Source: Fischerella sp. PCC 9605
GTDB lineage: Bacteria; Cyanobacteriota; Cyanobacteriia; Cyanobacteriales; Nostocaceae
Reading direction: 5' to 3'
DNA: 64,000 bases
Assembly: GCF_000517105.1 (NCBI RefSeq)
Contig: NZ_KI912148.1
Coordinates: 1,110,518-1,174,517, forward strand
Shown: positions 1 to 64,000 of the stretch, piece after piece
Layout of the letters: each line of letters begins with the position of its first letter
Position numbering within the stretch: position 1 is the first letter of the stretch
Notes under the pieces: generated by a model
What the model was told of the DNA's origin: nothing
What the model saw: the letters and a program-made list of their open reading frames with translations, nothing else
Databases searched by the model: none
Made by a program: the position numbers and the translations under genes

Positions 1-792
1 TTCTTGCAGTCGCCCAATTCCCAACTGTGCCAAATAACGACAATCTCCACTCAACTGCACTAGATCGGCAATTAGACCTACTGCTACTAAATCCCACAAA
101 TCTTCTAGAGGCTGTTGCGGGATATCAGGCAAAGCTTGATACAGGGCTTCCACCAACTTGTAAGCCACCGCAACCCCGGAAAGATGAAACAACTGATGGT
201 CACTTGGCAAATAGCGAGGATTGATGATGGCTGTGACTGGCGGACGCTCTACTGGCAAGGTGTGGTGATCGGTAACAATAACATCGATATCTTGCTGCTT
301 TGCATAAGTAATTTCACTAATATTTGTACTACCGGTATCGCAAGTCACGATTAACTTACAGCCTTGCTCGCCTAAATTGTCAATGCCAGGACAGTTAAGT
401 CCGTGAGATTCCGTAAGTCGATTGGGAATATAGTAAATTAACTGCGTATTTTGCACAAAGAACTGACCCAAGCCATCCCACAATACAGCAGTGGAAGTGA
501 TACCGTCAGCATCGAAATCTCCCCAAATGGCGATTTTTTCAGCTGCTTTCCATGCTTTTTGCAACCGTTCTACTGCCAGTTGCATTTCTTGTCCAAATTC
601 AAACGGACTCGCTGATTGATAAGTTTTGGAATCAAGGAAAGCTGCAAGCTGTGGGATTCCCCGTATACCTCGTTGCCATAGCAACTGCGCTGCATACTGT
701 CCGCTGGATGCGGATACGTATTGCTTGACAGCTTGCAGGAACCATTCGGGTGGTTGTTCAGTTGAGGTCAAAATCCACTGCTGTTCAGGCAT
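1..792 (-). CDS. recJ: Single-stranded-DNA exonuclease RecJ (N-terminal part, runs off the left edge)
   Basis: The reverse strand is open for 264 codons from an ATG at 792 to the window edge, so the C-terminal part is missing. RecJ is a cytoplasmic 5'-to-3' single-strand exonuclease of the DHH phosphoesterase superfamily that acts in recombination and repair. The first metal-binding motif is GDFDADGITS (residues 91-100; usual form YGDYDADG), followed by CDTG at 151 and the signature DHH at 175-177. The ATG lies 5 bases after the stop of the upstream acetyltransferase gene, so the two are probably co-transcribed. The family assignment is strong. Whether this is the main RecJ or a paralogue cannot be decided from the N-terminal half. 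Confidence 0.9.
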   Translation of the reverse strand, partial: MPEQQWILTSTEQPPEWFLQAVKQYVSASSGQYAAQLLWQRGIRGIPQLAAFLDSKTYQSASPFEFGQEMQLAVERLQKAWKAAEKIAIWGDFDADGITSTAVLWDGLGQFFVQNTQLIYYIPNRLTESHGLNCPGIDNLGEQGCKLIVTCDTGSTNISEITYAKQQDIDVIVTDHHTLPVERPPVTAIINPRYLPSDHQLFHLSGVAVAYKLVEALYQALPDIPQQPLEDLWDLVAVGLIADLVQLSGDCRYLAQLGIGRLQE

Positions 793-797
793 ATTGT

Positions 798-1433
798 TTA
801 TACGGGAGAATCTTCTTGGCGTTGAGATTCACTCATGAGGACATTAAGGGCAACTTCATTAGTAATAGCTTCAGCTTTACGAGTGCGGATAGGACGCGAT
901 GATTTCCTATAACCTGCTCTTTCGGCTTTTTGACGTTCGTAATCAATTAGTCTGCCATAATATTCATGCCTGCTTAAATTCATCGACAAGAAAACATGTT
1001 GGCGGATATTACCAAATCCTTTGCGGCGAAAAAACTTCACCGCTGGAACATTTTCTGGATCGGTGTCTACCAACATAAATCTAGCCCCATCTTCGATCAT
1101 GCGGGCAATGACAGTATCAACTAGTTTATCTCCCACGCCACGCCGTTGAAATTTTGGACTCACTCCTAACCAGAGAATATATCCATAAGTCCAGGATGCC
1201 TTTGTGATGATAGTTCCTAAAACAAATCCTGCTAGTTCCCCATCAATTTCGGCAACAAGACAGTATTCTGGATCGGTGTTGTAAAGTCCAATCACTTCCC
1301 ACTCATCCCAGCAACGATATAGATAGGGATATAAATCGCTGGTAAATAATTCTTCTCCCAAATGATAAACAGGGGCTATGTCATCAATTCCTAATTCGCG
1401 GACATAAACCGCATCAAATTCATCTGAATGCAT
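798..1433 (-). CDS. GNAT-family N-acetyltransferase (RimI-like)
   Basis: A 211-residue protein with one GNAT fold. These enzymes move an acetyl group from acetyl-CoA to an amine. The acetyl-CoA-binding motif A is visible as LGVSPKFQRRGVGDKL (Q/R-x-x-G-x-G), followed by a typical NVPAVKFFRRKGFG motif B. The substrate cannot be predicted. I start at the ATG at 1433 (MHSDEFDAV) and not further upstream, because the preceding 20 in-frame codons lie inside a TTGTTTG tandem repeat and read as low-complexity sequence. The basic C-terminal tail (about residues 160-211) is outside the domain. It lies 5 bases upstream of recJ on the same strand. Confidence 0.8.
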   Translation of the reverse strand: MHSDEFDAVYVRELGIDDIAPVYHLGEELFTSDLYPYLYRCWDEWEVIGLYNTDPEYCLVAEIDGELAGFVLGTIITKASWTYGYILWLGVSPKFQRRGVGDKLVDTVIARMIEDGARFMLVDTDPENVPAVKFFRRKGFGNIRQHVFLSMNLSRHEYYGRLIDYERQKAERAGYRKSSRPIRTRKAEAITNEVALNVLMSESQRQEDSPV

Positions 1434-1437
1434 AAAA

Positions 1438-1528
1438 TAATATTGTTGTTTGTTTTTTGTTGTTTGTTGTTTGTTGTTTGTTGTATGGAACAACCATTAA
1501 CAAACAACTACCAACCATCAACAAATTC
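1438..1528. repeat. TTGTTTG-type short tandem repeat with complementary half
   Basis: Tandem TTGTTTG units are followed by AACAAACAAC/CAACCATCAAC units, so the stretch can fold as a hairpin. It belongs to the short tandemly repeated sequences known from heterocystous cyanobacteria. It fills the gap between the nuclease gene and the acetyltransferase gene. Confidence 0.75.
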
Positions 1529-1530
1529 CT

Positions 1531-2361
1531 TCACAGGGATACCTCTTGGATCGTAGCGAGATTCAGTAAGTTAGTGCCCACTGGATGTGAAGGAGATTTT
1601 GCTTTTGATGTTTGTTCAGAATTAAGCTGAGGGCGATCGCACCTCTTCGCAAATTGGCAATATTCACAAGCTTTGCTACCCTCTGGCACTTGCGGAAAAT
1701 CTTTCCCCTGATAATAATTTTCCAGCCAACGAGTTAATTTACTTAACAGTTGCGTAAGTTTTTTAGCCGTTTTCTCATGTTGGGCGGTATTATAACTAAA
1801 TTTTATACTCTGTGGTTTACCTTCAGACTGGACAAACCAGTACGTCATTGAAATATTTTCTGGCTGATAATCGCTGGTTTCAGCTAATACGTACGTATAA
1901 AGGCGTGTCTGCCAATTTTGTTCTAACTTACGTTTATTGGGCAGTTTAGGATGAGTCTTCCAGTCGAGAATTTGTGCTTGCTGGGGATCTGCAATCAATA
2001 AATCGTAGACAACTGTGAGTAAATAATTTTGTACTGGCAACGTGCGATAGTGTTCGCTTTCTCGAAAAGTTTGGTTGTCAGTCGCAGGCGTTAAAATTTC
2101 TGGTGCTACATTGGCAAAAGCTGTCATCCAATTTTGCAGCTGTGCATCGGCTTGTAGAAAACTATCAATTGGCAAACCCATTTCTCGCTGCTGCATCAGC
2201 AGGTGAAAGCGACTCCCCAAAATCTGATGTTCTTCACGTTCCGGATCGGCAGGAGAATAAAGTTGTTCCAAGTAAGAGTGTTGGAACTGACGCGGACAAC
2301 GTTCTAAGAGATTAAGTTGTCCTTGGGAAAGTCGCAGTAAGTGAGTTTGATTTGACGTCAT
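1531..2361 (-). CDS. PD-(D/E)XK superfamily nuclease with C-terminal Cys cluster (RecB/Cas4-like)
   Basis: A 276-residue protein of the RecB-like PD-(D/E)XK group (PDDEXK_1). An N-terminal CPRQF motif (Cys22) and a C-terminal CEYCQFAKRC (Cys232, 235, 241) match the four-cysteine arrangement that holds an iron-sulfur cluster in AddB and Cas4 nucleases. The catalytic segment is ILDWKTHP, with the D-x-K signature. No helicase domain or cas gene is nearby, so the role is likely DNA processing or repair. The start is taken at the ATG at 2361 (MTSNQTHLL), since the upstream 16 in-frame codons look unconserved. Confidence 0.8.
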   Translation of the reverse strand: MTSNQTHLLRLSQGQLNLLERCPRQFQHSYLEQLYSPADPEREEHQILGSRFHLLMQQREMGLPIDSFLQADAQLQNWMTAFANVAPEILTPATDNQTFRESEHYRTLPVQNYLLTVVYDLLIADPQQAQILDWKTHPKLPNKRKLEQNWQTRLYTYVLAETSDYQPENISMTYWFVQSEGKPQSIKFSYNTAQHEKTAKKLTQLLSKLTRWLENYYQGKDFPQVPEGSKACEYCQFAKRCDRPQLNSEQTSKAKSPSHPVGTNLLNLATIQEVSL

Positions 2362-2757
2362 TCTATTAGAATAACAAGATCCTACCTCTAGTACGCAGAT
2401 GATATGCAAAGGCGGTTTGCTAGGTACAGCTTTGGTAGGGAATTAAAACGCAGAGGCTCGCAAAGGAGAACGCAGAGGGGAGGCAGCGCGTTGGAGGGTT
2501 TCCCCCCAACCCCACTGACGTGGGGGCCCCGCAGCCCCCCGTTGTAGCGACTGCCGTCGCGCGGAGTCTTGGTGCTAAAATTTCGCTATGAATTTATGTA
2601 ATGTTGTAATAAGAAAACTGGCAAGGTGCAGTTCGAGATTTCCGAAGGTGTAGAAATTATTTCGGCGTTTCAGGTTTCCAAGTAAAAATTTAGGGCTTTG
2701 AGTTGGAAGGTTCAAGTGTAAAGCTTGACGTTTCTTGTTCAAAGCTTAAATTTTGCT
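2362..2757. other. Non-coding stretch with GC-rich dispersed repeat
   Basis: No credible gene is seen. Positions about 2450-2570 hold GC-rich sequence (ACGCAGAGG motifs, GTTGGAGGGTTTCC and CCCCACTGACGTGGGG palindromes) of the same kind as the repeats at 10170-10400 and 30003-30290. Confidence 0.5.
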
Positions 2758-2961
2758 GTTTCAAGTGAGAAGTTTCTCGTTTCAAGTGAGAAGTTTCTCG
2801 TTTCAAGTGAGAAGTTTCTCGTTTCAAGTGAGAAGTTTCTTGTTTCAAATGAGAAGTTTCTTGTTTCAGATGAGAAGTTTCTTGTTTCAGATGAGAAGTT
2901 TCTTGTTTCAAGTGAGAAGTTTCTTGTTTCAGATGAGACGTTTCTCGTTTCAAGTGAGAAT
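2758..2961. repeat. 21-bp minisatellite, nine full units and a partial tenth
   Basis: Units begin with GTTTCA at 2758, 2779, 2800, 2821, 2842, 2863, 2884, 2905, 2926 and 2947. The unit is GTTTCAAGTGAGAAGTTTCTC with a few C/T and A/G variants. Because 21 is a multiple of 3, several frames stay open on both strands: on the reverse strand a heptad ETSHLKQ (2690-3031, GTG start), on the forward strand SEKFLVS (2725-3123). Either could be a real repetitive protein, but no ribosome-binding site or conserved flanking domain settles it. Confidence 0.9.
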
Positions 2962-3161
2962 ATTGGAGTTTTGAGAGCGATCGCAATTCTTCTTCATCAG
3001 CATGTGCAGTTTTTGACTCAATCAGATGCACGCGATGATTCCATACTAGGCGTCACGACTTCACTGACAAGTGCTACAGGATGTAATTTTCAGAAAATCA
3101 TCCATAAACGGTTGTTTAAATAGATAACAGATAAGCTAAATATTTTTAGCAACATACCTAT

Positions 3162-6122
3162 ATGAACAGCCGTTCTGGATTTTCAGTCAGTAAGCCTGTG
3201 GCAGTGTGGAATAAGTATAAATCTATAAAGGCAGATTTTAAGGAACTCTTCAAATCACTCGGCAAAGCAGCTATAGATGGTGTTCTTGGTAAATGGGATA
3301 GTGTAGCCACCGATTTTGTAGATGTTGCAGCATCATTGGGTTTTGCAGAAACACCGGAAGAAATTGCCTGGGTACTAATTTATCGCTCTTTGATACAGGC
3401 AATGCTAAGTTTGGTTGAGGGAAATCAAGAGTTAATAGTCAAAAAGCCAAACCTCACTGACCTTGGAGTGATATGTAATTTTCGCTTAGACCTCTCCCTG
3501 GAAAATATGGAATTGCGTATTGACCAGGATTTTTTTCAGAACCCCAAACAATTACCAATTTTAGAAGCAATTAAAACTCCTTTTGCCCAATGGTTAGAAG
3601 GCTTTGGCGTCACTCCAGCGCAAGCAGAAACAATTGTTCATCGTCTGCCTACCTATTTTGTGTTTGCGCTGCATGAAGAGTGGGCAAAACATCCTGACAA
3701 ATACGCCTGTTTAAAAGAGGAACTCGATACTCCCTTCACTCAAGCCAACGAACGAGAACAAGCATGGCAACGTTATGGCGCTTGGCTGCAAAAACAAGTT
3801 GAAGAACCAATATTTTTAGAAGCCTTTGGCTTGAAACAAGTTTATGTTCCTTTGCGTGCTTATTATGAAAAACGCAAAGAACAAGGTCAAGACAATCAGA
3901 TCGAACGAATTGTTGTTGACTTAGAAACAGAACTACAAGCTTGGTTAGATGAAGCTAACCGCACCGACGCTATCCGGGTGATTAGTGGAGGCCCGGGAAG
4001 CGGGAAATCTTCTTTTTCCAAAATGTTTGCAGCTAAACAAGCAGAGAGAGGAAAGGTTCCAGTATTATTTATTCCTTTACACCTTTTTGATCCAAAAGAT
4101 GATTTAGTTAATGGAGTAGGCAAGTTTATCAAATTAATGCGTAGTATTCCTCTGCCTGTCAATCCTTTGGAAGAAAGTAATACTGTCTCACGCTTGCTGG
4201 TTATTTTTGATGGTTTGGATGAGTTGGCAATGCAGGGCAAAATAGCCGAGGAAGTTGCCCAAGAATTTGTGAATGAAGTGCAAAAACAAGTAATTGGTTT
4301 TAATTCGTCTCAAACTTGCTTACAAGTTCTAATCAGTGGTCGGGAACTCGTAGTCCAAAAGAATCAGAGTGAGTTTCGCAAGCCGAAGCAAATCCTGCAT
4401 ATTCTGTCCTATTTTGTTACTCAAGAAGAGATAAGGGAAAAGAATTACATTGATGAACACAAATTTTTACAAGTAGATCAAAGACAGCGTTGGTGGCAGT
4501 CTTATGGTAAAGCTAGCGGTCGCGGATATACTGGTTTACCAACAGAATTAGACCAAGGTCATCTGAGAGAAATTACTTCCCAACCCTTATTAAATTACCT
4601 AGTTGCCTTGAGCTATATACGAGGTGAACTGATATTTTCTGAGGATAGCAACCTGAATGAAATTTATGCAGATTTATTAAAGCAAGTTTATCAGCGGGTT
4701 TGGGCTGATGAAAATTTAGCAATTAAGAATCCGGTACTTAAGGGAATTGAGGAAGAAGATTTCATTCGCATCCTAGAAGCAATTGCTGTTGCTGCCTGGC
4801 ATGGGGGAGATGGAAGGACAACAACAGTTATAGAAATTGAAAAGCATTGTGACAGCGATATCCTGCAACGTGTTTTAGAGATTTTTAAGCAAGATAAAAA
4901 AGCTGGTATAACTCGGCTTTTAACTGCCTTTTATTTTCGACAAACAGGTTTTAGAGAACGGGAAGAAACCTTTGAATTTACTCACAAGAGCTTTGGTGAG
5001 TATCTGACAGCAAGACGCATTGTGTGGGAATTAAAGCGTCTGTATGAAATGCAGGAAGTTAGCAAAAATAATCGCTATGTTAGTTGGAATGAGAAAGAGG
5101 CTTTGAAAAACTGGGCGATTTTGTGTGGCCCCAACAAAATGAATGAGTACCTGTTTAACTTTTTAGTCGATGAAATGCGGTTGCAGGATAAATCTCAAGT
5201 TGGCAAATGGCAGCAGATGCTATGCCATTTATTTAGTTTCATGCTGCGTGATGGAATGCCGATGGAAGAATTAAAGTTACCTAATTTTAACGAAGAATAT
5301 CGACAGGCATGTAACGCCGAAGAAGCACTGTTAGCTGTGTTGAATGCCTGCGCTAGAGCCACAAAAAATCTTTCTCAGATTAAATGGCACTATTCAGTAA
5401 TAAAAACTTCAGAGAAAACATATTTTAAAGATTTTGGTGCTTGGATTTCTAGGTTGCATAGACAAAGAGTAGATTTTGATAAGGATGTGTTTTGCTTAAA
5501 GTGCTTGAGCTTTTTAGATTTGCAAAACTGCATTCTCATCCTCAAAGATTTTTATAAGGCGAATCTTGAAGGGGCGAACCTTGGACAGGCAAACCTTGAA
5601 CGGGCGTACCTTGTAGGGGCGAACCTTGAATGGGCGAATCTTGAAGGGGCAAACCTTGAAGGGGCGAATCTTGAAGGGGCGAATCTTGAAGGGGCGTACC
5701 TTGTAGGGGCAAACCTTGAATGGGCAAGTCTTGAAGGGGCAAGTCTTGAAGGGGCGAACCTTGTAGGGGCGAACCTTGTAGGGGCGAACCTTGTAAGGGC
5801 GAAGCTTGTAAGGGCGTACCTTGTAGGGGCGAACCTTGAACAGGCGTACCTTGTAGGGGCGAACCTTGAATGGACGAACCTTGAAGGGGCGAATCTTGAA
5901 GGGGCGAATCTTGAAGGGGCGAATCTTGAAGGGGCGAATCTTGAAGGGGCGTACCTTGGAGGGGCGTACCTTGGAGGGGCGAACCTTGAACGGGCAAACC
6001 TTGAACGGGCGAACCTTGAATGGGCGAACCTTGAACGGGCAAAGCTTGAATGGACGAACCTTGAAGGGGCGATCCTTGCAGATGCGAATTTTAAAGGAAC
6101 AATTCTTGAGAGTAAAGACTGA
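3162..6122 (+). CDS. NACHT-domain NTPase with C-terminal pentapeptide repeats (bacterial NLR-like)
   Basis: A 986-residue protein in three parts. Residues 1-260 are a helical N-terminal region resembling those that precede NACHT domains in bacterial NLR-like proteins. Residues about 270-600 are a NACHT/STAND NTPase with Walker A GGPGSGKSS (about 276-284) and Walker B LLVIFDGLDEL (about 345-355), followed by the winged-helix region that ends in FEFTHKSFGEYLTARR. Residues about 797-980 are pentapeptide repeats A-N-L-E-G, which fold as a right-handed quadrilateral beta-helix. By family knowledge such proteins oligomerise on sensing a ligand, and several bacterial NACHT proteins defend against phage. 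Sensing by the repeat end is my inference. A toxin-antitoxin pair and another STAND NTPase follow. Confidence 0.85.
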   Translation: MNSRSGFSVSKPVAVWNKYKSIKADFKELFKSLGKAAIDGVLGKWDSVATDFVDVAASLGFAETPEEIAWVLIYRSLIQAMLSLVEGNQELIVKKPNLTDLGVICNFRLDLSLENMELRIDQDFFQNPKQLPILEAIKTPFAQWLEGFGVTPAQAETIVHRLPTYFVFALHEEWAKHPDKYACLKEELDTPFTQANEREQAWQRYGAWLQKQVEEPIFLEAFGLKQVYVPLRAYYEKRKEQGQDNQIERIVVDLETELQAWLDEANRTDAIRVISGGPGSGKSSFSKMFAAKQAERGKVPVLFIPLHLFDPKDDLVNGVGKFIKLMRSIPLPVNPLEESNTVSRLLVIFDGLDELAMQGKIAEEVAQEFVNEVQKQVIGFNSSQTCLQVLISGRELVVQKNQSEFRKPKQILHILSYFVTQEEIREKNYIDEHKFLQVDQRQRWWQSYGKASGRGYTGLPTELDQGHLREITSQPLLNYLVALSYIRGELIFSEDSNLNEIYADLLKQVYQRVWADENLAIKNPVLKGIEEEDFIRILEAIAVAAWHGGDGRTTTVIEIEKHCDSDILQRVLEIFKQDKKAGITRLLTAFYFRQTGFREREETFEFTHKSFGEYLTARRIVWELKRLYEMQEVSKNNRYVSWNEKEALKNWAILCGPNKMNEYLFNFLVDEMRLQDKSQVGKWQQMLCHLFSFMLRDGMPMEELKLPNFNEEYRQACNAEEALLAVLNACARATKNLSQIKWHYSVIKTSEKTYFKDFGAWISRLHRQRVDFDKDVFCLKCLSFLDLQNCILILKDFYKANLEGANLGQANLERAYLVGANLEWANLEGANLEGANLEGANLEGAYLVGANLEWASLEGASLEGANLVGANLVGANLVRAKLVRAYLVGANLEQAYLVGANLEWTNLEGANLEGANLEGANLEGANLEGAYLGGAYLGGANLERANLERANLEWANLERAKLEWTNLEGAILADANFKGTILESKD
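5553..6095 (+). repeat. 15-bp coding repeat (pentapeptide array)
   Basis: About 36 tandem 15-bp units of the type CTTGAAGGGGCGAAC encode the ANLEG pentapeptides. Units are nearly identical in DNA sequence, which points to recent expansion or homogenisation. As a side effect the complementary strand is also open across the array. Confidence 0.9.
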
Positions 6123-6182
6123 AGCGATGAAAAAGGCGATGGGGAGGTGGGGAGAAAATTTATATTATTCCTTCTGCCTTCT

Positions 6183-6500
6183 TCAATCGTAGTGATACCG
6201 ACAAGCTAGAAAATCAATCTGGGTGTTTCCCACCCGATAAACAAGCCGATGTTCTAAATCGATTCGCCGTGACCAGATATTTGCATCCAGATACTTCAAT
6301 GGTTCTGGTTTGCCGATACCCTCAAAGGGATCTTGCATGACAGCCGTCACTAAATCCAAGATTTTCGACGCTTTGTGAAAATCTTGCTTGCACCACCAAG
6401 CTAAATCTTCTTTGAATTGAGAACTAAAACCAGGACTGCGATTAACTACAACTGGTTGAACTTCATCAACTTCAGATTTCTTTTTCTTCTTCTTGCTCAA
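6183..6500 (-). CDS. yoeB: YoeB-family mRNA-interferase toxin
   Basis: A 105-residue RelE/YoeB-fold toxin. YoeB cleaves mRNA on the ribosome when released from its antitoxin. Family hallmarks are FKEDLAWW near residue 28, DPFEGIGKPEPLK in the middle, WSRRIDLEHRLVY, and the C-terminal RYHYD with the catalytic His/Tyr end. The only start available before the domain is a TTG at 6500, which overlaps the last 29 bases of the antitoxin gene, as usual for translationally coupled pairs. The lysine-rich N-terminus (SKKKKKK) is an extra tail of about 20 residues compared with E. coli YoeB and partly reflects the GAA/AAG-rich overlap. Confidence 0.9.
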   Translation of the reverse strand: MSKKKKKKSEVDEVQPVVVNRSPGFSSQFKEDLAWWCKQDFHKASKILDLVTAVMQDPFEGIGKPEPLKYLDANIWSRRIDLEHRLVYRVGNTQIDFLACRYHYD

Positions 6501-6777
6501 TCCCCAACTCCTGCTGAAGTTCTGCGATAGTTTGAGGTTGAATCTTTCCTGTTTTCGACTCTTCTATTGCATCCAATAACCGACGTGCATTAGCAGGGGA
6601 ACGCAAAAGATAAACCGTTTCCAGCAAACTCACCAAATCTGACTCAGCAATCAACGCTACATTTTCACCATCACGACGGTTGATGATATACACCTGATGA
6701 TTTTCTACTACCAGGTCTAACAACTTGAAAAAGTCATTTCTCGCATCGGTTGGGGATGTGATTTTGTAAGAAAGCAT
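6472..6777 (-). CDS. yefM: Phd/YefM-family antitoxin
   Basis: A 101-residue antitoxin. The N-terminal half (MLSYKITSPTDARNDFFKLL, then VYIINRRDGENVALI) is the Phd/YefM DNA-binding dimerisation fold. The C-terminal half (LLRSPANARRLLDAIEE) is the segment that binds and neutralises YoeB. By family knowledge the complex represses its own operon. The antitoxin comes first and the toxin overlaps its end. The pair lies between two large STAND NTPase genes. Confidence 0.9.
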   Translation of the reverse strand: MLSYKITSPTDARNDFFKLLDLVVENHQVYIINRRDGENVALIAESDLVSLLETVYLLRSPANARRLLDAIEESKTGKIQPQTIAELQQELGIEQEEEKEI

Positions 6778-6879
6778 CAGTTTATGTACATGTTTCTGTA
6801 CATAGATCGTAAAACAGTTTTCATCTTATTGCCAATTGCTGATAGTGATGTTACCTCTGCTACCTTGTTCACTTCTAAT

Positions 6880-6914
6880 GTAGGGTGCGTTAGCGATAGC
6901 GTAACGCACCCTAC
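6880..6914. repeat. Perfect 13-bp inverted repeat (GTAGGGTGCGTTA)
   Basis: GTAGGGTGCGTTA (6880-6892) and its exact complement (6902-6914) flank a 9-base loop. It is a dispersed cyanobacterial palindrome type. A degenerate relative (GCGTTACGC...AACGCACCCTAC) is present near 30250-30283. Confidence 0.85.
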
Positions 6915-7018
6915 GAGATAAAAGTTTTGCATTTTATTTGATTCACGATCCTTAACGATCGCCTTTTTCTCTATTTGGGAACACTCTATTTAAGGTGTGT
7001 CCCAATGGAGTAACAAAA

Positions 7019-10000
7019 ATGACTGAAAATCATGTGAGTTCAACTTTTTCCCCGGCAGATCGGGAAGCGGTGATACAGGCGATCGCGACAATTAAAGAAA
7101 AGTTACCGTTGCTGGAGGACAAAGATCGGGTTTTTGTCAGTCAGGTTGTGGAAGCGGGGACGCAATACTCAGATTTTCTGTCCACTGACAATCCCCAAAA
7201 AAAGCGTCGGACGTTGCAAGAGATTGTTAAGCAACATCAACAATTAAATTTTGTCGGACGAGAAGAAGAAATTACCCTATTTCGTCAAAATTTAGAATTA
7301 CCACTTGAGGACGATCATCGTCGCTTTATCTTCAATGTTGCTGGCGCAGGTGGTGTTGGTAAAAGTTCCTTGCTGCGGCAATTTCGCCAAATCGCCGAAC
7401 ATGCAAAATTAATTAGCGCATATACAGACGAATTGGAAAAAAGCATACCAGAGGTAATGAGTCGTCTGGCGCAGCAGTTAGAACAGCAAGGTTACAAACT
7501 TGTTCGGTTTAATGAGAGTTATCAAGCTTACTGCCAAATATTACAGGAATTAGAAACTGATTGCGAATGCCCTCAAGGGTTTTCGGCTTTTGTAGAACGA
7601 ACTCTCCCTCATAAAGAAGTGTATTTGACGCAGCAAATTCCGGGTACTGATGTTGTCTTGGAATTCGCAGATCGGCATGTTGAGGTAACGCAGGGAGATT
7701 GGACAGCTTACGCAGCCAAAAAATTAGCGAGTAAAGACGAATTACGCTTATTGCAGGAAGCTATTGCTGTCTTGACGCCTCTGTTTTTAGAGGATTTGTG
7801 GAAGGTAGCAGAAAAATCAGATATTGCTCTGTTTTTTGATAACTGCGATCGCACAGAGGAATTTTTAGACCCCTGGCTGAGAGATATTTTGGATGGTCGT
7901 TATGGTGACGTACCGTCGAATATCTTACTGATTATTGCAGGTCGGCAGGAGTTGGATAAGAACCATTGGAGATGCTACGAGGGATCGATGGTGCGTCTGG
8001 TTTTAAAACCTTTTACCGAGGAAGAAGCCAGACAATATCTCTCCTATAAGGACATTAACGACAACGAAATTATTGATGTGATTTTGCGCCTTTCTGAAGG
8101 CTTGCCTTTACTTGTTGCCACTCTTGCGGTGGAAACTCCCGATGACACTAGCCAAATTGGCGATGCTAACGGAATGGTGGTAGAACGCTTCTTAAAGTGG
8201 ATGAAAGATCCCCAGCGGCGACAAGGAGTACTTAATGCTGCGCTGCCTCGGTATTTATATCGAGACGTTCTAGTGCAATTGCGCTCAGAGGAAGAGGCAG
8301 AGGAATTGTTAAATTGGCTGCAACAGATGCCGTTTGTGAAAGCTCATCCAAATGGTTGGGTGTATCATGATGTTGCCAAAACGCTGATGTTACGTCATAA
8401 GCGGCTTTCATCAGCGCAAAGTTGGACGCATTTGCAAGGGAAACTGGCAGACTATTACGATTCCTTGGCAAATGACTTGCAGCTGGATGAAGAGAAAAAA
8501 TGGTGCGATCGCCTTTGGCAAAGCCACAAGCTGAATGTGTTATATCACCGCTTGTGTCAAGCACCACACAAATATTTGTCTTTAGCTCTGAATGAATTTA
8601 TAGAGGCTCTCCAAAAGCATTATAAATTTGCTCAATGCTGGGCAGAAACAATCGTTCAGGCTGGGAAAGATTCTGATGCTACAGAAGTTCAGCGTTGGGG
8701 TGAAAAGCTACTCCAAGGATTGAAAGCCTGGAAAGAGCAAGAGTATGAAGTCACTGCTCAAATGTTCACAGCACTGATAGAGCAGGGCAGAATGGATCGG
8801 AAGTGGCGAGCCTTGGCTATGAGTTTTAGAGGTGCGATTTATTACATCAGCAAACGCTACGACGAAGCTTTAAAGAACCTCAATCAAGCGATTACACTTG
8901 ACCCTACACTAGATTCAGCGATCGAACTTCAGGGTCATGTTTATAGCAACAACAAGCATTACTCAGACGCAATCAAAAGCTTTGACCGACTGATTAAACT
9001 TGACCCTAATCATCCTAGGGCGATCGCGCAACGGGGCTATATTTACCAATTGATAGAGCGCTATGACCAAGCCCTTATAGACTTTAACCGCGCCCTTGAA
9101 CTTGACCCCAATTATACTTGGGCAAAGATACAACAGGGGTATAACTATTTACTAGTGCAGTGCTATGCCGAAGCTGTGCGGGCATTTGATGACATCCTGA
9201 AACTTGAACCGGAGCATATTAGGGCACTTTTACTGCGAGGAGTAGCATATTATTTGATGGGGCGTTATGGTGAAGCGATCGCGGACTTTGACCGCGTTCT
9301 CAAATATGAGCCGGATAATATCCAGGTGAGAACGTTACGAGGTACAGCATATTACTTGTTGGGAAATTATATCGAAGCCCTACCAGACTTTAACCGCATT
9401 CTGGAACTTGATCGAGATCGTGGCAAGCTGCTACATGTCTACGTACTGCGGGGTGAGACTTATCGCCAGATGAAGTGTTACGCTGAAGCTTTGCAAGACT
9501 TTGATTGTGCCATTGAGCTTGACGCTGATAACGCTGGGATAATCGCCCGTCGGGGTGAGACTTACCAGTTGCTAGGAAGCTACGATCAAGCCCTCAAAGA
9601 TTTTAATCATGTTTTAGAACTTGATCAAAATAACGATAAAGTTTTTGTTAGTCGCGGTTACATCTATCTGATGCTCAAGCAGTACGACGAGGCTTTTGCT
9701 GATGTTAACCGTGCTGTGAAATTAAATTCCAATGATGATTGGTATTTGTATTTACGCGCTTTAGCGTACCAAGCTTTGAAGCAACCGCGCCAAGCACGAG
9801 CAGACTTTGTTCTTGCCATTAAAATTGCGAAGAAGCGTTACGAACAAGATACTCAAGACTGGCGCAATACGTTAAACATCGCCCTTTATTATTTGGCAGT
9901 TGAGTTTTATCCAACAGTCGAAAGTTTATACAAGTATGCGATCGCTAAGGGTGCTTCCCAAGAGTACATCCGTAAAGCTATCCATGATTTAGATGATTTT

Positions 10001-10069
10001 TTAACAATATTTCCTGAGCGTATGCTGGTTAAATGTATGCGCGAGTTATTACAATCTGCTTTGAATTGA
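7019..10069 (+). CDS. STAND NTPase with C-terminal tetratricopeptide repeats
   Basis: A 1016-residue protein. A short helical N-terminus (1-75) precedes an AAA16/NB-ARC-like NTPase starting at FVGREEEI. Walker A is GAGGVGKSSLL (about 108-118) and Walker B is IALFFDNCD (about 267-275). A winged-helix stretch follows, then at least eight TPRs from about residue 598 to 938 (each with A...Y..AL.DF..AL.LDP). In this architecture TPRs sense or bind a partner and the NTPase switches the state. No effector domain is visible, so the partner is unknown. I chose the ATG at 7019 because GGAG lies eight bases upstream. A GTG eight codons earlier is possible but less likely. Confidence 0.85.
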   Translation: MTENHVSSTFSPADREAVIQAIATIKEKLPLLEDKDRVFVSQVVEAGTQYSDFLSTDNPQKKRRTLQEIVKQHQQLNFVGREEEITLFRQNLELPLEDDHRRFIFNVAGAGGVGKSSLLRQFRQIAEHAKLISAYTDELEKSIPEVMSRLAQQLEQQGYKLVRFNESYQAYCQILQELETDCECPQGFSAFVERTLPHKEVYLTQQIPGTDVVLEFADRHVEVTQGDWTAYAAKKLASKDELRLLQEAIAVLTPLFLEDLWKVAEKSDIALFFDNCDRTEEFLDPWLRDILDGRYGDVPSNILLIIAGRQELDKNHWRCYEGSMVRLVLKPFTEEEARQYLSYKDINDNEIIDVILRLSEGLPLLVATLAVETPDDTSQIGDANGMVVERFLKWMKDPQRRQGVLNAALPRYLYRDVLVQLRSEEEAEELLNWLQQMPFVKAHPNGWVYHDVAKTLMLRHKRLSSAQSWTHLQGKLADYYDSLANDLQLDEEKKWCDRLWQSHKLNVLYHRLCQAPHKYLSLALNEFIEALQKHYKFAQCWAETIVQAGKDSDATEVQRWGEKLLQGLKAWKEQEYEVTAQMFTALIEQGRMDRKWRALAMSFRGAIYYISKRYDEALKNLNQAITLDPTLDSAIELQGHVYSNNKHYSDAIKSFDRLIKLDPNHPRAIAQRGYIYQLIERYDQALIDFNRALELDPNYTWAKIQQGYNYLLVQCYAEAVRAFDDILKLEPEHIRALLLRGVAYYLMGRYGEAIADFDRVLKYEPDNIQVRTLRGTAYYLLGNYIEALPDFNRILELDRDRGKLLHVYVLRGETYRQMKCYAEALQDFDCAIELDADNAGIIARRGETYQLLGSYDQALKDFNHVLELDQNNDKVFVSRGYIYLMLKQYDEAFADVNRAVKLNSNDDWYLYLRALAYQALKQPRQARADFVLAIKIAKKRYEQDTQDWRNTLNIALYYLAVEFYPTVESLYKYAIAKGASQEYIRKAIHDLDDFLTIFPERMLVKCMRELLQSALN

Positions 10070-10113
10070 TGGTTGGTGGTTGGTTGTTGTTTGTTGTTTG
10101 AACCAACTACCAA
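10070..10113. repeat. GGTTGTTGTTTG-type short tandem repeat
   Basis: GGTTGGTGGTTGG/TTGTTTG units followed by AACCAACTACCAAC, directly after the TPR gene. Same class as at 1438-1528. Confidence 0.7.
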
Positions 10114-10150
10114 CTAAATAGATGTTTGAAAAGTATCAGATCCCCCCTAG

Positions 10151-10420
10151 GGCGTGTTTTCAAACTCCTAAATGTCATTCTGTAGACGCTTCTGCGGCTT
10201 CCCGCAGGGTGCGAAATGAAATGGAGCGTAGACGCGCAGCGGTGAGTCAGCGCGGTCTTGGGGGTTTCCCCCATGAGCGACTGACGAACCCGAAGGGCTT
10301 CTCGTAGAGTAGAATCTCATAAAATCAGGGTAATAGAGATGCTTCACTACGCTGTCGCTTCGTACCCTGCGGGAAGGCTGCGCCTACAGCATGACAAAAC
10401 CGATACTTTGAAAACACGCC
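10151..10420. mobile_element. 270-bp MITE with 14-bp terminal inverted repeats and CTAG target duplication
   Basis: GGCGTGTTTTCAAA (10151-10164) is matched by its exact complement TTTGAAAACACGCC (10407-10420). CTAG is duplicated on both sides (10147-10150 and 10421-10424). Removing the element and one CTAG restores the common repeat GATCCCCCCTAGCCCCCC, which exists uninterrupted at 56551-56568. A 4-bp CTAG duplication is typical of IS5-type transposition. There is no transposase gene inside, so it would need one in trans. The interior carries GC-rich dispersed repeat sequence. Confidence 0.85.
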
Positions 10421-10537
10421 CTAGCCCCCCTTAAAAAGGGGGGAAATATTTTATTCAGATCCCCGCTAGCCCCCCTTAAAAAGGGGAGAAAATATTTCAT
10501 TAAGTCCCCCTTAAAAAGGGGGATTTAGGGGGATCTC
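10421..10537. repeat. CCCCCTTAAAAAGGGGG repeat cluster
   Basis: Three copies of the palindrome CCCCCTTAAAAAGGGGG lie at about 10425-10442, 10465-10483 and 10506-10522. The cluster is bounded by GATCCCC and GGGGGATC. It is the target of the MITE just upstream. Confidence 0.85.
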
Positions 10538-10654
10538 TACTAACTGGTGGTGTTATCGCTAACTTTCCAACTATTCTTTAAGAGAAATACGTTTATCAAC
10601 GCCGACTTAATTAGAAAATTTGTTTGGCGATCGCTACGACCTTATTCTTAATTC

Positions 10655-10969
10655 CTAAACTGCTGGTTGAGTGAGAAGAGGATCTAGTTGACCTTGTGAA
10701 TCTAACTCATACAGGTCATCACAACCCCCTACATGCTGATTATTGATGAAAATCTGCGGCACTGTGCGGCGTCCATTGGCACGCTCTGCCATTTGCGCTC
10801 TTGCTGTTTCGTTGCCGTCGATTTTGTATTCAGTGAAGTTGACACCCTTCCACCACAGCAGCATTTTGGCACGAATGCAATAAGGGCAAGTTTGCCATGT
10901 ATAAATTTCAACGTTGGCTTTAACGTTTTCTGGATGGCGATTTAAAAGAGAATTGAGAAAGTTGAGCAT
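10655..10969 (-). CDS. grxC: Glutaredoxin 3 (dithiol, CPYC)
   Basis: A 104-residue glutaredoxin that uses glutathione to reduce disulfides and glutathionylated proteins in the cytoplasm. The active site is CPYC (Cys28 and Cys31). The glutathione-binding TVP motif (RRTVPQIFINN) and GGCDDLYEL follow, as in GrxC proteins. About 18 extra N-terminal residues precede the thioredoxin fold. It stands alone: the neighbours are repeats on one side and glpX, transcribed away from it, on the other. Confidence 0.93.
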   Translation of the reverse strand: MLNFLNSLLNRHPENVKANVEIYTWQTCPYCIRAKMLLWWKGVNFTEYKIDGNETARAQMAERANGRRTVPQIFINNQHVGGCDDLYELDSQGQLDPLLTQPAV

Positions 10970-11486
10970 ATTTAAAGTTTTATGGATTTTGTGATTTATC
11001 TCTAACTTAAATCATTATTCATTTTGGTTGGTCTTTCAGTTAGTAACTATCTGAGAATTTTATAAGTAGATGGACATAATTAATAAAGTTAAAATATTAA
11101 TCAATAAAACCAAAACCTTATTTGGCAGGAGCTTTCCACTTGTACGTTCTGCTCTGTGCCTTCTATTTAGAGTTGACGTTCGCGTTGAATTATGCTTGGA
11201 GTTTCAATTCAAACTAAAACGCAAGGAATAGCGTTAAATTGCCGACTAAAATATACACTAGATGATCTCAAGCTACCATTGCGGACGTTGAAAAAGTTAC
11301 TGCTTTCCACTTCGGCAATTTCAAGGTTTATTGACACTTTTCGTACCCGTAAGTATAAAAACTTAACAAAGCCGCCAGTGCAGACTATTTTCCACGTTTC
11401 CATCGGTATCCGCCCTTTGGTAGACTGTAAAACTGAAATCACCAGATGAAAAGTCGCAAAATCAAGCTATCGAGAGGGCAGACTCT
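10970..11486. other. Intergenic region between grxC and glpX (divergent promoters)
   Basis: About 517 bases between two divergent genes must hold both promoters. An 85-codon open frame (11192-11449) has no recognisable domain or ribosome-binding site and is probably leader sequence of glpX. Confidence 0.4.
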
Positions 11487-12524
11487 GTGGAAAATACTCT
11501 TGGGTTAGAGATTATTGAGGTAGTTGAGCAAGCCGCGATCGCTTCTGCTCGTTGGATGGGCAAGGGCGAAAAAAACACCGCTGACCAAGTGGCTGTAGAA
11601 GCCATGCGGGAGCGGATGAATAAAATTTATATGCGCGGTCGCATTGTGATTGGGGAAGGCGAACGTGATGATGCTCCTATGCTCTACATTGGGGAAGAAG
11701 TTGGTATTTGCAGCCGTCCAGATGCTAAGGATTTCTGCAACCCCGATGAACTAATTGAAATTGACATCGCTGTTGACCCCTGTGAAGGTACTAATCTGGT
11801 GGCATATGGTCAACCTGGCTCGATGGCTGTATTGGCAATTTCCGAAAAAGGCGGTTTGTTTGCTGCTCCCGATTTCTACATGAAGAAACTGGCAGCTCCT
11901 CCAGCTGCCAAGGGCAAAGTGGACATCAACAAGTCTGCCACTGAAAACCTAAAAATTCTCGCCGAATGTCTAGAACGGTCAATTGAAGAACTTGTTGTAG
12001 TGGTGATGAAGCGCGAACGCCACAACGACCTCATCAAAGAAATCCGGGAAGCAGGAGCTAGAGTCCAATTGATTTCTGATGGTGACGTAGGTGCAGCCCT
12101 ATCCTGTGGTTTTGCAGGAACTAACATTCATGCTCTAATGGGAATCGGTGCTGCGCCAGAAGGCGTTATCTCCGCTGCGGCTATGCGTGCTTTGGGCGGT
12201 CACTTCCAAGGTCAACTGATTTACGATCCTGCAATCGTCAAGACTGGTTTGATTGGCGAAAGTAAGGAAGCCAACATCGATCGCCTGAAGTCTATGAATA
12301 TCAATGACCCTGATAAGGTCTACGATGCTCATGAACTAGCATCTGGTCAAACAGTCTTGTTTGCTGCTTGTGGCATCACCTCTGGTAACTTAATGCAAGG
12401 CGTCCGCTTCTTCAAAGGAGGCGCACGGACTCAAAGCTTGGTAATCTCCAACCAGTCGAAAACAGCTCGATTTGTTGATACCATTCACATGTTTGAAGAA
12501 CCCAAGGTTCTGCAACTGCACTAA
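11487..12524 (+). CDS. glpX: Class II fructose-1,6-/sedoheptulose-1,7-bisphosphatase
   Basis: A 345-residue bifunctional phosphatase that removes the C1 phosphate from fructose-1,6- and sedoheptulose-1,7-bisphosphate. In cyanobacteria this is the Calvin-cycle F/SBPase. Metal- and substrate-binding motifs include [18 protein letters not shown] near residue 57 and [12 protein letters not shown] near 98. Length and sequence are typical. The start codon is GTG. It lies 128 bases upstream of hemA on the same strand, separated by a hairpin repeat. Confidence 0.96.
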
Positions 12525-12532
12525 TTTTGAGG

Positions 12533-12640
12533 GATAGGGGATCGGCGATCGGGAATTGAGTATTAGGTCTTTTATTCAGGTGTTGGAATTCTCTATTCCC
12601 TATCCCCTATCCCCTATCCCCTATCTCCCATTAGTAAATA
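12533..12640. repeat. Hairpin-forming GGGGATCGG / CCCTATCCCC repeat
   Basis: A G-rich arm (GGGATAGGGGATCGGCGATCGGG) faces a C-rich tandem arm (CCCTATCCCC repeated four times). It is the same family as the insertions in nirA, narB and the UPF0182 gene, here between glpX and hemA. Confidence 0.75.
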
Positions 12641-12652
12641 CGATTTAGCAAA

Positions 12653-13939
12653 ATGAATATAGCAGTAGTGGGGTTAAGCCATAAAACAGCCCCAGTAGAA
12701 GTCCGGGAAAAGCTGAGCATTCCAGAACCACAGACCGAAAGTGCGATCGCACATCTGCTTAGCTATCCTCATCTTGAAGAAGTAGCCATCCTCAGCACTT
12801 GTAACCGCTTAGAAATTTACATTGTTACTGAAGAAACCGAACAAGGTGTCCGAGAAGTAACTCAGTTTCTCTCAGAACACAGCAAAATACCCGTACCTTC
12901 TCTACGCCAACACCTATTTGTGTTGCTGCATCAAGATGCAGTCATGCATTTGATGCGGGTGGCTGCTGGTTTAGATAGCTTGGTACTCGGTGAAGGTCAA
13001 ATCTTAGCCCAGGTGAAAAATACTCACAAACTGGGACAGCAATACAACGGTATAAAAACAATTTTGAATCGATTATTTAAACAAGCAATCACGGCCGGTA
13101 AGCGAGTACGTACTGAAACTAGCATCGGCACTGGCGCAGTCTCCATCAGTTCTGCTGCTGTGGAATTGGCACAGATGAAGATGGCAAATTTAGCTGCTTG
13201 CCGAGTAGCAATACTCGGTGCCGGCAAAATGTCGCGGTTGTTAGTGCAACATCTGCTTTCTAAAGGTGCTGTCAAAATATGTGTTTTAAATCGCTCAGTC
13301 GGACGGGCACAGGAATTAGCTAAGCAGTTCCCGGAACACAATATCCAAACTCATCCACTCTCGGAAATGACGACTGTAATTTCCGAATGTGACTTGGTGT
13401 TTACAAGTACATCTTCTACAGAGCCGATTCTTGACCGTGCCAAATTAGAAATTGTTTTGGAACCTACCCGCGCGCTGATGTTAATTGATATTTCTGTGCC
13501 GCGCAACGTCCATGCAGATGTTAACGAACTAGCAATGGTGCAGGCATTTAACGTGGATGATTTGAAGGCAGTAGTAGCGCAAAACCATGAAAGCCGCCGC
13601 AAGATGGCGCAGGAAGCTGAAGGACTGCTAGAAGAAGAAGTAGAAGCTTTTGATATTTGGTGGCGGTCGCTAGAAACCGTCACCACGATCAGTTGTCTGC
13701 GAAACAAAATCGAAACTATTCGGGAACAAGAATTAGAAAAAGCTTTATCTCGATTGGGTTCGGAATTCGGCGATAAACATCAAGAGGTAATCGAAGCTTT
13801 AACCCGGGGTATTGTTAACAAAATTTTACATGACCCGATGGTGCAGCTACGAGCGCAGCAAGACGTAGAGGCGAGACGTCGTTGTATGCAAGCCTTGCAA
13901 ATGTTGTTTAACCTAGATGCAGGTGAACAGTTTAGCTGA
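12653..13939 (+). CDS. hemA: Glutamyl-tRNA reductase
   Basis: A 428-residue NADPH-dependent enzyme that reduces glutamyl-tRNA(Glu) to glutamate-1-semialdehyde, the first committed step of tetrapyrrole (chlorophyll, haem, phycobilin) synthesis. Visible motifs are [16 protein letters not shown] at residues 7-22, the catalytic-cysteine motif STCNRLEIY (Cys about 50), [17 protein letters not shown] near 105, and the NADPH-binding GAGKMSRLL near 189. The C-terminal dimerisation helix ends near ALQMLFNLD. Full length for the family. Confidence 0.97.
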
Positions 13940-13942
13940 ATT

Positions 13943-14054
13943 AGGCTCTAGAGGTTAGAGGTTAGTAGTTAGTAGTTAGTGGTTAGTAGAAAGTTCAAAC
14001 TACAATTGACCACTCCCTATTCCCCATTCCCTAATCGCTAGTCCCCAGTCCCTA
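13943..14054. repeat. Mixed TTAGTAG and CCCTATTCCCC short tandem repeats
   Basis: GAGGTTAGTAGTTAGTAG units followed by CCCTATTCCCCATTCCC units fill the whole gap between hemA and the next gene. Confidence 0.7.
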
Positions 14055-14059
14055 TATAT

Positions 14060-17035
14060 ATGAACCGAATTTTTCGATTAATTGCACTGCTGTTGGGTTT
14101 GTGGCTGTTGTTTGAATTAGCCTCACGCCTAGCAGCAGAAATTTTTTGGTTTGATGAAGTTGGATATTTACGAGAATTCTTACTGCGCTTAGGGACGCAG
14201 GTGGGGTTGTGGGCGATCACTTTTTTCACCTCCATCAGCTTTTTGTTAGGCAATTTCGTTATAGCTAATCGGCTAAAGTACCCCTCCTTGGGCAAGAGGA
14301 TGGGGGGATGGGGAGATAGGGGGATAGGGAGAACAAAGAATTACGTAGTCCCTCACTCCCCCACTCCCCCACTCCCCCACTCCCTCACTCCTCCCACTCC
14401 CTCTCCCCTAAGACTGCACTTACTCATCCCAGCGGTAATAGGATTGAGTGCCTTGGCTGGGATAATTTTGATTTATTACGGTCAGCAAGCCTTAAACCTT
14501 TGGTTTGCAAATATTAAACTTCCCACTTCGTCTTGGCAATTACCGCCCCAGTTACAGATACTTTCTCAACTGTTGCAGTCCCAGGAAATAAGCATTCCCA
14601 TCGTGCAGTTGGGTTTGCTGATAGTTTTGACGATCGCTGTTTTAATTAATTATCAGTTTTTGTTAAGAGCGATCGCCCTGTTAATTAGCTTGCTATTGGC
14701 TTTCTTGCTGTCAGCACGTTGGATAGTAGTTCTAGAGTATTTCCAAGCCACTAGTTTTAATAGCACGGATCCTCTTTTTCACCGGGATATTAGCTTTTAT
14801 ATATTCTCCCTGCCGATTTGGGAACTATTGAAATTTTGGTTATTGGGAATTTCGATATACAGTCTTGCTTCCGTAGCATTAATTTATTTACGTTCGCCTC
14901 AAAGTTTAAGTGAGGGATGGTTTCCGGGCTTTTCTATACCGCAACGACTTCATTTAAACGCCTTGACAAGCCTACTCATGCTAGCTGTAGCTTTGCATTA
15001 TTGGCTGCTGCGCTACAAACTTTTGTATTCCACTTATGGGGTAAATTACGGCGCTAGCTACACAGAGGTGAAGGTGCAGTTACCAATTTATACTGGACTA
15101 AGTCTTTTGGCAGTGGCGATCGCAGTTTACCTACTATGGCGAGTATTTATCTTATCTAGACTGAAAACAACCAAATTAAGACCAATTCCCTTCCCACGCC
15201 AACTTGTTTACTTGCTGGTACTGTACATTGCAATGGCGGGGACTTCTGGCGAAATCTTACCGACAATTGTGCAAAGCTTAGTTGTCCAACCAAATGAACT
15301 AGCCAGGGAAAGACCCTATATTGCCCGCACCATAGCCCTTACCCGCGAGGCATTTAATTTAAATGCTATTGACGCAGAAACTTTCGATCCGCGAGGTCAA
15401 CTGACAGCAGCTGATTTACAGGAAAATCAGCAAACAATTCGCAATATCCGCCTGTGGGATACCCGCCCCCTCTTACAAACCAATCGCCAGCTGCAACAAA
15501 TTCGACCTTATTACAAGTTTCCCGATGCTGACATTGACCGCTACACACTGTTGCAGGATGTTAAAACTCAAACTACAGAATATCAACAAACTATCATTGC
15601 AGCACGGGAACTAGACTATGGCGATGTTCCCCAGCAAGCACAAACCTGGGTAAATCAACGTCTCATTTATACTCATGGTTACGGATTTACGCTTAGCCCA
15701 GTCAATCTTGTTGGCCCTGGTGGATTACCTTATTACTACGTCAAAGATATCGGCGTTGAGGATACAGACAAACAGGGTTCTCTGCAAATCACAACAGAGG
15801 AAATTCGTGCCAGTATTCCCGTTGGTCAACCGCGAATTTATTACGGGGAAATTACCAATACTTATGTAATGACTGGGACAAAAAGCCAAGAGTTGGACTA
15901 TCCCAGTGGCAACGAAAATGTCTATAACGTCTACGATGGACGAGGTGGAATTCCTATTAGTGCAATGTGGCGGCGCTTGCTGTTTGCCCAATATCTCAAA
16001 GATTGGCAAATGCTGCTGACGCGAAATTTCACTCCCCAAACCAAGTTGCTATTTCGCCGCAATATTCGCGAACGGATACAAGCGATCGCTCCTTTTTTAC
16101 GTTTCGACAGCGATCCATACTTAGTTGCTGCAAGGGGCGGAGGGACAACAATCACAGGCGAACCAACTTACCTTTACTGGATTATTGACGCCTACACCAC
16201 AAGCGATCGCTATCCCTATTCTGACCCAGGTAAGAATACATTTAACTACATTCGTAATTCCATCAAAGTTGTTGTCGATGCTTATAATGGCACGGTCAAT
16301 TTCTACGTCGCCGATCCAACAGATCCAATTATCACCACTCTCGGGAAAATTTTTCCCCAGATGTTTAAACCCTTAGAGGCGATGCCAGTGGCTCTCCGAA
16401 GTCATATCCGCTATCCATTGGATTTCTTCAGTGTTCAATCAGAACGCCTGCTGACTTATCACATGACCGATCCGCAGGTATTTTATAACCGTGAAGATTT
16501 ATGGGAGATACCTACAGAAATTTATGGCAGAGAACAACTTCCCATAGAACCTTACTACTTGATCATGAAGTTGCCAAAAGCGCAGACAGAAGAATTCATT
16601 CTACTCCTGCCCTTTAAGCCTGTACAACGTGCAAATTTAATTGCTTGGTTAGCAGCACGTTCGGATGGGGAGAACTACGGCAGGTTATTGCTATACGAAT
16701 TTCCCAAACAACTGTTAGTCTACGGAACTCAACAAATCGAAGCATTAATCAACCAAGATCCGGTGATTTCTCAACAAATTTCCCTATGGAATCGTGAAGG
16801 TTCGCGAGCAATTCAAGGAAATCTTTTAGTGATTCCCATCGAACAATCTCTTCTCTACGTCGAACCCTTATATTTGGAAGCAGAACAGAATAGCCTGCCT
16901 ACTTTTGTGAGAGTAATTGTTGCTTACGAAAACCGAATTGTCATGGCAGAAACCTTAGAACAAGCACTTGGGGCTATCTTCCAGCCAGAGCAACCGACTT
17001 CTCCAGCAATTATCCGACCGTTGGAGGGAAATTAA
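14060..17035 (+). CDS. UPF0182-family large membrane protein
   Basis: A 991-residue membrane protein of unknown function. Seven or so hydrophobic helices occupy roughly residues 5-25, 45-72, 120-145, 180-225, 245-275, 295-315 and 345-410. A large hydrophilic part (about 420-991) is probably outside the membrane. It contains family-typical stretches such as [17 protein letters not shown] and IRYPLDFF. Residues about 77-117 are a low-complexity GGWGDRG...PTPPLPHS segment encoded by a hairpin repeat that looks inserted in frame. The family is widespread in cyanobacteria and Actinobacteria. It is not in an obvious operon. Confidence 0.9.
14298..14408. repeat. G-rich/C-rich hairpin repeat inside the UPF0182 gene
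   Basis: The G-rich arm (GGATGGGGGGATGGGGAGATAGG, about 14298-14331) is followed by a C-rich arm (CCCTCACTCCCCCACTCCCC..., about 14350-14408). The pair is the intergenic repeat type seen at 45135-45182 and 55150-55220, but here it is translated. The gene stays in frame. Confidence 0.85.
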
Positions 17036-17038
17036 CAC

Positions 17039-17161
17039 TAATACTAAGTTGCAGTCAAAGATAGTACTTCCCTCACCCCCTTCCCCTCTCCCAATTTGGG
17101 AGAGGGGAAGGGGAGAGGGCACGAATTACTATTGCTATATCTGAACGCAACTTGGTATAAG
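17039..17161. repeat. Nested inverted-repeat element downstream of the UPF0182 gene
   Basis: Outer arms ATACTAAGTTGC (17041-17052) and GCAACTTGGTAT (17148-17159) enclose a long inner hairpin. The inner arms are CCCTCACCCCCTTCCCCTC (from 17070) and the matching GAGGGGAAGGGGAGAGGG (to 17119). This could be a small non-autonomous element. Confidence 0.7.
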
Positions 17162-17750
17162 TACAGCTTTGCGTAAAACCTTGGCGAATTGAAGGTTGAA
17201 TTGAAACACACAGTCCAATCACAGCGGCTTTAATTCAGTTCAACAAATAGAGTTCGTAAAAAATTATCCTTATTCAGAATCCAGAAGTCAGAATTCAGAA
17301 TTTCTACTCCTGAGTTCTGAGTTCTGAATTCTGCAATATCCTTCCTTTTTGCTTAACAAAATAGAAAACGTTTCAGATGCAGGATATGTAACGAAAATAG
17401 TTACTTGCCTAGTATCTCCGCAAACGGAAGATGAGCAAAGGTTCTAGCAATTCCCTGGAAATAAAATTTAAGAATTTAAACCAGATTGTAAAGCAAGGTT
17501 TGACTGCATTAGTAAATATCCAGCAAGCATCTGTAATGCAAAGGGTGAAGGCTACTGTAAACGTGATAGTGTCTTTTCTTTGACGCCCGTAATCTAGCTT
17601 CTCGTAGAGTCGGGTCAGACCCAGCTTGTAACTATGCGAGCAGGTTACAAAAGCGAACTCTTTGAGAGATTAAATCAGCTTATGGGCAAAGTTCAACAGC
17701 AATTTACTCTTTTCTGCCCAATCTGAGCTTTTACTGGCGATCGCAAACTT
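17162..17750. other. Gene-poor intergenic region
   Basis: Contains a GAATTCAGAATT/GAATTCTGAGTTCTGA hairpin repeat (about 17278-17335). There is also a 50-codon open frame at 17431-17583 (starting MSKGSSNSLE) with no known relatives that I recognise. No other gene is seen. Confidence 0.4.
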
Positions 17751-18029
17751 TTAAGCATTCTCGGTGGAGTTCCGCAGGCGCATTAACTGGCGTCGCATTT
17801 GCGGTGAAGCTTTCAGTTCTGAAATTTCCTGCGTCTTCACAGAAGCTTGCAGAGTTTCCAGAAAGTCGTCAGAACCTTCAGTCAAAGCATCTAGCAGTAC
17901 TTGCAACAGTTGGTCGCGATCGCCCAATAAACTTTTTTCCTCAATCAATCGAAATTTGAGATGTATTTCACATTCATAAACACCTACTTCGATATTACTT
18001 AATTGGCGCGGTAATGCTTTGGAGTTCAT
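17751..18029 (-). CDS. Npun_R1517-family heterocyst differentiation regulator
   Basis: A 92-residue small protein that I recognise as the cyanobacterial family named after Npun_R1517 and annotated as a heterocyst-differentiation transcriptional regulator. The conserved core runs from the N-terminus (MNSKALPRQLSNIEVGVYEC) through FRLIEEKSLL, LLDALTEGSDDFLETLQ and SPQMRRQLMRLRN. There is no classical helix-turn-helix that I can point to, so direct DNA binding is not visible from sequence. More than 1.2 kb of non-coding DNA lies upstream. The ndhM gene and a PrpJ-like phosphatase are nearby. Confidence 0.8.
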   Translation of the reverse strand: MNSKALPRQLSNIEVGVYECEIHLKFRLIEEKSLLGDRDQLLQVLLDALTEGSDDFLETLQASVKTQEISELKASPQMRRQLMRLRNSTENA

Positions 18030-19325
18030 AGCTGTTAGGATTCCTTTACTTTTTGGTGATAGAGGTGAGGAGCTATATCTCTAGCAAAAATTCTCTATAT
18101 TTTTTCCTTCAAAATCTTTTAACCCTCTTCCTTCCTAGAACGAAATTTGTATTCCATATTGCTTCTCCTGCTATTGTTTCTAGCTAGACTTCCAATGTCA
18201 AGGTTCAGGGTATGCAGCAATTGCTGTGGTCGAACCAAGCCATAACTATTATTCAGTTTTTAAGATTGTATACAATAAAGTTTTTGTAAGAACTTGTTCT
18301 GGCTTTTTAAAGGTTTTTACATCAACTTTATCTCCACGTCAATAACAGTTTGAGTTTTTACTTATAAACTGGTGGTTATACGTAAGTAAAAACGCTGAAT
18401 TTGCTTTAAATAATGAAAGCTAGACGTTCTTGCGTCATATTTACGTAAAATCACTAGATGTACTCTTTTTTCATCAAACAACACAGGAAAGATTGATAAG
18501 CAAAGTCATCATTAGGTAAAAATTTTCTTTCTTGACACAATATAGACATAGTTGAAATTTTTCCAGCCAACTATGTCGCTTTAGTTCGTTTCTGACTGGA
18601 CAAGTACGAAAAACTTGACAGTTATGCATTTAAAGGTGTTCCTGATTAATAAAGATTTTTTTTCATCAAAGGAAAATTCACAGTCTCTCCAAATCATTGC
18701 GGCATGTACAGGCTTAACCTTGGGTAATATAAAGTGTCAAGGTAATGGTCTTGTAGTCCCAAATTCCAGGATTAGTTCAACTGCATGATTGATATGAGTG
18801 GACTTTTTACCTACGCTGGCAAAGCAGACGTCGGTGAGGAAATCCTATCCTTTCTGCCCGACTCTACGAGAAGCGGGAGGTGCGGGTGCGGGCGTCTACC
18901 CTCCCGCAGTGCTGGACTCACCGCGCCATCTCACCTTCTGCATGCTTCCTTATTTTTTAAGACAGTCATCACGAGAAAATCTGACAACCAAGGATAAAAT
19001 ACCTGTTTCCTGTTAAGCGTTCCCCGTTCCCCTTTCTCCTTTCCCCTATTTTCAAGACAGACATAGTTCCTTCTGTTTAGGAGGTTTTGGCCGCCATCTT
19101 AGCTAAAGATTCAAAGGGATTCAAGCTTGGGAATAGAGTCTGTAATGATTTCAGTGTAATGATTTCGTTTTATGCACATCCCTAATAAAGATTAATATAG
19201 AACTATCCCTACCCCAAAAAGTCAGGCCTTGATCGTGTATTAGCGCCGATTGTGGCATCTTCCATAATTTGCTTGTATTCTATTCAAACGAGAAACTGCT
19301 GTAACCTTAATCAGACGACACCGTT
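18030..19325. other. 1.3-kb non-coding region upstream of the heterocyst-regulator homologue
   Basis: AT-rich sequence holds the divergent promoters of the small regulator gene and ndhM. A GC-rich dispersed repeat (CTCTACGAGAAGC, CCCTCCCGCAG) lies at about 18862-18935. I found no GTA-N8-TAC NtcA box and no RNA gene I could support. Confidence 0.5.
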
Positions 19326-19709
19326 ATGGACGACAACCCAATGCTGCTCAAGTCCACAACCCGGCATATCCGTATTTTTGCGGCTGAAATTGACCGGGAT
19401 GGCGAACTAGTTCCCAGCAATCAGGTCTTAACGTTGGATGTTGACCCAGACAACGAATTCAACTGGAATGAAGATGCTCTACAAAAGATTTATCGCAAAT
19501 TTGATGAACTAGTAGAAGCATCTAGTGGCGCAGACCTGACAGATTACAACTTACGCCGCATCGGGTCAGACTTGGAACATTTTCTGCGATCGCTCCTGCA
19601 AAAAGGCGAAATCAGCTATAATCTCTCTGCTCGCGTTACCAACTACAGCATGGGACTTCCCCAGGTAGCATCTGACGATCAAGAGAGTTACGGATTAATG
19701 AAATCATGA
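19326..19709 (+). CDS. ndhM: NAD(P)H-quinone oxidoreductase subunit M
   Basis: A 127-residue peripheral subunit of the thylakoid NDH-1 complex, which drives cyclic electron flow and respiration in cyanobacteria. It is specific to oxygenic phototrophs. Nearly the whole sequence is the conserved family core: [46 protein letters not shown] and [20 protein letters not shown]. The ATG at 19326 gives five residues before the usual MLLKSTTRH. The ATG at 19341 would give the standard N-terminus and is equally possible. Confidence 0.95.
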
Positions 19710-19791
19710 GTGAAGAGTGATGAGTTAAGAGTTATGAATTACGTCTGATGTGAATTATCAAAACCAATGTTATATCAAGGATTCTGGGCTT

Positions 19792-19821
19792 TGTAGAGAC
19801 GCGAAATTTCGCGTCTCTACA
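19792..19821. repeat. Perfect palindrome TGTAGAGACGCGAAA-TTTCGCGTCTCTACA
   Basis: A 30-bp perfect palindrome centred between 19806 and 19807. It is the same family as 41835-41864, 47719-47747 and 56621-56648 (core GTAGAGACG...CGTCTCTAC). It lies downstream of ndhM and could act as a terminator-like hairpin, although no T-run follows. Confidence 0.85.
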
Positions 19822-19950
19822 CCGAAAATACAAGGTTTCAGCCTCTAATTCACATTAAGCGTGAATTATAAATTTTTCACTCCTAACTCCTGTACAGGCG
19901 AAGCATTAGGAGATATATCTTGGCATTAAACCGATAATATAGTTACCCAA

Positions 19951-21303
19951 ATGCTTTGTCCCTACCTTCCAAAACAACTGGCTGCTTGGCTCTTGCCGCA
20001 GCCTGTTGTCATTTTATTGTTATTTCTCCATCCCCATTGCTTTGCTGCCGAACTAGTAGGACGTGCCGTTTTGAGTGCTGATACCTTTGCCCCTGGCCCA
20101 ACTACAGGTCAATTCAAAAAAACAAATCGCACTGTTCCTTTTGTTAATGCCCAACCTGTTCAAGGCTTTTCTGCTGTGATTGCAGGACCAAAAGCAGGTA
20201 CTTACCTAGTCATTTCAGATAATGGTTTTGGCAGCAAAGCCAATTCACCTGACTACGTGCTGCGTATTTATGCAGTCGAGCCTGATTTTACAACAGGTAA
20301 AGTTTTTCCAGTTAATTTCCAAACTGGAGAAAGACTTGCAAGCTTTAGTCGGCAAAGCTTCTTAGAAATCAACGATCAAAATCGTAAAGTTAACTTCTCC
20401 ATCGTCGCGGAACAGTCTTTTTATCCAGGTAGCACTATCCCAGTTAGCCCAGCAATCAAAAAAAATCGCTTGTTGACAGGGGGAGATTTTGATATTGAAT
20501 CATTCCGACGCGCAACTGACGGTAGCTATTGGTTAGGAGATGAGTTTGGGCCGTTTTTGCTGCACATGGGAAAAAATGGCGAACTCCTGGATTCTCCTAT
20601 TCCTTTACCCAACTTTTTGGGTATCGGGAAGTTAAATTTTGTGAAGTCCCCCGACCATCCAGAATTTACCAATTTACCCAATCAACAAGCAAGAACTACA
20701 GCTGCAAATCTTGGTAGTTCCAAAGGATTTGAAGGCTTGGCACTCAACACTAGTGGTACAAAACTTTATGCGCTTTTAGAAGGATCTTTAAATGATGACT
20801 CTCTCAAGCAACGCCTGTTAATTCATGAATTTGATTTAGCTACTAAACAATATACAGGTAAAGTTTTTTCTTACAAGCTCGAAAATCAGAACCATGCAAT
20901 TGGTGAACTTACAGCTATTAATGATTATGAATACATTGTGATTGAGCGCGATCATCATCAGGGAGATCCAAATAATCCTGCCTTTAAATATCCCGCTAAA
21001 TTTAAACGCCTATATAAAATTAATATTAAACAGGTCGATGCAAATGGTTTTGTTGATAAACAATTATTAGTAGATTTGCTCAAAATTTCTGACATCAACA
21101 AAATTGGTGGTAATAGCACAAGCAAAGGTATATTTACATTTCCCTTTGTGACTATAGAAAGTGTATTACCTGTAGATGCTAAAACGCTGCTTATAATTAA
21201 CGACAATAATTATGCCGATTCTATGGGGCGTTCTCCCAAGCAGGTTGATAATACTGAATTTATTCTTATCCGCTTGGAAAAACCTCTAAATCTTAGTCAA
21301 TAG
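19951..21303 (+). CDS. Secreted esterase-like/phytase-like protein
   Basis: A 450-residue exported protein of the esterase-like activity of phytase family (phytase-like beta-propeller, PF13449 type). A signal peptide is visible in residues 1-32 (hydrophobic VVILLLFLHPHCF, then AAE cleavage region). The mature part shows family stretches: VQGFSAVIAGP, ISDNGFGSKANSPD, DGSYWLGDEFGPFLLH, SKGFEGLALN and LLIINDNNYADSMGR. The activity is probably phosphoester or ester hydrolysis in the periplasm, but the substrate is unknown. It stands as a single gene. Confidence 0.8.
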   Translation: MLCPYLPKQLAAWLLPQPVVILLLFLHPHCFAAELVGRAVLSADTFAPGPTTGQFKKTNRTVPFVNAQPVQGFSAVIAGPKAGTYLVISDNGFGSKANSPDYVLRIYAVEPDFTTGKVFPVNFQTGERLASFSRQSFLEINDQNRKVNFSIVAEQSFYPGSTIPVSPAIKKNRLLTGGDFDIESFRRATDGSYWLGDEFGPFLLHMGKNGELLDSPIPLPNFLGIGKLNFVKSPDHPEFTNLPNQQARTTAANLGSSKGFEGLALNTSGTKLYALLEGSLNDDSLKQRLLIHEFDLATKQYTGKVFSYKLENQNHAIGELTAINDYEYIVIERDHHQGDPNNPAFKYPAKFKRLYKINIKQVDANGFVDKQLLVDLLKISDINKIGGNSTSKGIFTFPFVTIESVLPVDAKTLLIINDNNYADSMGRSPKQVDNTEFILIRLEKPLNLSQ

Positions 21304-21362
21304 TCATTAGTCATTGGTCATTAGTCTTTCACAAATGACCAATGACTAATGATCAAGGACAA
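21301..21362. repeat. GTCATTA-type hairpin repeat between convergent genes
   Basis: Tandem GTCATTAGTCATTGGTCATTAGTC is followed after TTTCACAAA by the complementary TGACCAATGACTAATGATC. It separates two convergent genes and may act as a bidirectional terminator. Confidence 0.8.
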
Positions 21363-21369
21363 TTAACTA

Positions 21370-21639
21370 TTACCAAACCCGATTTCCGTCTTCGTCAACT
21401 CGCGCTTGTCGAATTACATCTGAAATTTCTTCTGCATCTTTAACATGATGTAAAGCTTTTTTTTCATCATCAGGCTCATCTACAACAAAGTATGTCGGAA
21501 CTTGGATGTGGTCGCCGGTAATGTCGGGAGCATCTACGGCAAGTTGTTGGGATTTCTCTTCAACGGTTTGCGATTCTTCAGAAACTACATCACCAGGGTT
21601 AGCAGTGCGATGAATTTTTTTTTCTTTGTTATCTTCCAT
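21370..21639 (-). CDS. Small acidic protein of unknown function
   Basis: An 89-residue, strongly charged protein with no domain I recognise. Most of it is probably disordered, and the C-terminus ends in a motif-like RQARVDEDGNRVW. No signal peptide or membrane segment is seen. It looks like a conserved cyanobacterial hypothetical protein, but I cannot name a family. It is convergent with the phytase-like gene. Confidence 0.6.
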   Translation of the reverse strand: MEDNKEKKIHRTANPGDVVSEESQTVEEKSQQLAVDAPDITGDHIQVPTYFVVDEPDDEKKALHHVKDAEEISDVIRQARVDEDGNRVW

Positions 21640-22116
21640 TACACTTTCACAGAGTAAATATGTTAAATTTGCAGTTAACCTAGCAGGCGGAGCAACAAAC
21701 TTATATCTTGGCTATAGCAAATTGCTAATAGCATTTGAAGACTAGCTATTAGCTGTCTTCATTGTTGACTTAATGTTTATTAACGCCTTGCTACCTTATA
21801 AACTAAAAGAAAGACTAGTATGTTCTCCTCTTTCTTATGGGGTAATTAGTCTAAGCAAGCAGTGTAGTTGTAATGGCGTTATGGTTTGATGGCAAGCTGT
21901 GAGTTGAGTCGCTCTAGTAATGGAGCAGCCCACAGAGTTAGTGTGGGATGGACTAATAAAATTATTGTTTGGGCGCACCTTCGCACCTAGATTCATCTAT
22001 AAGTTAAAATCATGATCCAAAAGTTGGATATATCAAGTTAAAAAAACATGAGCGGTTCAAAGTACTGCTGCCAATGCTTTTAAAGAAATTGCCAATCGCT
22101 GATCGGTGGGAAAATT
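21640..22116. other. Intergenic region upstream of the PP2C gene
   Basis: 477 bases containing the divergent promoters of the small acidic protein and the PP2C phosphatase. I see no repeats, RNA genes or clear operators. Confidence 0.4.
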
Positions 22117-24483
22117 ATGGAAAATGACGCGGCTACGCTTTATTGCCCAAATGAACTTTGTCAGGCTCCCAACCCCCTTACCCACAATTTCTGCCAGCGA
22201 TGCTCTACACCTTTACCCAAACGCTTCCTCTGGGCGGTGGCAGATGGTCTGAACCTGGGTAATCCGGGACAGATATTAGCCACTCGCTATTTAGTTATAG
22301 ATAAATCTATTATTTTAGATACTAAACCAGGTTTTTTACCTCAAACGCCAGATCCAGAAAAATTACAGGCAATCAGACCTTATTTAAGGCTTATTCCCTA
22401 TCGCTTGCATGTACCGCAGGTATATGGAGTGCTGTCTGTATCTAATGGGGGACAGGCACGAGAAATATTATTGTTAGAAAAACCTCCGATCAAGATCTTA
22501 GATGGAACAGCCTCATTGACTGTGCAGTTGTGTAGCGAATTCACTACCGCTTGGCGTGATGCGACATCAATGCGCCAACTCAATTGGCTGTGGCAAATAG
22601 CACAACTTTGGCAACCCCTGGCTAGTGAAGGTGTGGCCTCTAGCTTACTCGATCCCTATTTATTAAGAGTAGAAGGATCGTTAGTGCGGTTGTTGGAATT
22701 GCATTTTCAGGAAGATTCTCTACCAAGCTTGTCCCAGTTAGGGGAGTTTTGGCAGCAGTTGCTGAGCGGAGCAAAACCAGCAATTGCAGGATTTCTGAGC
22801 GAAACTTGCCGTTGTTTGATTGAAGGAGAGATACAAGCAGCAGAGCAATTAGTGAGAGTTTTAGATAAAGGACTGACAGAATTAGGGCGATCGCAATCTC
22901 CCACCATAACAATAGCTACTAAAAGCGACACCGGGCCCAGTCGCCAGCGCAATGAAGATGCCTGCTATCCACCCAGCGGTAGCTTGGTGAGCAAACCACC
23001 CCACCCCTCAGCTTTGGCGATTGTTTGTGATGGCATCGGCGGACACGAAGGTGGTAATGTCGCATCCAACTTGGCAATTGAAACAATTCAGCAGCAGGTA
23101 CAGGAACTGACTAAAGTTCCTTACGACCACATCGAACCCAATCTACTACTGGAAGACTTGCAACGAGCAGCAGCTGTTGCCAACGATAAAATCAGCCAGC
23201 GCAATGACAGCGAAAGCCGACAAGGACGCCAGCGCATGGGAACAACCTTGGTAATGGCTTTGCCCATAGGTCACGAAATGTACATTGCCCACGTTGGTGA
23301 TAGTCGTGCTTACTGGATTACGCGTCACGGCTGCTACCAAGTTACCCTTGATGATGATGTTGCCTCTCGGGAGGTGCGGCTAGGTTATGCCATCTACCGG
23401 GATGCTGTGCAACAAGGTGCTTCTGGCTCTTTGGTGCAGGCGCTGGGTATGAGTCCGAGTATTTCGTTGCATCCTTCCGCCGAACGCTTCATCCTTGACG
23501 AAGATTGTATTTTTCTACTCTGTTCTGATGGTTTGAGCGACTTTGACCGCGTAGAACAGTATTGGGAAACCGAAATCTTACCAATCCTGAGCAGGAAAGC
23601 GGATGTTGTAAATATTACAAATAGGTTAGTTGAAATTGCGAATACGCAAAATGGACACGACAATGTCACTATTGCCTTAGTCCACTACCAATACAAATAC
23701 TCTGAACCAGAAACAAAGCTAGAAGCAGTCTTACCCGATCTGTCTGATATTCCAACAGCAAATTACCCACTCACAACCTTACAACCCCTGTCAGGAAGTA
23801 GCTACAGCCAAAAAACCCAAGTAATGCCGGATACAGCCCCTAGCAAGCGATCGCCAGTACCGCTACAGTTGGTTATCCTTTTGGCGTTAGTAGTGGGTGG
23901 TGGTTTCTTGGGATTTTTGTGGGGGCGTCAGGGAGGAATCTTAGGAAAAAAAGTTCCCCTTCCCCCTCCTATATCAAGTAACCCGATTAGTGCTACTCCA
24001 TCTGTATCGCCAACAACGGGCGATCGCCCTCAGGTGATTCAGACCACAAGTCAACTATTTTTAAGCACAACCACGTCGCCTCCAAAACCAGCAATTGCAC
24101 CTGCTGGTAGTGTTTTGCAAATTATTAATCCGAATCAAGAACCAAAGCCAGAACAAACAAATCCTAAGTCTTGGGTGTATCTGCGGGTATGCTCTGTTGC
24201 AGGGAGTGTGGCTTCATCCATAGATCCGCCCAACCCCACATCCACTCCCGTAGTTAGCAGGACTATTGTCAAACAGAGGGAAGTATATAGGATACGCTTG
24301 TCTGAATTTCAAAAATCATTGAAGAATATTTCCACACCCCCACCAGAGGTTTCCAATCAATGTCAGCTGAGTAATGCTGCTAGCACCCCCGTAGAGGAAT
24401 CGGTAGAGTCTGTTCCTTCACCTGCGCCCTTGGATCGGTCGTCACCTCCACAAGGCACTAATTCCACTGATAGCACTGAATAG
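22117..24483 (+). CDS. Membrane-anchored PP2C Ser/Thr phosphatase with zinc ribbon (PrpJ-like)
   Basis: A 788-residue protein. Residues 10-29 form a zinc ribbon (Cys10, 15, 26, 29). A middle region (about 40-250) has no clear domain. The PP2C phosphatase domain spans about 268-525, with SDTGPSRQRNEDA, VCDGIGGHEGG (metal-binding Asp about 303), AHVGDSRAYW, LCSDGLSDF and GHDNVTIALV. One transmembrane helix lies near 586-605, followed by a Pro/Ser/Thr-rich tail that should face the periplasm. Metal-dependent phosphatases of this kind remove phosphate from Ser/Thr. The architecture and neighbourhood fit PrpJ, a plasma-membrane PP2C needed for heterocyst maturation in Anabaena. Orthology is inferred. 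A CHAT-FHA gene follows 135 bases downstream. Confidence 0.88.
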   Translation: MENDAATLYCPNELCQAPNPLTHNFCQRCSTPLPKRFLWAVADGLNLGNPGQILATRYLVIDKSIILDTKPGFLPQTPDPEKLQAIRPYLRLIPYRLHVPQVYGVLSVSNGGQAREILLLEKPPIKILDGTASLTVQLCSEFTTAWRDATSMRQLNWLWQIAQLWQPLASEGVASSLLDPYLLRVEGSLVRLLELHFQEDSLPSLSQLGEFWQQLLSGAKPAIAGFLSETCRCLIEGEIQAAEQLVRVLDKGLTELGRSQSPTITIATKSDTGPSRQRNEDACYPPSGSLVSKPPHPSALAIVCDGIGGHEGGNVASNLAIETIQQQVQELTKVPYDHIEPNLLLEDLQRAAAVANDKISQRNDSESRQGRQRMGTTLVMALPIGHEMYIAHVGDSRAYWITRHGCYQVTLDDDVASREVRLGYAIYRDAVQQGASGSLVQALGMSPSISLHPSAERFILDEDCIFLLCSDGLSDFDRVEQYWETEILPILSRKADVVNITNRLVEIANTQNGHDNVTIALVHYQYKYSEPETKLEAVLPDLSDIPTANYPLTTLQPLSGSSYSQKTQVMPDTAPSKRSPVPLQLVILLALVVGGGFLGFLWGRQGGILGKKVPLPPPISSNPISATPSVSPTTGDRPQVIQTTSQLFLSTTTSPPKPAIAPAGSVLQIINPNQEPKPEQTNPKSWVYLRVCSVAGSVASSIDPPNPTSTPVVSRTIVKQREVYRIRLSEFQKSLKNISTPPPEVSNQCQLSNAASTPVEESVESVPSPAPLDRSSPPQGTNSTDSTE

Positions 24484-24552
24484 TCAAAAACTCGATAAAC
24501 TAGTATAAACCTGAAATAATACTGGTAAAAGCCAGAACAAAAAATTCAAGAA

Positions 24553-24570
24553 AGGCAAAAACTTTTGCCT
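24553..24570. terminator. Possible hairpin between the PP2C and CHAT-FHA genes
   Basis: AGGCAAAA and TTTTGCCT form an 8-bp stem with a two-base loop, followed by TATTTATAA. The T-run is weak, so it could be a terminator, an attenuator or an RNA-processing hairpin. Confidence 0.35.
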
Positions 24571-24618
24571 ATTTATAACTGCTGTTATTTAATATTTTGA
24601 TTTGACGTTATTTATGTA

Positions 24619-26196
24619 ATGACTCCATCCTTAAACTTGGCGATTACCCGTCTCGTCAAAGCTGGTCCTGATAATTTCGCTATTTGCGTTTTTGATGCTC
24701 CCTATCCCGGTGGTCGTGTTATTCATGATTGCGTCTGGTCTGTGGGGTTGACCCAAGCTTGGAGAGAATGGCAGCAAATGTTTGCTCCTGACACTCGCAT
24801 AGATATTTCCCCAGCGACAACGTTTCAAAGTCCAAACCCACTCCCGAATGAGTTGCTTCCACCGGCTTCCGGTCAGATGACCAATTATACTAGTCGGCTG
24901 ATGCAATACCTGGGAATTAGTTTGTGGCGCTGGCTATTTGACGGCCCAATTCTAAATAGTCTTGAAGGCAGCCGTGCATTTGCTATGGCTCGGAATACAC
25001 GTCTACGCTTTCGATTAGAAATTCGCGATCCTAATTTGATCGCCCTGCCTTGGGAAATTATGCAGCGCGAACCAGGTCAGTCGGCAATATCGCTGTCCCA
25101 AAACATTCTATTTAGTCGTACGACTAGTGACGTTGAACCCCTGCCATCTTTGCGAACCGATCAAGCTTTAAATATCTTGCTAGTTTTGGGAGCAAATGAG
25201 AATCTCCAGTTGGATCAAGAAAGAACTGCGATCTTGGAACAAACCCTTGCCGATGGCTCTATTATGGGCAGCAATGCCCAAGGATATGCGCCTTGCATCG
25301 TAAATACACTTTTACAGCCAACCCCGCAGAAGTTAATTCAAGAGCTAGAAACGCGAACTTACAACATCTTCTTTTATGCCGGTCACGGATTGCGAGGGCC
25401 GGACGGAGGGTATTTACTCTTACAACCTGATATGCGTCTTAATGGCATGGAACTGGCACAAGTTTTAACCCGTGTAGGTGTAAAACTGGCAGTTTTCAAT
25501 GCCTGTTGGGGAGCGCAACCTGCTGCTGTGAACGGTCAAGCCATACCTTGCAGTAGTCTAGCAGAAGTGCTGATCCGGAATGGTGTGCCTGCGGTTTTAG
25601 GAATGCGGGATGAAATCGCCCATGAGGAAAGCCTTTCCTTTATTCATACCTTTGTTCAAGGTTTGCGAAAACGACTGCCCATCGATCACGCCGTGGCAGA
25701 AGCAAGACAACACCTGTTGACAGTATATAAATTCAATCAACCAGCTTGGACACTACCGGTTCTGTACCAACATCCACAATTTGAAGGCGAATTAATTAGG
25801 AGTTACGACGAGGGAATCACAGAACTACCAGAAACCTCCATACCTGGTATTGCTTCCCTGCTTCCTACTGCCTGCTTAAAGTCGGATGGTATCACTTATA
25901 CACTAGAAACTGGTGTCACTCGCATTGGTCGGACGGCAGACAATCATATTGTCATTCAAGAACCAACAGTTTCTAAGCGCCATGCTGAAATCTTGTGTCG
26001 CAATACTTTCAGCGGTCCCACTCCTGTGCGAACTTACTACCTAAGAGAAAACTCTACTTACGGTACAACTTGGATTTTGCGTCCTCAGGGTTGGCAGCAA
26101 ATCCATCGCCAGGAGGTACTCCTAGAACCAGGAATGCAGTTAAAGTTTGGTAGCATGAGAAGTCACTCTTGGGAGTTTATGATTGAAGATTCCTAG
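24619..26196 (+). CDS. CHAT (caspase-like) protease with C-terminal FHA domain
   Basis: A 525-residue fusion. Residues about 150-390 are a CHAT domain, the caspase-HetF-associated peptidase fold. The catalytic dyad is visible: His256 in FYAGHGLRG and Cys296 in FNACWGAQ. Residues about 425-520 are a forkhead-associated domain (RIGRTADNHIVI, then PTVSKRHAEI), which binds phosphothreonine. The N-terminal 150 residues are not assigned. The likely job is a cysteine protease recruited to, or switched by, a Thr-phosphorylated partner. It follows a PP2C phosphatase on the same strand and precedes an unknown gene, so the three may form a unit. HetF, a heterocyst regulator, shares the CHAT fold. Confidence 0.88.
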   Translation: MTPSLNLAITRLVKAGPDNFAICVFDAPYPGGRVIHDCVWSVGLTQAWREWQQMFAPDTRIDISPATTFQSPNPLPNELLPPASGQMTNYTSRLMQYLGISLWRWLFDGPILNSLEGSRAFAMARNTRLRFRLEIRDPNLIALPWEIMQREPGQSAISLSQNILFSRTTSDVEPLPSLRTDQALNILLVLGANENLQLDQERTAILEQTLADGSIMGSNAQGYAPCIVNTLLQPTPQKLIQELETRTYNIFFYAGHGLRGPDGGYLLLQPDMRLNGMELAQVLTRVGVKLAVFNACWGAQPAAVNGQAIPCSSLAEVLIRNGVPAVLGMRDEIAHEESLSFIHTFVQGLRKRLPIDHAVAEARQHLLTVYKFNQPAWTLPVLYQHPQFEGELIRSYDEGITELPETSIPGIASLLPTACLKSDGITYTLETGVTRIGRTADNHIVIQEPTVSKRHAEILCRNTFSGPTPVRTYYLRENSTYGTTWILRPQGWQQIHRQEVLLEPGMQLKFGSMRSHSWEFMIEDS

Positions 26197-26574
26197 TACA
26201 CGTCGGCAGCTATAGGAGTCCGATCTGATTTGTGAAAATAGACTTTGAGTAAACTAAGCGCACCAGGCGCAGAGAGATTTTCACAACTGATTTAGGATCG
26301 CTATATGCTAAAGGTAGGAGGGGCAGTCCAGCAAGAGGCAAAAGTAAAAAAGAACATTCTACATCTAAACTTTTCTCCCTCTCTCCCCTAATCCCCACTC
26401 CCAAAGGGAGCGAGGGGTGTCGAGTTCCCCCTCTTCTAAGAACGGTGATTTCTGTTGCAGTTATTAGCAAAAAACCTACAGATAAACTTAGCAAAATTAT
26501 ATTTTGCGTGCGGAAATTAGAAACTAGCTGCTGTAGCTGTAAATACAACAAATTGATTAATCGGGAGGCGACAC
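26197..26574. other. Intergenic region with G-rich/C-rich hairpin repeat
   Basis: A CCCTCTCTCCCCTAATCCCC / GGGAGCGAGGGG hairpin repeat lies near 26383-26430. A reverse-strand open frame of 113 codons runs through it but reads as repeat-encoded, so I do not call it. GGGAGG at 26562-26567 is a good ribosome-binding site for the next gene. Confidence 0.5.
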
Positions 26575-27249
26575 ATGGCTAAGCACATTCAAGGTTCAGA
26601 CCATTTCCAAACTTTACCTTCTCAAATGGAACTCGAATTTTTAGAAGCACTGCTGCAACCAGAGGATGGTACTTATCCTTGGAACCCAGCAGATGAACAC
26701 TCTGAAGAATATTTTCTCCAACTCGAACAGCAGTTCTTACTTGCAGATGCGCTGGAAGATGATTTGACCACGCGATCGCAAGCTTTTTACAACGAAATAG
26801 AGACGCTATGGGTTTCTAATTCCAAGCACTACAATTGTAATACAAACTATAATCTCGTAGCTAAACTTCAAGAAAGTTTACAAACAAGTTTGGCTACTCG
26901 TGTACCGCAAGATTGGTTGAAGGCGATCGCCACTAAAGCTGCTGATGTTTTTGTTGCCAAACACACCAAAGCTGCTGATGTTTTTGCCGATCAACAATTA
27001 ATGGCAAAATGGCTAGTGGAGTGCGTTCAAGCTTTACTACCCGGTTTGGGAACAGATGTTTGGTTGGTCTTAGCTCGTCCCTATGCCTACGCAATGCGGG
27101 GTAGCGAACCACAAAATGGAGAAACCATACTCAATCAAGTTGGCGAACAAGAATGGACGAATTTATCTGAAATCGAACAGGCAAGAGCTAGTTTGGCGAT
27201 CGCTTACTACGCTTTGCGGAAACTGGATAGCTTTGAAGGTGAAGCCTAA
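26575..27249 (+). CDS. Unknown protein in the PP2C/CHAT-FHA cluster
   Basis: A 224-residue soluble protein that I do not recognise. It has no signal peptide or membrane helix, is acidic, and is probably mostly helical. A strong ribosome-binding site (GGGAGG, seven bases before the ATG) supports it. Residues about 121-137 carry an in-frame 33-bp duplication that yields KAADVF twice. It lies downstream of the CHAT-FHA gene on the same strand and is convergent with the FHA-PrsW gene, so a role with one of these, for example as substrate or adaptor, is possible but unproven. Confidence 0.7.
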   Translation: MAKHIQGSDHFQTLPSQMELEFLEALLQPEDGTYPWNPADEHSEEYFLQLEQQFLLADALEDDLTTRSQAFYNEIETLWVSNSKHYNCNTNYNLVAKLQESLQTSLATRVPQDWLKAIATKAADVFVAKHTKAADVFADQQLMAKWLVECVQALLPGLGTDVWLVLARPYAYAMRGSEPQNGETILNQVGEQEWTNLSEIEQARASLAIAYYALRKLDSFEGEA

Positions 27250-27466
27250 ACTCAAATTTTTATTTTCTGGTTTGATCCAATTCCAATTCTTCTGGTGGCA
27301 AGTAGCTTTAGGTTGCGAGTGACGCTTGGATTGCAAGTCTTTTGAAGATTTTAGCTTAGGGTATAAGTCTGCCACTGTAAACAAAAGGTTAAGCGATCGC
27401 AAAACGAGCGTCATCTATCTGAAGACAGAAAAATTTGATTAATTCCTAAATCTTAATTTATTTTGC

Positions 27467-28843
27467 TTATTTAGGATCGAGAAAGCGGGTAGCGAAATTA
27501 TGCTCTCGTGTAGGTGACAATGCGCGTGCCTTCAGAATTGCAGCCATTAAGAAAGCATAAGATAATACACCTACAACCACTAATAACAAGCCGTTAAGAG
27601 TTCCTGTGGCATTCCATAAAGCGTGGAGTCCGGCAGAAGTAAGATAGCCAATCAGCAGAATCTGCCAGCTTTTTCTGGGCTTGAGAACAGCCAACCCGAT
27701 AAAATAGCCCAGGTAGCCACTGTAAGCCATGTGTCCAGCTACAGAACCTAAAATACGGGGAATTAACAGTTGCAATCCTGCTAGTTGACCAGCACCATCC
27801 CCTGACTGTATTGAGACATTTTGTGTAATTTGCGGTACATACTGCCCCAATGTTTCCAATAGAGTAAAGCCTACAGCAGAAGCAGTTCCCAGAAGAATGC
27901 CATCTAGAGGTTCCCAGACACCGATACGTTCTCGCCACGGTGAGCGCAGTCCCCTAGAAACCGTGTACGATAACAGTAATGGCAATGCTTTCAGTAATTC
28001 CTCCATCAAACCAGCACCAAAAAAGTACCGGATCAGTAGCTCTGTGAAGGTGATAGTTTCTTGATCTGAGGGTAAGCTACCAGGCAAGACGTTGCGAAAG
28101 AAGAAAATAAAAAAATCTAATAGGGGACTTAGTAGGATTAACATCGTTGTCAATCCTGAAGACATTAACACCCACCAAGGCTTACGCTTTCCACACAATT
28201 GATAAATAAAGTAGTAGGCAGCGGACGCTATATAAGTCCCCACAATCACTTGATTAGCTTGCGGATCGCCTACTGTGGCAAACATCAGGACTACAAAAAC
28301 GACCGTAAGTACACCTGGTATGAGATAAGCTTTGCGAGTTAAATCTTTACCAGTCGAAATAATCGGAAACAGTTGCGTGAAGCTAACCGAAGAATCTGGT
28401 ACTGTTGGTGTTTGGTAGCCTCCCGCTGGTGGGAGTGATGTAGCTTCGGCGATGGATGCAATTACAGTAGATTGGTGGTTGAATTCGTACTCAAACAGCA
28501 ATTCCGGACCATCATAACCGAGAGTAATGCGATCGCCCGGCATCAATTGCTGACAACCCTGCAAGCGTTGTCCATTTAAATAAGTACCATTAGCACTATT
28601 CAAATCGCAAATTACCCAGCTAGATTCGCTATCTGGAGAAGTAGGAAGAGGACGAACCACCGCATGACGACGAGATACCATGCGATACATCATGGCATCC
28701 AAGACTATTTGACAGCTAGGGTCGCGTCCAATTACTGCTTCTTTACTGGGGAACAGTGAGTAACGAAATTCCGACCCGTAAGCTGCTTCTTTACCAGACA
28801 CTAGCCGCAGAAATGCATTTCGTCTTGCGTATTTGCCTGTCAT
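27467..28843 (-). CDS. FHA domain fused to a PrsW-family intramembrane protease
   Basis: A 458-residue fusion. Residues about 20-120 form an FHA phosphothreonine-binding domain (AVIGRDPSCQIVL, SRRHAVV, NSANGTYLNGQRL). Residues about 175-450 form a multi-helix PrsW/CAAX-like membrane protease with its conserved polar residues: Glu281-Glu282 (GLMEELLK), Glu in TLLETLGQ, His371 (VAGHMAYSG) and His407 (AGLHALWNATG). PrsW in Bacillus cleaves an anti-sigma factor at the membrane. Here the FHA domain suggests that a phosphorylated protein is bound in the cytoplasm and cleaved or released. It is convergent with the unknown gene of the PP2C/CHAT cluster. Confidence 0.88.
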   Translation of the reverse strand: MTGKYARRNAFLRLVSGKEAAYGSEFRYSLFPSKEAVIGRDPSCQIVLDAMMYRMVSRRHAVVRPLPTSPDSESSWVICDLNSANGTYLNGQRLQGCQQLMPGDRITLGYDGPELLFEYEFNHQSTVIASIAEATSLPPAGGYQTPTVPDSSVSFTQLFPIISTGKDLTRKAYLIPGVLTVVFVVLMFATVGDPQANQVIVGTYIASAAYYFIYQLCGKRKPWWVLMSSGLTTMLILLSPLLDFFIFFFRNVLPGSLPSDQETITFTELLIRYFFGAGLMEELLKALPLLLSYTVSRGLRSPWRERIGVWEPLDGILLGTASAVGFTLLETLGQYVPQITQNVSIQSGDGAGQLAGLQLLIPRILGSVAGHMAYSGYLGYFIGLAVLKPRKSWQILLIGYLTSAGLHALWNATGTLNGLLLVVVGVLSYAFLMAAILKARALSPTREHNFATRFLDPK

Positions 28844-29294
28844 CGAGTTGCAGGGTGTTGCTAAACTGTTTCAAGAAAATAATTGGCAGTAGGACTTAGC
28901 CTTAGCCACATCAATAGCAGAATTGCTAAATCCACTATAGCTTCACTCTCCGCTTAGGAATTAGAAATTAAAAAAATCAAAATAAATCGCTCTTTAATGC
29001 TTTCCTTGCTTCTCAATCTGTACAGTTGTGTAATATTAATCAGGTTAATCACTATTTTCTATTTGTATGTCTCAGTAAGTACAAATCAACAAACATAGTA
29101 AAAAAAGATAAGGAACATATTATATCCTTATTCTCTACTCACCCTAAGGGTAGGTATGACTTTCAATTACAGCATTTCTAGGGATAGAATACAACCCTCC
29201 CCAAGGGATAGGGGAAGGTATCCGACAGAACTAATTGAGTTTTGGATTCTACGCAGTTGAAAATTGTTGTAAGTTTGAGGTTGGTGTATATCGC
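28844..29294. other. Intergenic region upstream of the FHA-PrsW gene
   Basis: 451 bases, AT-rich. It holds the promoter of the FHA-PrsW gene and the end of the DJ-1/PfpI gene. A short CCTCCCCAAGGGATAGGGGAAGG hairpin-like repeat is near 29190-29220. Nothing else is recognised. Confidence 0.4.
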
Positions 29295-29897
29295 CTAACT
29301 GACTGTAGCCATCTCGGGATGCTCAATCTTCGTGCCGAGTACTTTTAGGAATTCCGCCAGCCAACGAGGATGGGCAGGCCAAGCTGGTGCGGTTACTAAA
29401 TTGCCATCAACTATTGCCTCATCCACTGGAATATCTACGTAAGTACCGCCTGCACGGCGCACATCTGGCCCGCAGGCAGGGTAAGCAGTACAACTCTTTC
29501 CTGTGAGTACATCTGCGGCTGCCAACAATTGCAAACCATGACAAATGGCAGCGATGGGCTTGTTTGCTTGGGCAAAGTGACGAGTCATTTCTAGCACTTT
29601 CTGATTCAGACGTATATATTCTGGTGCGCGGCCTCCAGGGATGACTAGAGCATCGTAAGTATCAGGGTTTACTTCATCGAAGGTGGCATTTACCGTGAAA
29701 TTGTGACCTGGTTTTTCACTATAAGTTTGGTCTCCTTCAAAATCGTGAACGGCAGTTCGCACCTTGTCGCCTGCTTTTTTGTCAGGGCAAGCTGCGTGAA
29801 CAGTGTGTCCTACCATTTGCAGCGCTTGGAAGGGAACCATGACCTCATAATCTTCTACATAGTCCCCAACGAGCATAAGAATTTTCTTTGCAGCCAT
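29295..29897 (-). CDS. DJ-1/PfpI family protein
   Basis: A 200-residue protein of the DJ-1/PfpI superfamily, whose members act as glyoxalases, deglycases, chaperones or proteases. The nucleophile elbow is [10 protein letters not shown] with Cys119 and His120. The conserved Glu is probably in the N-terminal [11 protein letters not shown], and [12 protein letters not shown] is present. The length matches single-domain PfpI-like proteins. The exact activity cannot be set from sequence. It is a single gene upstream of a repeat region. Confidence 0.85.
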
Positions 29898-30002
29898 GTT
29901 TTAATATCCTCACTTTGATCGTAAAAAAAGGAATTAGCTAACATCACTTATATTATCTATGTGTCTTAGTGTCTTAGAGGTTATTTATAAAGTAAATATT
30001 AA

Positions 30003-30290
30003 GTAGGGGAGCCAGTGCGGTGGTGAGACAGCGCGGTCTTGGGGTTTCCCCCCATGTAGACGCCCGCAGGGCGGCTTCGGTGCAGGGTGCGACTGCCGTG
30101 CATGGTTCCCCGGCATAAAGGAGCCACTGCGTTGCGGGTGTACCAAGCGTTGTAGCACGTGGCGTCACCTGGCGTTGTGTTACGGCTATGTAAGGATTTG
30201 AGCATCCTTTGAGAGTTGGAATTAGCCACAGGGCACCACTGGCGTGGCGGTGCGTTACGCGCTGCTTTAACGCACCCTACAATTTAAGGT
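30003..30290. repeat. GC-rich dispersed repeat region
   Basis: The sequence shares blocks with 10230-10275 (CAGCGCGGTCTTGGGG followed by TTTCCCCC) and contains several small palindromes and a GCGTTACGC/AACGCACCCTAC relative of the 6880-6914 palindrome. Open frames on the reverse strand here read as repeat-derived sequence. Confidence 0.6.
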
Positions 30291-30324
30291 TTACTTTATA
30301 AATCATCTCTTAATGTTCCTGATT

Positions 30325-30777
30325 TTATTGCAGATTAAATTCCTTCAAAGCCGGGATAAAGTTTTTATTTTCATGCCCAGGACGACTAAGTTTAATCAGG
30401 GCAAAACGCTGCAAGGGAGTGATATTTGACCAGTATTCAGTAGTGATAGTAACGCCTACTTCTTGAGCTTTTTCATAAACACTACTTGGTACAGTACTAG
30501 CATCCATCCATGCGGGATGAGCCTCAACAGGCAATTCAGCGGCGGGTGTACCCGTGCGTTGTAAAATCAATTCTTGGATATACTTGCGGTAAGCCTGAAT
30601 TTCAGATTCTGTAGTGCAAGGTAATTCAACTAAGTTTTGACGCTCTAATTGAGTCATGTGGTTCCAATCTGATAATTTCAGCTTAATGCCACAAGTATCG
30701 AGTTTGCAACGTACCTGCATGGGAATGCAACGCAGGGAATTAACAAAATCCGCCTCAAATTGAAAGAATTCTGACAT
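30325..30777 (-). CDS. narM: Nitrate reductase-associated protein NarM
   Basis: A 150-residue protein of the nitrate-reductase-associated family (PF09655 type). In cyanobacteria NarM is required to form active nitrate reductase and interacts with NarB. It is thought to act in NarB maturation. Typical segments are FQFEADFVNSLRCIPM, RCKLDTCGIKL, LVELPCTTESEIQAYR, and the C-terminal ITPLQRFALIKLSRPGHE. It lies on the same strand as narB but 1 kb further on, behind a PsiE-like gene and a narB terminator, so it probably has its own promoter. Confidence 0.92.
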   Translation of the reverse strand: MSEFFQFEADFVNSLRCIPMQVRCKLDTCGIKLKLSDWNHMTQLERQNLVELPCTTESEIQAYRKYIQELILQRTGTPAAELPVEAHPAWMDASTVPSSVYEKAQEVGVTITTEYWSNITPLQRFALIKLSRPGHENKNFIPALKEFNLQ

Positions 30778-30864
30778 AACCTTGAGTAAATATTGAACTC
30801 ATAAAACCCAATAATCAACCAATAATTAACTATTAACAAACAACAAACAACCAATAAGTATTAA

Positions 30865-31317
30865 CTAATGTTTGGCGTTGGTGGTACGAATAATCCAATA
30901 ACTTATTGAAAGAGCAAGTAGAGCTATTCCCAAACCAATAATATCAATGCCCGAGACTTTGTCTAAATCTAGAATAATAATTTTACGCGCTACAGCAATT
31001 AAGGAAGTTACAATCACTAATTCTACTTGTAAAACATGTTTTTTGAGATAACCTGTGATATTCTCCAAGATTTCCAAAGCAATCAAAACATTTAAAAATA
31101 AGCCAAAAATTTTAAATAATGTTGTATTAAATTTAGCGTATGGAGTGCTAAATAATTCTTTATACAGAAAAATACCCAAATCAAGTATCGCTACAAAAAT
31201 CACCACCAACATCAAAAGAGAAAGAATTTTCGAGACTATCACCTCTATGTTTTCAACTAGGTGCATAAATTTTTCATCTTTGCTGGCTTCCCGAATTCGC
31301 TGGAATAGTTTCCTCAT
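30865..31317 (-). CDS. PsiE-family membrane protein
   Basis: A 150-residue protein with about four transmembrane helices (residues 28-52, 70-86, 98-112, 120-142), matching the phosphate-starvation-inducible PsiE family of unknown function. The N-terminus is charged and cytoplasmic. It sits between narB and narM on the same strand. In Anabaena a small gene of unknown function also separates narB from narM, but I cannot say that the two are orthologous. Confidence 0.75.
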   Translation of the reverse strand: MRKLFQRIREASKDEKFMHLVENIEVIVSKILSLLMLVVIFVAILDLGIFLYKELFSTPYAKFNTTLFKIFGLFLNVLIALEILENITGYLKKHVLQVELVIVTSLIAVARKIIILDLDKVSGIDIIGLGIALLALSISYWIIRTTNAKH

Positions 31318-31522
31318 CGGCTACACTTTCTGCTAGACAATTGGTGATAGCAACTACATAACTTGGTTGTGATTATAAATCAAAAAGGGTGTACTAAAAA
31401 ATGTAGGGCAAAGTGATTAGGTAACAATAAATTGAGATAACTGGACAATACACAAAATTTGTGCATTAGTAGGTTATACCATTGCTTTACTAACCCGCAC
31501 CGCTTTTTTCAGTCAGACTCAA

Positions 31523-31627
31523 TGCTAGTACTTTGCTACACAAAGTATGCTGGGTTTGTAGTAAGGGCTAAAGCCCTCACTACGAACCTCACATCACCCA
31601 ACAAAGTTGATGTGGTTGAGTACTAGC
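31523..31627. repeat. Inverted-repeat element with central palindrome
   Basis: Outer arms GCTAGTACTT (31523-31532) and GAGTACTAGC (near 31618-31627) enclose a near-perfect central palindrome GTAGTAAGGGCTAAAGCCCT (31558 onward, to 31583). The whole stretch could fold as one long hairpin, as small non-autonomous elements do. Confidence 0.6.
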
Positions 31628-31710
31628 TTCCCACATCAAACGCATCTCTACCTACCAGATAACCTAGCAAGCTTGGATGCTGCTCCACAGCAAATCAATT
31701 CTTAAATTTA

Positions 31711-31754
31711 AAAATTAAAACTTGTTATGGATAAATTTTTATCCATGACAAGTT
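31711..31754 (-). terminator. Terminator downstream of narB
   Basis: Arms 31739-31754 and 31719-31734 (AACTTGTTATGGATAA against TTATCCATGACAAGTT, one mismatch) form a 16-bp stem. On the reverse strand it is followed by the T-rich run TTTTAATTTTT. It lies about 58 bases after the narB stop. Confidence 0.75.
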
Positions 31755-31811
31755 TATAGTTAATAAACTCAAAAATACGTTTATTTGACAGAGTACTATT
31801 CAGAGAGTGTT

Positions 31812-34058
31812 TTAACTCCCCCTTAAAACGGTATGGGAAGCTGGTAAATAATCCTTCACTGTTAACTCTACAGTAACTGGTACTAACTGCACTGCACAAG
31901 CTTTTAATTCCGGTTGCAGTGAGTCGGGGCAAAATTCTGGGTGGGTAAGGGCGTTGGCTTCAGCGTTATCTGCCCACAGTGCGCCCCAATGCATGGGGAC
32001 AAACACCGTACCAGGTGCGATCGCCTTTGTAATTTTCGTCGCAAATCTAGCTTTGCCTCGGCGCGATCGCACTTCCACTAACTGGCGATCGGTAATTCCC
32101 AACCCAGCAGCATCGCGGGGATGAATCTCAATAAAAGGTTCGGGGTGCATCTGGCGAGTTTTTTCAATGCGACCAGTGCGCGTCTGGGTGTGCCAATGTC
32201 CGTAAAGTCGCCCAGTTGTCAGCACAAAGGGATAATTAGGATCTGGTGGTTCTGCCAGTCCCCGCGAGTGATAGGCTGCAAACCGGGCACGTCCATCAGG
32301 GGTATGAAAGCGCAAATCGGTGTATAGCCTTTTAGATGATGGGGTGGTGAGACTTTTGTGATGGGGTGAAGTCTTCTCCCCATCCCCCCATCTCCCCATC
32401 TCTTCGTCGGGGTGCGGCCATTGAGTAGGGCCTTGTGAACGCAATTGTTCATGACTTAACCCTGTCATATCGCAAGGGCGATCGCGAGTCAGTTTGACAA
32501 ACTCTGCATAAACTTCGGCGGAGTTAGCAAAGGCAAACTCTCCTACAAAACCTAACCGACGCCCAACTTCGGCAAAGATTTCCCAATCTGGTTTAGCTTC
32601 TCCTGGTGGTCGGCGAAATGCTGGACACAGCGTCACCATTCGTTCAGAATTGGTCATGACGCCAGTTTTTTCACTCCACTGGGCTGCTGGTAGCAGGACG
32701 TGAGCATAAGCAGCTGTTTCTGTCGGGTAATAAGCGTCTTGGTAGATAGTAAAGGGCGATCGCATCAACGCTGCTTTTGTTCGCTCCAAGTCCGGCATAC
32801 TCACCGCCGGATTAGTAGCAGCAATCCACAGCAAGCCCACAGTGCCATCTTCCAACCCAGTAATCATATCCCAAGCCGTCAGACCAGGATTGGGCGAAAT
32901 CTGCCCTCGCTTCAGACCCCAAACATCTTCTACTTCAGCGCGGTGTTGGGGATTTTTCACCAAGCGATAGCCAGGTAATAAGTGCGCCAAACCTCCGGCT
33001 TCTCTTCCTCCCATTGCGTTTGGCTGACCTGTGAGCGAAAAAGGCCCTGCCCCTAGCTTGCCTATTTGTCCGGTCATCAGGTGCAGGTTAATAATAGTTC
33101 TGACCTTCGCTGTACCTTCTGAGGATTGATTCACACCCATTGACCACAAGGACAGTACCCGTTGCGATTGTCCCCAGTACCTAGCTGCTGTTTCTAAATC
33201 TTTAATATCGATTCCACATTGATGAGCCACTACTTCTGGAGAATAGTGCCGAATCACCTCGGCGTACGCGGGGAAGTTACTCGTGCATTCGTCAATAAAC
33301 CCAGTTTCAATGTAGCCCCAACGCATCAACAAGTGAGCAATGCCATTCAATAAGTCGATATCTGTACCGGGACGAATCGCTAAATGCAAGTCGGCTGCTT
33401 CTGCTGTGGGTGTTCGACGGGGATCGACCACAATCATTTTCATCTTGCGGTTCTTTTTGTGATGTTTCTCCAATCGGTTGAAAACGATGGGGTGACATTC
33501 CGCCGTATTGGTGCCAATTAAAAACGCACAATCAGTTAACTCTAAGTCTTCATAGCAGCAAGGAGGGCCATCTGAGCCAAAGCTTTGGATGTACCCAGCT
33601 ACAGCACTAGACATGCATAAGCGAGAGTTAGCATCAAAGTTATTGCTGCCCAGACATCCTTTCAAAAGTTTTTGGGCTATGTAGTAATCTTCGGTTTGAA
33701 ATTGACCGGAACCATACATGCATATAGCTTCTGGGCCCTGAGTGAAACGTACGGTTTGAATCCGTTTGACGATAACATCAAAAGCTTCATCCCAACTAAC
33801 ACGCCGGAACTCCCGATCCAAGGAGTCTCGCACCATCGGATAATGCAGTCTGTTTTTATCTAAAGACTCGGCGATCGTTGCACCTTTGACGCAAACCATA
33901 CCTTGACTGGATGGATGGGCTTTGTCGCCCCGCACCCGCCAAATCGGGTTGCCTTGGCTATCTCGATGAGTTGCTTTGCCTGGTTGCGCTGGTGGCGAGA
34001 CTTCTAATCCACAGCCCACACCACAGTAAGGACAGAGAGTTTTGGTAATTTCAGTCAT
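31812..34058 (-). CDS. narB: Ferredoxin-dependent assimilatory nitrate reductase NarB
   Basis: A 748-residue molybdopterin enzyme that reduces nitrate to nitrite with electrons from ferredoxin. The N-terminal 4Fe-4S ligands are CPYCGVGC (Cys9, 12, 16) plus GMVCVKG. The probable molybdenum-coordinating Cys is in [14 protein letters not shown]. Molybdopterin-binding stretches such as [20 protein letters not shown] follow, and the C-terminal domain begins near [13 protein letters not shown]. Residues about 552-574 are a low-complexity [15 protein letters not shown] segment encoded by a hairpin repeat and absent from the family consensus I know. It is the last gene of the nirA operon here, 765 bases after nrtP. 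Confidence 0.97.
32338..32404. repeat. Hairpin repeat inserted in frame in narB
   Basis: GATGGGGTGG...GTGATGGGG faces CCCCATCCCCCCATCTCCCC. It is the same repeat family as 45135-45182, but inside the coding sequence. The reading frame is kept. Confidence 0.8.
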
Positions 34059-34823
34059 GGTAATCGCACCATGTTCCTTGATTATTTAAATATTGAAGCC
34101 AAGATTTATAGACGGAAGTTTTCAGAAATTACTGTATTTCCAAGACTTTTCTATCCAATTTAAATTACTAAAAAAAGATTTGAAAATGCATTTAAAAAAC
34201 TGAATGATTTTAAGTATTAAATGGGCAAATTTTAGTTTCTTTAAATTCTATTAATTGCTTGGAAAAGTATATGTACTCAATTAAAGAGCAAGTCAAAAAT
34301 ATAAAATGTCATCTCTGATACATTTCGCCGTTTTTGAGGTGATTTTTCGGACTGGTTTTATATTATTTAATGTATAAAAATTAGTTATAAATATTTTGTA
34401 AAAATACAATAATAAGTAGCCTAATTAAAATAGGAAGATAATCTAATATATTGCTATTTTTTAATAGTTATTAAATATACATATTTAACCTGAAGATGCA
34501 TATTTGTAGTAGGGCTTGAGTCTTTAAAACTCTTATGCAGAGGGATAAATGGCTACCACGAGTAGAACTTTAATTTATTCATATCTAGCTAGTTTGTTAA
34601 AGATTGCTGACAATTTAAACGTGAATAGTAATGAATCATTAACTCAAAAGTAAGAAAACTTTATTTGTTGAAACTTTATACCTTAATCGGTTGCCTTGAA
34701 AAAAATTGCTTTTTGTAAGTTGATTTATGAAAGTAATTTTACAAGGAGCACATCCTAAGTAAATTCCAAGGAATTTTAGGTTATGCCCCATGCTATTTAA
34801 AGCTAAAAATCAGCGCTTTTAAC
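34059..34823. other. 765-bp AT-rich gap between nrtP and narB
   Basis: No gene, repeat or RNA structure is recognised. The stretch is strongly AT-rich and could carry a separate narB promoter, but I found no GTA-N8-TAC box near the narB start. Confidence 0.5.
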
Positions 34824-36341
34824 CTACTTTAATTCCTCGTTAAAAACGGGGAGTATTTCTGCTGCCAGTTCTGGTGCTTCGCCTTCATGATGTTCAGCAA
34901 AAGAGCCCTTTGGTTCTTTAAGGAAGAACCAGCATAAGAAAGTAACAATCAGCGCGGTAATTCCCAAAGTTTGGAAAAAGATTCGATTTCCAACTTCACC
35001 ATCAGGTAAAAAGCTGTATAGAGTGAGGTAAGCTACTGCTCCCACATTGCCGTAAGCACCGACATTTCCGGCAATTTGACCAGTAACTCGCCGCTTAATC
35101 AGAGGCACGATCGCAAAGGTTGAACCTTCCCCAGCTTGGACAAAGAAAGAACAAGCCATAGTCAGAAGGATTGCTAGGGGTAGCCACCAATTGCTATTCA
35201 CTCCGCTCATCAGTAGATAACTAATGCCCATGCCAGCAGTCAATACAGTCATTGTCCATCTACGGCTGCCTAAGGTATCAGAAACCCAGCCACCACCAGG
35301 ACGTGCAAACAAATTCATAAATGCATAGCTAGCGGCAATCATCCCTGCCAACACTTTGTTTAGACTGAAGCTTGTCTCAAAAAATCCGGGAAGCATAGAA
35401 ACAACAGCAAGCTCAGAACCAAAATTAACAAAGTAGGTTAGTTCCAGTAGAGCAACCTGAGAAAACTCATAACGGTCATCAAGAGAATAGCGCTTCTTAC
35501 CTGTCATCAATTCATGATTCACATCCCAGCACTTGTAGGCTTGGAACAGGTACAAACCAACCAACAGAAGGTAGACAATCAGCAATTGACTTTGATTAAG
35601 TAAACCAATTTGAGCAATACGCCAAGCTAATACCCCTAAGATGCCGACGAGGGGAATGTTCATCAACATCAGTAGCCAAAAGCTTTTGCGGCTAGTTACT
35701 TCCATACCACCGTGGCGTTTAGGCCGCTGATAGACCTTACCAGAGGGAGTATCTTGGGCGTTGAGTAGATAAATAACTCCGTAGATAGCGGCGATGATTC
35801 CAGTCAGAGCGATCGCTAAACGCCAGTTGATTTGACCAGCAGCTAGAAATGCTGTTCCCACAGCAATAGAAGGCAGGGTAAAAGCCGCAGCTGCTGAACC
35901 AAAGTTACCCCAGCCACCATAGATTCCCTCAGCTATGCCAATCTCTTTTGGCGGAAACCATTCGGCAACCATACGAATGCCAATGACAAAACCAGCGCCG
36001 ACAATACTCAATGCCAAGCGACTAATCACCAACTGGCTAAAGTTCTGTGCCATTGCAAAGGCAATACAGGGAATAGCTGCATACATCAGCAGCAGTGAGT
36101 AGGTAATACGCGGCCCGTATTTGTCTAAAACCATACCGATAATTATACGTGCTGGCACGGTCAGGGCAACGTTACAGATAGCGATAGTTCTGACTTGTCC
36201 TTCAGTTAAACCGATCGCTTCTTTTACTGCTGTTTGAAATGGGGCAAAGTTAAACCAAACTACAAATGATAAAAAGAACGCAAACCAAGTCAGATGCAAG
36301 ATGCGGTAGCGGCCTTTGAATGACAATAATCCTTTAAGCAT
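34824..36341 (-). CDS. nrtP: Nitrate/nitrite permease of the major facilitator superfamily (NrtP/NarK type)
   Basis: A 505-residue transporter with about twelve transmembrane helices, of the nitrate-nitrite-porter (NNP) family. The family signature GGWGNFGSAAAAF follows helix 4 (about residues 142-154), and a second glycine-rich GNVGAYGNVGAVAYL lies in the C-terminal half (about 439-453). It brings nitrate or nitrite into the cell by ion symport. It sits between nrtD and narB on the same strand, next to a complete ABC transporter for the same substrate, which is unusual. AGGAAGG precedes the ATG. A perfect NtcA box lies 79 bases upstream, so it can probably be transcribed separately. Confidence 0.93.
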   Translation of the reverse strand: MLKGLLSFKGRYRILHLTWFAFFLSFVVWFNFAPFQTAVKEAIGLTEGQVRTIAICNVALTVPARIIIGMVLDKYGPRITYSLLLMYAAIPCIAFAMAQNFSQLVISRLALSIVGAGFVIGIRMVAEWFPPKEIGIAEGIYGGWGNFGSAAAAFTLPSIAVGTAFLAAGQINWRLAIALTGIIAAIYGVIYLLNAQDTPSGKVYQRPKRHGGMEVTSRKSFWLLMLMNIPLVGILGVLAWRIAQIGLLNQSQLLIVYLLLVGLYLFQAYKCWDVNHELMTGKKRYSLDDRYEFSQVALLELTYFVNFGSELAVVSMLPGFFETSFSLNKVLAGMIAASYAFMNLFARPGGGWVSDTLGSRRWTMTVLTAGMGISYLLMSGVNSNWWLPLAILLTMACSFFVQAGEGSTFAIVPLIKRRVTGQIAGNVGAYGNVGAVAYLTLYSFLPDGEVGNRIFFQTLGITALIVTFLCWFFLKEPKGSFAEHHEGEAPELAAEILPVFNEELK

Positions 36342-36419
36342 GCAAGCCTTCCTAAGTCAAAAATTGCACAGAAGTATCTTGGAGCAGTAGAGCAATTACT
36401 CTAGCTGGATCGCAGATTT

Positions 36420-36433
36420 GTATCTGGAGTTAC
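36420..36433 (-). promoter_or_regulatory. NtcA box upstream of nrtP (GTA-N8-TAC)
   Basis: GTATCTGGAGTTAC is a perfect GTA-N8-TAC site between nrtD and nrtP. Reading toward nrtP, a partial -10 (TAATTG) follows after 21 bases (36393-36398), with the last base off the TAN3T consensus. This suggests an internal nitrogen-controlled promoter. Confidence 0.65.
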
Positions 36434-36504
36434 ATTTTTTCTGAAGTTATGAACAAAATGTCTGTTTTTAAGCGTAATAATGCTGAATAAAAAGGTTCAA
36501 AGGA

Positions 36505-37353
36505 CTACTCTTCACTGTGAGCGCAGCGGCGATACAAGAAGTCAAGGGCATAGTTCCGCAAGTTGTAGTACTCAGGATCTTCCATAATGCGGCGACGATT
36601 GCGGGGGCGAGCGAAAGGAATATTTAGCACTTCACCGATATTGGCAGCAGGGCCGTTAGTCATCATCACCAGCCTGTCTGCAAGGAAAAGTGCCTCATCA
36701 ATGTCATGAGTAATCATCAATACCGTGACTCGATGTTCACGCCAGATTTGCAGCAGTTCTTCTTGCAGTTCTTCTCTGGTAATGGCATCCAATGCACCGA
36801 AGGGTTCATCCAAAATCAAAACTTGGGGACGGATGGAGAGGGCGCGGGCGATCGCTACTCGTTGCTTCATCCCACCAGAAATCTGACTGGGTTTCTTGTC
36901 AGCCGCTTCTGTCAGTCCCACCATTGCTAAATGTTCTTTGACGATCGCTCGTTTTTCTGCCTGGGTTTTACGAGGAAAAACGGAATCAACAGCCAGGTAA
37001 ACATTATCAAATACACTCAGCCAAGGCAGCAGGCAGTAGTTCTGGAATACCATCATCCGGTCTGGCCCTGGTTCGGTGATGGGGTTGTTTTGCAGGAGAA
37101 CTACGCCATCGGTGGGCGTGTTGAAACCGGAAACCATATTCAGCAGGGTTGATTTGCCGCAGCCAGAGTGACCGATAATGCAAACAAATTCGCCTTCACG
37201 AACTTTGAGGTTAACTCCATCCAGTACGGTGTGAGGGCCATCAGGAGTTGGATAGATTTTGTTTACGCCTTCAATAACCAAAAAGTCTTCTGCCTTCTGG
37301 GTTTGCAGTTGATTGATGTTGGTTTTGCTGCTAGTTCCGTTTAGTGTTCGCAT
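36505..37353 (-). CDS. nrtD: Nitrate ABC transporter ATP-binding protein NrtD
   Basis: A 282-residue ATPase subunit of the nitrate/nitrite/cyanate-type ABC importer. Walker A is GHSGCGKST, the Q-loop is VFQNYCLLPW, the signature is ISGGMKQR and Walker B is VLILDEPFGALD. The last ends in RNYALDFLYRRC, typical for NrtD. It works as a heteromer with NrtC under the NrtB channel. It follows nrtC after an 88-base repeat-filled gap. Confidence 0.96.
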   Translation of the reverse strand: MRTLNGTSSKTNINQLQTQKAEDFLVIEGVNKIYPTPDGPHTVLDGVNLKVREGEFVCIIGHSGCGKSTLLNMVSGFNTPTDGVVLLQNNPITEPGPDRMMVFQNYCLLPWLSVFDNVYLAVDSVFPRKTQAEKRAIVKEHLAMVGLTEAADKKPSQISGGMKQRVAIARALSIRPQVLILDEPFGALDAITREELQEELLQIWREHRVTVLMITHDIDEALFLADRLVMMTNGPAANIGEVLNIPFARPRNRRRIMEDPEYYNLRNYALDFLYRRCAHSEE

Positions 37354-37355
37354 GA

Positions 37356-37444
37356 TGATTGTTGTTTGTTGGTTGTTGTTTGTTGGTTGTTGGTTGTTTC
37401 AATCAACTAACAACCTATGACCAATGACTAATAACTAATGACTA
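37356..37444. repeat. Short tandem repeats between nrtC and nrtD
   Basis: TTGTTGGTTGTTG units are followed by CAACTAACAACC and by ACCAATGACTAATAAC units, filling the gap inside the operon. Confidence 0.75.
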
Positions 37445-39427
37445 AATAAATACTTCTTCAACGCGGATCTGGCGTTTGATTTCCAGGCTTTGGAGATACT
37501 CTAGCGGCTTGGAAGGGTTAAAGACTTTACCATCAAATAAGTGAATGGGGTCATCCTGTCCGATATCAAGCAAGCCGAGGTCGCGTGCAGCAGCACCGAA
37601 TACGTCTGTGCGACAGACTCGTTCAATCACTTCCACCCAGTTTTTGGGGAAGGGTACTAAGCCCCAACGCGCCATTTGAGTAACCATCCACAGCAATTCA
37701 ATGCGGTTTGGATAGTTGGTTTTATTGACATAGAACTGGTTATATGCTGTGAGTTGCTGAGGCTGAGTGCCATCGCCGCGATCGTAGGGGTCGATAAAAC
37801 CGGGACGGGCGTATGCAGGATCGATATCAAGGTACTCGGGACGGCAGATTAAATCCAGAATTTCTTCGCGGTTGCGGAGATCGTCACAGTATTTGCAAGC
37901 TTCTAGCAGTGTTTTGACCAAGGCAAGGTAAGTTTCTGGATACTTCTGCGCCCACTCTTCCCGCACTCCCAGCACTTTTTTTGGCTGTCCTGACCAAATT
38001 TCTAGGGCAGTAGCAGCAACAAAGCCCACGTCTTCATGAACAGCAAGGTAGTTCCAGGGTTCGCCAGCACAATAACCGTCAATATTTCCAGCTTTGAGTT
38101 GGGAAACCATTTGTGTTGGTGGTACTACCGTGAGGCTGATATCCCGATCGGGATCGATGCCACCAGCAGCTAGCCAGTAACGCAAAATTAAGTTCAGCAT
38201 TGACGTCGGATGCACTATTCCCAAAGTGAGAACTTGGTCGGGAGAGGCATTAATCGCGGCTTTTAAGTCAGCTAGGTTTCTGACACCTTCGCTGTACAAT
38301 CTTTTGCTTAAGGTAATGGCGTTAGCGTTACGGGAGAGATTCAGGGCATTGACTACGCAAATCGGTGTTTTGCCACCAGCGCCCAAGGTGAGAGCAAGGG
38401 GCATACCGGCGACCATCTGGGCGGCGTCTAGTCTGCCAGTAGCAACACCTTTGGCGATTTCTGTCCAATTGGGTTCGCGGCTGAGAGTAACTGCTTCTAA
38501 CCCGTAATCAGCAAATAAGCCCTTTTCTTTAGCCACGATTAGAGGTGCAGCATCAGTCAGGGGCAGAAAGCCAATTTCCAAATTGACTTTTTCTAAACCG
38601 TTGCGGGATACAATTACTGGTGCCTCAACCTTAGCCTTGTGTTTCTTAAGGAGTTTTTGCTGGTTGAGGAAGTAAATCATTTCATTCCGCAGATTGTAGT
38701 AGCTGGGATGATTGACTACTTCTAAACGTTGGCGGGGACGGGGAATCGGCACTTCCAAAATTTGCCCGATATGAGCTTCCGGGCCGTTGGTGAGCATGAC
38801 GATGCGATCGCTCAACAATAGCGCCTCATCCACATCGTGTGTCACCATCACACAGGTGACGTTGTGTTCATTACAGATTTTCATTAGTTGTTCTTGCAAG
38901 CTACCCCGCGTCAGGGCATCCAATGCCCCAAAGGGTTCGTCTAGCAGTAACAACTTGGGACGAATTGCGAGGGCACGGGCGATCGCCACCCGTTGTTTCA
39001 TTCCACCCGATAATTCGCTAGGACGTTTTTTCGCTGCGTGACGCAGCCCTACCATCTCAATGTGCTGTTCAACAATGGCATTGCGATCGCCCTTGGGCTT
39101 ATTTTGATAAACTTCATCAACTGCTAGGGCGATGTTTTCCCGCACTGTTAACCAGGGTAGCAGCGAGTAATTTTGGAACACCACCATCCGGTCGGGCCCT
39201 GGATCTCTGACCTCGCGTCCTTCTAAAGTCACACCCCCAACACTTGCCCTATCTAAACCTGCAATGATATTAAGCAAGGTAGATTTACCACAACCAGAGT
39301 GCCCAATCAGGGAAATAAATTCCCCTTGTTTGATTTTCAGTTCAATATTTTTCAGCGCGATATATTTACCGCCATTGGGGAGATTAAATACGCGATCGAC
39401 GTGGTCAATTTCAACAAAAGTAGTCAT
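37442..39427 (-). CDS. nrtC: Nitrate ABC transporter ATP-binding/substrate-binding fusion NrtC
   Basis: A 661-residue fusion. The N-terminal 260 residues are an ABC ATPase (Walker A GHSGCGKST, signature LSGGMKQR, Walker B LLLLDEPFGALD). The C-terminal 380 residues (from LEIGFLPLTDAAPLIVAKEKG) resemble the NrtA binding protein but are cytoplasmic. By family knowledge this regulatory domain mediates inhibition of nitrate uptake by ammonium. The length is normal for NrtC. It sits between nrtB and nrtD. Confidence 0.96.
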   Translation of the reverse strand: MTTFVEIDHVDRVFNLPNGGKYIALKNIELKIKQGEFISLIGHSGCGKSTLLNIIAGLDRASVGGVTLEGREVRDPGPDRMVVFQNYSLLPWLTVRENIALAVDEVYQNKPKGDRNAIVEQHIEMVGLRHAAKKRPSELSGGMKQRVAIARALAIRPKLLLLDEPFGALDALTRGSLQEQLMKICNEHNVTCVMVTHDVDEALLLSDRIVMLTNGPEAHIGQILEVPIPRPRQRLEVVNHPSYYNLRNEMIYFLNQQKLLKKHKAKVEAPVIVSRNGLEKVNLEIGFLPLTDAAPLIVAKEKGLFADYGLEAVTLSREPNWTEIAKGVATGRLDAAQMVAGMPLALTLGAGGKTPICVVNALNLSRNANAITLSKRLYSEGVRNLADLKAAINASPDQVLTLGIVHPTSMLNLILRYWLAAGGIDPDRDISLTVVPPTQMVSQLKAGNIDGYCAGEPWNYLAVHEDVGFVAATALEIWSGQPKKVLGVREEWAQKYPETYLALVKTLLEACKYCDDLRNREEILDLICRPEYLDIDPAYARPGFIDPYDRGDGTQPQQLTAYNQFYVNKTNYPNRIELLWMVTQMARWGLVPFPKNWVEVIERVCRTDVFGAAARDLGLLDIGQDDPIHLFDGKVFNPSKPLEYLQSLEIKRQIRVEEVFI

Positions 39428-39429
39428 TG

Positions 39430-39502
39430 GTTCCTTGTTAGTAGTTAGTAGTTAGTAGTTGTTAGTCATCAGTTCTTAACTCTTGACTATTGACTATTGA
39501 CT
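39430..39502. repeat. TTAGTAG short tandem repeats between nrtB and nrtC
   Basis: GTTAGTAGTTAGTAGTTAG units then TTGACTATTGACTATTGAC units occupy the whole junction. Confidence 0.75.
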
Positions 39503-40343
39503 ACTTCTGTTCTTCAGGAACAACTTTACTAGCTACAAAACCAACCAATCTATCTAGCAACAAACCCACCAAACCAACATAAATCAGCGCTAGGATAATC
39601 TCGCTCAGATTGGTTTCCGTAGTAGTGTTGTAAGCATCCCAAATAAAAGAACCAATTCCTACACCGCCGACCAACATCTCAGCCGCGACAATCGCTAGCC
39701 AAGATAAACCAATGCCAATTCTTAATCCTGTGAATATATAAGGAACAGTGGCAGGGAAGACAATTTTTAAGAAATACTTTAGCCCTTTGAGTCGTAAAAC
39801 TCTAGCAACATTTATGTAATCTTGAGGAATTTGTTGCACACCTACTGTGGTGTTAATCAGAATTGGCCAAATAGAAGTAATGAAAATTACGAAAATTGCT
39901 GAAGGATTAGCCTGTTGAAATGCTGCCAGTGAAATCGGTAGCCATGCCAAGGGCGGCACAGTTCGCAACACTTGAAAGATGGGGTCTACGGCATTGTAGA
40001 GTAATTTATTAGCGCCAATGAAGATTCCCAACGCAATTCCGACAATTGCTGCTAGAGAAAATCCTAGACCAACCCGTCCCAGGCTACTGAGTATCTGCCA
40101 GCCTAAGCCTTTATCACTTTCACCATTATCAAAAAATGGATCGATGATAAAAGGGTCCCAAGTTTCTGAGAAGGTTTCGATTGGGCCAGGCAACTTAAAA
40201 TTAGGGTTTAAACAAAGTAGTTGCCATATCACCAAAAAAATAGCTATTGCTACTATTGGTGGCAGAACTTTTTTCAAAATTATTTTATTTATATTCTTGC
40301 GGGGATTTTTTCTGATAACACGACTCCCAATAGTAGCTGTCAT
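39501..40343 (-). CDS. nrtB: Nitrate ABC transporter permease NrtB
   Basis: A 280-residue integral membrane subunit with about six helices, beginning with IVAIAIFLVIWQLL (about residues 30-45). The ABC-permease EAA-like loop is visible near VARVLRLKGLKYFLKIVFPATVPYIFTG (about 180-207). It forms the channel for nitrate and nitrite with NrtC and NrtD. It is preceded by nrtA and followed by nrtC on the same strand. Confidence 0.95.
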   Translation of the reverse strand: MTATIGSRVIRKNPRKNINKIILKKVLPPIVAIAIFLVIWQLLCLNPNFKLPGPIETFSETWDPFIIDPFFDNGESDKGLGWQILSSLGRVGLGFSLAAIVGIALGIFIGANKLLYNAVDPIFQVLRTVPPLAWLPISLAAFQQANPSAIFVIFITSIWPILINTTVGVQQIPQDYINVARVLRLKGLKYFLKIVFPATVPYIFTGLRIGIGLSWLAIVAAEMLVGGVGIGSFIWDAYNTTTETNLSEIILALIYVGLVGLLLDRLVGFVASKVVPEEQK

Positions 40344-40455
40344 TTTCTACTTTCTCCCATTGCGTTCCAGTTGACTTAATTTGAATTTTTACAGGCATAA
40401 AAAAAGGGGCTATGAAATTGTAAATATGCCAATTTTCTAGCCTCTGAACAAACAA

Positions 40456-41787
40456 TTAGACTTTCTTAATTTTCAAACTCTGCAAATATTGTTCGGGTTT
40501 TTCTGGATCGAATTTGACACCATCAAAGAAAGTCTCAACCCCACGAGAAGTACTAGTAGGAATTTCGGAATCGGGAACACCAAGGGCTTTAGCAGCTTTC
40601 TTCCACAAATCTTCTTTGTTAACTTGGTCTACAATTTCTTTAACTTTGGTATCTTTTGGTAAATAACCCCAGCGAATCTCTTCTGTTAAAAACCAAATAT
40701 CGTGGCTCTTGTAAGGATATGAAGCATTATCTGCCCAGAACTTCATGCGGTATTGGAAATCCTTGGCTGTACGTCCATCGCCGTAGTCTATATTGCCTTT
40801 AGCCCGTTCTAATATATCTGCGGCAGCAACGTTAAAGTATTTGCGGCCAGAGACGATTTTGCACATCTCCTCTTTGTTTTCTGGGCGATCGCACCACTGC
40901 TGGGCTTCCATGATTGCCATCACCATCGCCTGTGCAGCATTGGGGTTTTGATCAACCCAATCTTTCCGCATAGCAAAGGCTTTTTCTGGATGGTTGTTCC
41001 ACAACTCACCTGTAACTAGGGCTGTGTAGCCCAATTTTTGGCTCACCAATTGGGCGTTCCAAGGTTCTCCCACACAAAAGGCATCGACGGTGCCAACTTT
41101 CATATTCGCCACCATTTGTGGTGGTGGTACGGGTTCCAAAGTCACATCTTGATCTGGATTGATACCGCCTGCTGCTAGCCAGTAGCGCATCCACAAATCA
41201 TGAGTACCACCAGGGAAAGTCATGGCAACTTTCATAGCTTGTTTGTTGGCTTTGGCTTGATCGGCAGCTTCTTTTAGCGCCTTACTTTGCAAACCGACTT
41301 TCAAATCTTTTAATTTATTAGCAACAGAGATACCCTGACCGTTGGTATTTAACCGTGCCAAGATATACATCGGCACTTTATCGTTGATGGTCATGAGATA
41401 GGGCATCGGGCTGAGAATGTGTGCGCCATCAATGCCATCGCCTGCTGAACCGATTTTCAAGTTATCGCGGGTGACAGGCCATGATTTTTGCTTAATCACC
41501 TCGACATCCGTCATGCCGTACTTAGCAAAGAAGCCCTTTTCCTTGGCAACAATTAAGGGAGCAGAATCAGTTAGAGCGATAAATCCTAACTTGGCTTTGG
41601 TCGTTTCTACTTTCGGAGCGTTATTTGCTGTATTGACGTTGGTAGCTGGGGTAGCGCTGCCTGGTGATGGTGTATCACCGCTTGTTGTGGCTGTATTAGT
41701 ACCGGAAGAACAAGCGTGAGTCAGGACGGAAACAGCTGCCGCAGCGCCAGCGGTGAAAATAAATTGTCTTCGAGAAAAATTGGTCAT
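40456..41787 (-). CDS. nrtA: Nitrate-binding lipoprotein NrtA
   Basis: A 443-residue periplasmic binding protein. The N-terminus has a twin-arginine-like SRRQF followed by a hydrophobic stretch and a lipobox LTHAC (Cys about 26), so it is probably exported folded and lipid-anchored. A Thr/Ser/Pro linker (about 27-65) leads to the NrtA/SsuA-type binding domain (KLGFIALTDSAPLIVAKEKG, GDGIDGAHILSPMPYLMT). It delivers nitrate or nitrite to NrtB. It is the first transporter gene after nirA. Confidence 0.96.
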   Translation of the reverse strand: MTNFSRRQFIFTAGAAAAVSVLTHACSSGTNTATTSGDTPSPGSATPATNVNTANNAPKVETTKAKLGFIALTDSAPLIVAKEKGFFAKYGMTDVEVIKQKSWPVTRDNLKIGSAGDGIDGAHILSPMPYLMTINDKVPMYILARLNTNGQGISVANKLKDLKVGLQSKALKEAADQAKANKQAMKVAMTFPGGTHDLWMRYWLAAGGINPDQDVTLEPVPPPQMVANMKVGTVDAFCVGEPWNAQLVSQKLGYTALVTGELWNNHPEKAFAMRKDWVDQNPNAAQAMVMAIMEAQQWCDRPENKEEMCKIVSGRKYFNVAAADILERAKGNIDYGDGRTAKDFQYRMKFWADNASYPYKSHDIWFLTEEIRWGYLPKDTKVKEIVDQVNKEDLWKKAAKALGVPDSEIPTSTSRGVETFFDGVKFDPEKPEQYLQSLKIKKV

Positions 41788-41788
41788 T

Positions 41789-41931
41789 TGTCCTGTTGTT
41801 AGTAGTTAGTAGTTAGTAGTTAGTAGTTGGTAGTTGTAGAGACGTGCCATGGCACGTCTGTACATTGGTTAGTAGTTGGTAGTTGGTAGTTAACCACTAT
41901 CCACTATCCACTAACCACTAACTAATGAATT
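41789..41931. repeat. TTAGTAG repeats with embedded GTAGAGACG palindrome between nirA and nrtA
   Basis: TTAGTAGTTAGTAG units, then the palindrome at 41835-41864, then GTTAGTAGTTGG and AACCACTATCCACTATCC units. A second repeat thus appears nested in the first. Confidence 0.8.
41835..41864. repeat. Palindrome TGTAGAGACGTGCCA-TGGCACGTCTGTACA
   Basis: A 30-bp near-perfect palindrome of the GTAGAGACG family (one mismatch), inside a TTAGTAG array in the nirA-nrtA junction. Confidence 0.85.
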
Positions 41932-43547
41932 ACTAAAGCTTCTTGCCTGGGTTTTGCTCCAAAATGCTTAATCAACAGATCTTGCAACACTGGCTGCAAG
42001 TCTTCACAAGGAACGCCTTTTTGCACACAGGTTCCTAAATGTGCGTCTTTGCCTACTTTACCGCCCATGTAGATATCAACCCCTTCTACAGCTTTGCCAT
42101 TTTTACGGGCTTTGGTTCCCATCAAGCCAATATCTGCAACTTGGGGCTGTCCGCAAGAGTTGGGGCAACCAGTCCAGTGAATTCGTACTGGACGGGTGAG
42201 TTCTACTTCCTCTTCCAAAGCTTTAATCGTTGTCAGGGCGCGGTTTTTGGTTTCAATCAGGGCAAAATTACAAAATTGTGCGCCAGTACAGGAAACGAGC
42301 GATCGCGTTAATGGTTTGGGGTCAACGCTAAACTTTTCTAGCAGTGACTCTGCTAAAAACAGTGTCAAGCGTGAATCAGGAACATTAGGTATGATCGCGT
42401 TCTGCTCAACTGTAAGACGGATTTCACCGCTGCCGTACACATCTGCCAGACGTGCTATTTCAAACATATCTTCAGCAGTTAACCGACCAACAGGAACGTG
42501 TAATCCCACATAGTTCAATCCTGGTTGTTTTTGTTTGTATACCCCAACATGGTCGCGTTTTTCCCAATCAATTTCGTCTTTTGGCGCAGCGTTGATTAAT
42601 GGTTTACCCAAGTGCTGTTCCACTTCTGAACGAAACTTTTCTAAACCCCATTCGTCAATCAACCACATCAGGCGGGATTTAAGACGATTGGCACGCAAAC
42701 CGCGATCGCGAAAAACTTCCAAAACTGCTCTACATACGGCAACCACATCTTCTGGCGGTACCCAAGCATTTAAAGGAATAGCCGCTTCGCAACGTTTGGC
42801 AGAAAAGAATCCACCCACCAAGATGTTAAATCCAAATACAGGGGATTGAGGATTGGCGATCGGGGATTGGGAAAATTCTTCCCCAGTCCCCAATCTCCGA
42901 TCCCCGATCCCTTCCTGAAATGCAGGAACGAAAGCTAAATCATTTATTTCGGCGTGAACAGAATTGTCCCGTCCGCCTGTGATGGCAATATTAAACTTCC
43001 GTGGTAGATTGGTGAACTCTGGATTACCTTCGCCTTTGTTGGTGAGCATGTCTTGAATTTGTTGCACCAACTCGCGCGTGTCGAATAACTCATCCGCATC
43101 TAAACCTGCCACGGGGTCGCCTGTAATGTTGCGGACGTTATCCATCCCTGACTGCACGCTGGTTAAGCCAACCGTATGAAATTTCTGAAAAATTTCTGGT
43201 AAGTCTTCAATCCGGATGCCCCGCAATTGGATATTCTGCCTTGTAGTAATGTCAGCGCTGCCGTCATCACCATAACGTTGTACTACTTCTGCTAGCACTC
43301 GTATTTGATGACTCGTGAGAATACCGTTCGGCATCCGCATCCGCATCATAAATTTACCCGGAGTAACTGGGCGAAAAAACACACCCACCCACTTTAGGCG
43401 ATGGTCGCGGTCAGTTTCGTCCATTGCCTCCCATCCTTGAGAGGCAAATTTCTCTATCTCTGCCTTGACGGCGAGTCCATCTTTTTCGGCCTTAAATTTC
43501 TCGAATCGATTGAGGCTGGCTGTGATGGTAGTTGCTGCGTCTGTCAT
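41922..43547 (-). CDS. nirA: Ferredoxin-nitrite reductase NirA
   Basis: A 541-residue enzyme that reduces nitrite to ammonium with six electrons from ferredoxin, using sirohaem and a 4Fe-4S cluster. The cluster/sirohaem ligands are in SCTGAQFCNFA and HWTGCPNSCGQPQ, the usual pair of Cys motifs (C-x5-C and C-x3-C). The N-terminal ferredoxin-like half includes FMMRMRMPNGILTSHQIR. Residues about 213-236 (GIGDRRLGTGEEFSQSPIAN) are encoded by a hairpin repeat and interrupt the usual join between AFVPAF and FGFNILVGGFF. It is the first gene of the nitrate operon, under an NtcA/NtcB promoter. Confidence 0.97.
   Translation of the reverse strand: MTDAATTITASLNRFEKFKAEKDGLAVKAEIEKFASQGWEAMDETDRDHRLKWVGVFFRPVTPGKFMMRMRMPNGILTSHQIRVLAEVVQRYGDDGSADITTRQNIQLRGIRIEDLPEIFQKFHTVGLTSVQSGMDNVRNITGDPVAGLDADELFDTRELVQQIQDMLTNKGEGNPEFTNLPRKFNIAITGGRDNSVHAEINDLAFVPAFQEGIGDRRLGTGEEFSQSPIANPQSPVFGFNILVGGFFSAKRCEAAIPLNAWVPPEDVVAVCRAVLEVFRDRGLRANRLKSRLMWLIDEWGLEKFRSEVEQHLGKPLINAAPKDEIDWEKRDHVGVYKQKQPGLNYVGLHVPVGRLTAEDMFEIARLADVYGSGEIRLTVEQNAIIPNVPDSRLTLFLAESLLEKFSVDPKPLTRSLVSCTGAQFCNFALIETKNRALTTIKALEEEVELTRPVRIHWTGCPNSCGQPQVADIGLMGTKARKNGKAVEGVDIYMGGKVGKDAHLGTCVQKGVPCEDLQPVLQDLLIKHFGAKPRQEALVIH
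42842..42911. repeat. GGGGATTGG-type hairpin repeat inserted in frame in nirA
   Basis: The arm 42842-42871 (GGGATTGAGGATTGGCGATC...) pairs with 42881-42911 (...CTCCGATCCCCGATCCC) at about 24 of 30 positions, around the loop AAAATTCTT. It is the same family as 12533-12640 and 51968-52065. Confidence 0.85.
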
Positions 43548-43555
43548 GATTACTC

Positions 43556-43612
43556 ATAGGTCATAGGTCATTAGTCATCAGTCATCAGTCTTTGACAAAT
43601 GACTAATGACAA
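43556..43612. repeat. GTCATTA-type hairpin repeat in the nirA leader
   Basis: CATAGGTCATAGGTCATTAGTC units, then TTTGACAAATGACTAATGAC. It lies between the nirA promoter and the nirA start codon, so it should be transcribed into the 5' leader. Confidence 0.8.
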
Positions 43613-43673
43613 GGGCATTTTGTCAACTATTCAATTCAATTTGGATACTGATTTTTTTTATTTACATCCACTT

Positions 43674-43715
43674 AGGTTAAAGTTGTGAAAACATAAAATT
43701 CGTATAGCTTGTTAC
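43674..43715 (-). promoter_or_regulatory. NtcA-activated promoter of the nirA operon
   Basis: On the reverse strand, the perfect NtcA box GTAACAAGCTATAC (43702-43715) is followed after 22 bases by the -10 box TAACCT (43674-43679), which fits TAN3T. This is the standard class II NtcA promoter layout. Transcription would start near 43667, leaving a leader of about 120 bases that contains a hairpin repeat. Confidence 0.9.
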
Positions 43716-43753
43716 GAAATGTATGCGAAAGTGTATAAAACGTATTATAAATA

Positions 43754-43766
43754 TGCATTTTTTGCA
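43754..43766 (-). promoter_or_regulatory. NtcB-binding motif (TGCA-N5-TGCA) upstream of nirA
   Basis: TGCATTTTTTGCA matches the TGCA-N5-TGCA motif reported for NtcB at cyanobacterial nirA promoters. It also fits the general LysR T-N11-A rule. It lies 38 bases upstream of the NtcA box, and the ntcB gene is in the same cluster. Confidence 0.75.
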
Positions 43767-43807
43767 TGAAATTTAACCCAGAGTGGGCGTAATGCGCTTA
43801 ATTAAAG

Positions 43808-43928
43808 GCAATTTGTTGTTTGTTGTGTGTTGTTTGTTGTTTGTTATTTGTTCCAACCACCAACTACCAACCACCAACTACTAACGACTAACTACTAACC
43901 ACCAACCATCAACCACCAACTATTAGTA
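43808..43928. repeat. TTGTTTG and CAACTACCAACCACC repeats directly before nirB
   Basis: TTGTTGTTTG units, then CCAACCACCAACTACTAAC units run up to the nirB start codon, so nirB has no visible ribosome-binding site. Confidence 0.8.
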
Positions 43929-45182
43929 GTGAATAACATCAACCAGCTTTTACTACAGGCGCAAGCAGCACATAATGCAGCCAACTGGCAACTTTTAATT
44001 CAATGCTTGCAACAGTTGACTCAACAAGAGAATTCAAAAAACCTAGAAAGTTTGGAAAACCAAGAAAAGCTGCTGGAATTAGCACTTTCTGTTTTAATAA
44101 TGGGAGATTTTCAGCAACGTTGGGAGATCGCCAAAGTGTTTGTACGTCTGGGAGCGATCGCGATTTCCCCACTGATTGAAATATTGACAGACGAGGAGGC
44201 AGAGGAAGAATTACGCTGGTATGCGGCGCGACTGCTGGGAGAGTTTCAGCAGCCAGAGGCAATTGCTGCATTAGTAGAATTACTGAAAATAGAGGATGAT
44301 GAAGAACTAAGGACAATGGCAGCAGCAGCACTGGGGCAAATGGGTACGTATGCTATTGCTGCCTTGACAGAACTCCTGGCAGATGAACAGACACGTCTTT
44401 TGGCAGTGCGATCGCTGTGTATCATCCGGCATAAAGAAACTATCGCACCGCTGTTGAGTGTAGTAGACGATCCCCAAATCAGCGTCCGTGCCGCTGCAAT
44501 AGAAGCTCTTAGCAGCTTTCACGATGAACGCGTACCAACAGTACTTTTGCGTGCGTTGGATGATATCGCTACCTCAGTTAGACGGGAAGCAGTACTGGGT
44601 TTGAGTTTTCGTCCTGACTTGCGCGAACCATTAGATTTGGTGACAAGATTGCAATCTAAGCTTTATGACTTTAACCTTGAGGTTTGTTGTGCGGCAGCAG
44701 TTGCCCTGTCACGCATGGGTGGTGACGACGCAGCCAAGCACTTATTTCAAGTGCTAGTGTCACCTCATACGCCAGTGAAACTGCAATTAGAAACTATCCG
44801 CGCTCTCTGTTGGATGGAGATGCCATCTAGTTTGGAATATCTCCGCACAGCGCTTAACCAACTAGAATCAGTGACGCTATGGCAGGAAATTGTGACAGTT
44901 CTGGGGAGAGTCAGCAATCCCCAATTAGCCTCGCTAGCAGCAGAAATATTATTGGCCATGCTGGAACAAAAACATCCAGCAGTTGAGATTGCCGCAATCA
45001 AAAGAGCGATCGCGCTGTCTTTAGGACAATTAGGCAGGATGGAAGCAATCGAACCATTGACTAAACTTTTGGCAGATTCTGACGAATTAGTAAGACTGCA
45101 CGCGATCGCGGCGCTGAAGAATCTTGCTCCTCAAGGGGAGTGGGAGAGTGGGGGATGGGGGGATGGGGGGATGGGGAGGTAG
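43929..45182 (+). CDS. nirB: HEAT-repeat protein NirB (nitrite reductase helper)
   Basis: A 417-residue all-helical protein of HEAT/PBS-lyase-type repeats (for example AIAALVELLKIEDDEELRTM, AIEALSSFHDERVPTVLLRAL), roughly from residue 70 to 405. Such repeats bind partner proteins. In Synechococcus and Anabaena NirB is needed for full nitrite reductase activity and interacts with NirA. It is divergent from nirA, as expected for a nirB gene. The start is GTG. The C-terminal tail ([15 protein letters not shown]) is encoded by a G-rich intergenic repeat, so the stop codon lies within repeat DNA. Confidence 0.8.
   Translation: MNNINQLLLQAQAAHNAANWQLLIQCLQQLTQQENSKNLESLENQEKLLELALSVLIMGDFQQRWEIAKVFVRLGAIAISPLIEILTDEEAEEELRWYAARLLGEFQQPEAIAALVELLKIEDDEELRTMAAAALGQMGTYAIAALTELLADEQTRLLAVRSLCIIRHKETIAPLLSVVDDPQISVRAAAIEALSSFHDERVPTVLLRALDDIATSVRREAVLGLSFRPDLREPLDLVTRLQSKLYDFNLEVCCAAAVALSRMGGDDAAKHLFQVLVSPHTPVKLQLETIRALCWMEMPSSLEYLRTALNQLESVTLWQEIVTVLGRVSNPQLASLAAEILLAMLEQKHPAVEIAAIKRAIALSLGQLGRMEAIEPLTKLLADSDELVRLHAIAALKNLAPQGEWESGGWGDGGMGR
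45135..45182. repeat. GGGGGATGGGG tandem repeat covering the end of nirB
   Basis: GGGAGTGGGAGAGTGGGGG and GATGGGGG units run through the last 15 codons and the stop codon of nirB. Confidence 0.8.
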
Positions 45183-45524
45183 GGAGAAAAGGAGAATATA
45201 TTTCTTTTACCTTTTGCATGTTTACAGGGAACTCTTAACAGGAAAAAATGCACGTTGTGGTTTTAAAGCCCACTTTGAACAAAGAATTGTGTTGAGAGGC
45301 GAAGCCCGAAAAACAAAGCGTCCTTATTTCAATCCCACAATATAGCGCGTGGGTCACTATTCCCCGTTAAGAGTTCCCTATTCCCTTTGAATTAATCTTT
45401 TTTAAAGAAGATAATCAAAAATTGTTCAGGCTACATTGGATTAAAAATTTCATTGAAAGACTGGTATCGGCGTAAATAGGCAATAACTAGCATAGAAACT
45501 CGGATTTCTAATAAAGAACTAGAT

Positions 45525-45566
45525 GTAACAAACTCTACTAAATTGTTGTTAAAAATACGTTAAGTT
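45525..45566 (+). promoter_or_regulatory. NtcA-activated promoter of ntcB
   Basis: GTAACAAACTCTAC (45525-45538) is a perfect GTA-N8-TAC box, followed after 22 bases by TAAGTT (45561-45566), which fits TAN3T. The spacing equals that of the nirA promoter. The start would be near 45573, about 29 bases before the ntcB ATG. Confidence 0.8.
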
Positions 45567-45581
45567 AATGAAATCCATAAT

Positions 45582-45595
45582 GTAATTCAGGCTAC
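45582..45595 (+). promoter_or_regulatory. Second NtcA box in the ntcB leader
   Basis: GTAATTCAGGCTAC is another perfect GTA-N8-TAC, ending six bases before the ntcB start codon. It is downstream of the predicted transcription start, so it cannot activate that promoter. It could repress or be a chance match. Confidence 0.5.
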
Positions 45596-45601
45596 GACAA
45601 C

Positions 45602-46543
45602 ATGCGATTAGAGCAGTTGCAAGCCTTTCTAGCGATCGCGGAAACCGGTAGCTTTCAAGGGGCAGCAAGAAAATGTAGTGTTACCCAATCAACTATCAGT
45701 CGCCAAATCCAGGGGCTGGAAGCGGATTTGGGCTTGGAACTGTTTCACAGAACGGGTCAGGCGAAGCTGACGGTTGCAGGTGAACGCTTGTTACCCCGTG
45801 CGCGTAAAATTTGCCAAGAGTGGCAAACAGCCACGCAGGAAATAGCAGATTTAGTAGCAGGAAAACAGCCCGAATTGTGCATTGCAGTGATTCACTCGCT
45901 GTGTGCTTATTACTTACCGCCGGTTTTGCAACAGTTTTGTCACGATTATCCACAAGTACAATTGCGGGTGACATCCTTGGGTAGCGATCGCGCCTTAAAA
46001 GTCCTCAAAGATGGACTAGTAGATGTGGCCATTGTCATGAATAATCGCTTTTTAACTGCTGGTAAAGAAATAGTGGTAGAAGTTTTATATGATGAACCTA
46101 TAGAAGTTCTGACAGCAGCCAATCACCCCCTAGCACAACATGAACGCATTCCTTGGTCAGAGTTAATTCGTTATCCGCAGGTAGTTTTCAAAGATGGTTA
46201 TGGTATGCAACGCCTTGTACAAGATCGATTTGAGCGCCTGCAAGCTACACTCCAAGCTGTTTTGGAAGTCAACACCTTAGATGCCTTCCGGGGAGTAGTA
46301 CGTCAAGGAGAATTGGTGGCTTTGCTACCTAATTCGGCATTAGTAGAAGCACGTAGAGACCCTACCTTAGCAGTTCGTCCCCTAGCCAGCAATTGTGCTT
46401 TAGCTGATAATTCAAGTTTTACTCGCCGAGTAGTGATGGTTACAACTCAAGACCGCCTGCAAATTCCTCCTATTCAGCATTTTTGGCAATTAGTGCGAGA
46501 TAATGTACCGCCAAAAGTTACTTTAGAGCTTTCGGTTTGTTAG
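45602..46543 (+). CDS. ntcB: LysR-family nitrate/nitrite-responsive activator NtcB
   Basis: A 313-residue LysR-type regulator. The winged helix-turn-helix fills residues 1-60 (MRLEQLQAFLAIAETGSFQG, SVTQSTISRQIQGLE). The periplasmic-binding-protein-like effector domain covers about 90-300. NtcB activates the nirA operon, enhancing NtcA-dependent transcription in response to nitrite. Identification as NtcB rests on its place between nirB and cnaT and the NtcB motif at nirA, because LysR proteins are hard to tell apart by sequence alone. Its promoter carries an NtcA box at the expected distance. Confidence 0.87.
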   Translation: MRLEQLQAFLAIAETGSFQGAARKCSVTQSTISRQIQGLEADLGLELFHRTGQAKLTVAGERLLPRARKICQEWQTATQEIADLVAGKQPELCIAVIHSLCAYYLPPVLQQFCHDYPQVQLRVTSLGSDRALKVLKDGLVDVAIVMNNRFLTAGKEIVVEVLYDEPIEVLTAANHPLAQHERIPWSELIRYPQVVFKDGYGMQRLVQDRFERLQATLQAVLEVNTLDAFRGVVRQGELVALLPNSALVEARRDPTLAVRPLASNCALADNSSFTRRVVMVTTQDRLQIPPIQHFWQLVRDNVPPKVTLELSVC

Positions 46544-46545
46544 TA

Positions 46546-46646
46546 AAGAGTTAGTAGTTAGTGGTTAGTAGTTAGTAGTTGACTTTATCACTACTAAGCT
46601 ACTAACCACTAACCACTATCCACTATCCACTATCCACTAACTATTG
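46546..46646. repeat. TTAGTAG/CTACTAAC hairpin repeat between ntcB and cnaT
   Basis: GTTAGTAGTTAGTGGTTAG units, then CTACTAACCACTAACCAC and TATCCAC units. It fills the junction. Confidence 0.8.
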
Positions 46647-46650
46647 CGCT

Positions 46651-47754
46651 ATGAGCAATGTATTTCGGGAATTACTGAAAAAGGTAGGCAGCGGTAATCA
46701 TACGGGAGAAAATTTGACTCGTGAAGAAGCTGCTGCGGCAACAAAGATGATATTGCTGGGTGAAGCGACACCAGTTCAGATCGGGGCGTTTTTGATTGCT
46801 CACCGGATCAAACGTCCCACGGGGGAAGAGTTGGCTGGGATGTTGGATGCCTATGATGAACTAGGGCCCAAACTAAAACCGATCGCTTCGGTACGACCCG
46901 TCATGGTTTTAGGTATACCTTATGATGGCAGAACCCGCACTGCACCAATTAACCCCATTACAGCATTATTATTAGCCGCAGCTGGGCAACCAGTACTGAT
47001 GCATGGGGGCGATCGCTTGCCGACAAAGTATGGTTTGCCCCTAGTGGATATTTGGCAGGGTTTAGGAGTTGATTGGACTGGTTTGCCGTTGGAAAAAACC
47101 CAGCAGGTATTTGAGCAAACTGGAATTGGCTTTGTTTATACTCCTCAGCATTTCCCCTTAACGCAAAGTATTTGGGAGTACCGCGACCAACTGGGCAAGC
47201 GTCCACCTTTTGCCACAATGGAGCTAATTTGGTGTCCTTATGCTGGCGATGCTCATATTGTCGCGGGGTATGTCCATCCTCCTACAGAAGCTATGTTTCA
47301 GGAAGCCTTAGCGCAGCGAGGAGTAACAAATTTTACCACTATCAAAGGATTGGAAGGCAGTTGCGACCTACCGCGCGATCGCACCGCGATCGTTGGTTTA
47401 TCAAAACCTGCAATTACAAATGAAATAGAACGATTGCATTTGGTTCCCCGCGAATACGGCTTTACTACCAAAAACGTACCCTTGGATACTACTGAAGAAC
47501 TTGTAGCCCAAATGCAAGGAGTATTAAAAGCCATACCTTCGGAACTGATGCAAACAGCTTTGTGGAACGGTGGGTTTTACCTGTGGCGTTCTGGTATTTG
47601 TTCAGATATGCGATCGGGTATAGCTCAAGCGGAAGAATTATTAACAAGTGGTGCAGTTGCAGCTAAACTCCAAGAAATTTCTTCGCTAATCCAGAGTCAA
47701 GCGTCAATGGTCAATAGATGTACAGATGTGCCGTGGCGCGTCTCTACTTTTTAA
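46651..47754 (+). CDS. cnaT: CnaT, anthranilate phosphoribosyltransferase-like regulator of the nir operon
   Basis: A 367-residue protein of the TrpD/glycosyltransferase family 3 fold. In Anabaena the homologue CnaT is required for expression of the nirA operon. The TrpD-like N-terminal helical domain (LTREEAAAATKMILLGEATPVQ) and the second domain (IPYDGRTRTAPINPITALLLAA, VLMHGGDRLPTKYG) are clear. Canonical TrpD has a GTGGD motif at the phosphoribosyl site. Here the aligned stretch reads IPYDGRTR, so a TrpD reaction is unlikely. Residues 357-367 are encoded by a GTAGAGACG-family palindrome. It follows ntcB on the same strand. Confidence 0.87.
   Translation: MSNVFRELLKKVGSGNHTGENLTREEAAAATKMILLGEATPVQIGAFLIAHRIKRPTGEELAGMLDAYDELGPKLKPIASVRPVMVLGIPYDGRTRTAPINPITALLLAAAGQPVLMHGGDRLPTKYGLPLVDIWQGLGVDWTGLPLEKTQQVFEQTGIGFVYTPQHFPLTQSIWEYRDQLGKRPPFATMELIWCPYAGDAHIVAGYVHPPTEAMFQEALAQRGVTNFTTIKGLEGSCDLPRDRTAIVGLSKPAITNEIERLHLVPREYGFTTKNVPLDTTEELVAQMQGVLKAIPSELMQTALWNGGFYLWRSGICSDMRSGIAQAEELLTSGAVAAKLQEISSLIQSQASMVNRCTDVPWRVSTF
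47719..47747. repeat. GTAGAGACG-family palindrome forming the end of cnaT
   Basis: TGTACAGATGTGCC-GTGGCGCGTCTCTAC is a degenerate copy of the palindrome at 56621-56648. It codes for the last eleven residues of CnaT except the stop. Confidence 0.75.
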
Positions 47755-47764
47755 CCAAAAACTC

Positions 47765-49393
47765 TTAATTTTTCCGCTCAATTGCATCTCTTGTAGTTTT
47801 ATACGCTTCTACAAAAGTTCGATAGGATTCTTGAGAAATATTTTCTGCGATCAAATCGGTTGCCACTCGTTCGAGAATTGCATCTAACTCTTGTTGAAGT
47901 AAATTTTGATTTATTGTTTTATCTTGTAGTAATGCAACTGCGGCTTTGATATATTCCGCAGAAATTTCTCTTTGCTTTTGTTCAATTTCTTGATAAGTAA
48001 TTTGTCCTTCTCTTTCTATGGCTTCTCTAGTAGTTTTATAGGCTTCATTAAAAGTTCGGAATGACTCTTGAGAAATCCTTTCGGCGATTAAAGCTTCAGC
48101 AGCTTTTTTGAAAGTTTCATCAAGTTTTTTTTGCCTATCTTCCAGATTGCCTAGATTTTTATCCATGAGATTTATAGCTGAATGAATATAATCATCAGCT
48201 TCATCTTTTTTCCCACGCTCAATCCATAACTTCAGTTGCTTGAACCAGGAGGCTACTAGGAGAAAAATTGTTAAAATGAGAGCTAAAAAGTCTGCATTTT
48301 CTTGGACAAAAGAAGGTTTGTCTCGCTCGTAAAAGGCAACTGCGCCTGGATGGATAGGAATGCCTGTTCCGTCGTTCTCTCGGGGACGGCTAATACTAGC
48401 GACTAAGGGTTTTACTTCCGCATGTTTTTCAGCGATCGCATTTGCGATCGCTTGACGATTTTCAAAGATAATTCGGGTGATTTGTTGAATCAAATTGTTA
48501 TCTACTTGCTCACCAGCCACTAGTAGCCTATCCACTGCCACTGTATCCAGTTCAATCGCAGGCATAGGAGGATTGCCTCTGTATGCCCCTTGAGGAATTT
48601 TGGCAGATTCAAAGGCAGGATACTTTATTTTCATTGCTTGTGCCTGGGTAATAGGTAGCAAACGTCCATCCTGATCTTGCACAAGCTGAGCAATACCAAG
48701 ATTACCTAAAGCGCGAACGCGAAACAATGCATCTGCCCTTTTAGCTTTAAAATCTTCTTCTGCTTGCTTATCATCGTAATATTTGCTTTTTAAACCTGAG
48801 ATGACAAAATCAGGCTTATCTGCTTTCATCAGACCGTAATGTTCTGCTACTTTCACAAAAGACTGATATTGCCCACCTCTAGCAGGTAAAGCGATTGTTT
48901 TACCCCGAAGTTGATTAAATTGTTTAATGTTGGGATCTCTGACTACCAACTGAAACAAATCCCGATACAACACGGCAACAGCTGTTGGAGATACTTTATC
49001 CTGAGATTGTTGTGGTTGAGATTGGCGGCTTTCTACCAAATCCATTTCTTGACCGACAACATCGGCTTGAGCCGTTGCTAACTCAGCTTTTCCGTCTTGT
49101 AACAATTGCAGGTTCTGTGATGTGCCGCCAGTTGGTAATAATTTAATATTAATGTGAGATTTTTGTTTAACCACTTTTTGAATGGCTTCACTGATAATAT
49201 AACTTTCTCCTTCTGGGTCTCCAGCAGCAAGGGTTAGTTGAGGTGCCGTCAGACGGAGAAAAATATTCCAGATGATGATGATAACTAAGCCTATACTGGC
49301 AATCCCAAGACTAATAAAGACTAACTTTGATTGGGGATCGAGCTTTTCAAAAAAACTGATCGGATTCGCCTTGGCAGGAATTTTTGATGCCAT
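47765..49393 (-). CDS. TAXI-family solute-binding protein with membrane anchors and duplicated C-terminal helices
   Basis: A 542-residue protein. A transmembrane helix (about 27-47) leads to a periplasmic TAXI-type binding domain of TRAP transporters (about 52-330; LAAGDPEGESYIISEAI, LPTGGTSQNLQLLQDGKAELATAQADVV). A second helix follows near 367-383. The C-terminal 150 residues are charged helices containing a duplicated module, ISQESFRTFNEAYKTTREAI and ISQESYRTFVEAYKTTRDAI. No TRAP permease gene is nearby, so this may be a sensor and not a transporter part. It is convergent with cnaT, 10 bases apart. Confidence 0.78.
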   Translation of the reverse strand: MASKIPAKANPISFFEKLDPQSKLVFISLGIASIGLVIIIIWNIFLRLTAPQLTLAAGDPEGESYIISEAIQKVVKQKSHINIKLLPTGGTSQNLQLLQDGKAELATAQADVVGQEMDLVESRQSQPQQSQDKVSPTAVAVLYRDLFQLVVRDPNIKQFNQLRGKTIALPARGGQYQSFVKVAEHYGLMKADKPDFVISGLKSKYYDDKQAEEDFKAKRADALFRVRALGNLGIAQLVQDQDGRLLPITQAQAMKIKYPAFESAKIPQGAYRGNPPMPAIELDTVAVDRLLVAGEQVDNNLIQQITRIIFENRQAIANAIAEKHAEVKPLVASISRPRENDGTGIPIHPGAVAFYERDKPSFVQENADFLALILTIFLLVASWFKQLKLWIERGKKDEADDYIHSAINLMDKNLGNLEDRQKKLDETFKKAAEALIAERISQESFRTFNEAYKTTREAIEREGQITYQEIEQKQREISAEYIKAAVALLQDKTINQNLLQQELDAILERVATDLIAENISQESYRTFVEAYKTTRDAIERKN

Positions 49394-49706
49394 ATATGCA
49401 AAATGGTTGTTTCAGGAAGGGAATGTATAACGAGATGCTCATAATTTGTTTTTCCTGATATAAATCAACCCTTAGTTAGATTTTTAGGCAATCCGCCATT
49501 AGATAGATAGATAGAAATTGATCAGCTTCACTCTCAAGAAAGAGAAATTCCAACAGTATTGTTGGGTAAATTTTGGTCAGTAAATTTAATTCTGCAAAAG
49601 TCCTGGTGAATCTGATGTGGATACGCCACAACTATGGCGCATCTATTTTTGTATTGGCATCCGAGGATATTTGCAAAGTGCTTAATCTATTGAGCGAGGA
49701 ATATTC
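49394..49706. other. Intergenic region between divergent TAXI and rhodanese genes
   Basis: 313 bases with a TAGA microsatellite (about 49501-49513) and a degenerate GGATACGCCACAACTATGGCGCATC hairpin near 49619-49643. Two divergent promoters must lie here. Confidence 0.45.
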
Positions 49707-50174
49707 ATGAATAACATCAAAGATAACAAACTTGTAGAAAATATTATTCCATCACAACCACCCATTGAGCCACAATCCGATGCCCATGTGCTGAAGGCTC
49801 GTTTAGAGTGGGGCGAACCAGCTTTGACAATTCTGGATGTGCGCGATCGCAATACCTTCAACAACGGTCACATCATGGGCGCAATGCCAATGCCATTAGA
49901 TCAATTGGTAGATCGGGCAGTTGCATCCATAGCGAAAGTTCGTGATATATATGTTTATGGTGCTAATGATGAAGAAACTGCCCAAGCTGCACAAATGCTG
50001 AGGCAAGCTGGATTTGAACATGTATCCGAACTCAGAGGTGGTTTGGCAGCATGGAAGGCAATTGGCGGCCCAACAGATGGTGTTATTGAAGCACATGAAA
50101 TTCCTGGCCCTGGTGCATACAATGTTGTTGACCGACTAAAAGAACACACAGAAACTCAGGAAAAAGAAGTATAA
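49707..50174 (+). CDS. Rhodanese-fold protein lacking the catalytic cysteine
   Basis: A 155-residue protein with one rhodanese domain (about 25-125): TILDVRDRNTFNNGHIMGAMPMP at the start and VSELRGGLAAWKAIGGP at the end are typical. The active-site loop, usually C-x5-R after a beta strand, reads YVYGANDEETA here with no Cys. The protein should not transfer sulfur and may only bind partners. It stands alone, transcribed toward the RNase D gene. Confidence 0.8.
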   Translation: MNNIKDNKLVENIIPSQPPIEPQSDAHVLKARLEWGEPALTILDVRDRNTFNNGHIMGAMPMPLDQLVDRAVASIAKVRDIYVYGANDEETAQAAQMLRQAGFEHVSELRGGLAAWKAIGGPTDGVIEAHEIPGPGAYNVVDRLKEHTETQEKEV

Positions 50175-50177
50175 ATT

Positions 50178-50250
50178 TAGTCAATAGTCATTAGTCATTT
50201 GTCATTGGTCATATACCACTTACAAATGACTAATGACAAATGACAAAAAC
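50178..50250. repeat. GTCATTA-type hairpin repeat between convergent genes
   Basis: AGTCATTAGTCATTTGTC units, then ACAAATGACTAATGACAAATG. Same class as 21301-21362, again between two convergent genes. Confidence 0.8.
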
Positions 50251-50251
50251 A

Positions 50252-50881
50252 TTAGTGTTCAAACACATCCTTGAAGTGCAACAAATCCAAGGAAACTATA
50301 GTTGGCAAACACTGAAAGCATTGTTGAGCGATTTCCCAACGTTCTTCTCGTTGCAGCATTGCTATCAATTTCTCTCGCACACTCAGTAGATAGCGCACAT
50401 CATTTGCAGCGTAACTCAGTTGCGCTTCTGTTAAATTGGCAGCGTTTCCCCAGTCAGAACTTTGAGAACTTTTATCGAGTTCCACTTGTTCCAACTCTAG
50501 CACCAAGTCTTTGAGACTGTGGCGTTGGGTGTAGGTTCGTGCTAACTTACTGGCTATTTTGGTACAAAAAACAGGATTGACTTTAATACCGAGATGGTAA
50601 CGCAGGGCGGCAACGTCAAAACGGGCAAAGTGAAATACTTTCAGGATATTTGCCGCTTCCAGTAGTTTTTTTAAGTTAGGGGCTTGTGTTTGCCCTTTAG
50701 CAATACGGATCGCAGTTACTTTGCCTTCTGGGTTACACAACTGTACCAAACACAAGCGATCGCGTTGTGGTATTAATCCCATTGTCTCTGTATCAACAGC
50801 GATCTCATCAGCTTTTAAATAATGGGATAAAGTCATATCGCTAAGATCGCGATCGCAAATCTGAAAATTTTGTAATTCCAT
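50252..50881 (-). CDS. RNase D-like 3'-5' exonuclease
   Basis: A 209-residue DEDDy exonuclease. The acidic motifs are visible: AVDTETMGL (Exo I), FHFARFDVAAL (Exo II) and the C-terminal YAANDVRYL (Exo III, with Tyr). It lacks the HRDC domains of full-length RNase D, as is common for the short cyanobacterial version. The substrate is likely structured RNA 3' ends. I start at the ATG at 50881 (MELQNFQICD), because the upstream 16 codons form an unusual hydrophobic stretch outside the fold. Confidence 0.85.
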   Translation of the reverse strand: MELQNFQICDRDLSDMTLSHYLKADEIAVDTETMGLIPQRDRLCLVQLCNPEGKVTAIRIAKGQTQAPNLKKLLEAANILKVFHFARFDVAALRYHLGIKVNPVFCTKIASKLARTYTQRHSLKDLVLELEQVELDKSSQSSDWGNAANLTEAQLSYAANDVRYLLSVREKLIAMLQREERWEIAQQCFQCLPTIVSLDLLHFKDVFEH

Positions 50882-50947
50882 GAACCACCACAAAATAAAT
50901 GCAATGTCTATTAGAGCAAAGTCCTGCAAGACACTACATTATTCTAG

Positions 50948-51035
50948 TAGTTGGTGGTTGGTGTTTGGTTAGTAGATAGTAGTTAGTAGTTACTTGATTA
51001 CCACTAACCACTAACCACTAACTACTAACAGTCAA
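50948..51035. repeat. GTTAGTAG/CTAACCACTAAC hairpin repeat
   Basis: GGTTGGTGTTTGGTTAGTAG units, then ACCACTAACCACTAACTAC units, between the RNase D and CAP genes. Confidence 0.75.
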
Positions 51036-51068
51036 CACGAGAAATACATTTATTTATGCTGAATACAT

Positions 51069-51611
51069 TCATTTATTACGAAGAAAAATTTGCGTTAAGT
51101 AAACTTCACCTTTACTATTAGTTGCGACACCAATTCCAGTTAAATTGTAATTGCCTTTAATATTGATAAGATGATCGGGACTGTTGAGCCAGCCAGTAAA
51201 AGCTTCGGCGGCAGGGTCGCTATATCCTTGATTAACAGCAACATTCTCAGCAGCACTTTTGTAACGAAGAGCAATTGCATTGACTCGCTGTTTAAATCCA
51301 TCGTGGCTAAACGGAACCTTACCGTTAGCCATATTTTTACTGTGAATTCTTGCCTGTTTAGTGATACTTGGGTTGAGAGCCAATTTTGGTAGACCTTGAG
51401 AAATTCGATATCGATTAATTCGAGCAAATACTGATTTTTCTAAATCAGTTGTTTTGAAATTAATAGAAGTCGCAATCGGAGGTGATGAAATCGACAACAC
51501 CTGATTTACGAACAGTTTATTTTTGGAAGTGTTACCTGAGGTAGTGATTTTTAATCCACTAGCAAGGACAAGCATACTTAAAGCAATGCCAAAAGCAGAT
51601 TGTCTAATCAT
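51069..51611 (-). CDS. Secreted CAP/SCP-domain protein
   Basis: A 180-residue exported protein. A signal peptide covers about residues 1-22 (MIRQSAFGIALSMLVLASGL). The CAP (SCP/TAPS) domain spans about 55-178, with ARINRYRISQGLPKL, ARIHSKNMA, SHDGF, AAENVAVNQGYSDPA and GWLNSPDHLINI. Bacterial CAP proteins are extracellular, and their function is mostly unknown. The start is the ATG at 51611. A TTG two codons earlier is less likely. Confidence 0.87.
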   Translation of the reverse strand: MIRQSAFGIALSMLVLASGLKITTSGNTSKNKLFVNQVLSISSPPIATSINFKTTDLEKSVFARINRYRISQGLPKLALNPSITKQARIHSKNMANGKVPFSHDGFKQRVNAIALRYKSAAENVAVNQGYSDPAAEAFTGWLNSPDHLINIKGNYNLTGIGVATNSKGEVYLTQIFLRNK

Positions 51612-52186
51612 GTACAATTACGTAGTGTATTTAAGTTATTAAGACAAGCACCCTGATTTTTGGTTTCTTGAGATACCTGTATAATTTGCAGTATCAAGGC
51701 TTTACCAGATGTTTACCTATCCCGATTTTGGCGTTAATTACGGGTAATTACAATCCTATAAATGTGAAGTAATTTCAAATCAAAAATGAAAAAATCAAGA
51801 AGTTAAATAGATACAGGATTTTTGTTTAGTATTAACACTTAATGACCCATACTGATAATTGTGCAAAATTTCATCTATCTTATGGCTGAATAGAAGTTAA
51901 GCTTGTTTGCTTTCCTTCTATATTCTTGATGGGTGTCAGCAAAATTAGATTATGCACTTTTCATAATTAGCGAATAGGGAATTGGGGATTGGGGATTGGG
52001 TATTGAAGTACTGATTTTTCCTATGCCCCTTGTTCGATGCCCGATGCCCATTGCTCTCTGCCTGGCAATAAAATTAAATAAGTCTTAAATGGTCTCAACG
52101 CTTACTCTTACAGGCTTCTAGAGTTGATATCTTCCTGCCAGCATAGAAGCTTTAGACAGCCGGATTCAAATTACCGAGTGAAATTG
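51612..52186. other. Intergenic region upstream of the first carbonic anhydrase
   Basis: 575 bases. A GGGAATTGGGGATTGGGGATTGG/CCCCTTGTTCGATGCCCGATGCC hairpin repeat is at 51968-52065. The rest is AT-rich with nothing I recognise. Confidence 0.5.
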
Positions 52187-52930
52187 ATGAGTCAAATTAA
52201 TGGATTTGTTGGGCGTCGTCATTTCTTGAAGCTGGCAGGTACAGGAAGCGTTGGCATTTTGGCTAGTGCAGCTGGTTGTAGCTTGACCAAGGATATACAA
52301 CAAGCGATCGCTCCCCAAGCAACCTTGGCTGATGCGATAGCAGCTAATCGTAATCCAGTCAATGCCGATCGAGCTTTAAAACGATTGCTGGATGGAAATC
52401 AACGATTTGTACAGCAAAAGCGTAAATATCCAGACCAATCTTTGGAACACATACGATTGGTTGCTAAAACCCAATATCCTTTTGCTGCTATATTTGGCTG
52501 TGCAGATTCTAGAGTACCCGCTGAAATGGTTTTCGATCAGGGGCTGGGGGATTTGTTTGTGGTGCGAGTCGCTGGTAATGTTGTATGTGACACGGCTATA
52601 GGCAGTTTAGAATATGCGACAGCAACGTTGGGTTCTCAGTTGATTGTAGTTTTGGGTCATAGAAGATGCGGTGCAGTAGCTGAAGCGCTTCAAGATGAAC
52701 CTATGTCTGGCAGAATGAGCTTGATTGTTGAAGGCATCAAACCAGCTGTAGAGAAAGTCAAATCTACTACAAATAATCTACAGGATAATGCAGTCATTGC
52801 TAACATTCAATATCAGGCGCAAAAATTGCAGGAAAGCTCTACTATTTTGACTAAACTTGTGCGTCAAGACAAACTCAAAATTGTTGGTGCGCGTTACGAT
52901 TTGGATACTGGTAAAGTATCCGTTGTTTAA
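52187..52930 (+). CDS. Tat-exported beta-carbonic anhydrase (copy 1)
   Basis: A 247-residue beta-class carbonic anhydrase that interconverts CO2 and bicarbonate. The zinc ligands and catalytic dyad are present: Cys105-x-Asp107-x-Arg109 (GCADSRVP) and His158-x2-Cys161 (GHRRCGAV). The N-terminus has a twin-arginine motif GRRHFLK followed by a hydrophobic stretch, with Cys after SAAG, so it should be folded in the cytoplasm and exported, possibly as a lipoprotein. I start at the ATG at 52187, because this gives the same MSQINGF N-terminus as the paralogue 333 bases downstream. Confidence 0.93.
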   Translation: MSQINGFVGRRHFLKLAGTGSVGILASAAGCSLTKDIQQAIAPQATLADAIAANRNPVNADRALKRLLDGNQRFVQQKRKYPDQSLEHIRLVAKTQYPFAAIFGCADSRVPAEMVFDQGLGDLFVVRVAGNVVCDTAIGSLEYATATLGSQLIVVLGHRRCGAVAEALQDEPMSGRMSLIVEGIKPAVEKVKSTTNNLQDNAVIANIQYQAQKLQESSTILTKLVRQDKLKIVGARYDLDTGKVSVV

Positions 52931-53262
52931 CCGTAATTGAGAATTCGTAATTCGTACGTAGGATGCAATTATTACCTGTTACGAATTACGAATTAAGAAT
53001 TCTAAGTCAGCATATGATAGAAAGATTTCGCAGTTAGTCATAATTTTCTTCTATAGTAAATTAGTTTGTTTGTCATAGCTTATTTTGGTATATTCCAGAA
53101 AATAAATAAGCATTTTTTCTGCTGCTGATATATGCAAAGTCGTCCTCGTGCTTGCACTCACCACTGCTTGCAAGCAGTAAATGTCTTGAGAAGACGAGGG
53201 CAAAATTTGGTGTCGTTGAAAGTAATTTTGAATTCATTTTGTGTATAAAATGAGGTGCATTA
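52931..53262. other. Intergenic region between the carbonic anhydrase paralogues
   Basis: 332 bases with a GAATTCGTAATTCGTA...TACGAATTACGAATT hairpin repeat at about 52940-53002. Two copies of GTCTTGAGAAGAC/GTCCTCGTG-like sequence near 53140-53190 may form a small hairpin. No gene. Confidence 0.45.
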
Positions 53263-54000
53263 ATGAGTCAAATCAATGGTTTCGCTGGGCGTCGAAACTT
53301 ATTAAAGCTACTAGGTGTGGGAAGTGTGGGTATTGCGGCTAGCGCGGCTGGTGACGTAATTTGGAATAGACAGCAAGCTATTGCTCAACAGCCATCGACG
53401 ACTCTTGAAAAAAAACCTCAACCAGTTAGTCCAGACGCAGCTTTAACAAGGTTAACAGAAGGAAATAAACGCTTTGTAAATGGCAAGCGTCTCAGTCCCA
53501 ACCAATCAAAGCTGCGTTTGCAACAAACATCTGTAGCCCAGTATCCGTTTGCAGCTATATTAGGATGTGCTGACTCGCGGGTTCCTGCGGAAATAGTTTT
53601 CGATCAAGGACTAGGAGATTTATTTGTTGTGCGAGTTGCTGGTAATGTTGCCAGTCAAACGGCAATAGGTAGCTTAGAATTTGCTACAGCTGTATTAGGT
53701 GCTCAGTTAATAATGGTTCTAGGTCATGCCAAATGTGGTGCAGTATCAGCTGCCATTAAAGGCGATCCACTTCCTGGAAGAATAGGGGTTTTTGTGGAGG
53801 AAATTAAACCATCAGTAGAAAGGGTTAGATTCAAAACAGGCAATATAGAAGAAAATGCCATTATTGCTAATGTGCAATATCAAGCCCAAAATTTGCAAGA
53901 ACACTCAACGATTTTAGGAGGCTTGATGAAAGAAGGTAAACTCAAAATTGTTGGTGGTCGTTACGACTTGGCTACTGGCAAAGTAACGATGTTGACGTAA
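53263..54000 (+). CDS. Tat-exported beta-carbonic anhydrase (copy 2)
   Basis: A 245-residue paralogue of the upstream gene with the same N-terminal layout (MSQINGFAGRRNLLKLLG, a twin-arginine signal) and a likely AIAQ cleavage region. Catalytic residues are Cys102, Asp104 and Arg106 (GCADSRVP) and His155, Cys158 (GHAKCGAV). The Cys after the hydrophobic stretch of copy 1 is absent here (SAAGD), so this one would be soluble in the periplasm while copy 1 may be lipid-anchored. Tandem duplication is the simplest origin. Confidence 0.93.
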   Translation: MSQINGFAGRRNLLKLLGVGSVGIAASAAGDVIWNRQQAIAQQPSTTLEKKPQPVSPDAALTRLTEGNKRFVNGKRLSPNQSKLRLQQTSVAQYPFAAILGCADSRVPAEIVFDQGLGDLFVVRVAGNVASQTAIGSLEFATAVLGAQLIMVLGHAKCGAVSAAIKGDPLPGRIGVFVEEIKPSVERVRFKTGNIEENAIIANVQYQAQNLQEHSTILGGLMKEGKLKIVGGRYDLATGKVTMLT

Positions 54001-54003
54001 TTT

Positions 54004-54078
54004 GTTGTAGTTAGTAGTTAGTAGTTAGTAGTTGGTAGTTGACCACTAACTACTAACCACTATCTACTAACCATTAAC
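54004..54078. repeat. TTAGTAG hairpin repeat
   Basis: GTAGTTAGTAGTTAGTAG units, then CCACTAACTACTAACCACTATC, downstream of the second carbonic anhydrase. Confidence 0.75.
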
Positions 54079-54147
54079 CTCATAGAGTGGCATAGTAGTA
54101 GGGTGGGTATTGCCCACCCTACTATTTGTCTGGGGTATAAAATTACA

Positions 54148-54507
54148 ATGACAGACTTCCGAGAACTCAAAGAATGGGAAAAAGCCCATGAGTTAACAGT
54201 CGCAGTCTACAAAACCACGCAAGCTTTTCCTGAAGAGGAGTTACTGGGGTTAACGCAACAAATTCGTTTAGCCTGTTCTGCTATTCCCATTAAAATTGCT
54301 CAAGGATGCAATCGCGAAGACAAAGAAGACCAAGTTAATTTTTTAGTATTGGCTAGAGATGCAGCGATCGAAGTGGAATACTATCTCTTGCTGTGCTATG
54401 AGTTAGATATGCTCGACTCTTCTGACTACGATCGCCTAGTCAGCAGAACTGTGGAAGTCAAAGAATTACTCGAATCTTTCATTGACAAGCTGAGTCATAA
54501 CTTTTAA
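54148..54507 (+). CDS. Four-helix-bundle protein (23S rRNA intervening-sequence type)
   Basis: A 119-residue protein of the IVP-like four-helix-bundle family: FRELKEWEKAHELTVAVYK and FPEEELLGLTQQIRLACSAIPIKIAQGCNR are hallmarks. In other bacteria such proteins are encoded in rRNA intervening sequences, but here there is no rRNA gene. The cellular role is unknown. The start is the ATG at 54148. Stray upstream codons read GTAGGGTGGG repeat DNA. Confidence 0.88.
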   Translation: MTDFRELKEWEKAHELTVAVYKTTQAFPEEELLGLTQQIRLACSAIPIKIAQGCNREDKEDQVNFLVLARDAAIEVEYYLLLCYELDMLDSSDYDRLVSRTVEVKELLESFIDKLSHNF

Positions 54508-54637
54508 ATGGTTAGTGGATAGTGGTTAGTGGTTAGTAGATAGTGGTTAGTGGTTAATGGTTAATAGCCAGTGGTTAGTGTTTATTAGTCAAAAACTAAC
54601 TACTAACTACTAACTACTAACTACTAACTAATAACAA
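54508..54637. repeat. TTAGTGG/ACTACTAACTACTAAC hairpin repeat
   Basis: GGTTAGTGGATAGTGGTTAG units, then AACTACTAACTACTAAC units. It fills the gap before the JAMM peptidase gene. Confidence 0.8.
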
Positions 54638-54644
54638 TTGCATT

Positions 54645-55109
54645 ATGATTCAACTCAGTTCAGAACACTTGCAAGCTATCCGCAACCATGCCGAAAGTAT
54701 CTACCCTGAAGAGTGTTGCGGTATTATTTTTGGTCATCTTAGCGAGGATGGCAAAACTGTGGTAGAAATTATGCCCACAGAAAATGCTTGGAGTCCAGAA
54801 ACCGCGACAGATGTTCCTGATGTTGAAGTAGTTGATGGGAGAAGGCGGAGATATGCGATCACACCCCAAGTTATGTTAGCAGTTCAAAAAGAAGCACGAG
54901 CCCGCTCTCTCTGTATAATTGGTATTTATCACTCCCATCCTGACTATCCAGCGATTCCCTCAGAATTTGACCGACAGTGTGCTTGGCAGGAATACTCTTA
55001 TATGATAATTTCCGTGCAAAATGGCACAGCTGGTGAAATCAATAGCTGGTGTCTGGATGAAAACCACCAGTTCCAACCAGAGGAAATTGAAGTTACCAAA
55101 AAACGGTGA
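54645..55109 (+). CDS. JAMM/M67-family metallopeptidase
   Basis: A 154-residue zinc peptidase of the Mov34/MPN/PAD-1 type. The JAMM motif is complete: catalytic Glu in YPEECCG (22-23) and H-x-H-x7-S-x2-D (His96, His98, Ser106, Asp109 in HSHPDYPAIPSEFD). Such bacterial enzymes trim or remove ubiquitin-like sulfur-carrier proteins, as Mec+ does for CysO in Mycobacterium. The gene is followed 162 bases downstream by moeBR, whose E1-like product activates such carriers, so a shared pathway of sulfur transfer is likely. Confidence 0.92.
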   Translation: MIQLSSEHLQAIRNHAESIYPEECCGIIFGHLSEDGKTVVEIMPTENAWSPETATDVPDVEVVDGRRRRYAITPQVMLAVQKEARARSLCIIGIYHSHPDYPAIPSEFDRQCAWQEYSYMIISVQNGTAGEINSWCLDENHQFQPEEIEVTKKR

Positions 55110-55145
55110 AAAATTCGCCATAAAAACATTCATAAAACTTAAAAA

Positions 55146-55220
55146 TTACCAACTTCCCTCACAGCCCCCACTCTCTTACTCCCCCACTCCCCATCCCCCC
55201 ATCTCCCCATCTCCCCACAG
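55146..55220. repeat. C-rich CCCCACTCCCC tandem repeat
   Basis: CCCCACTCTCTTACTCCCC, then CCCATCTCCCC units. Same family as the hairpin in the UPF0182 gene. It lies between the JAMM gene and moeBR. Confidence 0.75.
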
Positions 55221-55271
55221 ATCCACATTTTTGGGTAGGATAAAAAGTCCGCGCTTCCTCATCAAACTGCT

Positions 55272-56444
55272 ATGCTGAATCCGAATCTGGATGAAATCCA
55301 GCTGATAAAAGACGATTACGAACGCTATTCCCGCCACCTCATTTTACCGGAAGTCGGTGTGGAAGGACAAAAGCGCCTAAAAGCTGCCAGTGTACTGTGT
55401 ATCGGTACGGGTGGACTGGGTTCGCCATTGCTTTTATATCTAGCGGCGGCGGGTATTGGACGCATCGGTATCGTTGATTTCGATGTTGTTGATAGTTCCA
55501 ACCTGCAACGCCAAGTGATTCATGGCACTTCTTGGGTAGGTAAACCTAAGATTGAATCAGCAAAGAATCGCATTCTGGAGATTAACCCCTATTGTCAGGT
55601 TGATCTTTACGAAACCCGTCTCAGTTCCGAAAACGCCCTCGATATTATTAGACCTTATGATGTCATAGTCGATGGCACAGATAATTTCCCCACCCGGTAT
55701 CTTGTTAACGATGCTTGCGTGTTGTTGAACAAACCCAACGTCTACGGTTCTATTTTCCGGTTTGAAGGGCAAGCAACGGTATTTAACTACGAGGGTGGGC
55801 CGAATTACCGCGATTTGTACCCCGAACCCCCACCACCAGGGATGGTTCCTTCCTGTGCAGAAGGTGGCGTACTAGGTGTTTTATGCGGCATTATTGGCAG
55901 CATCCAGGCAACGGAGACTGTCAAAATCATTATCGGCAAGGGTACAACTTTAAGTGGACGCTTGCTGCTGTACAATGCCCTAGAAATGAAATTCCGCGAA
56001 TTGAAGTTGCGTCCTAACCCGGTACGTCCGGTGATTGAGAAGCTGATTGATTACGAACAATTCTGCGGTATCCCCCAAGCGAAAGCACAGGAGGCAAAGC
56101 AGCAGATGGAAATTTCGGAAATGACAGTACAGGAATTAAAGCAGTTGCTCGATAGCAGCGCTAATGATTTCGTGCTGCTGGATGTCCGCAATCCGCATGA
56201 GTACGAAATTGCGAAGATTCCCGGTGCGGTGTTGGTGCCGTTACCAGATATTGAAAATGGTAATGGTGTTACCAAAGTGCAGGGAATGTTGAACGGTCAT
56301 CGCTTGATTGTTCATTGCAAGTCGGGTATGCGTTCCGCCAAAGCTTTGGGAATTCTCAAACAAGCGGGAATTGACGGTACGAATGTGAAGGGTGGAATTA
56401 TCGCCTGGAGTAAGGAAATCGATCCATCAGTGCCACAGTATTAA
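55272..56444 (+). CDS. moeB: E1-like adenylyltransferase/sulfurtransferase MoeBR (MoeZ type)
   Basis: A 390-residue fusion of a ThiF/MoeB E1-like domain and a rhodanese domain. The ATP-binding loop is CIGTGGLGSPLLLYLAAAG, the conserved aspartate-containing VDGTDNFPTRYLVND follows, and SCAEGGVLGVLCG is typical for MoeBR. The rhodanese domain (about 290-388) has the active-site Cys in VHCKSGMRSAKAL. It adenylates and thiocarboxylates small sulfur carriers for molybdopterin, thiamine or cysteine synthesis. It is notable near narB, which needs molybdopterin, although they are 21 kb apart. Confidence 0.94.
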   Translation: MLNPNLDEIQLIKDDYERYSRHLILPEVGVEGQKRLKAASVLCIGTGGLGSPLLLYLAAAGIGRIGIVDFDVVDSSNLQRQVIHGTSWVGKPKIESAKNRILEINPYCQVDLYETRLSSENALDIIRPYDVIVDGTDNFPTRYLVNDACVLLNKPNVYGSIFRFEGQATVFNYEGGPNYRDLYPEPPPPGMVPSCAEGGVLGVLCGIIGSIQATETVKIIIGKGTTLSGRLLLYNALEMKFRELKLRPNPVRPVIEKLIDYEQFCGIPQAKAQEAKQQMEISEMTVQELKQLLDSSANDFVLLDVRNPHEYEIAKIPGAVLVPLPDIENGNGVTKVQGMLNGHRLIVHCKSGMRSAKALGILKQAGIDGTNVKGGIIAWSKEIDPSVPQY

Positions 56445-56464
56445 TAAAACAAACCACAAAGACA

Positions 56465-56504
56465 CAAAGGACACGAAGAAATCTTCGTGTTCTTTGCGTT
56501 TTTT
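56465..56504 (+). terminator. Terminator downstream of moeBR
   Basis: CAAAGGACACGAAGA (56465-56479) pairs with TCTTCGTGTTCTTTG (56482-56496; one G-T pair) and is followed by CGTTTTTT. Confidence 0.85.
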
Positions 56505-56550
56505 GGACTTGAGACAAAAAAGATGTTTCGCGCATCAGTTGACGTTTTGA

Positions 56551-56695
56551 TCCCCCCTAGCCCCCCTTAAAAAGGGGGGAACTAATACCGATTTAATAAA
56601 TGTTTGCAACACATCCTGATGTAGAGACGCGCCATGGCGCGTCTCTACAATGTCTATTTGTCGCATTATTTTTTCAAAATGGTATAAAGTTTTGA
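56551..56695. repeat. Intact CCCCCCTAGCCCCCC repeat and adjacent inverted-repeat element
   Basis: GATCCCCCCTAGCCCCCC followed by TTAAAAAGGGGGG is the uninterrupted form of the MITE target at 10147. It is followed by an element with degenerate ends (AATACCGATTTAATAAATG and ATTTTTTCAAAATGGTATA) that carries the perfect palindrome at 56621-56648. Confidence 0.65.
56621..56648. repeat. Perfect palindrome GTAGAGACGCGCCA-TGGCGCGTCTCTAC
   Basis: A 28-bp perfect palindrome, the consensus-like member of the family at 19792, 41835 and 47719. Confidence 0.9.
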
Positions 56696-56710
56696 AGTCC
56701 CCCTTTCTAA

Positions 56711-56921
56711 GGCAGGGCTGTTTCATTCCCTAAAAGGCTCTGATTTACAAGTGTCTAAGTCAAAAAAATCAGGTGATGAAAAAATCTGATTGGACAAGAA
56801 AATGGCGATCGCACTCAAATTTTCTGGTCTTTGCGGTGATTTTTCGCTCACCAACTTCAGCAAATTTTACAGCGAGTACTCTTGACAAAATCCTTACCTG
56901 CTCGAATGAAACAGCCCTGCC
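56711..56921. mobile_element. 211-bp MITE with 18-bp terminal inverted repeats and TTTCTAA duplication
   Basis: GGCAGGGCTGTTTCATTC (56711-56728) is exactly complementary to 56904-56921. TTTCTAA is repeated on both flanks (56704-56710 and 56922-56928). Removing the element restores CCCCCTTTCTAAGGGGG, again the CCCCCT/AGGGGG repeat type. No transposase is encoded. Confidence 0.85.
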
Positions 56922-56929
56922 TTTCTAAG

Positions 56930-57493
56930 GGGGATTATGGAGGATCTTCAGTAATCAAGTTCTGCTAACTGAACCGTATTGAATTCTAAGTAGGTCGGCA
57001 CAAATACAGTTAACTCGTGAGGTTCGTCATCTATCATTTGTCATTGGTAAGGGTTTTAGCAATTTTTAATTTTCTTAACATAGCTACTTTTATTCCCACC
57101 TACCTATTTAGCAAAATAAAAAGCCCCCAGTTTGTGGGGGTTTATTCTTTGGGAGAAAATTCTACTTAGCTACTTCCTAGTGTTATGGATCGAAGGTGAC
57201 AAACTAAGAACACCAAGAATAGAAAAGTTCCCTGCTGAAAACGATATGGTTCAGATCGGCCCGCAATATCCAAGCCTACTTTCGCCAGGCTTTGTTGATG
57301 TAGCCCCATCATGCCTGAGTGACGGCTAGCGTTAACTGAACCGTATTGGCATCAACCCTACGTCAGAATTACCGCAACTTTGTCACCAGTTTGCCCCGGT
57401 TGGTCGGTTATCTTTAAATAATAATTTGAAACAAATTGTTGCAATTCTTGGAACTCCCACATTACAAGGATCTTAGAGCAAAGGGATAAGGCT
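56930..57493. other. Non-coding region with terminator-like hairpin and 16-bp direct repeat
   Basis: TAACTGAACCGTATTG occurs at 56966-56981 and 57333-57348. Between them is the hairpin at 57118-57150. A 65-codon frame here (57132-57329) has no ribosome-binding site or recognised domain. Confidence 0.5.
57118..57150 (+). terminator. Orphan rho-independent terminator
   Basis: CCCCCA (57124-57129) and TGGGGG (57135-57140) form a short GC stem with a five-base loop, preceded by AAAAAG and followed by TTTATTCTTT. No annotated gene ends nearby on this strand, so it may terminate an unseen small RNA. Confidence 0.6.
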
Positions 57494-58072
57494 ATGCTTT
57501 TTAAAACCATGCTTCAGCAAATTTTTCTTGGCTGTCGAATATCGATTCTAGTTCCTGTAATTTGTTCATTATTGGCAGGGTTTACACTCTTAATATACGG
57601 CGCTGCCCAAACTATCAATACGATAGGTCACGCTGTAAGCGTAGGTCATGTATCTAGCAAGGAAGCAAAGATGATGGTTTTATCGTTTATAGAAATCATC
57701 GATTTGTTTCTCCTGGCGACAGTTCTCTACATTACAGGATTAGGACTCTATGAACTTTTTATTGACAGTCGTATCAAGGTACCAGCCTGGCTAGAGATCC
57801 GTAACATCGATGAACTCAAAAGCAAGCTTGCCAGCGTCGTGGTAGTGATATTAGGCGTTGTGTTCCTCGGGCAGGCAGTAAGGTGGGAGAGTGGAAGAGA
57901 AATCTTGCCCTTTGGATTAAGTGTTGCCTTAGTGAGTGGAACTTTAACTTATTTTCTGGGCGAAAAAAATAAAGGCGAAAAAATGAAAAAGTATTTAGGT
58001 AGTAACGGAACAAAAAACGCCATTATCCATGAAAATGAAGTAGAGTATAGCACTAACGGGGGCAAACATTGA
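57494..58072 (+). CDS. YqhA-family (UPF0114) membrane protein
   Basis: A 192-residue protein with four hydrophobic helices (about 14-38, 67-88, 112-128, 137-152) of the YqhA/UPF0114 family. Characteristic stretches are ILVPVICSLLAGFTLLIYG, LSFIEIIDLFLLATVLYITGLGLYELFID and WLEIRNIDELKSKLASVVVVILGVVFL. Function is unknown. The hydrophilic C-terminal tail is unconserved. GGGATAAGG lies before the ATG. It is a single gene. Confidence 0.9.
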   Translation: MLFKTMLQQIFLGCRISILVPVICSLLAGFTLLIYGAAQTINTIGHAVSVGHVSSKEAKMMVLSFIEIIDLFLLATVLYITGLGLYELFIDSRIKVPAWLEIRNIDELKSKLASVVVVILGVVFLGQAVRWESGREILPFGLSVALVSGTLTYFLGEKNKGEKMKKYLGSNGTKNAIIHENEVEYSTNGGKH

Positions 58073-58077
58073 CTTTA

Positions 58078-58160
58078 GGTCAAAATCAACTCAACATCCT
58101 CTTCTGGTAAGGGAATTGGTGAACTCGCTATCAATTCCCTTGTTTCTTTTTCCGTCAGTT
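58078..58160 (-). pseudogene. Remnant of an AAA/STAND ATPase gene
   Basis: The reverse strand encodes LTEKETRELIASSPIPLPE, nearly the same as LSETEARQLIASSPIPFPE in the partial ATPase gene at the right edge (63765-63840). The similarity stops at both sides and no complete gene surrounds it, so it looks like a decayed copy. A 44-codon forward frame (58163-58297) next to it encodes a hydrophobic peptide of unknown value. Confidence 0.65.
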
Positions 58161-58342
58161 GGATGTCTTTTGCGGGGTTTGTGCTGACAGGAAGTTTATT
58201 TATGTTGGTGTTCCCGCAACAGCAATTAATTATAGCTGCAATAGGAGTATGGGTAGGTGCGATCGCATTTTTTGGTAGCGGGTGTGTATTGCGGTAAGTC
58301 GCACACCGAGTGAAGAATTAGAAGATTATTAGGAAAAAGAAT

Positions 58343-60703
58343 TTACCTTCTCTGGGCAAACCACTGCCGAATCAACTCTACTTGGAAGCGATAGCCATCA
58401 TCTATTTCCTCAATCAACTCTCGCTGCAACAGCAATTTAATAGTACTATCTGCAACGTCGGGAAATTCTTGGAATATAGTTTTGCGAGTGGCGATCGCTC
58501 CTTCTCCTTTAGCGGCAATGCAACGCAAGATAGCAAGTCCCGCCGCGTTTACTTGGTTATTTTGAATATCAGCAAAGAAAAAACCACCAGTGCTGAAAGC
58601 TTCTGGAATTGCTGCTTCCACATCTTCTAAAGTTGCCAGTCGCCGTACAGAAGGGTCTTGTTCGTTCTTGAGGGCGACAATTTCACTACACAGTAGTTGT
58701 ACCAGGTAAGGGTGAGAGCGGGTAAGTTGTAATACTCGCTCCACGGACTCAGGTTCGTAGCGCAGAATAAAATCTTTAACGGGATGTTCAATTAATTTAC
58801 GCGCTTCGTCTTCTTTCAGGTAGCTGATATGCACGACTTGCACATTGATGAGGTAGCTAGCCCAGCGTTGATATTCTTCGATAGTATGGGAACCAGCCAA
58901 CAGCACTTTAAAACGAGGACGATGTTGGATGAGGTGACGCAGCATTCCTAAAATGTCTTGTTCATCAAAACGTCCCTTTGTTATGGCACTGTCGAGTACC
59001 TCGAATTCATCTAGCGCAAGCAATCCGGTATTTTGTTCTAGTGCCTGTTCTACTTTATCTAACCATTCATAAAAGCAGGTGAAAGCGTCATTTGCTAGGA
59101 CTTCGCGGGTGAGGGGTGGTAGGATTAAAGCACTTTGACGTTTGGCTGAAGATATCATTCCTTTTGCAAGGTTGTAGAGAAAACCTGCATGGTCACTGGC
59201 TGATGAGGGTGCGCCTTGCAAGTCTACAAACATGGGGATGATAGTATTAGGTAGCAAGCGTCCCAGGTTGTTGAGGAGGGAAGTTTTGCCCATACGCCGC
59301 TGTCCGTAGAGTAGCAAGGGAGGGCGGCGACGGTCTAGAAGTAATTCCTCAATACGTGTACCAATGTCACTGCGTCCAGTGAATATTTCTTGCTCTTGTG
59401 TGAGAGGTACACCGATGATGTACGGTGAGTCAATTTCTTGGCGAAGTTCGGCTTCTTTGGTCAGTTCCTCTATATAGCTGGTTATTATCTTACGCCAACT
59501 GTCGGCTATAGAATCAAAACGAGAAGCATATTTGTTACTACTGCGAGTTAAGTTCAAGTTCTGCAAGTATTCATCTAAACGGTCTACAACAGTCCTGAGC
59601 GCCAGACGTTGATTGTATGCACTTTCCTGGTTTAAGGCCGCATCCACATATTTACTGATGCGAGTGAATATGCGTAGCAGGGGACTAGCTGGGCGTTGTA
59701 GTTCGTCAATCACGTGATAAACCTGACGGATAGTTTTCATGTCAGCACAGCTTTCTAAACGGCGTGCATCTAGTTCAATACACGCAGCTTCAATTGCCCA
59801 GCGCTGGCGACTTTTACGTAAATAATTTATGGCAGCTTTTCCCTCGACTGGCCGACGCTCTATGACTAAGATCAGGTGCTTGTCTAAGCCAATTAGAGGT
59901 ATGCGTTGCCATTCATCCCAAAAAGCAGAGTTCCAACGCAACAGACTCAGCTTACTGTCTGTACGTTTTTTGTCCATTTCATATAATAGCGTATTCCATA
60001 TTATAAAGAACGGATAGAGCACTACAGGTCGCCACAAGTTCATAGTAAGTCCCACGATGAACACCAGAACCCACGCCATAGTGAACACCACGACCCACGC
60101 CCTGTCAAACACCAGGCCGAACACCAAGCCGAACACCAAGCCGAACACTAAGCCGAACACCAGGCCTAACCTTATGTTGAACACCAGGCCGAATCCCATA
60201 CCGAACACCACACCCAACGCCACGCCCAACGGTACGCCCAACGCCACATATGATGCCATGACCAACGCTACGACCAAAGCCAAGCACAACACTAAGACCA
60301 ACTCCTCACCCGACGTCAAGCCCAACGTTACGCCCCATGCCATACCCGACGCCACACCCCATGTCATACCCGACGCTACACCCCAGACTATGATAAACGC
60401 AATATTTTTTGCTGACTTGCCCAATACCCACGGCATCAAAACAAGGGTTAAATTAGCCAGGATAGGTAAGACAATGTATAGCTGGAACAGTAGCTTCCAC
60501 AAAATTGGGTTTCGCCACTGCAAACACCTCCCTGATGCAGAGTCAGGGTTTAGAGCGGGGTCAATACGCTCTAAGTGGTTTCGCCACGCAGAGGGACGGA
60601 AGACAAGCCAGAGAAGCAGTTGCAAGCTACCCAGCATCAAGTTAGGGTGTTGCTCAGGTTTATGGGTGTAGGCATTGCGTGGCATATTTTTTGATGAAGT
60701 CAT
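58343..60703 (-). CDS. Membrane-anchored STAND/AAA-type ATPase with winged-helix end
   Basis: A 786-residue protein. After a cytoplasmic N-terminus, residues about 70-235 are strongly hydrophobic with Gly/Val-rich repeats (VASGMTWGVASGMAWG, then GLVFGLVFGLVF), giving several transmembrane helices. A linker leads to an ATPase beginning at IFTGRSDIGTRIEELL (about 438). Walker A is YGQRRMGKTSLL (about 463-474) and Walker B is GLLALDEFEVL (about 560-568). A sensor-like region VLLAGSHTIEEYQRW and a C-terminal winged helix (about 715-786) follow. The layout is that of STAND-type switches tethered to the membrane. It is divergent from the inhibitor/subtilase pair, suggesting a joint system. Confidence 0.85.
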   Translation of the reverse strand: MTSSKNMPRNAYTHKPEQHPNLMLGSLQLLLWLVFRPSAWRNHLERIDPALNPDSASGRCLQWRNPILWKLLFQLYIVLPILANLTLVLMPWVLGKSAKNIAFIIVWGVASGMTWGVASGMAWGVTLGLTSGEELVLVLCLALVVALVMASYVALGVPLGVALGVVFGMGFGLVFNIRLGLVFGLVFGLVFGLVFGLVFDRAWVVVFTMAWVLVFIVGLTMNLWRPVVLYPFFIIWNTLLYEMDKKRTDSKLSLLRWNSAFWDEWQRIPLIGLDKHLILVIERRPVEGKAAINYLRKSRQRWAIEAACIELDARRLESCADMKTIRQVYHVIDELQRPASPLLRIFTRISKYVDAALNQESAYNQRLALRTVVDRLDEYLQNLNLTRSSNKYASRFDSIADSWRKIITSYIEELTKEAELRQEIDSPYIIGVPLTQEQEIFTGRSDIGTRIEELLLDRRRPPLLLYGQRRMGKTSLLNNLGRLLPNTIIPMFVDLQGAPSSASDHAGFLYNLAKGMISSAKRQSALILPPLTREVLANDAFTCFYEWLDKVEQALEQNTGLLALDEFEVLDSAITKGRFDEQDILGMLRHLIQHRPRFKVLLAGSHTIEEYQRWASYLINVQVVHISYLKEDEARKLIEHPVKDFILRYEPESVERVLQLTRSHPYLVQLLCSEIVALKNEQDPSVRRLATLEDVEAAIPEAFSTGGFFFADIQNNQVNAAGLAILRCIAAKGEGAIATRKTIFQEFPDVADSTIKLLLQRELIEEIDDGYRFQVELIRQWFAQRR
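60105..60166. repeat. 12-bp coding repeat (GLVF units)
   Basis: AAGCCGAACACC units, about five in tandem, encode the GLVF repeats of the membrane region on the reverse strand. The flanking 60170-60400 is a degenerate extension of the same kind. Confidence 0.85.
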
Positions 60704-61077
60704 TGCCGCGTTTTTCTTTGTTGGTATTGCTACTTTCCATTCAAAATCTGAAATTGCAACATTTAGGATATTTTTGTGTTGTTATTCAAATCTTAACGCT
60801 TCCCTTCTCCTAAATTTACCCCTAAGTCAGCCTTAAGTCATCTCTATTCTCACCCAGCCTGGAAGTTCAATGGAATTGAAAACTTAAAACGGTAAGTTAA
60901 AGTCATATCTTGCATCTTACCGCTCTCATCTTGTCTTGGCGCTAAGTGAAATGACACTAATCAAGCTAAAGCCTGTAAAGCCTGTTGAAAACCAGATCTG
61001 AAGCTCTTGATTTTCCGTAGTCCGCCCACCAGAGTCTAATCTCAACCAAAGATAAGGGTAAAGAGAGAGTTAGAGTT
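60704..61077. other. Divergent promoter region between ATPase and propeptide/subtilase genes
   Basis: 374 bases without gene or dispersed repeat. Both promoters must lie here. I see no operator I can name. Confidence 0.4.
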
Positions 61078-61353
61078 ATGATCGATGCACTGCGAAAAAA
61101 ATTAAGCGCATGGGCGCTAAACCAGTTAGAGCAGATAATGTTATCTTCTGATGAAATCGAAATGCTGGTTCGCACCGAAAAGCCCCTATCTCCCGCTCAG
61201 CAAGATGAACTTCAAAAACGAGGCTATCGCAGTCATTATGTTGTGGGCAACTTCTCTAGTGGTTCCGTAAGCAATGTCAAACAATTAGAAGAGGTTGCTG
61301 AATTGCAGTTTGTTCGTAACATCGAACTATCATTCCCTATGTCTAAGGAGTGA
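61078..61353 (+). CDS. Small propeptide-like protein coupled to the subtilase
   Basis: A 91-residue protein with no signal peptide. Residues about 29-87 resemble the N-terminal propeptide-like domain of the next gene: both run LVR..., then SG-x-V, then L-x-x-L, EL-x-FV and end in IELSFPM or VEASHPM. This fits the inhibitor-I9-like fold of subtilase propeptides, which chaperone and block the protease. The stop codon overlaps the next start (GTGA at 61350), so the two are translationally coupled. I infer that it inhibits the subtilase in trans. No experimental relative is known to me. Confidence 0.75.
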   Translation: MIDALRKKLSAWALNQLEQIMLSSDEIEMLVRTEKPLSPAQQDELQKRGYRSHYVVGNFSSGSVSNVKQLEEVAELQFVRNIELSFPMSKE

Positions 61354-63575
61354 AAAAGCTAAAGCGAAGTTTGAGAGTGCAGGTTTGGTGTATGGGAGAT
61401 AAACTAGATCCACAGCTGTGGTACTTAATGTACAAACATAACTCTGATAAATCTGAACTTGCATCTCCTGAACTTGCAGAGTGGGTTGGGCTACGTCAGA
61501 CACAAGAACAACTGAATACTGTTGAGGTTCTGGTACGCTGTATAGATGCTAATCGCTCAGATGCTCTACGCAGCATTGGTATGAATATTCATTTTGATAT
61601 CCAGGAACCTTATACTATTGCCAGTGGAGAGGTGACGTTAGATACATTAGATAAACTGAAAGAGCTGGATTTTGTTGCTAGGGTGGAAGCATCTCACCCA
61701 ATGCTGACAGATCTCCAAGATTCCCGTGACGAAACTTGCACAGAACCTCTACACCTGAGTGACCCAAAAGTAAGGGGTGAAGGGGTGATAGTCGGCATCA
61801 TTGATACAGGTATAGATTACACACACGAAAGCTTTCGTAATGATGATGGTACTTCGCGCATTTTATATTTATGGGATCAAGGCGCGGAGAAAGACCCAAA
61901 TGGCAGAGTCCCTTACGGACGAGAATACACCAAAGCTCAGTTGGATGCAGTATTAAAATTATCAAATCCCCTTACGGAAGTCAGTCACCAAGATGGTAAT
62001 GGACATGGCACCCATGTTGCTGGAATTGCCGCAGGTAATGGATGTGCGGAGTGGAATCAATGTATTCATAATAATAATAAATGTGCGAAGCAGTGCAAAT
62101 ATACTGGCATTGCCCCTGAAGCTGACCTGATTGTGGTTGCTTTCCAAATGGAAAGAATCTCTTCTCCAGAGGATTCAGGTAGACCATTGACTTTAGGACG
62201 TTCAGTCCGAGCTTTCAATGCATTCGCTTACATTACTCAGCGTGCGAGCGAATCGAGTCGCCCCGTTGCCATTAACCTTAGCATGGGAACCTGTATTGGC
62301 GGACATGCAGGCGAAACGCTGTTGGAGCAATTTCTGGATCAACTTTTGAGGCAACCTAAGATTGTTGCGGTTAAGTCAGCAGGTAATGAGCAAGAGAGGC
62401 TTAGCCATGCCGGAGGAGAGATACAGCAAGGACAAACTTTGGTTCTGGAGTTTGAAGTCGACAGCAATAATCCTCGAGACATGCTTGAGGTGTGGTATGA
62501 CGCCGCAGACACAATCAGCATTTCCCTACAACCTCCAGATAGTGTTCCCTTGGCATTTACTGCACCAAATGATATATATGAGCGGTTTCGGACAAACAAT
62601 AATAATGACATAACCTTAAAGTTTGACTATGATGTCGATCTCAGTGGCGATACGAGCGCTACTATTTTTCTATTAGGGGGCAGGGCAAAGTACATTCAAT
62701 CTGGCAAATGGAAACTGCTGTTGCGGGGCGACAGTGTAGAAGTAGGACGCTACGATGTCTGGATTAGTGGAATTTGTAAACAGAGCCGCTTCCTGAGAAA
62801 TTCTGCTGACGACAGCTGTACAATTACAATTCCTGGCAACGCCAAGCGTATTATAACTGTTGGATCTTACGTAATTAGTTCAAGTACAAATCCACAACCA
62901 AGTACAAGTTTAGAACCAGGAAATATTTCATCTTTTAGCAGTCGAGGACCAACCCGCTACGGGTTACAAAAACCAGAAATAGCGGCTCCAGGGGAGGAAA
63001 TTATTTCTGCTCGCTCTAAGAGTGCAGACCCAGATCAGTGTCCAGCATATCATGATAGTAGACACTATACACCCATGATGGGTACAAGCATGGCTGCGCC
63101 CCATGTAACGGGAGCAGCAGCCTTGATTTTAAGTGTGAATCAGGGTTTAACTTGTGAGCAAGTCAAGCAAATTTTGATGCAAACAGCCCGACGTGATGAC
63201 TTTGTCTGTAGCGCTCCCAACCTCAACTATATCTGGGGTAGTGGCAAATTAGATGTAAAAGCAGCTGTTGAACGTGCCCGTACAATTCAGTTTTCTCAAA
63301 TCAGCAATGTACAAATCAACGGTGCAACCCTCTCATGGCAAACCGACATTCCTACAACAACTGTTGTGCGTTTTCATACCCATCAAGGTAAGCTGCAACT
63401 CGGCAAGGTTGTCGGTACGCAAGAAGACTCTACGCTGCAAACGAATCACACGCTAACTCTTAGTGGATTGTCCCCCGGAACGTACTATTGCGAAATTTCA
63501 GGTGTTTCAGAAGACAATTGGCAGACAACTGACGATAACTATGGAGATTTTTATATTGTAGAAATCACTAATTGA
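61350..63575 (+). CDS. Subtilase-family (S8) serine protease with C-terminal beta domain
   Basis: A 741-residue protease. Residues about 59-118 form a propeptide-like domain. The S8 catalytic domain (about 142-650) has the full triad: Asp152 (GIIDTGIDYTHES), His219 (GNGHGTHVAG) and Ser580 (GTSMAAPHV), with the oxyanion Asn in KSAGNEQE. A Cys-rich insert (CAEWNQC...CAKQCKY, about 231-253) and a large beta-rich insert (about 365-510) are unusual. The last 90 residues look like a fibronectin/purple-acid-phosphatase N-terminal-type domain (TLSWQTDIPTTTVVRF). No signal peptide is visible, so it is probably cytoplasmic. The GTG at 61350 overlaps the upstream gene; an ATG at 61392 is an alternative start. 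Confidence 0.88.
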   Translation: MKKLKRSLRVQVWCMGDKLDPQLWYLMYKHNSDKSELASPELAEWVGLRQTQEQLNTVEVLVRCIDANRSDALRSIGMNIHFDIQEPYTIASGEVTLDTLDKLKELDFVARVEASHPMLTDLQDSRDETCTEPLHLSDPKVRGEGVIVGIIDTGIDYTHESFRNDDGTSRILYLWDQGAEKDPNGRVPYGREYTKAQLDAVLKLSNPLTEVSHQDGNGHGTHVAGIAAGNGCAEWNQCIHNNNKCAKQCKYTGIAPEADLIVVAFQMERISSPEDSGRPLTLGRSVRAFNAFAYITQRASESSRPVAINLSMGTCIGGHAGETLLEQFLDQLLRQPKIVAVKSAGNEQERLSHAGGEIQQGQTLVLEFEVDSNNPRDMLEVWYDAADTISISLQPPDSVPLAFTAPNDIYERFRTNNNNDITLKFDYDVDLSGDTSATIFLLGGRAKYIQSGKWKLLLRGDSVEVGRYDVWISGICKQSRFLRNSADDSCTITIPGNAKRIITVGSYVISSSTNPQPSTSLEPGNISSFSSRGPTRYGLQKPEIAAPGEEIISARSKSADPDQCPAYHDSRHYTPMMGTSMAAPHVTGAAALILSVNQGLTCEQVKQILMQTARRDDFVCSAPNLNYIWGSGKLDVKAAVERARTIQFSQISNVQINGATLSWQTDIPTTTVVRFHTHQGKLQLGKVVGTQEDSTLQTNHTLTLSGLSPGTYYCEISGVSEDNWQTTDDNYGDFYIVEITN

Positions 63576-63625
63576 ACAGCAGTTTGCTAGCCTCCAAGCA
63601 AAGAAACGAGAAGAAGCAAATAGCT

Positions 63626-64000
63626 CTACAACAAATCAGTAAATGGCTTTATTTGTCTTAAACCTTCCTTTTGCCAATCATCGCCTACTTCTCCGTCTTC
63701 CAGACTAAATAACCTTTCTCTACAGAGAATTTGCACCAAAAGTGGGAAGCACTGACTTTTAGTCAAAATCCATTTAACATCGTCCTCTGGGAAAGGAATG
63801 GGTGAACTAGCTATTAATTGCCGTGCTTCTGTCTCAGACAGCGCTCCCAAAGTTACAGAATAGCCGAAAATATTGAAAAAGGGTGAACTATGGCCGTTGC
63901 TGCGAGCCAGTTCAAGTGGTGATTCGGGAGAAGCCAAAACAAAAGCTAGATTGCCTCCTGTATGGTTCGTTGCCAAGGAGCGCAAGCACTCCCAGAAATT
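63626..64000 (-). CDS. STAND/AAA-type ATPase, C-terminal part (runs off the right edge)
   Basis: The reverse strand is open from 64000 to a stop at 63626 (124 residues). It reads as the end of an AAA-like ATPase of the same group as the protein at 58343-60703: SPFFNIFGYSVTLGALSETEARQLI, then WILTKSQCFPLLVQILCRERLF matches the arrangement HISYLKEDEARKLI and RSHPYLVQLLCSEI. Walker motifs and any effector domain lie outside the window. It is convergent with the subtilase gene. A decayed copy of part of it is present at 58078-58160. Confidence 0.75.
   Translation of the reverse strand, partial: NFWECLRSLATNHTGGNLAFVLASPESPLELARSNGHSSPFFNIFGYSVTLGALSETEARQLIASSPIPFPEDDVKWILTKSQCFPLLVQILCRERLFSLEDGEVGDDWQKEGLRQIKPFTDLL

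Follow-up and report, generated by a model that had tools for sequence, protein, structure and literature searches.

Four neighbouring genes at one locus

Do four neighbouring genes for a phosphatase, two proteases and a 224-aa protein form one signalling circuit in Fischerella sp. PCC 9605? The preliminary description of this DNA proposed that they do, as a phospho-switch over a soluble and a membrane protease. We analysed the window (the whole stretch of 64,000 nucleotides) together with related genomes and found all four open reading frames as described; they are listed with ndhM and the key sites.

19326..19709, + strand: ndhM (NDH-1 subunit M), an old PP2C neighbour; context, outside the system
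22117..24483, + strand: membrane PP2C, 788 aa; open reading frame with Pfam PP2C_2 and PP2C matches
24619..26196, + strand: CHAT-FHA protease, 525 aa; open reading frame with Pfam CHAT and FHA matches
25384..25386, + strand: codon of CHAT His256, kept in 98/98 orthologs
25504..25506, + strand: codon of CHAT Cys296, kept in 98/98 orthologs
26575..27249, + strand: U, 224 aa, family unassigned; open reading frame, predicted all-helical, co-inherited with CHAT-FHA
27073..27099, + strand: ARPYAYAMR motif of U, residues 167-175; not intact in the three genomes that carry U without CHAT-FHA
27467..28843, - strand: FHA-PrsW intramembrane protease, 458 aa; Pfam PrsW-protease and FHA matches, convergent with U

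The catalytic residues of PP2C, CHAT and PrsW are intact, as had been claimed, and are kept across 88, 98 and 91 aligned orthologs, respectively (two sites each in PP2C and PrsW miss one). It is also correct that the four-gene stretch has no Ser/Thr kinase open reading frame; across the genome, 50 Pkinase places score over the cut-off, none of them inside the window. In five intergenic stretches, we found one NtcA-like motif, in the gap between CHAT-FHA and U, and no TCCGGA; neither promoter-like sites (10 versus 13.0 in shuffles) nor terminator-like sites (5 versus 7.5 in shuffles) are in excess. PADLOC anti-phage models gave 0 families for the four locus proteins at E up to 0.1.

CHAT-FHA and U are inherited and lost together

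Across 386 genomes of the cyanobacterial phylum, we found both CHAT-FHA and U in 86, U alone as an open frame in three, CHAT-FHA alone in one (draft G300, with U not detected) and neither in 296. The two genes are adjacent and co-oriented in all 59 family genomes that have both. Beyond the window's family, 43 genomes have both, at most 5 kb apart in 24, at least 267 kb apart on one contig in five, and on separate contigs, where linkage cannot be judged, in 14. Since 125-591 bp separate the CHAT and U matches over 77 adjacent cases, a single transcript is not assured.

The pair also disappears together. G042 lacks both genes, with 70 bp between PP2C and PrsW, and in G043 CHAT-FHA has six in-frame stops and U is frameshifted next to an intact PrsW gene; hence two family members have lost the pair or let it decay with PrsW intact. 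G082 has no CHAT-FHA and U is reduced to a remnant. The tight unit of the locus is CHAT-FHA plus U, with PP2C and PrsW as looser companions.

Because CHAT-FHA and U are inherited together, U is likely a target or regulator of the protease. U persists alone in three genomes and CHAT-FHA without a detected U in one draft, so neither is strictly needed by the other for viability. The U family is found in 89 of the 386 genomes and 46 of these 89 lie beyond the window's family; hence, the distribution does not imply a heterocyst role.

CHAT-FHA resembles HetF in its protease domain

The CHAT domain (PF12770; 76 bits versus a cut-off of 24 in Pfam) lies at about residues 92-398 of CHAT-FHA and the FHA domain at 434-511. 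The dyad H256/C296 is intact in 98/98 aligned orthologs for each residue; we found no hydrophobic segment in CHAT-FHA and no matching TPR model in the Pfam scan. FHA domains that bind phosphothreonine are marked by an Arg, a Ser and the Asn of NGT in the binding loops. In the CHAT-linked FHA, R438 is present in 98/98 orthologs and S452 in 96/98, and Tyr or Phe replaces the NGT Asn in 96/98. On the PrsW protein, the FHA has the canonical residues R40, S57, R58, H60, N85, G86 and T87, each in 90/91 orthologs (one gap). Hence, of the two phosphothreonine readers that had been proposed, the one on PrsW has the usual residues and the one on CHAT is atypical.

We found that the CHAT domain matches the HetF model NF045509 (E 2.8e-41, residues 92-395 aligned), and at 141.7 bits, below the 1200 cut-off, CHAT-FHA does not belong to the HetF equivalog. 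The genome's own HetF does, with 1394.7 bits. There are 34 CHAT places in this genome, and when the CHAT-FHA profile was compared with 29 other CHAT proteins, HetF scored 198 bits and the next protein 62. Judged by these profile scores, HetF is the nearest relative of CHAT-FHA among the own-genome CHAT proteins compared.

HetF (alr3546 of Anabaena PCC 7120) is a CHAT protease that acts in cell division and in the commitment to heterocysts. According to the accessible part of PMC12288457, HetF cleaves PatU3, a negative regulator whose gene lies in the hetZ cluster. CHAT-FHA shares the CHAT domain and His/Cys dyad with HetF and, like HetF with its client PatU3, has a proposed client, U. CHAT-FHA is shorter (525 aa versus the 836-residue HetF open frame of this genome), and it has an FHA domain and no hydrophobic segment in place of the TM and TPR parts that the available text of PMC8406250 names in HetF beside CHAT.

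Another CHAT protein, all2170, was considered as the CHAT-FHA ortholog. As far as the available text of PMC10811720 goes, all2170 is mutated in a phage-resistant Nostoc 7120 strain with two mutations that resembles hetF mutants, and only alr4494 and all1058 among that study's genes are core or soft core. Since all2170 is thus outside the core and soft core there, and CHAT-FHA is found in 59/60 family genomes (decayed in one), all2170 is probably another protein.

U is a candidate partner of CHAT-FHA

Neither Pfam nor NCBIfam assigns U to a family (nothing over cut-off), and PADLOC and PDB sequences gave no match to it. Searching the genome with the U profile at E up to 10 returned only U itself, with no second copy; hence, homology of U to PatU3 finds no support in this search, and the likeness of the two as clients of a HetF-type protease is one of arrangement only. 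In contrast to patU3, placed in the hetZ cluster by the portion of PMC12288457 at hand, the U gene usually adjoins its protease gene. The AlphaFold model of U is all helical (mean pLDDT 71); Foldseek found nothing in the PDB at E 0.001 or better. The best VIA hit, the lambda Q antiterminator (Z 7.5), lies within the tool's stated helical background, so this fold kinship was set aside.

One motif of U is damaged where the protease is missing (n = 3). At least five of six key residues of ARPxAYAMR are present in 60/64 U sequences accompanied by CHAT-FHA in a first set and in 78/80 among the best 80 of 195 loci, and in 0/3 orphan U sequences from genomes without CHAT-FHA, a motif chosen post hoc after these three orphans were inspected. 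The orphans still have 4/4 YPWN positions and 3-4 of 4 WLSE positions, and two of three retain Arg175. Six U sequences with CHAT-FHA score four or less as well (G276, G053, G065, G022, L215 and L218).

U may be no substrate and act instead as a chaperone, activator or inhibitor of CHAT-FHA, either toxin-antitoxin-like or as a subunit. This is possible, if on the unlikely side: the near-perfect co-occurrence, the joint loss and the helical model all suit it, but these are shared with the substrate reading, and the three open U frames without CHAT-FHA and the draft with CHAT-FHA and no detected U speak against it.

PP2C and FHA-PrsW are looser companions

PP2C scores 38.1 and 43.4 bits with PF00481 / PF13672, over the Pfam cut-off, and 258 bits with the PRK14559 serine/threonine phosphatase model (NF011149), under its cut-off of 374. 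The catalytic Asp residues D281, D305 and D395 are found in 88/88 aligned orthologs, and D471 and D515 in 87/88; D281, D305, D471 and D515 are metal-binding residues. The protein has N-terminal zinc-ribbon cysteines (C10, C15, C26 and C29), a catalytic domain at about 263-526 and a hydrophobic segment at 583-601. That PP2C is of the membrane type holds up, as 87/88 orthologs have this segment C-terminal of the catalytic domain and the 88th ends short there; 83 of these 87 have exactly two Cys in the tail. PP2C shares its catalytic fold with tPphA, PstP and Stp1 (VIA Z 18.4-20.6 over 205-229 residues) and, unlike them, has the zinc-ribbon cysteines, the hydrophobic segment, the tail and about 230 residues of unassigned fold before the catalytic domain.

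The PP2C N-terminus gave only zinc-binding Pfam models at E up to 10, all below cut-off, in 4/5 proteins (DZR, Zn_Ribbon_1, DNA_ligase_ZBD and Rpr2; the fifth had no match), and its AlphaFold model is poor (pLDDT mostly 26-43, residues 34-139). The by-eye idea of a pseudokinase there was dropped after a profile comparison with 10 own kinases (0.44% probability). In Anabaena PCC 7120, PrpJ2 is all2470. PrpJ (all1731), in the account available to us, is a plasma-membrane PP2C of heterocyst maturation, and so is like this membrane-located PP2C of a heterocyst former, by description only. HltA was rejected as a counterpart: by the accessible text of PMC9430166 it is a phosphatase of the GAF-SpoIIE type, which is another family.

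The PrsW-family motifs are EExxK, FxxxE and a His motif. FHA-PrsW has all three and belongs to PF13367 (128.9 bits versus a cut-off of 23.5), with E281, E282, K285, F326, E330 and H407 in 91/91 aligned orthologs and H371 and N411 in 90/91. It differs from the PrsW equivalog (NF033739; 21.7 bits versus a cut-off of 225) in its N-terminal FHA. Over the 386 genomes, PrsW-FHA and CHAT-FHA occur together in 67, CHAT-FHA without PrsW-FHA in 20 and PrsW-FHA without CHAT-FHA in 13. Hence, PrsW-FHA is moderately associated with CHAT-FHA.

Contiguity was surveyed in 100 relatives (60 of the family and 40 from other families of the same order), which overlap with the 386 genomes. For CHAT, places scoring only as high as HetF (below about 200 bits) were discarded, which leaves 85 of 94 matched genomes; for PrsW, places below about 300 bits were discarded, which leaves 82 of 97. 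For U and PP2C the best place of each matched genome was taken, so this survey scores as present both the decayed genes of G043 and the U remnant of G082. We found the four genes contiguous in 50/60 family genomes, the window's included, and in 5/40 others; the same order plus ndhM occurs in G107, from another order. Conservation of the gene set is far beyond chance, though the Fisher values ignore shared ancestry. Rare neighbourhood in other genomes, which was to refute the proposal, is not what we see, but within the family the flanks nearly match the four genes: ndhM is present at 60/62 loci and a narB-like gene at 49/62. These are the 62 of 80 loci (the best 80 of 195) longer than 16.5 kb, with matches required over half the length, a rule that misses the PP2C of L133 (G070), which the relatives search does find. 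Hence, the contiguity count within the family is weak evidence for a unit.

One phospho-switch of all four genes, in which PP2C controls CHAT and PrsW via their FHA domains, is rather unlikely. The contiguity, the canonical PrsW FHA and the membrane segment of PP2C agree with it. However, PP2C is matched in 100/100 relatives and adjoins ndhM in 4/13 examined genomes without CHAT-FHA, which makes its place in the locus poor evidence; PrsW-FHA and CHAT-FHA each occur without the other, and G042 and G043 keep PrsW open with CHAT-FHA and U lost or decayed. The switch over two proteases is therefore unproven: of the proposed circuit, only CHAT-FHA plus U behaves as a unit over greater distance, with PrsW moderately tied and PP2C matched in all relatives and beside ndhM in some genomes that lack CHAT-FHA. 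Passive synteny, with unrelated housekeeping regulators held near ndhM and the narB-like gene by slow rearrangement, would suit family flanks about as conserved as the locus but is highly improbable overall; it may hold for PP2C, and for CHAT-FHA plus U it is contradicted: it fails to explain their far-apart co-occurrence and joint loss, and 20 distant loci (mostly picked as U carriers, some clipped by contig ends) have the downstream flanks in 0-1 and CHAT beside U in 17.

A proposed protease-client pair

From sequence comparison, we give about an even chance to CHAT-FHA and U being a dedicated HetF-type protease-client pair, possibly phospho-gated, with PP2C and PrsW as looser companions. 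CHAT-FHA would be a soluble HetF paralog with intact catalytic residues and an FHA domain instead of the TM and TPR parts, and U its partner, either cut, as PatU3 reportedly is by HetF, or a regulatory subunit, with the ARPxAYAMR helix as the putative recognition point. The FHA domain may recruit CHAT-FHA to a target that one of the many cellular Ser/Thr kinases has phosphorylated, membrane PP2C could strip the phospho-mark from that target, and FHA-PrsW may be an accessory membrane protease that reads marks of this kind. The weakest part of this explanation is that PP2C and PrsW would share a pathway with CHAT-FHA and U. In its fullest form, U would be a dedicated substrate cut at or recognised via ARPxAYAMR, in a second phospho-gated HetF/PatU-like proteolytic switch across a large share of Cyanobacteria, which a receptor-like membrane PP2C would reset and which would be linked to FHA-PrsW at the membrane; this we regard as unlikely.

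A developmental substrate has been reported for HetF, a caspase-like protease of bacteria. If the proposed pairing is true, U would be a concrete candidate substrate for a soluble, FHA-bearing HetF paralog, Ser/Thr phosphorylation, with its 50 kinase places in this genome, would be tied to proteolysis, and regulated CHAT proteolysis would reach many cyanobacteria within and beyond the heterocystous family. The unannotated U family of 89/386 genomes thereby gains a hypothesis for its function.

Gene identities and HetF kinship

A preliminary description had named four neighbouring genes at this locus, and we found all four, with the domains it gave them, as follows.

22117-24483, + strand, PP2C phosphatase
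24619-26196, + strand, CHAT-FHA protein
26575-27249, + strand, U, a 224-residue protein
27467-28843, - strand, FHA-PrsW protein

Their catalytic residues, described as intact, are conserved in the aligned orthologs of CHAT-FHA (98 sequences), PrsW-FHA (91) and PP2C (88), the window's own sequence counted in each set. Of the two proposed phosphothreonine readers, the FHA domain of the PrsW protein is of standard type in the alignment. In contrast, the CHAT-linked FHA domain retains Arg438 and Ser452, yet in 96 of 98 sequences the position normally held by Asn is Tyr or Phe; hence, it may be non-standard as a phosphothreonine reader.

The sole strong NCBIfam match of the CHAT domain was HetF (E 2.8e-41, under the family cut-off), the CHAT protease of cyanobacterial cell division and heterocyst commitment. 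Among 29 other CHAT proteins compared from the same genome, HetF, whose identity was confirmed by a separate check, was by far the closest (198 vs 62 bits for the next). A small tree placed HetF nearest the CHAT-FHA group, with 0.865 support for the split from the rest and poor support for the branching order inside that group. A review (PMC12288457) reports HetF protease activity on PatU3.

CHAT-FHA and U across the phylum

In 386 genomes sampled across the phylum, we found U in 89, CHAT-FHA in 87 and PrsW-FHA in 80. Co-occurrence was tight for CHAT-FHA and U (86 genomes with both, 3 with U only, 1 with CHAT-FHA only and 296 with neither) and looser for PrsW-FHA, which accompanies CHAT-FHA in 67 genomes (20 CHAT-FHA alone, 13 PrsW alone) and U in 69 (20 U alone, 11 PrsW alone). 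PP2C adjoins the upstream gene ndhM in 4 of 13 examined genomes that lack CHAT-FHA (G071, G083, G086 and G098). Outside the Nostocaceae, 43 genomes carry both CHAT-FHA and U, of which 24 have them within 5 kb, 5 at least 267 kb apart on one contig and 14 split between contigs; in drafts such a split does not establish distance.

Fisher values for co-occurrence are inflated by the relatedness of the genomes. A better argument for pairing comes from families f8 (G300 excepted) and f30, whose listed members have the two genes present or absent together, and from joint losses. In G042 both genes are gone and 70 bp separate PP2C from PrsW; in G043 CHAT-FHA has six stops and U a frameshift while PrsW is open; and in G082 CHAT-FHA is absent and U is a remnant with stops. 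G076 has an open U beside a weak 53-residue CHAT-FHA remnant (E 9e-5). Against pairing, G194 and G272 have an open U without CHAT-FHA, and our search did not find U in draft G300, which has CHAT-FHA.

Gene order and flanking genes

The preliminary description had staked its circuit on the four genes being neighbours in other genomes, and they are contiguous in 50 of 60 family genomes (the window's counted) and in 5 of 40 from other families of the order; contig breaks in drafts account for part of the remainder. In all 59 family genomes carrying both, CHAT-FHA lies next to U in the same orientation, and the two are adjacent in 18 of the 25 other-family genomes with both. In G107, from another order, the order ndhM-PP2C-CHAT-FHA-U-PrsW is complete (L314). 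The window's genome also has a second FHA-PrsW gene (L240, G000:C12:152749-154107; 60% identity).

The flanking genes in the window are the following.

19326-19709, + strand, ndhM
19951-21303, phytase-like esterase gene (PF13449), between ndhM and PP2C
29295-34058, - strand (as PrsW-FHA), beside PrsW-FHA: PfpI/DJ-1, Nitr_red_assoc, PsiE and a narB-like gene (label assigned by eye)

Among 62 named Nostocales loci (those longer than 16.5 kb among the 80 named, which were the best 80 of 195), we found ndhM in 60, Nitr_red_assoc in 54, PsiE in 53, the narB-like gene in 49 and PfpI/DJ-1 in 41. Since flanks are conserved too, local order within these loci is poor evidence of function. The esterase gene was matched in only 7 of the 62 and may thus have joined this locus recently. 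In 20 further loci, a non-random sample selected for carrying U or for instructive loss (18 of them outside the window's family but within the order; lengths 7 to 19.5 kb, some ended by contig breaks), the downstream flanks occur in 0-1, CHAT in 17, PrsW in 15, PP2C in 10 (11 if G070 is counted by separate search) and ndhM in 9. Because PP2C adjoins ndhM even without CHAT-FHA, its location reflects, at least in part, a more ancient gene arrangement.

PP2C itself looks, in its predicted topology, like a receptor-type phosphatase. Four zinc-ribbon Cys at the N-terminus are followed by a long stretch whose fold is unknown, then by a catalytic domain resembling tPphA and PstP (structure comparison), a hydrophobic segment (residues 583-601) and a tail; among the 87 orthologs having the segment, 83 have exactly two Cys in this tail. 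By eye, three of ten Ser/Thr kinases inspected in the same genome (L231, L235 and L236) have a similar N-terminal zinc-ribbon-like stretch (CxNxxCxxPxNP...FCQxC), as if they and PP2C shared a common docking head.

Conserved blocks of U

U had no match over cut-off in Pfam or NCBIfam, no PADLOC match and no PDB sequence match; its structure model, of middling confidence, is helical, and structure comparison found no convincing fold match. Alignment revealed three conserved blocks, YPWNP, ARPxAYAMR and WxxLSEIEQA. In three U-bearing genomes whose lack of CHAT-FHA was rechecked at E 0.001, the outer blocks are retained and the middle one reads ARPFASATR, ARPIVFDLR or AGPLAEGGD. Among U sequences accompanied by CHAT-FHA, 60 of 64 in one set and 78 of 80 in the named set keep at least five of the six key residues of this middle block, vs 0 of 3 orphans (Fisher 7e-4 against the 64 and 1.6e-4 against all 144), in a small post hoc comparison that counts G043, with its decayed CHAT-FHA, among the 64 and omits the G082 remnant, which is missing the region. 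This contrast, post hoc and with three orphans, points to the middle block as marking a surface that CHAT-FHA requires. Cleavage of U after Arg175 is a guess, since this residue, kept in 63 of 64 sequences, is also kept in 2 of 3 orphans.

Compared with the 29 sequences alongside it in the first alignment, the window's U contains 11 inserted residues, with KAADVF repeated (26935-27000, residues about 121-142); Tandem Repeats Finder reported nothing there at score 30.

Role of the pair

At the level of sequence, CHAT-FHA looks like an active protease of the HetF type that carries an FHA domain and has an inherited partner, U. U would be its client or regulatory subunit, and an FHA ligand would gate or locate the protease. 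We found no description of the pair in the open-access literature searched, nor an FHA-PrsW fusion in the portions of the open PrsW and FHA literature consulted. Since 46 of the 89 genomes with U lie beyond the window's family, the distribution suggests that the pair has a general role, for instance in division or stress, and not one confined to heterocysts.
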